Shown: piece after piece, positions 1-33,846 of the stretch
How the letters are laid out: each line of letters opens with the position of its first letter
Position numbering within the stretch: the stretch's first letter is position 1
Assembly (NCBI GenBank): GCA_025057205.1
Contig: JANWXR010000006.1
Span: 1-33,846 of the forward strand
DNA: 33,846 nucleotides
Source of the DNA: Anaerolineales bacterium
GTDB lineage: Bacteria; Chloroflexota; Anaerolineae; Anaerolineales; UBA6663
Reading direction: 5' to 3'
The notes under the pieces: generated by a model
The model's database searches: none
Told to the model about the DNA's origin: nothing
What the model saw: the letters and a program-made list of their open reading frames with translations, nothing else
Made by a program: the position numbers and the translations under genes

Positions 1-2038
1 CCGGCGGCATCTGGCAAGGAGGCGGGTCGGTCTTCAACTCGGCGGGCGAGAGCGGCTGCTCGCACAGCACCTTGCCGGCCTTGTTGGTGATGCGGCGGAT
101 GGCAAAGGCGAAGACGCGCCGGCCGGAATTTGCCAGCGTGGCGTAGCTCTGCGCCATCTGGTTGAGCGGGATCTCGCCGCCGCCGAGGGTAAGCGAGAGT
201 CCGTAATCGTCGCGGGTGAGCGTTGTCACGCCGAGGCGCTGCAGGAAGGGAATCAGCCCTTCGGTGGCCTGGGGGTTCTCGCCGGTCGCCACGCCGCGCA
301 CGCCGACGAACTCCAGCGCCTTGACGGCGGGGATGTTGTAGGAGTTGGCCAGCGCATAACGCACGGTGACCGGGCCGTGAAACTTGCCGTCGTAGTTGCG
401 CGGGACGTAGGGAGGGTTCGCGCCGTCGGGGAATTCGGTGGGCACGTCCCAGATGAGGGTGGCAGGCGTCCAGCCGCGCTCGAAGGCCAGCGCGTAGGTA
501 AACGGCTTGATGGACGAACCGGGCTGGCGCGGCACAAGGGCCATGTTGATCTGCCCGTCCACCGGGTCGTTGTAATCGTCTGAGCCGACCATGACCAGAA
601 TCTCGCCGGTGGTGGGGCGCACGGCGACCAGCGCGCCGTTGGTCACGTTGCGCTCGGCCAGGGCCGCCACATGTTCGCGCACGGCCTGCTCGGCCAGCAG
701 CTGCAAATCGGGGTCGAGCGTGGTATAGACGTTGAGGCCCTCACGATAGAGCGCCTGAGTGTATTGCTCTTCGACGAGCTGGCGCACGTAGTTCACCCAG
801 TGCGGGAAGCGGGCCGTGCTGCGCGGCGGGATGAAAGTGCGCTCGGACATCTCGCGCAGGGCATCGCGCACCTGCGCGCTGTCGGTGCAGACAGGGGCAC
901 GCCCCTCGCCGATGTTGATGCATTCACCGAGCATCAGCGCAAGCACCTGACGCTGCCGGCCCAGCACCACTTCCTTGACGGTGAACACATCGTAGATGGC
1001 GGGCGATTGCGGTAGGCCGGCCAGCAGCGACGCCTCGCCCAGCGTCAGGTCGCCGGCACTCTTGTTGAAGTACACGCGCGCCGCCGCTTCCACGCCATAG
1101 GCCAGGTTGCCGTAGTAAATCTCGTTCAGGTACAGCTCAAGGATTTCATCTTTGGAGTAGCGGCGGGTGATCTCGGCGGCGAGGATGATTTCACGAATCT
1201 TGCGTCGCGTTGTGCGCTCGGCGCGCTCTGCGGGGGAGAGCACCAGCGCGCGCACCAGCTGCTGCGTAATCGTCGAGGCGCCGGAGACGGTATCGCCAGC
1301 CTGCAGGTTCTGCCAGATGGCGCGCACGATGCCGAGCGGGTCGAAACCGGGATTGTTGTAGAAGTTGCGGTCTTCAGTGGCGATGGTGGCGGCCAACAGA
1401 ACCGGCGAGATTTGGTCGAGGGGGACGCGCGTGCGCCGGCCGGCCAGCGGGTCGTTCAACTCGAAGAGCAGGTTGCCTTTCGCGTCGTAGATGCGCGCCG
1501 TCTCGAATTGCGAGGCGCGCGCAGTTAGGTCGGCGGGCAGCTCACTGGCAACCGACCAGTAGGCGAAGGCGGCGACGATGAATCCGGCCAGCGTGAGAAG
1601 CAGCCCGCCGATAAAGCCGTAGCGCAACGCTGCCCACAAACAACCCCAGTTGAAGGGCTGCCCGGCCCGCGCTTGAGCGCGCTCCCGACTCTGCCGCGTG
1701 CGCGCGCCGACGCGCGTGGTGCCGGTGATGGGCGGCGTGATGGTCGTTACGGCCTCACTGACCGGATAATCCCGTTGCGTTGACAGCCGAGCACGCGGCG
1801 CGCCGGGGTCGAGCGGCAGGGAGCGCGACTTGAGGACGGGCATGCCCTGCGCGTCAATCGGCAGGCGCAGGGTGGGCGCTTCGTGAAGGTCAGCGATAGG
1901 AGGCGGCTTGGAGGGAGCCGGCTCAACCGGAGACGGCGGCGGTTCAACTGGGGACGGCGCCGGCTCGCCGGACTCGGTCTGGCCGGCGGGCGGTTCTTCC
2001 TCGAGCGGTTCCGGGTTGGGCGTTGAAGGATGGGTCAT
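1..2038 (-). CDS. Class A penicillin-binding protein (transglycosylase/transpeptidase), partial; continues past the window start
   Basis: Manual minus-strand translation from ATG at 2038: Pro-rich cytoplasmic tail, TM segment, then ATEDRNFYNNPGFDPLGIVRAIWQN, GASTITQQLVR, RKIREIILAAEITRRYSKDEILELYLNEIYYGNLAYGVEAAARVYFNKSAGDLTLGEASLLAGLPQSP (GT51 motifs). Missing from the ORF track because it is open at the edge. Confidence 0.95.
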   Translation of the reverse strand, partial: MTHPSTPNPEPLEEEPPAGQTESGEPAPSPVEPPPSPVEPAPSKPPPIADLHEAPTLRLPIDAQGMPVLKSRSLPLDPGAPRARLSTQRDYPVSEAVTTITPPITGTTRVGARTRQSRERAQARAGQPFNWGCLWAALRYGFIGGLLLTLAGFIVAAFAYWSVASELPADLTARASQFETARIYDAKGNLLFELNDPLAGRRTRVPLDQISPVLLAATIATEDRNFYNNPGFDPLGIVRAIWQNLQAGDTVSGASTITQQLVRALVLSPAERAERTTRRKIREIILAAEITRRYSKDEILELYLNEIYYGNLAYGVEAAARVYFNKSAGDLTLGEASLLAGLPQSPAIYDVFTVKEVVLGRQRQVLALMLGECINIGEGRAPVCTDSAQVRDALREMSERTFIPPRSTARFPHWVNYVRQLVEEQYTQALYREGLNVYTTLDPDLQLLAEQAVREHVAALAERNVTNGALVAVRPTTGEILVMVGSDDYNDPVDGQINMALVPRQPGSSIKPFTYALAFERGWTPATLIWDVPTEFPDGANPPYVPRNYDGKFHGPVTVRYALANSYNIPAVKALEFVGVRGVATGENPQATEGLIPFLQRLGVTTLTRDDYGLSLTLGGGEIPLNQMAQSYATLANSGRRVFAFAIRRITNKAGKVLCEQPLSPAELKTDPPPCQMPP

Positions 2039-2189
2039 GGCAACACGGACGGATAGCTCAGCCGATGGGTTCCGGCGGAGGACACATCTGGCTGCGCCGC
2101 GCCGGGCTATTCTACACCGCGAGAAGGAAGGAGGCTTAACCCTGCGTGCAGCCATCCCCGCACCTGTGTGCAAATCGTCCACAAACAAC

Positions 2190-2221
2190 AAAAGGCCGCT
2201 CCCTTGCGAAAGCGGCCTTTT
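2190..2221 (-). terminator. Intrinsic terminator of a short minus-strand transcript
   Basis: aaaaggccgct-cccttgcga-agcggcctttt inverted repeat; minus strand continues into TTTTGTTGTTTGT. Confidence 0.75.
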
Positions 2222-2226
2222 GTTTG

Positions 2227-2273
2227 CGCCGGGGCATGATCTCGAACTTACTCGAGGAGGGATGCCCCGGCGC
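2227..2273 (-). ncRNA. Long GC-rich hairpin in a short leader/sRNA-like transcript
   Basis: GCGCCGGGGCAT...ATGCCCCGGCGC outer arms with an inner CTCGA/TCGAG stem. Confidence 0.55.
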
Positions 2274-2304
2274 TTAAACTAAAACGTTTATCCATGTGGG
2301 ACAT
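2248..2304 (-). CDS. 18-aa micropeptide ORF MSHMDKRFSLSAGASLLE
   Basis: ATG at 2304 preceded by AGAAAGGAGGAGGTG; stop TAA at 2250-2248; lies between a promoter and a terminator. Confidence 0.45.
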   Translation of the reverse strand: MSHMDKRFSLSAGASLLE

Positions 2305-2381
2305 CACCTCCTCCTTTCTAAAGGATGGCGGTGATAATCGGGCACGCATTCCACTAGAATGCGGCGGAAAATGATGCCGGG

Positions 2382-2410
2382 ATTATGGCATGGATGGGGA
2401 AGAGCGTCAA
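2382..2410 (-). promoter_or_regulatory. Sigma70-like promoter TTGACG-N17-CATAAT, minus strand
   Basis: Minus strand TTGACG CTCTTCCCCATCCATGC CATAAT, spacing exactly 17. Confidence 0.65.
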
Positions 2411-2659
2411 TCGCTCCAAAGTAACTTTTAAGCGAGCCTGCGTTAGTGTTGTACGCCGCTCACAAGCTTATACATAAAATGTTGGCCCCGGTGACAACGG
2501 CTCAACTCACGCCCATCTCTATATAATCTTCTTGCCCTATGTCCAACTCAATCGAACTGGCCGCGCCGGCCTGCCTCCCAACCGGCCTCGCTCAGCCTGC
2601 CAGAGGTCTGTTGGCCGTAGGCCTCGTCCCGCAGCAGTCAAGTATCAATCTCCAAGTGT

Positions 2660-2694
2660 CACATACCACGTGACACATGACACGCAATACACAA
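2660..2694 (+). repeat. Degenerate period-7 repeat (cacatac cacgtga cacatga cacgcaa tacacaa) with an inverted left arm
   Basis: Units read directly at 7-bp spacing; gtgtcac...gtgacac inverted arms. Confidence 0.55.
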
Positions 2695-2716
2695 CGTGCA
2701 CTATCCCCCAACCTAA

Positions 2717-3622
2717 ATGTCCCCTCTCTCCCCCACCCGTGACTGGCTTGGCTGGTCAATGGCCGGCACAGCCGCGCTAGGGTTCAGCTTAGTCACGCCG
2801 CTGAGCAAGGTCGCGCTGATTCTGGGCCTGAACCCGGCGATGCAAAATGTCGCCCGGCTGGTGTTGACGGCTGTGCTCCTGGCTGTGACGCTGGCCTTCA
2901 CGGCGCGTGGGTTGCGCATTGATCGGCGCGGGCTGGGGCTCTGCTTAGGAAGCGGCGCGCTCATTGGCGCCGGCGCACTGATTTACCTCGTCGGACTGAC
3001 AAGCGTGGATAGCTCCATCGCGGCGATGATTTTTGCCATCGAGCCGCTGCTGGTGCTAGGATTACTGGCCCTGCGCGGCGAGCGCTTCACCTATCGCCAG
3101 TATGTGCGGCTGGCGCTGGCGCTGACCGGCGTGTATTTCCTGGTCGGGCCGGGTGGGCGCGTCGACCTGCTCGGCGCGGGGCTAATCGCACTTTCAACCT
3201 TCTTCTTTGCACTGCCCATGGCAATCATGCAGTGGTCTTTGCAGGGATACGACTCTCGCACCATCACGTTTTACATGGTGCTGGGAATGGCACTGATCAA
3301 CCTGGTCGCCTGGTTTGCGCAGGGCGCACCCTGGCATGAGCCGGGCGCAGCAGGCTGGCTGGTCATCATCGTGCTGGCCGTGGTTTGCACCTACCTCTCG
3401 CGGCTCGCGCTGGCCACAGCGGTGAAGCGGCTGGGCAGCGGCCAAGTCTCGCTGCTCGTCCCGCTGGAGTTGCTGCTCGCGGTGGTGTGGTCGGTGCTGT
3501 TCCTCGGCGAGAGGCTGACACCGGCGCAATGGTTCGGCGGCGCGCTCATCCTGACCAGCGCAGCCCTGGCCGTGGTGCGCCTCCGGCGCGTGCCCTGGCG
3601 CGCCACGACGGAGCTGCCATGA
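2717..3622 (+). CDS. EamA/DMT-superfamily transporter
   Basis: 301-aa ORF with about ten hydrophobic segments; EamA-like repeats (SSIAAMIFAIEPLLVLGL, VSLLVPLELLLAVVWSVLFLGERLTPAQWFGGALIL). Confidence 0.85.
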   Translation: MSPLSPTRDWLGWSMAGTAALGFSLVTPLSKVALILGLNPAMQNVARLVLTAVLLAVTLAFTARGLRIDRRGLGLCLGSGALIGAGALIYLVGLTSVDSSIAAMIFAIEPLLVLGLLALRGERFTYRQYVRLALALTGVYFLVGPGGRVDLLGAGLIALSTFFFALPMAIMQWSLQGYDSRTITFYMVLGMALINLVAWFAQGAPWHEPGAAGWLVIIVLAVVCTYLSRLALATAVKRLGSGQVSLLVPLELLLAVVWSVLFLGERLTPAQWFGGALILTSAALAVVRLRRVPWRATTELP

Positions 3623-4111
3623 GCCTAGACTCCCTTCGCTCTGAACGCCGCTCTGCACGGCGCGCTGAACTGCGTCAGGTGCGCAGCCGATTGCCGCTGC
3701 TCACCCAACCGTTCCGCCAGCCGCGCAACCCCCTCCCGCCGCTCGAAATCTTGAACCCCGCACAGGTCGAAGAGCTGCATCTTGCCTCGCTGCACATCCT
3801 CGAAAACACCGGCGTGCAATTTCAGGATGCCGAGACGTTGAGCCTATGGGAGCAGGCCGGCGCGCAGGTGGACCACAAGGCGCAGCACGTGCGCCTCGAT
3901 CGCGGGCTGGTGCTGGAGCTGGTGGCCAAAGCGCCGCGTTCCTTCACCTGGCGCGCGCGCAACCCGGCGCGCAACGTGCTCATCGGCGAGGTGAAAGGAG
4001 ATGCTGGCTGCCTACCAGCCGCCGCCGCTCGACCCCGGCGTGCGCGAGGTCGTCGCCGACTACGTCGCCCGCCGCACCCGCGAGCTGGAAGGGAAGAGCC
4101 TGTACGAGTAG
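3619..4111 (+). pseudogene. Trimethylamine methyltransferase (MttB) family remnant: N-terminus fused out of frame to the extreme C-terminus
   Basis: ATG 3619 overlaps the EamA stop. N-terminal MttB-like sequence to VLIGEVKG (~3996), then frame +1 gives EMLAAYQPPPLDPGVREVVADYVARRTRELEGKSLYE* (3998-4111), an MttB-like C-terminus. Confidence 0.8.
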
Positions 4112-4159
4112 TAAAACGATGGCTGTATGTTATACTGCCCCTGACCTGAGGACAAAGCC

Positions 4160-4387
4160 ATGCATGAAGTCACACTTGAGGAAATGCCGCAGCGTCTGCG
4201 CGATTTGGTGAAAGCGGCTGTCCAGGGCGAAACTGTAGTCATCGTGAAAGACCATCAGCCACTGGTGCAACTGGTGCCGCTTACTCTACCGCGCCGCATG
4301 CCACAGTTCGGAAGCGCACAGGGTAGCGTCATTATGGCCGATAACTTTGACGAGCCTTTGCCCGACTTTGCCGACTACATGCCGTGA
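4160..4387 (+). CDS. Phd/YefM-family antitoxin
   Basis: 75-aa MHEVTLEEMPQRLRDLVKAAVQGETVVIVKDHQPLVQLVPL; overlaps the PIN toxin start by 4 bp. Confidence 0.85.
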   Translation: MHEVTLEEMPQRLRDLVKAAVQGETVVIVKDHQPLVQLVPLTLPRRMPQFGSAQGSVIMADNFDEPLPDFADYMP

Positions 4388-4782
4388 GACTGCTGCTGGA
4401 CACGCATACTTTTCTGCATACTTTTCTGTGGTTCGTCGGAGGGGACGCCAGACTTAGCCTGTTGGCGCGTCAGTTGATCGAAGACGTTGCGCAACAGCCA
4501 TTATTGAGCATCGCCAGTCTGTGGAAAATGGCAATCAAGATCAGCTTGGGCAAATTGACCCTCAACCCTTCCTTTTCCGACTTCATCCCGCGTCAATTAC
4601 AACTCAACGGTATTCAGTTGCTGGGCATTGAGTTCCGACACACAGCCCTCGTCGCTACCCTTCCCTTTCACCATCGCGACCCTTTTGATCGAATGTTGAT
4701 TGCTCAGGCGTTGAGCGAGTCGATCCCTATCTTGAGCCAGGATCCTACTTTCGATGCCTATGGCATTACGCGCCATTGGTAG
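4384..4782 (+). CDS. VapC-like PIN-domain toxin, probably impaired
   Basis: GTG start; RLLLDTHTFLHTFLWF, SLWKMAIKISLGKL, HHRDPFDRMLIAQA, ILSQDPTFDAYG match the PIN family; carries a 12-bp tandem duplication and Lys where the family usually has Glu. Confidence 0.85.
   Translation: MRLLLDTHTFLHTFLWFVGGDARLSLLARQLIEDVAQQPLLSIASLWKMAIKISLGKLTLNPSFSDFIPRQLQLNGIQLLGIEFRHTALVATLPFHHRDPFDRMLIAQALSESIPILSQDPTFDAYGITRHW
4404..4427 (+). repeat. 12-bp perfect tandem duplication inside the vapC-like gene
   Basis: gcatacttttct gcatacttttct. Confidence 0.95.
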
Positions 4783-4798
4783 CAGAAAGGACCCCTCC

Positions 4799-5041
4799 AT
4801 GAACCTGTTCGACTTTCTCGTTGATGAACTGCTGGAGGCCCTGCGCCTCGCCATCTACAGCCGCGCGCGCCGCAACCCGCCCCCCCGCTTGCGCCGCTCC
4901 GCAGACATGGCCGCCTTGGATGAAGGCAGGGCCATGCGCAAAGCGCGCCGCCGCCGGGGCGGCATCAATCCCCTGCTGCTCATCGCCCTCATCATCGTCG
5001 GCTGGCTGGTGCTGCGCCGCCTGAGACAAAAACGCAGCTGA
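4799..5041 (+). CDS. Hypothetical small membrane protein
   Basis: MNLFDFLVDELLEALRLAIYSRARRN...GGINPLLLIALIIVGWLVLRRLRQKRS; single C-terminal TM segment. Confidence 0.6.
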   Translation: MNLFDFLVDELLEALRLAIYSRARRNPPPRLRRSADMAALDEGRAMRKARRRRGGINPLLLIALIIVGWLVLRRLRQKRS

Positions 5042-5050
5042 ACGTCGTTC

Positions 5051-5085
5051 TACGGATTACGGGATACGCAATACGAAACACATAA
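5051..5085 (+). repeat. Degenerate period-7 repeat (tacggat tacggga tacgcaa tacgaaa cacataa) with an inverted right arm
   Basis: Units at 7-bp spacing; downstream ttgcatattgcgtaa is an inverted copy of the TACGCAA type. Confidence 0.6.
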
Positions 5086-5115
5086 CATGGATTGCATATT
5101 GCGTAACACCATGCC

Positions 5116-5692
5116 TTGCCTGTGCCCAATTCAACGCAACATATCAAAGCCGCCGTTTGCTACGAGTTCTGCAAACCGCTCGTTCTTGAAGAAATTTGCC
5201 TTGATGCGCCGCACGCGGGCAAGGTGCGCGTCAAACTCGCCGCCGTCGCCATTTGCCACAGCGACGTGCATCTCATTCGGGGCGAATGGCGGGGCCGTCG
5301 TCGAGACGGTCGGCGAGGCGTCACAGCAGTTGCGCCCGGCGATCCGATGATCGTCACGCTGTTGCGGTCACGCGGGCGCCGCTTCTTCTGCACGCAGGGC
5401 ACGCCGTTCCCGTGCGAGGCCGGCCTCTCCATCGCCTGTAAGCAACGCCTGCGTCGCCCTGCTGATGGCCTGCCCATCAATCGGGGCATCAGCGTTGGCG
5501 CGTTTGCTGAAGCAGTGGTCGTGAGGCAATCACAGGTGGTGAAGATACTGGCGGACGTGCCGCTTTCGGCGCATCCACAGTCATCGCGGCAAATGTGCTC
5601 GACCACAAGCTGGAGGCGGCCTGCAAGCTTCGGCGCGACCCACACGCTCAATCCAAAAACGCAGAGCCTGCGCGCCAGCGTGCGCGCGCTCA
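5116..5692 (+). pseudogene. Zn-dependent alcohol dehydrogenase (MDR) remnant with deletions, frameshifts and lost zinc cysteines
   Basis: KAAVCYEFCKPLVLEEICLDAPHAGKVRVKLAAVAICHSDVHLIRGEW, APGDPMIVTLLRSRGRRFFCTQGTP (expected CGRCFFC-type), GAFAEAVVVRQSQVVKILADVPL, then AANVLDHKLEAA and FGATHTLNPKTQSLRASVRALT in different frames. Confidence 0.8.
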
Positions 5693-5693
5693 C

Positions 5694-5830
5694 CTGGAGC
5701 GCCTGGCCATCAGCCCGCAGTGCGGCTTGGCCACCTCCATCGGAGGCAACGCCATCTCCCCCGCCGACCAGTTCCGCAAGCTGCGCGTGCTGGCCGAGAC
5801 CGCGCGGAAGCCTGGGGCGAGCGGGCCTGA
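5694..5830 (+). pseudogene. C-terminal remnant of a MetE-like (cobalamin-independent methionine synthase superfamily) protein
   Basis: LERLAISPQCGLATSIGGNAISPADQFRKLRVLAETAR then a frameshift; shifted frame reads EAWGERA*. Resembles the ...LSPQCGFAS..GN.....KL.L..ETAR..WG family terminus. Confidence 0.6.
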
Positions 5831-5951
5831 CTCTTTTGCACAACAGCACTGCGGAGCCAACAAACTCTTACGTAACACTCACCTTGCTTATCAGCAGCGG
5901 AAGATACAATCTGGTTGACTGCCAGATTCAGACTTTATGAGGACTTTGGAC

Positions 5952-7196
5952 ATGAGTCGCGTTTATCGTGTGGTAGCTGTCCTGTTTTTGCTCGGCGTCA
6001 CCGGGACCCTGATGTTCGCGGGCGGCTTTGCCGCCGGCCGGTTGACGGCCACATCTCCCCTGCTCAGCTTCGTGCCGGGTGGGCCGCGCACCGACCCCGC
6101 TGCAGGCGGCACGCCGGAAGAGCTACGCACAACCTTTGCGCCGTTTTGGGAAGCCTGGGACCTCGTGCACACCCAGTACGCCGATCAGCCGGTGGACGAT
6201 GTGGCTCTGATGCGCGGCGCCATCCGCGGCATGCTGGATGCGCTCGGCGACCCGCACACCGGCTACATGACCCCGGAAGAGTACCGGATTAGCATGACTC
6301 ACCTCGACGGCGAGTTCGAGGGCATCGGCGCAACCGTAGAGACCGATGAAAAAACCGGCTACACGCGCATTGTCGCCCCGATCGCCGGCTCGCCGGCGGA
6401 GGCCGCCGGAGTCCGCGCCGGCGATCTCATCATCGAGATCAACGGCGAGGACATCGCCGGGCAGGACATCACCACCGTAGTCACCAAAGTGCGTGGCCCG
6501 GCGGGCAGCAGTGTGACGCTGACCATCCGCCGCGAGGGCGTAACCGAGCTGCTGACGTTCACCATCACACGCGCACGCATCACCATTGCTTCGGTGGAAA
6601 GCCGCATGTTGGAGAACAACATCGCCTACATCAAGGTGAACTCCTTCGGCGAAGAAACGGGACATGAACTGCGCGACCAGTTGCGCAAGCTGCTCGCGCA
6701 GAATCCCGTTGGACTGGTGCTCGACCTGCGCGGCAATCCGGGCGGATACCTGCAAACCGCAATCGAAGTCGCTTCCCAATTCATTCCAGATGGCGTGTTG
6801 ATGGTCGAGCGCTTTGGCGATGGGCGCGAGCGCACCTTCGAGGCCCAGGGCGGCGGGCTGGCGACTCGTATCCCCCTCGTGGTGTTGATTGACAAAGGCT
6901 CCGCTTCAGCTTCGGAAATCGTCGCCGGTGCGGTGAAAGACCGTGGCCGCGGCACGGTGATCGGCGAGACCTCGTTCGGCAAAGGCTCAGTGCAACAATC
7001 ACACACGCTCAGCGACGGCAGCGCCGTACGCATCACCATCGCGCGCTGGCTGACGCCCAACGGCACCTGGATCCATGAACAGGGCATCGAACCGGATATT
7101 GCCGTTGAGCGGACCGAGGAAGACCGGGCTGCCGGACGCGACCCGCAGCTCGACCGCGCGGTGCAGCTGTTGCGCGGCCAGACAACGGGGCCTTGA
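5952..7196 (+). CDS. ctpA: S41-family C-terminal processing peptidase with PDZ domain
   Basis: LRGNPGGYLQTAIEVASQFI, GSASASEIVAGAVKDRGRGTVIGETSFGKGSVQ, PDZ SPAEAAGVRAGDLIIEINGEDI. Upstream in-frame ATG at 5937 is possible. Confidence 0.93.
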   Translation: MSRVYRVVAVLFLLGVTGTLMFAGGFAAGRLTATSPLLSFVPGGPRTDPAAGGTPEELRTTFAPFWEAWDLVHTQYADQPVDDVALMRGAIRGMLDALGDPHTGYMTPEEYRISMTHLDGEFEGIGATVETDEKTGYTRIVAPIAGSPAEAAGVRAGDLIIEINGEDIAGQDITTVVTKVRGPAGSSVTLTIRREGVTELLTFTITRARITIASVESRMLENNIAYIKVNSFGEETGHELRDQLRKLLAQNPVGLVLDLRGNPGGYLQTAIEVASQFIPDGVLMVERFGDGRERTFEAQGGGLATRIPLVVLIDKGSASASEIVAGAVKDRGRGTVIGETSFGKGSVQQSHTLSDGSAVRITIARWLTPNGTWIHEQGIEPDIAVERTEEDRAAGRDPQLDRAVQLLRGQTTGP

Positions 7197-7215
7197 ACGC
7201 AAGCAAAGCCATAAA

Positions 7216-7247
7216 AAGCGAGACGCGCCCCGGGGCGCGTCTCGCTT
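7216..7247. terminator. Bidirectional terminator: 32-bp perfect palindrome between convergent genes
   Basis: aagcgagacgcgcccc|ggggcgcgtctcgctt between the ctpA stop and the AAA ATPase stop. Confidence 0.8.
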
Positions 7248-7272
7248 CGACTCGGTTATCCTCATCCGGCTC

Positions 7273-8610
7273 TCACAGCTCAACGAAATACGACTCGCAG
7301 GCGCGGTCCACCAAATCCTTGGTCAGCCCCGGCTCCACGCCCAGGTAAGCAGCGATATCCAGGATCTGCTCACAGATGTCGCGCGGGTGATTGGCGCGCA
7401 ACTTGCGGTTGCGCTTGAGATACCACTCTTGAATCAGATAGGCCAAGCCGCGATCATCGTAGGCCACCTTCTTCTGCTCGCACACCCGCCGGAAAATCTC
7501 GCGGAACTCGTCCGGCGTCGGGTCCACAATCTCAATTTTGTGGCGAATACGGCGCAGGAAGGCCTCGTCCACCAAATCCTTCGGCGGCAAGTTAGTAGAG
7601 AAGACCACCAACACCTCGAACGGGATTTCCAGCTTGCGGCCATTCGCCAGATTCAGATAGTCAAGCCGGTTCTCCAGCGGCACGATCCAGCGATTGAGCA
7701 AGTCGCGCGGACGAATCTGCTGGCGACCAAAGTCATCAATTAAGAACATGCCGCCGTTAGCCTTCATCTGGAAAGGCGCTTCGTAATACTTATGGACTTC
7801 ATCGAATTGCAAATCGAGGCCGGCCATCGTCAGCTCACCGCCCACCACCACGAAAGGACGCTTAATCTTGACCCAGCGTGGGTCATATTTGGTGCGGGTT
7901 GTGCTCCCGCCCTCGCCCTCCTCCGTCACCACCTCATGGTTCACACTGTCGAAGACTTTGATGAGCGCGCCGTCCACGTCCACGGCATAGGGGATGAACA
8001 TCTCTTCACCAAGCACCATCTTGCCGATGGCGCGCGCGATGGACGTCTTGCCATTGCCAGGTGGCCCATACAGGAAAAGTGAGGTGCCGGAGTTGACGGC
8101 CGGGCCGATGCGCGCAAACGCCTTCTCGCTAATGACCATGTGCGCCAGGGCTTGGCGCATCACCCGCTGGGTAACGGTCTTGCGCTTGACGGCCTGCTTG
8201 CGGATAGCCTCCAGATAATCGCCAATCGGCACCGGGGCCGGGCCGGCGTATTGGTTGCGCTCCATCGCCTCGCGCGCCCGCCCAATGCCAGCACCGGTGA
8301 TGCCATAAATGTATGAGCCTTCGCCAAAGCCGCCGACGCTCTGCTTTACTTCCACCAGCTTCTCGCGCTTGAGGTACTCCAGCACCTGATCCACCAGGCC
8401 GCTGAACGGCAGGCAAATCATCTCGGCGATGCGGAAGCCGGTCAGGTTACCGCTGTTGTAGAGGATTTTGAGCGCCAACTCGGCCAGGTAATATAGCGTC
8501 AGGCCGGTGTCTTCGATCTTGGAGAGAGGCCGGGGAACGAAAGGCTGCGGCGTGCTGATGGGAATGGTTGACGGCCGGGCCGCAGCAGTCGGCGCCAGAC
8601 GACTGGTCAT
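7273..8610 (-). CDS. AAA+ ATPase with N-terminal winged-helix-like region
   Basis: Walker A LYGPPGNGKTSIARAIGK, Walker B GGMFLIDDFGR, VVFSTNLPPKDLVDEAFLRRIRHKIEI; MTSRLAP start with GGAGAA upstream. Confidence 0.88.
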   Translation of the reverse strand: MTSRLAPTAAARPSTIPISTPQPFVPRPLSKIEDTGLTLYYLAELALKILYNSGNLTGFRIAEMICLPFSGLVDQVLEYLKREKLVEVKQSVGGFGEGSYIYGITGAGIGRAREAMERNQYAGPAPVPIGDYLEAIRKQAVKRKTVTQRVMRQALAHMVISEKAFARIGPAVNSGTSLFLYGPPGNGKTSIARAIGKMVLGEEMFIPYAVDVDGALIKVFDSVNHEVVTEEGEGGSTTRTKYDPRWVKIKRPFVVVGGELTMAGLDLQFDEVHKYYEAPFQMKANGGMFLIDDFGRQQIRPRDLLNRWIVPLENRLDYLNLANGRKLEIPFEVLVVFSTNLPPKDLVDEAFLRRIRHKIEIVDPTPDEFREIFRRVCEQKKVAYDDRGLAYLIQEWYLKRNRKLRANHPRDICEQILDIAAYLGVEPGLTKDLVDRACESYFVEL

Positions 8611-8648
8611 GGAAGTTCTCCGAATGAGCAAATCATGACTTCGCACGG

Positions 8649-8654
8649 ATTATA
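8649..8654 (-). promoter_or_regulatory. Extended -10 (TGCTATAAT) upstream of the AAA ATPase
   Basis: Minus strand GATGCTATAATCC. Confidence 0.5.
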
Positions 8655-8693
8655 GCATCGAGCCTGACCAGGCCTCGACTAAAATCCCGACGC

Positions 8694-10217
8694 ATGGCTG
8701 CGCGAACTCAGGCTGCGTTCTGGCTAACCGTTGCAGGGCTGTTGGCCGCAACCCTCCTTCGGGCCGGGCCGCTGCGCGATAACCGCTTTCACCCGGACGA
8801 GGCTCTCTATGCCTACTTTGGGCGCCTGATCGCCTCAGATCGTGATCCGCTGCTGGCAAGCGAGGTGGTGGACAAGCCACCGTTGCCACTGTACCTGCAG
8901 GCGCTTAGCTTGAGCATCCTCGGTGGACGCGAGGTCGCCGCCAACGAGCTGGCTGCACGCCTGCCCAACTTCTTCGCCGACTCGGTGAACGTGGCACTGC
9001 TATGTGCGCTGGCGCGGCGGCTCTATGGCCCGAAGACGGCGACGCTGGCGGCCTGGCTATACGCGCTCTCACCGTTCGCCATCCTGTTCGCAGTCACCGT
9101 TTTCATTGACCCGTTGCTGACGGCCTTCGTGATGTGGGGGCTGTGGATGTCCGCTGCCAACCGCCTGCGCCGGGCGGCGCTCGCCCTTGCGTTGGCCCTC
9201 GCCACCAAGCAGACTGCCCTGCTCTTTTTGCCTCTGGCGTTGGCGCTCTCCCTTTCTCCTTCTCTCCCCAACTCTCCCGCTCAAGCACTCAAGCGCCTGC
9301 TTCACAACTTCCTTCCATTTGCCATCGCGCTTGGCCTAACCGCCCTCCTCCTCTTCGGCTGGGATACGCTCCGCTTGAGCCTCGGCGCGCCGATCGGCTT
9401 CTGGGCACAGGGCTATGCCGACAACGCGCCCAACCGCCTTATCCGCTCCGGGGAAGTGCTGCCACGCGCCTTCGCCTGGCTCGACCTGCTGAGTTACTTC
9501 ACCGCGTCGCCCCTTCTCAACATCACATTTGCAGTCGGCCTGCCTGTCTTGCTCGTCATTAGTTTTCGCCGTCGCTCCCTTCCCACCCTCTTTGACTTAA
9601 TCACTACTTTCTACTTGCTCATCTACCTCTCTGCCTACTGGCTCCTCGCTTTCAACGTCTGGGATCGGTACCTCGTCCCCGTCCTCCCGCTGGCTCTTCT
9701 GCTCCTCGCCCGCACCCTCGAGTGCCTCACTGAACTCCTTCAGCACTTCATTGGTCAGCGCGCGCTTCATTGGTTGCCCTACCCCACTTTCTACTTTCTA
9801 CTTCCTACTTCCTTCTTCCTTCTCTTGCTTTCCTCTGCCCTCACCGCTACACGCTCCGGCTACCCCATCGGCGGCGACCACGGGGCGTATGACGGCATTG
9901 ACGATGTGGCACGCTATCTGAACACGCTGCCGGAGGGAACGGTGCTCTACGACTTCTGGCTATCGTGGCAATGGCGATTTTATCTGTTCGATGGGCCGGC
10001 CTACGTGGCCTGGATGCCGACACCGGAGGCGCTGGAGACCGACCTGCGCGCCTTTGGCCGGACTTCGCCACGCTACCTGGTCGCGCCGAGTTGGGAGTCG
10101 ATAGCGGAAACACAGGCCGCCGTTGCGCAGGCCGGCTTCACCCTGCGCCCCGTTTACGAAGCACACCGGCGCGACGGCTCGCGTTCGTTCGTGGTGTACC
10201 GGGTGGAAGGGCGCTAA
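8694..10217 (+). CDS. Glycosyltransferase family 39 / ArnT-like membrane mannosyltransferase
   Basis: 507 aa, multi-TM; NRFHPDEALYAYFGRLIASDRDPLLASEVVDKPPLPLYLQAL is typical of GT39/PMT. Confidence 0.85.
   Translation: MAARTQAAFWLTVAGLLAATLLRAGPLRDNRFHPDEALYAYFGRLIASDRDPLLASEVVDKPPLPLYLQALSLSILGGREVAANELAARLPNFFADSVNVALLCALARRLYGPKTATLAAWLYALSPFAILFAVTVFIDPLLTAFVMWGLWMSAANRLRRAALALALALATKQTALLFLPLALALSLSPSLPNSPAQALKRLLHNFLPFAIALGLTALLLFGWDTLRLSLGAPIGFWAQGYADNAPNRLIRSGEVLPRAFAWLDLLSYFTASPLLNITFAVGLPVLLVISFRRRSLPTLFDLITTFYLLIYLSAYWLLAFNVWDRYLVPVLPLALLLLARTLECLTELLQHFIGQRALHWLPYPTFYFLLPTSFFLLLLSSALTATRSGYPIGGDHGAYDGIDDVARYLNTLPEGTVLYDFWLSWQWRFYLFDGPAYVAWMPTPEALETDLRAFGRTSPRYLVAPSWESIAETQAAVAQAGFTLRPVYEAHRRDGSRSFVVYRVEGR
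9786..9827 (+). repeat. Period-7 repeat inside the GT39 coding sequence (actttct actttct acttcct acttcct tcttcct tctcttg)
   Basis: Direct reading; encodes TFYFLLPTSFFLLL. Confidence 0.75.
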
Positions 10218-10783
10218 TCTTCAAACAATTGGGCTACGGGCACGCTGAAGCCCGGCAGGACGTCGTCGCCGGTCAGGTGATCGGCTTCGCCGAACTCGCG
10301 CACGTCGGTGAGCGCGCGATAGACATAGACCGTCCGGCTGACCGGGTCGGCAATCCACACCAACTTCACGCCGATGGCGAAATACTCGCGCAGCTTCTGA
10401 GTGACTTCGCTCCAGGGGTCGTCCGGCGAAAGAATCTCGACGATCAGCTCGGGCGCAATATCGAGGAAGCCACGCTTCTTTTGGCGCTGCGCCAATCGCT
10501 CATAGGAAATGAAAGCGGCATCCACGCCACGCACGGTATCCGGATTGCGGCGCGTGTAGATGCCGACTTCGCCGACCACGACTCTGCCTAGCCGGCGTTG
10601 CCTAACAAAGGTTTTGAGATGCTCAAAGAAATTACCTTCGTAATGACCATGCTCAAAGCCTGTTGGCTTTATCGGCACAATCCTCCCTTCGACCAATTCG
10701 CACGGCCCGATGTCGCCCATGGCCAGCAACTGATCGCCGGTGATCGGGGCTTCCGTTACAGCATCTGCTGGTTGCGTCGCCAT
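10214..10783 (-). CDS. Uma2-family (DUF820) putative endonuclease
   Basis: MATQPADAVTEAPITGDQLLAMGDIGPCELVEGRIVPIKPTG...PELIVEILSPDDPWSEVTQKLREYFAIGVKLVWIADPVSRTVYVY. Confidence 0.9.
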   Translation of the reverse strand: MATQPADAVTEAPITGDQLLAMGDIGPCELVEGRIVPIKPTGFEHGHYEGNFFEHLKTFVRQRRLGRVVVGEVGIYTRRNPDTVRGVDAAFISYERLAQRQKKRGFLDIAPELIVEILSPDDPWSEVTQKLREYFAIGVKLVWIADPVSRTVYVYRALTDVREFGEADHLTGDDVLPGFSVPVAQLFED

Positions 10784-10848
10784 CGTCGCGTATCCCGTCT
10801 GCCGAGCGATTATGGCAACGGCGCTCAATCGCTTTTGCTTCCCGGTTC

Positions 10849-12216
10849 CTAGTCCCTGACGGCTTCGTCCGCAATCGCCAGCGCCTCGTTGATGATTTCG
10901 AAGACCTCGCGCAGCTCGGCCTCGGTGACGCACAGCGGTGGGTTGGTGTGTAGCAGGTTGCGCCAGGTGAAAGCGTACACGCCCTTCTCCTTCAGGAACG
11001 CGACGAGTTTGGTCATCTCCGGCCCGCCGCCGGTGTAGGGCGCTATCGGCTCCTTGGTCTTGCGATTCTTTACCAGCTCGATGCAGCCGAACAGGCCGAT
11101 GTGACGCACATCGCCCACCGACGGATGTTCGGCTTTCAGGTCCTCCAACAATTCGCCCATCACCTTTCCCATGCGCCGGCTGTTGCCCACCAGGTCATCT
11201 TCCTTAAGCACGCGCAGGTTGGCGACGGCGGCGGCCAAACACATCGGGTGAGCGCTGTACGTCAGGCCGCCGTAGAAGACGTTGTTCTCGAAGTAGTCGG
11301 CGACGCGCCGGTTGATGGCCACCGCGCCGAGAGGCAGGTAGGCCGAGGTTAGGCCCTTAGCCATCGTCATGATGTCGGGCACGACCTTCCAGTGGTCTAC
11401 CGCAAACCACGCGCCGGTGCGGCCCAGGCCGGTCATCACCTCATCGCAAATCAGCAGGATGCCGTACCGGTCGCAAATCTCGCGCAGGCCCTGCAGGTAA
11501 CCGTCCGGCGGGACGATGATACCGTTGGTGCCCGTCACCGGCTCGATGAAGATGGCGGCAACGGTGTGCGGGCCTTCGTACATCAGCACTTCCTCAACCT
11601 GGTCGAGGCATTTGCGCACGAAGACCTCATCGCTGTCGCCCTCGCGGTAGAGCGGGCTACGGTACTTGTACGGGTCAAAGATATGGATGACGCCGGGGAT
11701 GCCCGGCTCGTTGGCCCAGCGGCGCTGGTCGCCCGTGAGCGTGATGGCGCCCGCCGTCGCGCCGTGATAGGAGCGGTAGCGGGCGATGATCTTTTGCCGG
11801 CCCGTGACGGCGCGCGCCATGCGGATGGCGTTCTCGTTGGCCTCCGCGCCGCCCAGCACGAAGAAAAACTTCTTCAGGCCGTCCGGTGTGACTGAGGCCA
11901 GCTCGCGCCCCAGCTCGGCGCGCACCTGAGTGGCCATGCTCGGCCCGGCGTAGGCCAGCGTCTCGGCCTGCTGCTGAATGGCGCGGATGACGCGCTCGTC
12001 GCCGTAGCCGATGTTGACGCACATCAGTTGCGAGTTCAGGTCGAAGTAACGCTTGCCGTTGGCGTCCCAGAAGTACACACCTTTGGCGCGGGTCATCGGG
12101 ATCGGGTTCACCGCCCCCTGCGCCGACCAGGAGAAGAAAGTGTGCTCCTTTGTCAGGGCGACCATTTCTTCGGCGGTCATTGTTACAGTGGTGGTGTCGA
12201 ATGTTGTGTCGGTCAT
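10849..12216 (-). CDS. Class III aminotransferase (aspartate aminotransferase family)
   Basis: PLP-binding pattern GLGRTGAWFAVDHWKVVPDIMTMAKGLTSAYLPLGAVAI; RSYHGATAGAITLTGD. Confidence 0.92.
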   Translation of the reverse strand: MTDTTFDTTTVTMTAEEMVALTKEHTFFSWSAQGAVNPIPMTRAKGVYFWDANGKRYFDLNSQLMCVNIGYGDERVIRAIQQQAETLAYAGPSMATQVRAELGRELASVTPDGLKKFFFVLGGAEANENAIRMARAVTGRQKIIARYRSYHGATAGAITLTGDQRRWANEPGIPGVIHIFDPYKYRSPLYREGDSDEVFVRKCLDQVEEVLMYEGPHTVAAIFIEPVTGTNGIIVPPDGYLQGLREICDRYGILLICDEVMTGLGRTGAWFAVDHWKVVPDIMTMAKGLTSAYLPLGAVAINRRVADYFENNVFYGGLTYSAHPMCLAAAVANLRVLKEDDLVGNSRRMGKVMGELLEDLKAEHPSVGDVRHIGLFGCIELVKNRKTKEPIAPYTGGGPEMTKLVAFLKEKGVYAFTWRNLLHTNPPLCVTEAELREVFEIINEALAIADEAVRD

Positions 12217-12261
12217 AGGATTGTGGGAAAGGAGGGAAACAAGGGAAAACAAGGAAACTTA

Positions 12262-12891
12262 TTACCGTCGCGCCGCATCGAACACGGCGGCCACGTCCAC
12301 GGCGAAGCCCGGCAGGGTGGCAGAGGTGGCCTGCTCGCCACGCCCGAACTCGCCGTGCGTCCGATAGGCAGCCCCCTCGAGCACCAGGACGGTGATGCGT
12401 TCGGTGGCCGGGTCAACAATCCAGTATTCCGGGATGCGGCCTTCGGCATAGTCGCGCCGCTTTCGCTCGAAATCGCGCATCCGCGATTCATCATCATCGC
12501 TGACCACTTCCATCACCAAATCGGCACCGATCCAGAACTCATTACCCAGGCGATCCGAATGCTCTGCACGCATGAAGACGATATCCGGCTCGCGATACTT
12601 TTCGGGGCGAATCTGAACGCGCAGCGGCGCGAACATGACCTCCCCCAACTGCCTGGAGAACACAAACGCTTCCAGAGCGCGAAGCAGGAAACGGACGATT
12701 CTCTGATGAGTATAAGTCGGCATGGGCAGCACTTCCACGTAGCCGTCGGTGTATTCTACATGGCGGTTCGGGCGGAGGGCCATGTAGTCCGCTTCGCTCC
12801 ACGCCCCCTGATACGGATAGAGATAGGCGATTTCCCACGTCGGGGTCAGAGCCGACTCTTTCAATTTCCCGGCAGGAGGTTTCTTTTCCAT
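12262..12891 (-). CDS. Uma2-family (DUF820) putative endonuclease
   Basis: REPDIVFMRAEHSDRLGNEFWIGADLVMEVVSDDDESRMRDFERKRRDYAEGRIPEYWIVDPATERITVL. Confidence 0.9.
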   Translation of the reverse strand: MEKKPPAGKLKESALTPTWEIAYLYPYQGAWSEADYMALRPNRHVEYTDGYVEVLPMPTYTHQRIVRFLLRALEAFVFSRQLGEVMFAPLRVQIRPEKYREPDIVFMRAEHSDRLGNEFWIGADLVMEVVSDDDESRMRDFERKRRDYAEGRIPEYWIVDPATERITVLVLEGAAYRTHGEFGRGEQATSATLPGFAVDVAAVFDAARR

Positions 12892-12906
12892 ATCTATCTC
12901 GTGCGC

Positions 12907-14778
12907 TCAATCCGCCACCGGCATCGGTGCCGCCTCTGTCGGCACGCCGTCCTCGTCCCAGCCACGCAAGGCATAGTAGCGCGGCAACATCAGGTCCATA
13001 TCCGGCAGCACACCCGCTGCGCTGCCGGTCGGGCGCGGCTCGAATTGCAGACGGTAAGGCAGTACATCATCCTTGCGCCGTATGCCAAAGGCGACATTGA
13101 TCCGGCGCTTGTAGTTGAAAAGGCGCGCCCCGGTGTCGAGCACGTCCTGAGCCGTCCAGTTCCAGCCCAGGGCTTTATTGAACAGCTCGGCGGTCTGTGC
13201 CGGGGTGAACGAACCTTTGATGATGAACTTACACAGGCCGCCGGGGTTGTACACGCTCATGTAATCTTGGAAGGCGATGGCGGTCTCGGCGCCGAGGGAG
13301 GAGTCAAAGCGGCGGCGTTCCACCCACTCCTGCGCGTCGCCCTCCTGCCAGCCCGGCCACTCGATGCCCACGCCGCGCCAGTAGGAGATGGCCTCCAGAT
13401 GGCACGCGCCCCGGTTGGCGGTGGCGTAGTTGGCGGCCATGCTGACGAATCCGCGCGGGTCGTGATAAGGCACTTCCAGCCCCTTAACATGGACGGCGAA
13501 CTTCTCGCTGCCCTGCCCGATCTTCGCGGCGGCGGCACGCACGCCCTCGGCCAGCAAATCACCGATATCCAATCTCAGCGCGATTTTGTGAATCATCGCG
13601 ATAATGGCATCGGCATCCCCCCACTTCAACTCGATGCCGCCGGTGTCGCGTGAGGTAATCAGCCCTTTCTCGTAGCACTCGAAGGCAAAGGCCAGGACGC
13701 TGCTGGTGGAAATCGTGTCGAGCGCGTAACGGTTGCACAGATCGTTCATCGCGGCGATGGCGTTCAAGTCGTCGCATTGCAGGTTGGAGCCGAAGCCGCA
13801 CAGTGTCTCGTACTCTGGCCCCTCACCGTACACGCCGGCGTACTTTCCGTCCTTCACCTCCACGGCCTTGCCGCAACCGATAGGGCAGGCGTGGCAGTAG
13901 GTGTGCTTGACGAAGATGGTCTCGGCGATGGCTTTGCCGCTGGTCTTGATGGTGCCCTCCAGCCAGTTGCCGCCGCGCCAGTTCAGGATGGCGTTGTCGC
14001 CGAACTTGTCGGTAGTCGGATGGCCGCCCGCCGTGCCGACGAGGTGCAGCGCCTCCGCCGGACCGTGGCTCATGATGTATTTGTTGGACTCCTTCACCGT
14101 AGCGTGGAATCCCTTCGCATCGGCATACTGAGGCTTCTCCTTTCCGCGAACGACGATGGCCTTCAGCCTCTTCGATCCCATCAGCGCGCCCATGCCGCCG
14201 CGCGCCGCCATGCGCGTATGCGGTTGCCCACCGGTCGCAACGCCGGCCAGCTTCACCAGCTTCTCGCCCGCCTGCCCAATGGACGCGCAACGCGCCTTCT
14301 CGTCGGTCTCGGCCAGCAGCGTCGCGTGCGTCTCGAACTGGTCTTTGCCCCAGACGTGGGAGGCGTCGCGGAACTCCACTCGGTCGCCGTTGATCCAGAG
14401 ATAGGTGGGCGACTCGCAGCGGCCTGTCAGGATGATGCCGTCCCAGCCGGCGAAGCGCAGCTCCGCGCCCCAGTGCCCGCCGAGGTTGGCCTCGTTCCAG
14501 ATGCCGGTGAGCGGCGAGCGCCCGCACCACGACGAGCGGCAACCCGTGGGCGCAAAGGTGCCGGAGAGCAAGCCGTTCATGACGATGAGCGGGTTGCGCG
14601 GGTCGAAGACATCCACGGCGGGGTCAATCAGGTCGCGGAACTCTTCGTAGTAGATTTTTGCCGCCAGTCCAGATCCGAGCAGAAAGGCCCGAACTTCGGC
14701 TTCCTGAACAGGTCGCACGTTAACCATGCGCGTGGTGAGGTCAACGTGAAGAAGCTTGCCAGCATAAACGTTGGGCAT
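12907..14778 (-). CDS. Aldehyde ferredoxin oxidoreductase (tungstopterin, [4Fe-4S])
   Basis: 623 aa; ARGGMGALMGSKRLKAIVVRG, YCHACPIGCGKAV plus downstream ETLCGFGSN cysteine, EGPEYETLCGFGSNL typical of AOR. Confidence 0.93.
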   Translation of the reverse strand: MPNVYAGKLLHVDLTTRMVNVRPVQEAEVRAFLLGSGLAAKIYYEEFRDLIDPAVDVFDPRNPLIVMNGLLSGTFAPTGCRSSWCGRSPLTGIWNEANLGGHWGAELRFAGWDGIILTGRCESPTYLWINGDRVEFRDASHVWGKDQFETHATLLAETDEKARCASIGQAGEKLVKLAGVATGGQPHTRMAARGGMGALMGSKRLKAIVVRGKEKPQYADAKGFHATVKESNKYIMSHGPAEALHLVGTAGGHPTTDKFGDNAILNWRGGNWLEGTIKTSGKAIAETIFVKHTYCHACPIGCGKAVEVKDGKYAGVYGEGPEYETLCGFGSNLQCDDLNAIAAMNDLCNRYALDTISTSSVLAFAFECYEKGLITSRDTGGIELKWGDADAIIAMIHKIALRLDIGDLLAEGVRAAAAKIGQGSEKFAVHVKGLEVPYHDPRGFVSMAANYATANRGACHLEAISYWRGVGIEWPGWQEGDAQEWVERRRFDSSLGAETAIAFQDYMSVYNPGGLCKFIIKGSFTPAQTAELFNKALGWNWTAQDVLDTGARLFNYKRRINVAFGIRRKDDVLPYRLQFEPRPTGSAAGVLPDMDLMLPRYYALRGWDEDGVPTEAAPMPVAD

Positions 14779-14821
14779 GGGCGTCTTGGCAAAAATAGGG
14801 TGTAACGTTTTGAACGAGGAG

Positions 14822-14851
14822 AGTGTAATCGAGGCGTGGAGGGCGCGTCAA
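14822..14851 (-). promoter_or_regulatory. Sigma70-like promoter TTGACG-N18-TACACT upstream of AOR
   Basis: Minus strand TTGACG CGCCCTCCACGCCTCGAT TACACT. Confidence 0.55.
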
Positions 14852-14852
14852 C

Positions 14853-15155
14853 TTACGGTGGGAAGTGCAACGAGCCGGCCACTGGCAGGACCGGGAGCCA
14901 GGGCAGCCAGACGCAACCCGGACCGCGCAGCACGATCATGGAACTTAATTCGGGCACTAGCCAACGCAACACTACCCCATGCTGACCCGCGGGCGCATTG
15001 ACACAGGCGACAACGCGATAGCCCAGGGGCAGCCTGGCGGTTGGCAGCCAGCCCTGCAACAGACCGAACAGCGCCATGCTCAACAGACATCCGGTCACGG
15101 TCGCTGCGAGCAGGCATCCCGTCACAAAGCGCCGGCGCTCCACGGAGCAACCCAC
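14853..15155 (-). CDS. Hypothetical small membrane/secreted protein
   Basis: MGCSVERRRFVTGCLLAATVTGCLLSMALFGLLQ...; hydrophobic N-terminus only. Confidence 0.4.
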   Translation of the reverse strand: MGCSVERRRFVTGCLLAATVTGCLLSMALFGLLQGWLPTARLPLGYRVVACVNAPAGQHGVVLRWLVPELSSMIVLRGPGCVWLPWLPVLPVAGSLHFPP

Positions 15156-15174
15156 GGCAGGCGAATGATGCGCC

Positions 15175-15420
15175 CTAGCTCACCAGCCACGGCGGCCAGG
15201 GAACGGGCGCGCAGAGCGCGTAGGGCGTGGCGTACGCGGCAGCGGGCGCCGGGCTGTACAGCGGCACTTTGGAGTTCCACCACAGCCCAACGCTGCCGTT
15301 GCGCGCCCAGACGCACATCGGCGTCACAGAACCGTTGGCCTCGTCGAGCTGCGCGGCCAACACCTGCGAGGCGACGGCCAGCAGGGCGCAGGCCAGGCAG
15401 AGCGAGAGCAAAGGGGGCAA
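15175..15420 (-). CDS. Hypothetical secreted protein, possibly frameshifted at its N-terminus
   Basis: LLSLCLACALLAVASQVLAAQLDEANGSVTPMCVWARNGSVGLWWNSKVPLYSPAP; signal-peptide-like start. Confidence 0.4.
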   Translation of the reverse strand: MPPLLSLCLACALLAVASQVLAAQLDEANGSVTPMCVWARNGSVGLWWNSKVPLYSPAPAAAYATPYALCAPVPWPPWLVS

Positions 15421-15486
15421 TGATCAGAACGTAAGCCGGAGTGTGCGCAATGGTGGGTTGCATCCCGACACCTTTCGCTATGCAGT

Positions 15487-16179
15487 CTAGGGCTTCAAGC
15501 CCCCTAACTCAGACACCGTCGCTTCGATCTGCTCCAGAACGCCGGGCAGATCGCTGCCGAGCATTGCGGAAGGCACGGTCAAATAACGCCACGGCGGCTT
15601 GTCGCGCAGTTTGCGTGGTGGCGCGTCATCCGACTGGATGAGGATGCCGAGGTTGCCCAGTGCGCAGAGCAGCGCAAAATCCACTTCGCCGCGTGGCTGA
15701 GTTTCGTATTGTCGCTCGGCATTCAGGCCACGCTCGCGCAGCGCTTTCCACAACAGCTCGCGCTCTTCAGACTGAATGATGAGGTCGTTGATCTCGACGG
15801 CAGCCAACAGACGCTCGCCAGTAGTGTAGAGGAACGTCAGCCTTCGCCACTTGCGCGAGGGGATGGGGCGCGGCAGCCGCTCCAGCTGGCCCAGTTGAAT
15901 CTTGTAATACAGCTCGTTAGCGCGCGGATGGTTAGGTTGGTTGCGCAGCAACTCGCGGCGCGTGGTCAGCTCATGACCGCGCACCGGGGCAACATAGTGA
16001 ATGGCCCACTTCTCATCGCCGAACTTGGCCGTCTGGTAGAACGCCAGCCAGTCCACGGCGACCGTTTTAGGCGCAGTTTTGAAGGGAATGCGGTACCAGC
16101 CCAACACGCGCACAATCTCCAGGTCGCGTTTGTCCTTCAAGACTGACACCAGAATCAGGTCTGTGGGTTGGGGAGGCAT
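15487..16179 (-). CDS. Hypothetical protein with possible DUF559/Vsr-like nuclease-type C-terminal region
   Basis: MPPQPTDLILVSVLKDKRDLEIVRVLGWYRIP...; SEERELLWKALRERGLNAERQYETQPRGEVDFALLCALGNLGILIQSDD resembles the DUF559 pattern. Confidence 0.65.
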   Translation of the reverse strand: MPPQPTDLILVSVLKDKRDLEIVRVLGWYRIPFKTAPKTVAVDWLAFYQTAKFGDEKWAIHYVAPVRGHELTTRRELLRNQPNHPRANELYYKIQLGQLERLPRPIPSRKWRRLTFLYTTGERLLAAVEINDLIIQSEERELLWKALRERGLNAERQYETQPRGEVDFALLCALGNLGILIQSDDAPPRKLRDKPPWRYLTVPSAMLGSDLPGVLEQIEATVSELGGLKP

Positions 16180-16183
16180 GGTG

Positions 16184-16252
16184 GATTTGAGATTTGAGAT
16201 TTGAGATTTGAGATTTGAGATTTGAGATTTGAGATTTGAGATTTGAGATTTT
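16184..16252 (+). repeat. Heptanucleotide tandem array (GATTTGA), 9 perfect copies plus a partial
   Basis: Counted directly: units start every 7 bp from 16184 to 16240. Confidence 0.97.
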
Positions 16253-16268
16253 GGATTGGGGATTGTCG

Positions 16269-16302
16269 AATCTCCAATCTCCAATCTCCAACTCCAATCG
16301 CC
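16269..16302 (-). repeat. Inverted-orientation heptamer arm (AATCTCC x3 plus variants) next to the GATTTGA array
   Basis: aatctcc aatctcc aatctcc aactcc aatcgcc. Confidence 0.85.
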
Positions 16303-16313
16303 GGTTTCCAGCT

Positions 16314-17381
16314 TCAGATTTCGCTGACGGCCACGCGCCGGTTTTCTTGGGCGGCTTTGCGCAAAGCATCTACGACCTGGGTCACGCGCAGCCCGTCGGC
16401 GAAGGTAGGCAGGTCGGGCAACAGACGGCCCTCGCTGATCGCGAGGCCTAGTCTTTCCAGGAAGACGGTGAGCGCACCGGCCAGACCGCTGTGGCCGCGC
16501 GTCTCTTCGAGATACTGAGTCGGTGGGTACAGCGTCTGTGGGGCCTCAGAATTCCTCCAGATCACTGAGACCTCATCGCCGAAACCCTCTACCAGCAGCG
16601 AGCCTTCCGTCCCGTGCAATTCCATGCCGATGCGATGCAGGGCCGTGGCGGCACTATAACGGAACAGCCCAAGGACGCCACTCTCGAAGTGTAGCGTCAG
16701 GTGGCCGGTGTCGTCGGCGAGTTGCGCGACTCCAGTGGGGATGTCACGTCGGCTCAGGGTCGTCAGCGTCGCCTCTACATCACGGATCGGCCCAAACCAC
16801 TGCATGGCGATGTCCAGCGCGTGAGCCACATAGCTTGCCAGCACACCGCCGCCCTTCTCGGCATCCCACATCCAGGATTGGCTCAACGCGCCGGTGGCGC
16901 CCGGCGCGCTCGTCAGGTCGTCGGAGAAATAGTCGAAGCACATCACCTGCACCGGGCCCAGCGCTTGCTGCGCCAGCATGTCGGTGATCAGGCGCAGGTG
17001 CGGTTTGTAGCGCAAGGCAAAAGCGGTCACGCCCACGCAGTGCGCGTTCTTGAGGAGATCGTTGACGACGCGCGCATCGGAGGTGCTGGGCATGAAGGCG
17101 ATCTCGGAGAGCACGTGCCGCCGCCGCGCCAGTGCCGCCGCCACCAGCCCGGCGTGCGTGGACGGCGCAGTGGCGATACTAATCAGGTCTACGTCTGAGT
17201 TTATGACCAGGCGTGGGTCAGTGTACCAGCGCGGGATATGATGCTCGCGGGCGAACGCCTCGGCCTGCTCTGCCAGCCGGGTGCAGACGGCGACCACTTC
17301 ATAGCGCGGGTTTTCCTTGAAGGCGGCCACCTGCATCTGACCACTGGCGTTCAAGCCGATGACGCCCACCCGAATTGGCAT
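16314..17381 (-). CDS. Gfo/Idh/MocA-family oxidoreductase
   Basis: RVGVIGLNASGQMQVAAFKENPRYEVVAVCTR Rossmann start; SEIAFMPSTSDARVVNDLLKNAHCVGVTAFALRYKP. Confidence 0.9.
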   Translation of the reverse strand: MPIRVGVIGLNASGQMQVAAFKENPRYEVVAVCTRLAEQAEAFAREHHIPRWYTDPRLVINSDVDLISIATAPSTHAGLVAAALARRRHVLSEIAFMPSTSDARVVNDLLKNAHCVGVTAFALRYKPHLRLITDMLAQQALGPVQVMCFDYFSDDLTSAPGATGALSQSWMWDAEKGGGVLASYVAHALDIAMQWFGPIRDVEATLTTLSRRDIPTGVAQLADDTGHLTLHFESGVLGLFRYSAATALHRIGMELHGTEGSLLVEGFGDEVSVIWRNSEAPQTLYPPTQYLEETRGHSGLAGALTVFLERLGLAISEGRLLPDLPTFADGLRVTQVVDALRKAAQENRRVAVSEI

Positions 17382-17402
17382 TCGACTCTTCCTCTCGCCT
17401 GT

Positions 17403-18248
17403 CTATTCACCGGCCAGCAGCGTCAGGGCGCGGAAGGCGCGCATCGCCATGACCATATCCGGAGCAACGTATTCCAGCTTCACGCCGGAGACGCGATCCA
17501 CGCCCGGCATCAGAAAGGCGCGGTCGGCCTGATGAGGAAACTTGAACTCGACGGCCAGCCGCACCGGGGTCGCCACCCGGAACGGCGGCGTGCCCTCGCC
17601 GCGCTTACGACGCGCCACCGCCGTCGCCACGGCTTCGCATATCTTCTCGCGTGCAATGGGCAGCGGCAGGCACTCGGCGGCGAAGCGGCCCGTGCCCTGC
17701 TTCACCACGGCGACCTCCACATCGGGGCCGAGCAGGTCTTGCGCCTCGCGGCAGGCGGCGCGGTCGCCGCTCAAGGCGATCAGCGGCGTCCCATAGTGGC
17801 CGGCCACCGCCGCGTTCAGCCCGATCTCGCCGACCGGCATATCGTTGAGCCACACGTTCAGCACATTCTCCGACCAGGTGTGGCAGAGCACGGCCTTCTT
17901 CGCGCCGGCCATGGCGTGGTAACCGATGCAGACCAGAGCGTCGTAGCCGACGCCGGCATCGGATTCGGCGTCGTCAATGCCCTGCAGCATGGAGAACGGC
18001 GACGGGCTGCCGGAGTGGAGCACGGCACGCGCGTCGAGGGCCTCAAGCTCCAGCGATCGCGCGTTCCAGTGCGCGTCGCTGACAGTGACCGCGCTCGCCC
18101 CGCCGAGGAAGGCGCCATTGATGGCGGCGTTCACATCGCCGGCCATCAGCTTGCGCCCGCGCTGCCACTCGCTCTTCCCCGGCGTCACCTGCTCCCAATC
18201 CACGATGCCGGAGATGCCCTCCATGTCGCACGAGATGAGGACTCTCAT
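17403..18248 (-). CDS. M55-family D-aminopeptidase (DppA-like)
   Basis: MRVLISCDMEGISGIVDWEQVTPG, VSDAHWNARSL, GYHAMAGAKKAVLCHTWS. Confidence 0.9.
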   Translation of the reverse strand: MRVLISCDMEGISGIVDWEQVTPGKSEWQRGRKLMAGDVNAAINGAFLGGASAVTVSDAHWNARSLELEALDARAVLHSGSPSPFSMLQGIDDAESDAGVGYDALVCIGYHAMAGAKKAVLCHTWSENVLNVWLNDMPVGEIGLNAAVAGHYGTPLIALSGDRAACREAQDLLGPDVEVAVVKQGTGRFAAECLPLPIAREKICEAVATAVARRKRGEGTPPFRVATPVRLAVEFKFPHQADRAFLMPGVDRVSGVKLEYVAPDMVMAMRAFRALTLLAGE

Positions 18249-18685
18249 ACCGGCCCCGCCAAAGCTTCCGCGCTTTCGCGCAACAGGCGGCCTGCCTTCG
18301 GGCGCTGGCTTAGAACATCGGTGGTCTGACCGGGGCCGTCGAGCAACAAGACCAGGCGGTTCAGCACGTTGCGACCGAGGATGATCTCTGAGGAACTTGA
18401 GAGAGCGATGACATTGATGTTGGGCAAACGCTGCCCTTCTACGATGAGATCAACCTTATACAGCAGAGCAGAGCGGGACTCGCCGAAAATTCCTCGAACT
18501 CGAACCACATCTATCTCGGTGGCTTCAAGTTCATCGAGCCAGTCGCGCGGCATGAACGTTACGTCGGCGCCCGTGTCCACGAAAGCAAGAGCCGGGCCAA
18601 GGCGAGGCCCCTCGCCGCGGCGCGCCAATTGCACCTGAAGCATGGGCGCAGGCGGCGTGTAATCGGCATCGAAGGGGCGGCTCAT
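18245..18685 (-). CDS. Retropepsin-like aspartyl protease family protein
   Basis: ALAFVDTGADVTFMPRDWL (DTGA active-site motif), SSSEIILGRNVLNRLVLLLDG. Confidence 0.82.
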   Translation of the reverse strand: MSRPFDADYTPPAPMLQVQLARRGEGPRLGPALAFVDTGADVTFMPRDWLDELEATEIDVVRVRGIFGESRSALLYKVDLIVEGQRLPNINVIALSSSSEIILGRNVLNRLVLLLDGPGQTTDVLSQRPKAGRLLRESAEALAGPV

Positions 18686-19041
18686 GACTCAATCACCTGT
18701 GGATGGCGAATGTGAACTTCGGGCCTACCGGTCGCTGCTGTAATAAGAACAGCAGCACCGGGCCAGCGCTCCTGCACACGCTCAAATAACAGGTTTTCGT
18801 CCGTGTCATGGTCAATCACCTGACGCTCGTGCACGGCCACGAACTGGCCGGCATAGCGCGCGCGCAGTTCGGGCGCGGCGTTGCGCCACCACTCCGCCTC
18901 GGCGCGGATTTTGCGCTCACGAGCAGCGGCGCGGTATTGGCGCACGGCCTCAGCCACAATCTGCTCCGCGGTTGTGCCCTCGATTTCGGCCATGCGCCGG
19001 ACTTCGGATGCAAGGGGGTCGTGCAACACCAGTTCGCTCAT
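18682..19041 (-). CDS. Small RHH/DUF5678-like protein coupled to the aspartyl protease
   Basis: MSELVLHDPLASEVRRMAEIEGTTAEQIVAEAVRQYRAAARERKIRAEAEWWRNAAPELRARYAGQFVAVHERQVIDHDTDENLLFERVQERWPGAAVLI; 4-bp overlap with the next gene. Confidence 0.7.
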   Translation of the reverse strand: MSELVLHDPLASEVRRMAEIEGTTAEQIVAEAVRQYRAAARERKIRAEAEWWRNAAPELRARYAGQFVAVHERQVIDHDTDENLLFERVQERWPGAAVLITAATGRPEVHIRHPQVIES

Positions 19042-19115
19042 CGTTCCCTCCGCCACCGGGCAACCGGACGGTCGGGTGAGAGGTAAAGCCGACCACTTGG
19101 GGCAAGTTTAGCCCC

Positions 19116-19634
19116 CTACCCTGAAAAATCAAAGGGGGCCAGCGCCATGCTCTCAGTCCACCACAGCCCGTGCCGGGGCTGGCCGAGCGCGGTGAGCGGC
19201 CCAACGCGCCACAGCGCCCGCCCCTGCAACAGCGCACTCACCTGCCTCAGCCTGTGCGTGTATCGCTCCAGAGCAATGCCGTTGGGGTTGCCCCAGGCCG
19301 CGACGAGCCTATCTGCCCAGCGTGCTGCCGCGCACAGGTACTCATCGTTCTTTGGCCCGACGCAACACGCCGGCGACACGGCGTTGAGCGCCGCCGGATG
19401 CGTAGCACGAAGAGCGAACAGGTTGACGATGAGCAGGCTGCCGAAACCGCTGCGCCGCGCCCACATAGAAACCTTGCCTACGGTGGGGTCGCTCTTCTCG
19501 GCGGTAGCGGTGGAGGGGTTCTTGAGAATAACGGCCAAACGCGGGCCGCGCCCGGCCAGGCGCAATTCCAGCCAGTAGCGATACCGCCGGGGCCGAGGGG
19601 GAAGGCACAGCACCGTCCGGTCGGTCACGCTCAA
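19116..19634 (-). CDS. DUF1643 domain protein
   Basis: LAVILKNPSTATAEKSDPTVGKVSMWARRSGFGSLLIVNLFALRATHPAAL. Confidence 0.85.
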   Translation of the reverse strand: MSVTDRTVLCLPPRPRRYRYWLELRLAGRGPRLAVILKNPSTATAEKSDPTVGKVSMWARRSGFGSLLIVNLFALRATHPAALNAVSPACCVGPKNDEYLCAAARWADRLVAAWGNPNGIALERYTHRLRQVSALLQGRALWRVGPLTALGQPRHGLWWTESMALAPFDFSG

Positions 19635-20431
19635 TTCAACTCCAAAGTCGCCGCCAGCCCAAAGTGGTCTGAGGGATACAGTGTTGGGTCGTGCGGCGCC
19701 GGCTCATTCAGCACGACGTGGCACTCCTGCACCCGCACGCTGCCGTTGACGAAGATGTAGTCGAGCGTGCCGCGCCAGGGCGTCAGCGTGCGGTTGGCGA
19801 TGACGCTCATTACGCCGACGACCAAACGCTGGAGAGGATGGACGGGCCGTTGCAGCGGCGCCGGCGCGGTGTACTCCGGCTCGCGGCCATGAACGAGGGC
19901 GTACGCCGAGGCGAAGCGCTCGCGCATCAGCCGAATGGACGTTGTGTACGGCTCAGCGTTGAAGTCGCCGCACACCGCCAGCGGCACATCCTCCGGCCAC
20001 TCACGCAGCCAGTCCAGTAGCAACCGAATCTGCTTGACGCGCTCGGGATGGTCGCCCGTCCACCAGAAGAAGTGGCCGTTGGCCAGGCCGAAGTCGCGCC
20101 CGGCCACGTTGACGCGCACGAGCTGCGCGACCCGGCTTTGCGTGCGCAGGTCGAGCGTAGCATGCTCTTCCACAGACAGGCGGCTCAGGATGGCGATTCC
20201 CTCATGCGCCGCCCAGCTACCCGTCTTTGGACAGACATGCACCGAGTAGTCGCCGAGCTGCTCGGCCAGCCAGTGCGCGCGGCGATCGGGCAAGCGCACT
20301 TCTTGGAGCGCGATCAGATCGGGCGCGAGCTGTCGCAGGCCGTCGGCCAGCAAAGGCCGGCGTTCCTCCCAGCGGGTGGGGGCGCGCCGATCGTTTAGGA
20401 TGTTGACGGTGACTAGACGAACGCGGGTCAT
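19631..20431 (-). CDS. Endonuclease/exonuclease/phosphatase family protein
   Basis: [60 protein letters not shown]. Confidence 0.9.
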
Positions 20432-21312
20432 CCCGCGCAGTCGGCGTGCTCCGCGCCGCGCAGCGTATTTTGCAGCAGCATCGCAATCGTCATCGGGCCG
20501 ACTCCGCCGGGCACGGGCGTGAGGTAACCGGCCACTTCCTTCACTTCATCAAAGGCTACATCGCCGACCAGACGCGAGCCGGACTTCTTCGTCGCATCCG
20601 GGATTTTGTTGATGCCCACGTCAATCACATAGGCGCCGGGCTTCACCCAATCGCCCCTGACCATCTCGGCGCGGCCTACGGCGGCCACCAGAATATCTGC
20701 GTTGCGGCATATGGCGGGCAGGTCTTTGGTACGGCTGTGACAGATGGTCACCGTACAATCGCGGTGAAGCAGTAACATGGCGACCGGCAAGCCGACGATG
20801 TTGGAGCGGCCCAACACGACGGCGTTCGCGCCTTTGAATCGCGCGCCGGCGTCTTCGAGCAGGGCCAGGCAGCCGGCAGGGGTGCACGGCACGAACAGCG
20901 GCTCGCGGCCTTTCATCGAGAGTTTGCCGATATTGACCGGGTGGAAGCCGTCCACATCCTTGTAAATGCTGATGGCGTTGAGCACGCGCTCCTCGTTCAG
21001 CCCCTCGGGCAGCGGCAGCTGGACGAGGATGCCATGGACGCGCGGATCGGCGTTGAGCTGCGCCACCAGTGCTTCCACCTCGACCTGCGTGGCCGTTTTG
21101 GGCAGCTCGTACCCGAAGGACTCGATGCCGACCTCGGCGCAGGCCTTGCGCTTGTTGCGCACGTACACTTGCGAGGCCGGATTATCGCCGACCAACACGG
21201 TAGCCAGGCCGGGGCGCGGTTTGCCGGCAGCAAGCCGGGCTTGCACGGCCTCGGCCACGCGGGCGCGCACTTTGGCGGCGATGGTATTCCCATCAATTAG
21301 TTGGGCGGTCAT
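20428..21312 (-). CDS. folD: Bifunctional methylenetetrahydrofolate dehydrogenase/cyclohydrolase
   Basis: [88 protein letters not shown]. Confidence 0.97.
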
Positions 21313-21382
21313 GAAGATATAAACTGTGGGTTGGCAGGTTGAAAGATGTTCGCGCAATTTGGCAACCATCAACGCGCAGGTG

Positions 21383-24145
21383 CTAAGGTTGCCAAGCTGG
21401 GTAGTAATCCGGCGCGGGGTCGGTGGTCAATTGCACCACCTCGCCGCCGGCGATAGGCATTCGGTAAATATCGCGCTCGCTAGCTGCGCGCCAGGACTCG
21501 AACACCAGCCACTGCCCGTCCGGAGACCAGGCCGGTTCATCGTTGAAGCCCTCACCGCGCACGGCGCGGACGCCGAATCCCAGTCCATCCCAGGGCACGG
21601 TGAACAGTCTGTTCTGGAAGACAAAAGCAACCAGGCGACCATCCGGCGACCAGGCAGGCGAGTCGGCGTCCAGGTCGCGCGTCACTTGGCGCGGGTTGCT
21701 CCCATCCTCAAACGTGCCATCCTTATTCATCCAAAAAAGTGTGGGGCGGCCGGCGCGGTTGTTATTGAGAAACACGATGCGCGCGCCATCCGGCGACCAG
21801 GTGGGATGACGATCAAAAGCCGTAGGCGAACTAAGGCGCTGCGGATTGCTACCATCTGCTGCGGCCACATAGACCTGTGGCCGATTGCCTTGCAGAACGG
21901 TGAAGGTCAGGCCGGAGGGCGACCAGTCCGGGTCAAAGATGCCGCCTGCCAGCGTCAGCAATTGCTGCACGTCACTGCCGTCGGCGTTCATCCGATAGAG
22001 AGCTGCGCCGGGGTACGTCTCCGCACGACGCGCGCACGGGCTGATGAAGACCAGTTGTTTACCATCCGGCGACCAGGCCGGCTGACAGGCGCCGTCTGCC
22101 AAATCTGTTAGCGCCGTCTGGTTCGAGCCGTCCGCGTTCATCAGGAAAATTTGCGGCTTACCGTTTCGCTCGCTGACAAAGGCGATGCGGCCGCTCGCGC
22201 CGCCGCCAATGGGCGTCGCCTGAATGGTGGGGGTTGGGGTGGGCGTGACGGTCTCCGTGGGCGTCGGTGAGTTGAGAGGGGTAGGCGTAGCGGAAGGCGT
22301 GGACAACGCCGCGGCTTGCAGGGCGGTCACCGTTGCCCAGATTGGAGCCAGCGTGGGCGGGCCGGGCGGTGTGGTCGTCGGACGAACCTCCGGCGGGCCT
22401 GTGACAAGAAACACTGCGAACACGGCCAGCAGCCCAAGCACCACAAGGCCCAGCGCCAGCCACGCCAGCCAGGCCCGGCTCGGAGAGTCACTCTCTGCTT
22501 TTGCCAATGCTGCAAAACTTTCAACTTCGAGGAGTGCCTCAGCAAACTCAACCGCTGTCTCAAAACGCGCCTGCGGCTGCAGGCTTAGGGCGCGCTCGAT
22601 GGCCTGCGCCAGTTGCGGCGATACATCAGGCCGGCGCTGCCGTAAGGGTGTCAGCGCAACGCGGCCGCCAAGGCGCTCTTGCCCCGTCTCCGGCAGATGG
22701 CCGGTGAGGAGCGTATAGCAGGTGGCGCCCAGCATGTAGAGGTCGCTGCGGGCATCGGTTTTTGCCTCGGGCGGCAGGTACGGCCGGCGGTCTGCGTCCG
22801 CCCAAGCCGTCGGCGTGCGACCCAGGCCGTAATCCACCAGAACTATGCGCCCTTCAAGCGTAAGGCGAATGTTGGCCGGCTTAACATCGGCATGAACGAG
22901 GGGCGGCACCTGGCTGTGCAGATAGTGAAGGGCATCCAGGAGGCGCAGTGTCCAATGCAACACATCAGATTCGGGCAGCGGCCCTTCACGCTCCAGCAAC
23001 GCCTCGGTGCTGTCCCCCCGAATGAAATCCATTACCAGATACAGCCCCTGGCCGGGAAAGATGAAGTAATCACGAAAACGCGGCAGGTGAGGATGACGCA
23101 ACGGAAGGAGCAGCTCGGCCTCGCGGCGGAATTCACGCTCCATCGCCGGCGTCGGCTCGGGAATGAACTTAAGCGCCACGTCCCGCCCCTCGGTCTCATC
23201 ATAGGCTCGATAGACGGCGCCTGACGCACCGGCGGCGATTTCTCCCATCACGCGATAGCGGCCCCGGACAAGCGTGTTGGGTAACAGGCCAATCGCAGCG
23301 CGACGGCGCGCCGGTGGTTGCTCCTCAACACGACCAGGCCGCAAGTGGGTTGGGGGCGTGGACTGCGGCTTCACCTGAGGAGCGGCGGCGGCTTCACTCG
23401 ACTCCGACAAATCCCGGCCCGGCGGAGGTGACTCAGCCGCCGGTGAACCCAACGGATCTGACTCAAGCACGGCAGATGGCTCAATTTTAGCGACAACCGG
23501 CTTGGCCCCAACTTCCCCAGCTTCGCTGCCTGCGTCGGCGTCTCTCTCCAGCTCAGGCACCCCAGTCGGCGTAACGACTTCGGCAAACACCCCGGCTGCT
23601 TCAGCGGCAGTCGGCTCGGCAGACATGCCCGCTGTCTGATCTGGCTCAGGCGCTGAGGTGAGTGTGCCAGGTTCAACTTCAACCCAAGCGCTCTGCGACG
23701 TTGGCGCTGACGGACTTTGTGCCTCGCGGGCGGTTGGCGTCTCAGGGACATCGGTCGGAGACGCTTGGGCAGAAGACTCTGGCGGAGCATCATCCCTCTC
23801 AACTATGGGCGCCGTCTTAGTCACCAGCCAGGCGGGCAGAGCGGGCGAGGGCCGCGGCGGTTCGACGGGCTGAGCCGACTCCGGTGCTGACGACTGGGCA
23901 TTAAGCTCCTCCAGACGGCGGCGTGCTTCGGCGTTGTTCGGGTTGATGTCGAGCACGCGCTGTAAACAATCGCGCTGGATATTGGGGTCGAGAACGGCGT
24001 AGCTGAAGAGCAGCCAGGCACGCTCCGAGCGAGGGTGACGCTCCAGTAGCAGCTTGAGGATCTCCAGAGCCGCCTGCCGCTTGCCGGCTCGGATCAAGCG
24101 ATAGGCCTCGATGAGATCAGAAGTCGGAGTTGAGGAGATCGTCAT
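21383..24145 (-). CDS. Serine/threonine protein kinase: N-terminal TPR-like region, kinase, TM segment, extracytoplasmic TolB-like beta-propeller
   Basis: [84 protein letters not shown]; repeated [12 protein letters not shown]-type units. Confidence 0.93.
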
Positions 24146-24242
24146 ACCACAGATCGATCGGATTCTAGCATGAACCTGAGACCGTTTCCTGCTGACCGGG
24201 AACGGATGGTTCGAGATGTTTCTTGCCCAGCAGCGTAAAAAA

Positions 24243-24271
24243 AGAGACGAGCCAACAAGTGGCTCGTCTCT
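24243..24271 (-). terminator. Intrinsic terminator of the RRM protein gene
   Basis: agagacgagcca-acaag-tggctcgtctct; minus strand followed by a T tract (TTTTTTT). Confidence 0.9.
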
Positions 24272-24306
24272 GTCTGCTCGGTGGTCGGCCCAAAGCCGTC
24301 GCCGCG

Positions 24307-24603
24307 TTAGCGGCGCTCTGCGTGCGGGCTGCCGGTCCGGCCGCCGTCGCGCGGCGTCATCGGGCGCGCTTCAGACACCGAGATGGGACGACCCATGAGC
24401 ATTTGCCCGTTCAGGCGCGCAATGGCCTGCTGGGCCAGCTCCTCGGTGGCCATCTCGACGAACCCAAAGCCTTTTGAACGGCCCGTGTCGCGCTCGAGGA
24501 TCACCGTAGCGAAGGTTACCTCCCCCACCTGGGCAAAAGCCTCGCGCAGGGCGTCATTTCGCACGGCATAGGCCAAGTTGCCAACATACAAACGCTTGCT
24601 CAT
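24307..24603 (-). CDS. Single-RRM RNA-binding protein
   Basis: MSKRLYVGNLAYAVRNDALREAFAQVGEVTFATVILERDTGRSKGFGFVEM (RNP2 and RNP1 motifs). Confidence 0.95.
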   Translation of the reverse strand: MSKRLYVGNLAYAVRNDALREAFAQVGEVTFATVILERDTGRSKGFGFVEMATEELAQQAIARLNGQMLMGRPISVSEARPMTPRDGGRTGSPHAERR

Positions 24604-24637
24604 TCTGTGTTCTCCTTCGGAATAGGGAAAAAGTGAA

Positions 24638-24666
24638 ACGCCCGTGCAAAAGACTGGCACGGACGT
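24638..24666 (-). promoter_or_regulatory. 5' leader hairpin of the RRM gene, possible attenuator or thermo-responsive element
   Basis: Minus ACGTCCGTGC-CAGTCTTTT-GCACGGGCGT followed by TTCACTTTTTCCC, ~30 nt before the start codon. Confidence 0.45.
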
Positions 24667-24822
24667 TCACTGAACACGGAACTAACGCGCAAGCAGGCTT
24701 TTGCGAACCAGGCTGAACCGCACATAGTGTATCACAGATTCCGATGAAGGAGGATGTCTGGAGGGCGCCCCACCTATGCTAAAATTCCAACCTCGAATCC
24801 AAACCTATCGGGAGACACACTC

Positions 24823-25365
24823 ATGTCACTGCGAAGCACCACGACCACCTATGGCCGCGTGGCTCAGGCCCTGCACTGGATCACTTTCCTGCTTCTCCTT
24901 CCGCTGGCTCCGATGGGCCTGGTCATGGTGGGGATGGCCGACGGCCCAACCAAGACCGGCCTGTACCAGGCGCACGTCTTCCTGGGCCTCGTGGTCGCGG
25001 CGCTTACCGTCTTCCGCGCCATCTGGCGTCTTACCGAGCCGACGCCAGCCGTCCCCGCCGGGATTACCGGCCCGCACGTGTGGCTCTACAAGGGTGTCCA
25101 TCTGCTCTTCTACGTTGTACTCATCGGGCTCGGCCTGAGCGGGATGGGCATCCTCGCCCTAAGCGGCCTGAACCCCTTCAACGTTGCGCCGGAGTCCATT
25201 AATCACGACGTTCCCCCTATCGCCGGTCACTTTGTCCTGTCGCGCCTCTACATGCTGTTGCTGGTCCTCCACCTTGTAGGCGTGTTTCGTTACCAGTTCT
25301 TTGAAGGCAACGTCTTCGCACGCATGGGCCTCGGTTGGCTGAAGATAGGGCGGCAGAATACCTGA
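24823..25365 (+). CDS. Cytochrome b561-family protein
   Basis: YGRVAQALHWITFLLLLPL, KTGLYQAHVFLGLVVAALTVFRAIWRL, HVWLYKGVHLLFYVVLIGLGLSG; His-containing TM helices. Confidence 0.88.
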   Translation: MSLRSTTTTYGRVAQALHWITFLLLLPLAPMGLVMVGMADGPTKTGLYQAHVFLGLVVAALTVFRAIWRLTEPTPAVPAGITGPHVWLYKGVHLLFYVVLIGLGLSGMGILALSGLNPFNVAPESINHDVPPIAGHFVLSRLYMLLLVLHLVGVFRYQFFEGNVFARMGLGWLKIGRQNT

Positions 25366-25371
25366 ACCCCT

Positions 25372-26370
25372 ATGCCCTGGAACCTGCTCGGCCACGAATC
25401 GGCCCTCGCCCTGTTGCGGCGTGACCTAGCGCAGGATCGCCTGCGGCATGCCTACCTGTTCGTCGGGCCAGAAGGCGTGGGAAAACGCACGCTGGCCACG
25501 GAACTGGCACGGGCGCTGCTGTGCGAGGACGCCGCGCCGCCCTGCGACCACTGCCGGCACTGCGCGCTGGTCGCCAGAGGCGCTCATCCCGACCTGCTAA
25601 CGGTGGCGCCGGCCATCAGCGGTAAACGGGTGCGCGCCGAAAAGATTCGCATCGAACCGGTGCGCCAGCTCATCTACGACCTGTCGCTCAAACCGATCGA
25701 GGCCAAACGGCGCGTGGCCTGCCTGCTCAACTTTGACGCGGCCAACGCTGAAGCCATGAACGCCCTGCTCAAAACGCTGGAGGAGCCGCCTGGCAACGCC
25801 ATCCTGCTGTTGACGGCGGAGAGCGCCGACGAGCTTCTGCTCACCATCGTTTCGCGCTGCGAGGTGATTGCACTGCGGCCCTTACCACTGGCCGTCGTGC
25901 GCGACGCCCTGATCACGCGCTGGCTGATCCCTCATGATCAGGCCGAGCTGCTGGCGCATCTGAGCGGCGGGCGGCTGGGTTGGGCCGTGCGCCTGGCTCA
26001 AGATGCCGAAGCGTTGGAGGAACGCAGCCGGCGACTGGACGAAGTGCAACAACTCCTGAGCGCGCCACGCCTGGCCCGTTTTCAGTATGCAGAGAAGCTG
26101 GCGCGCGAATCCAATCTAGACCGTGTGCAGGCCATACTGGAATTGTGGCAGAGCTTTTGGCGGGATGTGCTGCTGGCCGGCGCGCAGGCGACTGTCCCCC
26201 TCACCAACCTCGACCGGCAGGCCGTCATCCGGCAAATCGCCGGCCGGCTTTCGCCCCAGGCTGCGCATCAGACCCTGCAAGCCATCCGCCGCACCGGCGA
26301 ACTGCTCGCCCGCAACGTCAACGCCCGCCTGGCGCTGGAGACCCTCCTGCTGGATTGGCCCAGACTGTAG
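25372..26370 (+). CDS. holB: DNA polymerase III delta' subunit
   Basis: LLRRDLAQDRLRHAYLFVGPEGVGKRTLATELARALLC, zinc cysteines CDHCRHC, NALLKTLEEPPGNAILLLTAE. Confidence 0.92.
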   Translation: MPWNLLGHESALALLRRDLAQDRLRHAYLFVGPEGVGKRTLATELARALLCEDAAPPCDHCRHCALVARGAHPDLLTVAPAISGKRVRAEKIRIEPVRQLIYDLSLKPIEAKRRVACLLNFDAANAEAMNALLKTLEEPPGNAILLLTAESADELLLTIVSRCEVIALRPLPLAVVRDALITRWLIPHDQAELLAHLSGGRLGWAVRLAQDAEALEERSRRLDEVQQLLSAPRLARFQYAEKLARESNLDRVQAILELWQSFWRDVLLAGAQATVPLTNLDRQAVIRQIAGRLSPQAAHQTLQAIRRTGELLARNVNARLALETLLLDWPRL

Positions 26371-26635
26371 AAAACGAGTAACTGCTCAGGTCATAATCGC
26401 CGATAGGCTGGGGAATCCACAGATGTCGCAGATTGTCGCAGATGAGTCCACTGAAAAAACTACTTTTCAGGCGCAAACGCTACCATATATGGCGTCGAGA
26501 TTACAACCAAAGCGGCATATGTGGCGGCCAAGTGTTTCAATCATGACCTTTTTTCAGGGCACTCACAGATTCTTTTCTGCGAAAATCTGCGTAATCTGTG
26601 GATCAATCAGACAGGCTGAGCAGTTACGAAAACGA
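26370..26635. mobile_element. Non-autonomous MITE-like element with IS66-type ends and 8-bp target site duplication
   Basis: GAAAACGA (26370-26377) + GTAACTGCTCAG (26378-26389) ... CTGAGCAGTTAC (26616-26627) + GAAAACGA (26628-26635); imperfect internal inverted repeat; no transposase-like ORF. Confidence 0.85.
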
Positions 26636-26638
26636 AAC

Positions 26639-28144
26639 CTAACGCCGTAGCAACTGCGGCAGGCGGCCGCGTTTGACAGGCTGAGCGGCTTCGGCTTCTG
26701 AAACGGCCGGTTTCGCCTTCGTTTCGGATTCCAACGGCAACCAAACCGAGAAAGTGGCGCCCTTGTTGGGGCCTTCGGAGGCCGCTTCGATACGTCCGCC
26801 GTGCATCTGCACGATGCGCTGTGCGATAGAGAGGCCCAACCCCGCCCCGCCCTGCGCGCGAGAGCGCGCTTTGTCCACACGGTAGAAGCGATCGAAGATG
26901 CGCGGCAACTCCTCGGCGGGCAGGCCGATGCCGGTATCGCTCACCGTCAGACGCGCCCAATGCTGCACGCGCGCTAAGCCCAGAGTCACGCGCCCACCCG
27001 GCGGTGTATATTTGATGGCGTTCGTGACCAGGTTGAGGATGACCTGCTTCAACCGGTCGCGATCGCCGATGACGCGAGCCTGATCAATCTCGCCGACGGC
27101 CACATGGACCTGGCCGGCGAGGACTTGCACCTCGCGGCACACTTCCAGCAACAAACCATCCAGGTCTACGGGTTTGCGCTCCAGAGGCAGATGGCCGGAG
27201 TCCGCCTGCGCCAGCACGAGCAAATCGCCGACCAGTCGCGTCATGCGCTCGGTCTCCGAGCGGATGTCGCGTAGGGACTCCGGGTCGGCCCCGCCCAGGC
27301 GCTGCAGCAGATCCACGTTGCCACGAATGGCCGTCAGCGGTGTGCGCAGCTCATGGGATACATCGGCCAAGAAGCGGCGCTGCGCGTTGAACAGTCGCTC
27401 CAGCCGCTCCAACGTCTCGTTGAAGGCGACGGCCAGCCGCCCGACTTCGTCGTTTGGGTCTTGGATGGCGATGCGGCGCGAGAGGTCGTCGGCCCGTGTG
27501 ATTTGCAGAGCCGTTTGCGTAATCACGTCAAGTGGCTTGAGCGCGCGACCGGCGGAGAGCCAGCCGATAAGCGCGGCCAAGAGCACCGAAAGCACTCCGC
27601 CGCCTACCAGCACAACCAGCAGGGCCGAGCCAGCGGCCTCCACGGTACGGAGCGATGCGGCGGTCTGCAAGTAGCCGAAGACCTCGCCGTTCGCGCGGAT
27701 GAGGTAGGTGTGAACCCGTAGATGGTCATTGCCCCAGCGGACGTTACGCCGTCCGGGCCTCTTTGCTGCCAGCCCCTCCGGATCAAGTGGGGTAGTGCGC
27801 TGCTTCAGGTTTTCGGTTTGAGTTGCGAGCGTCCCGTCCAGTCGCCAGACCTGCGCCGAGACGTTGAGCGCGCCCAGCGGCTCGTCGGGCGCGGGGATGA
27901 TGACAATGGGCTGATCAAGCACGCGCGCCAGATTGGCGGAGGCCGTAATCCCGTTGGCCGCATCTTCCAGGCTCTGGTCAATCTGGCTGGTCAGGCTGAG
28001 GACGAGGATGGTGTACACCGACACGCCGAACAGGCCGAGGACGACCGTCAGGACGGCGGAGTACCAGAGGGTCAAACGTAAACGCAGGCTCACGGGGAAT
28101 GCGCCTTGCGCCGGCCGGCGGCGCTCGGCGGAGGGAGCGGCCAT
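26639..28144 (-). CDS. Sensor histidine kinase (HAMP, HisKA, HATPase)
   Basis: FLADVSHELRTPLTAIRGNVDLL, NLVTNAIKYTPPGGRV, DTGIGLPAEELPRIFDRFYRVDKARSRAQGGAGLGLSIAQRIVQMHGG. Confidence 0.96.
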   Translation of the reverse strand: MAAPSAERRRPAQGAFPVSLRLRLTLWYSAVLTVVLGLFGVSVYTILVLSLTSQIDQSLEDAANGITASANLARVLDQPIVIIPAPDEPLGALNVSAQVWRLDGTLATQTENLKQRTTPLDPEGLAAKRPGRRNVRWGNDHLRVHTYLIRANGEVFGYLQTAASLRTVEAAGSALLVVLVGGGVLSVLLAALIGWLSAGRALKPLDVITQTALQITRADDLSRRIAIQDPNDEVGRLAVAFNETLERLERLFNAQRRFLADVSHELRTPLTAIRGNVDLLQRLGGADPESLRDIRSETERMTRLVGDLLVLAQADSGHLPLERKPVDLDGLLLEVCREVQVLAGQVHVAVGEIDQARVIGDRDRLKQVILNLVTNAIKYTPPGGRVTLGLARVQHWARLTVSDTGIGLPAEELPRIFDRFYRVDKARSRAQGGAGLGLSIAQRIVQMHGGRIEAASEGPNKGATFSVWLPLESETKAKPAVSEAEAAQPVKRGRLPQLLRR

Positions 28145-28222
28145 GCTGTCAGTATGACAGCCGGACTTCAGGCCAAGATGAGTTCAGCTTAAGCTTGGGC
28201 TAAACAACTTAGGAGACGGGCC

Positions 28223-28903
28223 TCATTCCTCCCGCAGCACATAGCCGACGCCACGCACGGTATGGATCAGGCGCGGCTCGTTGTTGGCCTCGGTCTTCTG
28301 ACGCAGATAGCGCACATAGACCTCGATGATGTTGCTCTCGCCGCCGAAATCGTAGCCCCAAACCCGGTCATAGATGACCTCGCGGGTAAGCACCTGACGC
28401 GGATGGCGCATGAACAGTTCGAGCAGCTCGTACTCTTTGGCAGTCAGCTCGATGACCCGGTCGTTGCGGAAGGCCTGATGCGTGCCCGTATCGAGCGTCA
28501 GGTCGGCGAAGCGAAGCACCTCCGGCTGGGGCGGCGCCGCGCGGCGGAGCAAGGCCCGGATTCGCGCCAGCAGCTCGTCGAAGGCGAACGGCTTTACCAA
28601 GTAGTCATCGGCGCCGGCGTCCAGCCCCTGCACGCGGTCGCTGATGGAGTCCTTGGCCGTCAGCATCAGGATCGGCATCGGGCCGACAGCACGCAGACGG
28701 CGGCATACTTCCAGGCCGTCCATGCCCGGCAGCATCCAGTCGAGGATTACCAAGTCAGGCAGGTTTTCTCGCGCCAGTGCCAGGCCGCTTGACCCATCGG
28801 CTGCCAGGTCAACGCGATAGTTTTCGAACGTCAGACCGCGTTGCAAAAATTGCCGAATGCGCTCTTCATCTTCGATGACCAGAATGCGGGTTGGCGTGTT
28901 CAT
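28223..28903 (-). CDS. OmpR/PhoB-family response regulator
   Basis: [92 protein letters not shown]. Confidence 0.97.
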
Positions 28904-28941
28904 GCTTGAATGATACCCCAAGTCTGGAGGAGCGTCCGATA

Positions 28942-28974
28942 AACGACGGGCCGCCTCAGCGGCGGCCCGTCGTT
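28942..28974 (-). terminator. Terminator after rplL
   Basis: aacgacgggccgcc-tcagc-ggcggcccgtcgtt, 14-bp perfect stem. Confidence 0.8.
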
Positions 28975-28996
28975 CGGCATCAGGGGAACGAAGCAG

Positions 28997-29389
28997 TTAG
29001 ACGAGTTCGACGGTCGCGCCGGCCTCGGTCAGCTTCTTCTTGGCGTCTTCGGCGACTTCCTTGCTAACGCCCTCCAGCACCTTGGCGCCGGCGGTCTCGG
29101 CCATGTCCTTGGCTTCCTTCAGGCCCAGATTAGTGAGCTGGCGAATGACTTTGATAACATCAATCTTCTTGTCACCTACCGCCTTGAGCACGACGGTGAA
29201 TTCCGTCTTCTCTTCAACCGGGGCAGGAGCAGCTGCCGCTGCCGCAACGCCTGCGGCCGGCACCGCGGCCACCGCCATAGGGGCCGCCGCCGAGACGCCC
29301 CACTTCTCTTCCAGCATCTTAGTCAACTGAGCGGCTTCGAGCACAGTCAGTGCGCTCAGCTCGTCAACCAGTTTGTTCAGATCGGCCAT
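28997..29389 (-). CDS. rplL: 50S ribosomal protein L7/L12
   Basis: [39 protein letters not shown]. Confidence 0.98.
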
Positions 29390-29484
29390 GTTCGTAACCT
29401 CCTCAAAGATAGATATGTTGGGTTAATGCGGATTGCGGAGTGTGTTTCCAATCAGCAATCCAAAAATCACACAGATCGGAAATC

Positions 29485-30033
29485 CTATGCGGTTGCTTCT
29501 ACGCCGGCCGGCTGGGCCTCCTTGTCGGCATATGCCTTGACGACGTTGACGACCTGCCGGACCCCGCTCGCCACCACGCCGGCCAAGCGCGAGGCCGGGG
29601 CCGAGATCAGGCCGAGCAGTTGCGCACGTAGCACGGGCAGCGGCGGCGTGTCCGCCAGCGCCTCCACGTCCTTCGCATTCAGCACGTTCTGGCCGAGCAG
29701 GGCGCCCTTGACTTTGACGAACTCCGACTCGCGGGCGGCGGTCGTCACCACTTTGGCCACTGCCGGCGGGTCACTAAAGGCGAAGGCCACCGCCGTCGTC
29801 GCCGTGAACAGGTCCTCCGGCGCCGGCCGGCCGGCCTGCTTCAGCGCCAGCAACGCCAGGGTGTTCTTGACCACATGCAGCTCGCCCTGCGCCTCACGCA
29901 CCTTGTGACGCAGCGGGTCCATGCCCTTCATGTTCAGGCCGCGATACTCAAACAGGATCATGCCCTGACTCTTGCGAATGAGCTCATCATAATCCCTGAG
30001 CAGCTCGGCCTTGCGCTCTCTCGTGATTGCCAA
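29485..30033 (-). CDS. rplJ: 50S ribosomal protein L10
   Basis: MAITRERKAELLRDYDELIRKSQGMILFEYRGLNMKGMDPLRHKVREAQGELHVVKNTL. Confidence 0.97.
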   Translation of the reverse strand: MAITRERKAELLRDYDELIRKSQGMILFEYRGLNMKGMDPLRHKVREAQGELHVVKNTLALLALKQAGRPAPEDLFTATTAVAFAFSDPPAVAKVVTTAARESEFVKVKGALLGQNVLNAKDVEALADTPPLPVLRAQLLGLISAPASRLAGVVASGVRQVVNVVKAYADKEAQPAGVEATA

Positions 30034-30078
30034 CTTGCAGTCACCTCCTTTCGTGACCGGTCTATGAAAGCATTAAAA

Positions 30079-30268
30079 AGTCTTTGCTCCGCCACAGCGA
30101 AGCAAAGACTCTGTCATGCGCCGCGAAAGCGCCTTCCTACCGGAAAGCGCTGCGACCTGGACTTGTCTTCACCTCGGCGGGACTTACGCCGCCGCTCGGC
30201 AGGAGCGGCGACCGCCGGCTGTCAGTGGCGAAGTTGCCCGATGTCCAAACGGGCGAGATTGTACCGCG
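30079..30268 (-). promoter_or_regulatory. L10 leader with terminator-like attenuator upstream of rplJ
   Basis: AGTCTTTGCTTCGCTGTGGCGGAGCAAAGACT-TTTTAA hairpin (30079-30110) in the rplA-rplJ spacer, preceded by GC-rich pairing segments; AAAGGAGGTGA follows. Confidence 0.7.
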
Positions 30269-30979
30269 TTAGGCGGCTTCTGACGAGGCCGCGACCGGGT
30301 CCACCTTGACGCCCGGGCCCATCGTCGCCGCGAGCACGATCTTGCGCAGGTAGGTGCCCTTGGCCGAGGCCGGCCTGGCCTTGATTACGGCTTGAACCAG
30401 GGCCAGGAAGTTCTCATACAACTGCTGCTCGTTGAAGCTAATCTTGCCGATGGGCACGTGCAAGTTGCCGGTCTTGTCCACGCGGAACTCGACGCGGCCG
30501 GCCTTAGACTCTTTGATAACACGCGGCAGGTCGTGGGCTTGGACAACGGTGCCCGTCTTCGGGTTGGGCATTAGCCCACGCGGGCCGAGGATGCGGCCCA
30601 GCCGGCCCACCTTGCCCATCATCTCCGGCGTGGCCACAGCCACGTCGAACTCGGCCCAGCCTTCCTGGATTTTCTTGATGAGTTCGTCATCGGCCACGTA
30701 ATCGGCGCCGGCCTCTCTGGCCAGACGCGCGCCATCACCCTCGGCAAAGACCAGCACGCGCACGGTTTTGCCCAGGCCGTGCGGCAGGACGACGACGTCG
30801 CGCACGTTCTGGTCGGCGTACTTGGGGTCAACACCCAGGCGGATATGTGCCTCGAGCGTGCCGTTGAATTTGGTGTACGATGTGGCGCGGGCGAGCGCGA
30901 TCGCCTCCTTGGGGGAATAGCTCCGGGTTGGGTCAACCTTGGCTGCCTGTTCACGGTATTTCTTTCCGGGTTTACGCAT
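30269..30979 (-). CDS. rplA: 50S ribosomal protein L1
   Basis: [46 protein letters not shown]. Confidence 0.98.
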
Positions 30980-31030
30980 CTGAGTTCTCCTCGGTGGTCC
31001 AGACGGATGGCGCTCGGCCACCCTCCCACA

Positions 31031-31070
31031 GATGACTGAAGACTACCGAAGACTGATGACTAAAGACTAG
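31031..31070 (-). repeat. Inverted-orientation, degenerate heptamer arm (CTGAAGA type) ending at CTAG
   Basis: ctgaaga ctaccgaaga ctgatga ctaaaga ctag. Confidence 0.8.
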
Positions 31071-31175
31071 TCTTCAGTCTTCAGTCTTCAGTCTTCAGTC
31101 TTCAGTCTTCAGTCATCAGTCATCAGTCTTCAGTCTTCAGTCTTCAGTCTTCAGTCTTCAGTCCTTAGTCTTCAC
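31071..31175 (+). repeat. Heptanucleotide tandem array (TCTTCAG), ~15 units, in the rplK-rplA spacer
   Basis: Counted at 7-bp steps 31071-31175: mostly TCTTCAG, two TCATCAG, final TCCTTAG and TCTTCAC. Confidence 0.97.
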
Positions 31176-31177
31176 GA

Positions 31178-31603
31178 TCAGCCTTCCACTACAATCCCCA
31201 TATTACGGGCAGTGCCTTCGATCTGCTTCATCGCGCCCTCGAGGTCAATCGCGTTGAGGTCCTTCATCTTGATCTCGGCAATCTCCCTAATTTGGGCGCG
31301 AGTGACCTTGCCGACCTTGTTGCGATTCGGTTGGCCGGAGCCTTTCTCGATCTTGGCTGCCTTGCGCAACAGGAAAGAAGTCGGCGGGGTCTTGAGGACG
31401 AAGGTGAACGAGCCGTCGGTATAGACGGTGATCTCTGCCGGAATTTGCTCGCCCGTGCGGTTGCTGGTGCGTGCATTGTATTCCTTGCAGAAAGCCATGA
31501 TGTTGATGCCGTAGCCGGCCAGCGCCGGCCCTACCGGCGGAGCGGGGTTGGCCTTACCCGCTTCCAGATTCAATTTGACGACGCCTTTGATTTTCTTCGC
31601 CAT
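31178..31603 (-). CDS. rplK: 50S ribosomal protein L11
   Basis: [46 protein letters not shown]. Confidence 0.98.
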
Positions 31604-31724
31604 AGTACTCTCCTTGTGGTGCGATCGGGCGCGCCAGCCCATGGCGCAGGCGACGCCCTCCCACGCTAAGCGTAGTCCAGAGAGCGAAGTGCATGATCAC
31701 ACGCGCTTCGCGCCGAGTGCTATG

Positions 31725-32591
31725 TCAAACCTTTTCAACCTGTAAAAAGTCCAGCTCCACCGGCGTCTCCCGCCCGAAGAACGATACCATGACGCGCACC
31801 TTGGTACGATCCATGTCAATCTCGGACACCACGCCGATAAAATCATTGAACGGCCCGTCAATGATGCGCACCTTCTGACCAGGCTTATAAGTCACCTTGA
31901 CCTTGGGCGCTTCGGCCTCCATACGCTTGAGAATTTGCGCCACCTCTTCGGGGCGCAGCGGCGTGGGAGTGTTGCCCATACCGACGAAGCCGGTGACGCC
32001 CGGCGTGTTGCGCACGACGTACCACGAGTCCTCGCCCATAATCATCTGCACCAGGATATATCCCGGAAAGACGCGCCGCTCGACAATGCGACGTTTGCCG
32101 TCCTTGATCTCGATCTCCTCTTCAGTGGGCACAATCACATCAAAGATTTTGCCCTTCATGCCCATTGAGGCGATGCGCTGCTCCAGATTGTGACGGACTT
32201 TGTTCTCCTGGCCGGAGTAGCAGTGGATGACGTACCACTGCGGGCCTTCTTCACCGGCCGTTGGTTCGGGCTGGGCAGGCGCCGGAGCCTCGGCCACAGG
32301 CGCGGCTTCAGCCTCAGGCGCGACGGGCACTTCACTCACGCCGGCGGCCTCCTGCTCAAGTTGCACGCTCGCGACCGGCGCCGAGGCTTCCTCTTCCTGC
32401 GCCGTTTCAGCCTGCGCCTTTTCCGCAACGGCGCGCTCGATTTGGGCAAACAGGTCGCTGAACGGCGTAGCCGACGGTGCGCGAGCAGTCACCTGTTCTA
32501 ACGCGGTGCCGGTCGGCGTCGCTGCGGTCACGGTTTCGTTTTCGCGGACTTGTTCGTCCTGGAGATCGTTCTGTTCGTTCATGCGGTTCAC
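31725..32591 (-). CDS. nusG: Transcription termination/antitermination protein NusG with long acidic N-terminal extension
   Basis: QWYVIHCYSGQENKVRHNLEQRI, VFPGYILVQMIMGEDSWYVVRNTPGVTGFVG, KOW GQKVRIIDGPFNDFIGVVSEID; ~115-aa Ala/Glu/Pro-rich extension. Confidence 0.97.
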   Translation of the reverse strand: MNRMNEQNDLQDEQVRENETVTAATPTGTALEQVTARAPSATPFSDLFAQIERAVAEKAQAETAQEEEASAPVASVQLEQEAAGVSEVPVAPEAEAAPVAEAPAPAQPEPTAGEEGPQWYVIHCYSGQENKVRHNLEQRIASMGMKGKIFDVIVPTEEEIEIKDGKRRIVERRVFPGYILVQMIMGEDSWYVVRNTPGVTGFVGMGNTPTPLRPEEVAQILKRMEAEAPKVKVTYKPGQKVRIIDGPFNDFIGVVSEIDMDRTKVRVMVSFFGRETPVELDFLQVEKV

Positions 32592-32603
32592 AACGGCGCG
32601 CGG

Positions 32604-32828
32604 TCAGCGCGGAACCAGGCTCAACAAAAACTTAAAGCTCTCCGAAAATAACCAGTCGAAGAACCCGAGGAAGATCGAACCGGACACGATCACCAGCAGA
32701 ACGATAATCGTCAGATTGCGCGCTTCCGACCAGGTAGGCCAGACGACCTTGCGCAGCTCACCTACTGTCTCGCGGTAAAACCGGACAATGAAGTTCGGCT
32801 CTTTGACCGCCGGTTGTGCTTTCGACAT
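32604..32828 (-). CDS. secE: Preprotein translocase subunit SecE
   Basis: FYRETVGELRKVVWPTWSEARNLTIIVLLVIVSGSIFLGFFDWLF. Confidence 0.95.
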   Translation of the reverse strand: MSKAQPAVKEPNFIVRFYRETVGELRKVVWPTWSEARNLTIIVLLVIVSGSIFLGFFDWLFSESFKFLLSLVPR

Positions 32829-32891
32829 AGCCGTTCTTCCTTCCAGATAGCCGAGACACCGCCAGCGCTCAGCGGTGTCTCAGGCGTTCAA

Positions 32892-32964
32892 CAGGCCAGG
32901 AGGGACTCGAACCCCCAACCACCGCTTTTGGAGAGCGGTGCTCTGCCAATTGAGCTACTGGCCT
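32892..32964 (-). tRNA. tRNA-Trp (CCA)
   Basis: Minus AGGCCAGTAGCTCAATTGGCAGAGCACCGCTCTCCAAAAGCGGTGGTTGGGGGTTCGAGTCCCTCCTGGCCT; anticodon loop CTCCAAA. Confidence 0.96.
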
Positions 32965-33072
32965 ACACTTGTAGTCGCCCGGTCGTCTGGTCGGAGGGTC
33001 GATCCCTTGGGTTTTGACAACCTCGCCATCCGGCAAAGCGACTATTTGACTAAACGACCACCGGACTAGAGA

Positions 33073-33237
33073 TTACTTCGCCTCTCGATGCAACGTATGC
33101 TTACGACAGCGCGGACAGAACTTCTTCAACTCCAACCGATTCGGGTCGTTCCGGCGGTTTTTCTCGGAAGTGTAGTTGCGCTCCTTGCACTCCGTGCAGG
33201 CGAAAGTGATGACCGGTCGAATATCTTTCTTCGCCAT
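33073..33237 (-). CDS. rpmG: 50S ribosomal protein L33
   Basis: [54 protein letters not shown]. Confidence 0.96.
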
Positions 33238-33238
33238 A

Positions 33239-33846
33239 CTAATCGTGCACCTTGGTGATGACGCCGGCGCCGACGGTCAGGCCACCTTCCCGAATGGCAA
33301 AGCGGCTCCCCGCCTCCAGCGCCACCGGCGTAATCAGCTCCACACTCATGTTCACATTGTCCCCAGGCATCACCATCTCCACCCCCGCCGGCAACCGAAT
33401 CGTCCCCGTCACATCCATCGTCCGAATGTAAAACTGCGGCCGGTACCCACCAAAAAACGCCTTGTGCCGTCCCCCCTCCTCCTTCTTCAGCACGTACACC
33501 TCCGCCTCAAACTTCTTGTGCGGCCGAATGCTCCCGGGCTTCGCCAGCACCATCCCACGCTGCACCTGATCCCGCTCAATCCCACGCAGCAGCACCCCCA
33601 CATTGTCCCCCGCCTCCCCCTGATCCAGCACCTTGTGGAACATCTCCACCCCGGTGCACACCGTCGTCAGCTTCTCTTCCCGCAGCCCGATAATCTCCAA
33701 CGGGTCCCCCACCTTCACCGTCCCACGCTCGATCCGTCCCGTCGCTACCGTCCCACGCCCCTTGATCGAAAACACATCTTCCACCGGCATCAAGAACGGC
33801 TGGTCCTACTCCCGCACCGGCTGCGGGATGTACTCATCCAGCACCT
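33239..33846 (-). CDS. tuf: Elongation factor Tu, C-terminal part, interrupted by an in-frame TAG at 33808-33806; continues past the window end
   Basis: [46 protein letters not shown]...; EF-Tu domains 2/3. Confidence 0.93.

Follow-up and report, generated by a model that had tools for sequence, protein, structure and literature searches.

In leader-peptide attenuators of the trp, tna and erm type, a short open reading frame (ORF) overlaps alternative RNA hairpins, and the dual-function small RNAs (sRNAs) SgrS/SgrT and Spot 42 carry a short ORF together with their own promoter and terminator. The 6C RNA of Actinobacteria is an sRNA that stands alone, is widely conserved and has C-rich loops in its hairpins, and C-rich loops resembling an anti-Shine-Dalgarno (anti-SD) sequence are also found in the CcsR/cuckoo RNAs. 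The latter, associated with DUF1127 genes in Alphaproteobacteria, derive from small transcription units composed of a short coding part and small RNAs (PMC10253847). In the duf1127_1 leader of Sinorhizobium meliloti, the ribosome binding site (RBS) pairs with C-rich codons of the leader's own upstream ORF, translation relieves the pairing, and the leader has been proposed to monitor ribosome availability (PMC12218461).

Here, we describe a small transcription unit located on the minus strand of a 33,846-nucleotide stretch of DNA from an Anaerolineales bacterium (hereafter, the window). As in the S. meliloti duf1127_1 leader, the RBS of its short ORF is complementary to C-rich codons of the same ORF, although no homology is claimed. 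The gene that the leader controls lies downstream of it, and the control is presumably exerted through Rho, while the unit has an intrinsic terminator and no constant downstream gene; furthermore, the unit adds a second competing hairpin and is conserved across two classes. It shares with the CcsR/cuckoo RNAs the format of a small transcription unit with a short coding part, but it lacks a DUF1127 protein and any sequence relation to them, its anti-SD lies inside the ORF, and processing into several sRNAs is not among its observed features. Unlike the 6C RNA, the unit has at its centre an ORF together with the SD of that ORF, and it has no Rfam match: in the Rfam 15 search only tRNA and LSU rRNA reached gathering scores, and the best sub-threshold matches at the unit were far below them. 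The trp, tna and erm attenuators differ in having a regulated downstream gene, absent here, and the peptide of the unit is not conserved between classes. With respect to SgrS/SgrT and Spot 42, the ORF and the pairing segment of the unit overlap, and the segment pairs with the SD of that same ORF. No description of the unit was found in the open literature that we searched on Chloroflexota sRNAs and anti-SD RNAs. In general, it would work like the ribosome-sensing leaders and the anti-SD sRNAs, sharing some of the defining features of each group.

An earlier note on this DNA had claimed a minus-strand promoter, SD, ORF, hairpin and terminator at this locus, and all of them were found in place. 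The sigma70-type promoter TTGACG-N17-CATAAT (2382-2410, with TTGACG at 2410-2405 and CATAAT at 2387-2382) scores 10/12 and has an extended -10 TG. The 5' UTR contains a GCATTC/GAATGC hairpin (2346-2362), also described in the note, which is present in the window and in part of the lineages only, so it is not a general feature of the homologues. The extended SD AGAAAGGAGGAGGTG (2305-2319) precedes a 15-codon ORF, MDKRFSLSAGASLLE, with stop codon TAA (2248-2295). The stop sits in the loop of a long hairpin, GCGCCGGGGCAT...ATGCCCCGGCGC (2226-2273, arms 2273-2262 and 2237-2226), and an intrinsic terminator, formed by a hairpin (about 2221-2190) and a T-rich tail, closes the unit (2183-2223). The RNA from 2375 to 2190 has an RNAfold energy of -89.7 kcal/mol, with a z of -8.8 relative to shuffles. 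Three segments are involved in the structure discussed below: segment 1, GAGGAGGTGATGTC (2300-2313), in the SD region; segment 2, GGCATCCCTCCTC (2254-2266), an anti-SD within the ORF that resembles the 16S 3' tail; and segment 3, the 3' arm of the long hairpin (2226-2237), located 3' of the stop codon.

A blastn search with the 241-nt unit against 60 relatives gave matches in 17 of them, and inspection of the listed matches showed 16 to be true copies; the match in L018 was rejected, as it covers the terminator only. A covariance model (R1), built from 17 copies including that of the window, found the unit in 163/251 genomes of the order, nearly always once and with E-values down to 1e-25. Considering only the good genomes (completeness of 90% or more and contamination of 5% or less), the unit recurs as an intergenic gene in 104/139, which is the outcome of the covariance search in related genomes that the note had proposed as a check. 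Two matches each were found in G047, G148, G151, G169, G181, G185, G191, G204, G206, G212 and G237, where the second may be a true copy or an antisense match of the hairpin, and no R1 match was obtained in the listed genomes of family f12 and of parts of f7, f8 and f10, which may reflect loss or divergence. A broader model (R2) found the unit in 177/298 genomes of a sample of the class, and in 116/189 of the good ones. The named genomes that matched in a pattern scan were mostly Chloroflexota, the majority with Anaerolineales or Anaerolineae titles, and the covariance model confirmed the latter.

In a sample of the phylum, four weak matches fell outside the class (E about 5e-4). When these matches were read and the class to which one of them belongs was searched, copies emerged in a second class, with the same anatomy and diverged sequence: promoter, AAGGAGGUGAUGCC, AUG, 13-16 codons, GGCAUCACC, stop, GGUGAUGCC and terminator. 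A strict pattern for this form was found in 38/120 genomes of this class, and in none for the reversed control. We take one of the genomes, G350, to be Herpetosiphon aurantiacus, and the second class is hence called Chloroflexia. In that genome, a convergent LSU rRNA gene (3449-6091) has its 3' end ~360 nt from the unit (L217 3001-3091). The unit is real, lies where the note had placed it, and is strongly selected. Since it has no Rfam match and is retained by the majority of the Anaerolineae sampled and by many Chloroflexia, this RNA gene probably has a general role in the Chloroflexota (green non-sulfur bacteria), a major yet poorly studied phylum.

The flanking elements are conserved as well. 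A promoter score of 10/12 or more is reached by 112/133 homologues and by only 6/399 shuffles, the spacer is 17 nt long in 115/133 copies, and a TG precedes the -10 box in 106/133; a terminator-like hairpin follows the unit in 123/133. Conversely, the neighbours vary. The nearest downstream gene is convergent in 43/71 loci of relatives, its family differs (phosphofructokinase-like, rhodanese-like and others), and no conserved co-directional downstream gene was found across the 71 loci. The unit is thus a free-standing gene, as the claim of a complete transcription unit had implied, and possesses the promoter and the terminator expected of a trans-acting anti-SD sRNA.

In the window, a penicillin-binding protein (PBP) gene of the same strand starts about 150 nt downstream of the unit, and the note had considered the unit as a possible attenuator for it. 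This proximity and the leader-peptide-like anatomy would favour a cis-acting leader, but the downstream genes are unrelated and often convergent, and the terminator stem appears distinct from the switch helices. Control of the PBP or of another downstream gene is therefore a very improbable function. To judge by inspection, the switch arms and the terminator stem may vary separately. Elsewhere in the window, the minus strand encodes a protein kinase of 920 aa that contains PD40 beta-propeller repeats (21383-24145) and an aldehyde ferredoxin oxidoreductase-type protein (12907-14778).

The ORF is not the 18-codon frame placed by the note immediately after the SD. The first ATG (2304-2302) is not the constant start: in the homologues this corresponds to the second ATG (2295-2293), 9 nt further on, and in L006, L012, L014 and L016 the first ATG/GTG does not share the frame of the ORF. 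With this correction, an open frame is indeed retained. The ORF is in frame with the anti-SD in 113/114 Anaerolineae copies, at offsets differing by whole codons (seven ORFs that the automatic motif did not recognise were assigned manually), and in 29/29 Chloroflexia copies, for which the search pattern imposed no frame. Its length ranges from 13 to 20 codons, and the stop codon lies at or 5' of the hairpin 3' arm in almost all copies.

The encoded peptide follows a different course. The anti-SD is read as Ala-Ser-Pro/Leu in Anaerolineae and as Gly-Ile/Val-Thr/Ala in Chloroflexia, and this difference in frame between the classes makes it unlikely that the peptide matters. The test of synonymous conservation suggested in the note gave weak coding statistics for the free N-terminal codons: codons 2-7 have a weak excess of synonymous changes (23/91 against 17.7% expected, p 0.045), but one off-frame count was higher. 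On these comparisons, selection acts on translation and on its end point, and probably not on the peptide. In copy L031 (2616-2717), the ORF is frame-shifted relative to the anti-SD, yet it still runs without interruption to a stop codon within the loop (MDSHKPQLCGIPPW). Two AGT codons (Ser-Ser) often occur within codons 2-5 in both classes (e.g., L217, L165 and L059), although the remainder of the peptide differs; they could act as a signal at the RNA level or as a codon-pausing signal.

In the window, GGCATCCCTCCTC, which forms the second half of the ORF, is complementary to the unit's own SD region (GAGGAGG-T-GATGTC). The structure proposed in the note included the hairpin overlapping the ORF, which stands, and overlooked this anti-SD, so that the SD was not recognised as one arm of a three-segment switch. 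Among 99 distinct aligned copies, 97.7% of the cells of helix 1:2 pair; the variable pair columns 32-104 carry AU 72 times, GC 13, GU 8, UG 2 and UA 1, and are unpaired in 2 copies. The codons match the SD base by base: where the SD has an A, the codon is Ser TCN; a G is accompanied by Pro CCN or Ser TCN, and a T by Ala GCC or Thr ACC. The alignment thus shows the predicted helix 1:2 to covary. The most distant copies (L156 and L214-L218) are aligned unreliably by the model and enter the duplex energies only, not the pair counts.

Native duplexes are stronger than swapped ones, with 0/5000 permutations reaching the native energies among the 104 copies and 0/10000 among the 59 distant copies; with one copy per family (31 families), the energies are -23.2 kcal/mol for native and -19.9 for swapped duplexes (z about -7.8), with 0/1000 permutations in each of 50 draws, and in all these tests shared ancestry is limited, not fully removed. 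Furthermore, the anti-SD is predicted to bind the SD of the unit harder than the 16S tail does (mean -24.4 vs -20.0 kcal/mol). The 16S 3' end reads GGATCACCTCCTTTCT in members of the order and segment 2 is near its tail (GGCAUCACCUC vs GGAUCACCUCC), but the commonest Anaerolineales form of the segment, AUCCCUCCUC, deviates from it.

Segment 2 is also the 5' partner of hairpin 2:3, in which 11 of the 12 pairs have both-sided changes and 93% of the cells are paired. The comparison of copies shows that the two putative helices both covary while competing for the same bases; since they share some bases, their full forms are mutually exclusive. The hairpin claimed in the note is thus covarying, and fits the translation-coupled switch suggested there. 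Coherently, when the RNA is ended just before the 3' arm, predicted folding gives the SD-masking helix in 129/130 copies, while with the 3' arm the hairpin 2:3 is formed in 124/130. Two results count against a switch: the SD is still masked in 21/130 full-length predicted folds and, although the SD is masked in 27/29 truncated Chloroflexia RNAs, a hairpin 2:3 with at least 6 gapless pairs is predicted in only 16/29 copies of that class. In most Anaerolineae, a candidate pseudoknot between the SD and the loop is possible while the stem is formed.

At least two classes have thus conserved the switch-like design without conserving its peptide, which suggests that the job of the RNA is to be read by ribosomes and not to make the peptide. 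We assign a probability of about 0.5 to the reading in which the unit is a free-standing, translation-gated RNA switch that would report ribosome access, perhaps exposing its anti-SD in trans. As folding predicts, the nascent RNA would hide the SD in helix 1:2 until segment 3 is transcribed, and the hairpin 2:3 would then release it. A ribosome loading early or repeatedly could hold helix 1:2 open, and its transit, with termination in the loop, would set the presentation of segment 2, so that the RNA may report ribosome access or availability; the peptide would be a by-product. An ORF that is conserved as an ORF and not as a peptide, and that carries its own anti-SD, would make the sensing of free ribosomes directly testable in one small RNA.

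With no constant downstream gene, the read-out must be the RNA itself, and the candidates that we infer are an anti-SD acting on other mRNAs, a strong SD acting on 30S subunits, or the stability of the RNA only. An output in trans is the weakest step of the model: the exposed anti-SD with its CCUCC core might pair with the SDs of other mRNAs or, alternatively, the very strong SD might hold 30S subunits. The conservation of CCUCC is explicable by cis complementarity alone. A search of six genomes for the extended SD GGAGGTGATGYC-N0-6-ATG matched only the unit and few other sites; the long extended SD is thus nearly unique to the unit in these genomes and no SD-sharing regulon was found. Among the fetched AAGGAGGTGAT sites, a unit-like ORF follows only at the unit itself, and several of the sites match the 16S 3' end in reverse complement. 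More tentatively, and with less confidence than in the reading given above, the unit could be a phylum-wide, single-copy housekeeping RNA, i.e. a free-standing sensor of ribosome access in which a dummy ORF sets an SD/anti-SD/anti-anti-SD switch and global translation is adjusted through the 16S-tail-like segment or the SD.

Other explanations use part of the same evidence. The RNA could be a decoy, abundant and with a near-perfect strong SD that occupies free 30S subunits while the anti-SD arm limits the titration. The predicted pairing of the SD with the 16S tail (about -20 kcal/mol on average) and the strong conserved promoter agree with this, but a titrator needs neither a conserved in-frame ORF that terminates within the hairpin loop nor a self-masking arm that binds the SD better than the 16S tail does, and we consider it unlikely. 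The folding predictions reported above, with the SD masked in 129/130 nascent RNAs and the hairpin present in 124/130 complete ones, would equally be expected from an auto-regulated timer, in which SD masking merely delays translation until transcription ends, protecting the RNA from decay or termination, with no output in trans; as this leaves the near-universal retention of the gene without a reason, we regard it as slightly less credible than the decoy.

A micropeptide gene, with a 13-20-residue product and an RNA structure that tunes its synthesis, would account for the ORF conservation in 113/114 and 29/29 copies, for the weak synonymous excess and for the Ser-rich start common to both classes. 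Its core residues, however, track the RNA pairing, the S/P/A/T codon following the SD base, the anti-SD is read differently in the two classes, and the frame-shifted copy L031 has an unrelated peptide end, so this explanation appears quite improbable. Finally, segment 2 could mimic the 16S tail and bind a protein that recognises the 16S 3' end, such as Era, instead of acting via translation. The likeness of the segment to the tail is in its favour, but the commonest Anaerolineales form departs from the tail and the conserved ORF is left unexplained, which makes this the least probable of the proposals, below even the control of a downstream gene.

Upstream of the SD, the 5' UTR carries a GCYATCC motif (2323-2329) that is kept in nearly all Anaerolineae copies. 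It is located ~10-14 nt 5' of the SD, is almost invariant in the class, and showed by eye no covariation with the SD. Pairing of the motif and the SD with the pre-16S trailer was considered and discarded, the trailers of seven genomes having no consistent match. In the Chloroflexia copies, a small GCC...GGC hairpin often replaces the motif.

Follow-up and report, generated by a model that had tools for sequence, protein, structure and literature searches.

The 250-bp insert between the convergent genes for a HolB-like protein and a sensor histidine kinase was almost certainly made by two successive non-autonomous transpositions, in which an inner MITE entered an outer MITE. An earlier note on the window (the whole stretch of 33,846 nucleotides that was analysed) had described a single IS66-type MITE at this position. 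That description was correct to the base for the 250-bp length, the GTAA inverted ends and the perfect 8-bp target duplication, but the insert is not one element: it is a 123-bp IS66-type MITE enclosing a 121-bp IS1182-like MITE.

The outer boundaries were found both by sequence inspection and with a repeat finder. The direct repeat GAAAACGA is present in two perfect 8-bp copies (26370-26377 and 26628-26635) that are 250 bp apart, and directly inside them lie the terminal inverted repeat GTAACTGCTCAG (26378-26389, plus strand) and its exact 12-bp reverse complement (26616-26627, minus strand). Nowhere else in the window does a 12-bp inverted pair directly adjoin 8-bp direct repeats, and none of 200 shuffles produced this arrangement. 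Between the ends, the left part of the outer MITE (26378-26443, plus strand), with CACAGAT/CGCAGAT units, is followed by the inner MITE with ends GAGTCCACTGAAAAAA and TTTTTTCAGGGCACTC (26444-26564, plus strand) and by the right part of the outer MITE, which includes TCTGCGAAAATCTGCGTAATCTGTGGAT (26571-26627, plus strand). The inner element is bordered by a 6-bp duplication of its own, of which the right copy reads ACAGAT (26565-26570) and the left copy GCAGAT (26438-26443). Since most uninterrupted outer copies have ACAGAT at the latter position, the left copy has probably mutated after the insertion. The imperfect interior inversion that had been noticed before is real, but it does not belong to one element, as it is composed of the hairpin of the outer core and the terminal repeats of the inner element. 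A tandem-repeat scan of the window gave nothing at the composite; elsewhere it contains the heptamer repeats GATTTGA (9.7 units with 100% matches, 16184-16251) and AGTCTTC (15 units, 31069-31174). The only Rfam match in the window is a tRNA at 32892-32964.

The insertion site is a very short intergenic gap. The holB-like gene for the DNA polymerase III delta-prime subunit (25372-26370, plus strand; Pfam PF13177/PF09115) has an intact 3' end, and the last base of its stop codon is also the first G of the left GAAAACGA copy. The kinase gene runs towards it (26639-28144, minus strand; Pfam HATPase_c, HisKA and HAMP), with its stop at 26639. Without the element and one duplication copy (250 + 8 bp) the two stops would be 10 bp apart, in agreement with the distance proposed before. 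Two same-family genomes have this convergent gene pair with gaps of about 20 and 18 bp, respectively, and no element. They provide empty sites at the level of the family; the earlier note had proposed to look for one in a sister strain. Given these element-free junctions and a HolB C-terminus that is the same as in relatives, the insert is a real transposon insertion, harmless to both genes, as had been claimed. Two other genes of the window may be mentioned here, one encoding a 920-amino acid protein in which a Ser/Thr protein kinase domain precedes WD40-like PD40 repeats (21383-24145, minus strand), the other an aldehyde ferredoxin oxidoreductase with AFOR_N and AFOR_C domains (12907-14778, minus strand).

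The size of the outer element follows from its copies in the genome to which the window belongs, a draft of 2.48 Mb in 715 contigs that is 64% complete; the census of copies is based on searches and on individual stretches of this draft. When the 250-bp sequence is used as query, many sites align with positions 1-66 and 186-250 joined, while positions 66-188 align alone at other sites, so the outer element is 123 bp long. Most outer copies indeed have this length, contain TCACAGAT once and carry duplications of their own. The GTAACTGCTCAG pattern occurs 25 times in the genome, against once for the reversed control. Perfect 8-bp duplications, which the earlier note had proposed to look for, were found at 10 further copies in this genome, making 11 with the window's own, and each duplication is different. 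Within a young group, uninterrupted copies share 97-99% identity with the outer part in the window, and older copies 74-86%. A copy in a genome from another family of the order is 79% identical and has perfect ends and the 8-bp duplication GTTTCATG. In four other genomes of the same order the GTAACTGCTCAG sequence is very abundant (178, 103, 63 and 68 matches in G025, G027, G010 and G273, respectively, with 0-2 for the reversed control), which suggests that elements bounded by it have undergone large expansions there.

GTAA ends and 8-bp duplications are established traits of the IS66 family. The outer element has both, with the GTAA ends as inverted repeats, and is short, non-coding and present in multiple copies, as expected for an IS66-type MITE. 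Its assignment to this family, already made from the ends, is strengthened by full-length IS66 elements in related genomes that carry identical 12-bp ends and code for PF03050 transposases. One of 1643 bp is found in G001, of the same family (E 1.5e-37), and one of 1569 bp in G128 (E 2.1e-48), of which the transposase scores 320 bits with NF033517 against a cut-off of 180; no obvious 8-bp duplication was seen at the sites of these two elements. The earlier suggestion to look for a complete IS66 with the same ends was thus borne out in related genomes, but not in the genome of the window itself, where no intact IS66 transposase was seen in the 64% complete draft and the sole IS66 match is a truncated gene, with 71% identity to the G001 protein. 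Visible similarity between the partner elements and the MITE is confined to the terminal 12 bp or so, the interior of the MITE being an unrelated hairpin repeat core. An origin of the MITE by simple internal deletion of a sampled IS66 is therefore unsupported.

The 121-bp inner element is a MITE in its own right, with terminal repeats GAGTCCACTGAAAAA. Where it stands alone, the element has 6-bp duplications at its flanks, among them ACGAAT, GAGGGT and ACAAAT; the target duplication in this family is 6 bp, sometimes 7. A possible source of its transposase is indicated by a 1810-bp element in G136, of the same order, which has GAGTCCACTGAAAAA ends and an ATCTGT duplication and encodes a 582-amino acid transposase. 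The best NCBIfam match of this protein is NF033551 (IS1182; E 7.6e-31), yet its score of 107.5 bits remains below the curated cut-off of 270. The protein is thus a divergent relative, and we call the element IS1182-like rather than a confirmed IS1182 member. The inner MITE resembles the IS1182 family in that it shares its ends with an element whose transposase has NF033551 as its best match, and differs from it by the divergence of that transposase and by a 6-bp duplication of the form AYNNRT. In the 64% complete draft genome of the window no intact IS1182-like transposase was seen, only fragments, of which those on contigs C713 and C52 adjoin matching ends. MITEs of 160-169 bp linked to IS1182 have been reported from Methanosarcina (PMC3852290).

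From the sequences we infer the following course of events. An IS66 transposase recognising GTAACTGCTCAG ends would have acted in trans to move the 123-bp MITE into the short gap between the convergent holB and histidine kinase genes, with duplication of the 8 bp GAAAACGA. Subsequently, an IS1182-like transposase, also acting in trans, would have moved the 121-bp MITE with its GAGTSCACTGAAAAA ends into one of the ACAGAT units of the outer hairpin core, close to its apex, with duplication of 6 bp. It is very improbable that a single 250-bp IS66-type MITE moved as a unit and that the 123-bp copies are its deletion products. The intact outer ends and outer duplication in the window would agree with such an element, as would a second near-full-length match, on contig C555 (90% over 239 bp). 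However, most outer copies are uninterrupted and have duplications of their own, and the inner part is found alone elsewhere with 6-bp duplications. In C555, moreover, the inner element is located at the same base and in the same orientation as in the window, but the inner parts are 93% and the outer parts 83% identical, whereas the inner part of C555 is 100% identical to a stand-alone copy on C155. The simplest reading of these values is that the composites in the window and in C555 are independent insertions at the same point. One ancestral composite would require that the C155 copy left C555 and that the insert was precisely lost from the young copies, and as judged from these comparisons the single-element explanation is largely refuted.

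A different scenario, in which the inner element was already inside an outer copy when the composite moved once into the holB/kinase gap, deviates from two successive transpositions at this locus solely in the order of events. The existence of a composite in C555 shows that such structures occur, and since a substitution is present in the inner duplication but none in the outer one, the inner element may have inserted first. On the other hand, the searches gave no second composite that is closely related, and the outer part in the window belongs to the young group of uninterrupted copies, so that we consider this order unlikely. Transposition of the outer MITE followed by that of the inner one is the order that we prefer.

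The position of the inner element within the outer one appears to be related to target choice. The flanks of 72 inner-type ends display a symmetric preference A-Y-N-N-R-T, with A in 76% at position 1 and T in 82% at position 6. The outer core consists of repeated CACAGAT/ATCTGTG units that supply such AYNNRT targets, and it folds into a strong hairpin (DNA, -33 kcal/mol, z -8.0) with the inner element near its apex. In a sample of 30 ends that were selected by their pattern without regard to nesting, 4, from four different insertions, are located in outer elements, which occupy some 0.1% of the genome (an order-of-magnitude estimate from about 25 copies, referring to the whole genome and not to its intergenic share). 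Other insertions with similar ends inside outer-like copies are found on C120, C42, C684 and C255. A three-level nest is present on C432 (about 1735-2230), where a further element that starts with TAGGAGTTACGCA and ends with TGCGTAAGTCCTA splits an inner MITE that is itself inside an outer IS66-type MITE. This nest adjoins yet another element, rich in CGCGAAGACGCGAAG repeats.

The core repeat also occurs outside the MITE. Exact matches to the 28-mer TCTGCGAAAATCTGCGTAATCTGTGGAT were found in 37 stretches; these come from named genomes of many phyla, with hosts that include Verrucomicrobia, Planctomycetes, Omnitrophota, Nitrospinae, Desulfobacteraceae and Thiosymbion. An inverted partner arm lies no more than 110 bp away in 18 of 38 cases, where shuffles predict 1.9, and none of the 38 has the GTAA ends. 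The exact core combined with a GTAA end was not found in named genomes, a set that may lack records of the window's own genome and of those near it. A search of the literature for the core sequence gave nothing relevant. Tentatively, a dyad repeat (ATCCACAGAT... / ...AATCTGTGGAT), which exists in many phyla without IS66 ends, may have become enclosed by such ends, and the resulting MITE may offer a mobile landing pad to further MITEs, in stacks of up to three levels; the landing-pad role is suggested by the match between the ACAGAT/ATCTGT units and the preferred target of the IS1182-like transposase.

The earlier note had also suggested that the insert now acts as a bidirectional transcription terminator. 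We regard recruitment for this purpose as improbable. The location between convergent stops and a very stable predicted RNA fold of the composite (-104.2 kcal/mol, z -9.2) are the two points in favour of it. However, a terminator scan of both strands in 26200-26800 detected no GC-rich stem with a T-run after it, and relatives do without an element at this junction. The fold is explained by the dyad structure, since the 123-bp outer element has the same hairpin-like character by itself, at whatever site it is located. The insert is probably a hairpin-rich composite without selected function, which persists because of its position between two gene ends.

Comparison with IS66, IS1182-linked MITEs, IS1272 and palindrome-targeting elements identifies the locus as a new example of kinds that are already known. 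For IS1272, which belongs to the IS1182 family, insertion into inverted repeats is reported, in which the repeat is replaced and no duplication is left (PMC5678879). The inner element likewise has as target an inverted repeat able to form a stem-loop, but this repeat is kept and 6 bp of it are duplicated; hairpin replacement as in IS1272 is thus rejected here. Insertion sequences that target REP palindromes are also known (PMC1525189), and the inner family shares with them the recurrent insertion at a fixed point of another dispersed palindromic repeat, whereas most of its copies lie outside the outer element and its preference is for AYNNRT and not for one unique site. Among the papers listed in literature searches on nested bacterial MITEs and on IS66 MITEs, no description of these two families was seen. 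The only less ordinary part of the locus is the recurrent use of one MITE as a target by another.

The locus calls for caution in the annotation of small mobile elements, as more than one element can lie within a single pair of perfect terminal repeats that is flanked by a perfect duplication. It also offers a clear case of MITE nesting in a bacterium for which both partner transposon types are identified, and a testable rule for the stacking of small transposons, in which the AYNNRT target of one is supplied by the hairpin core of another mobile element.
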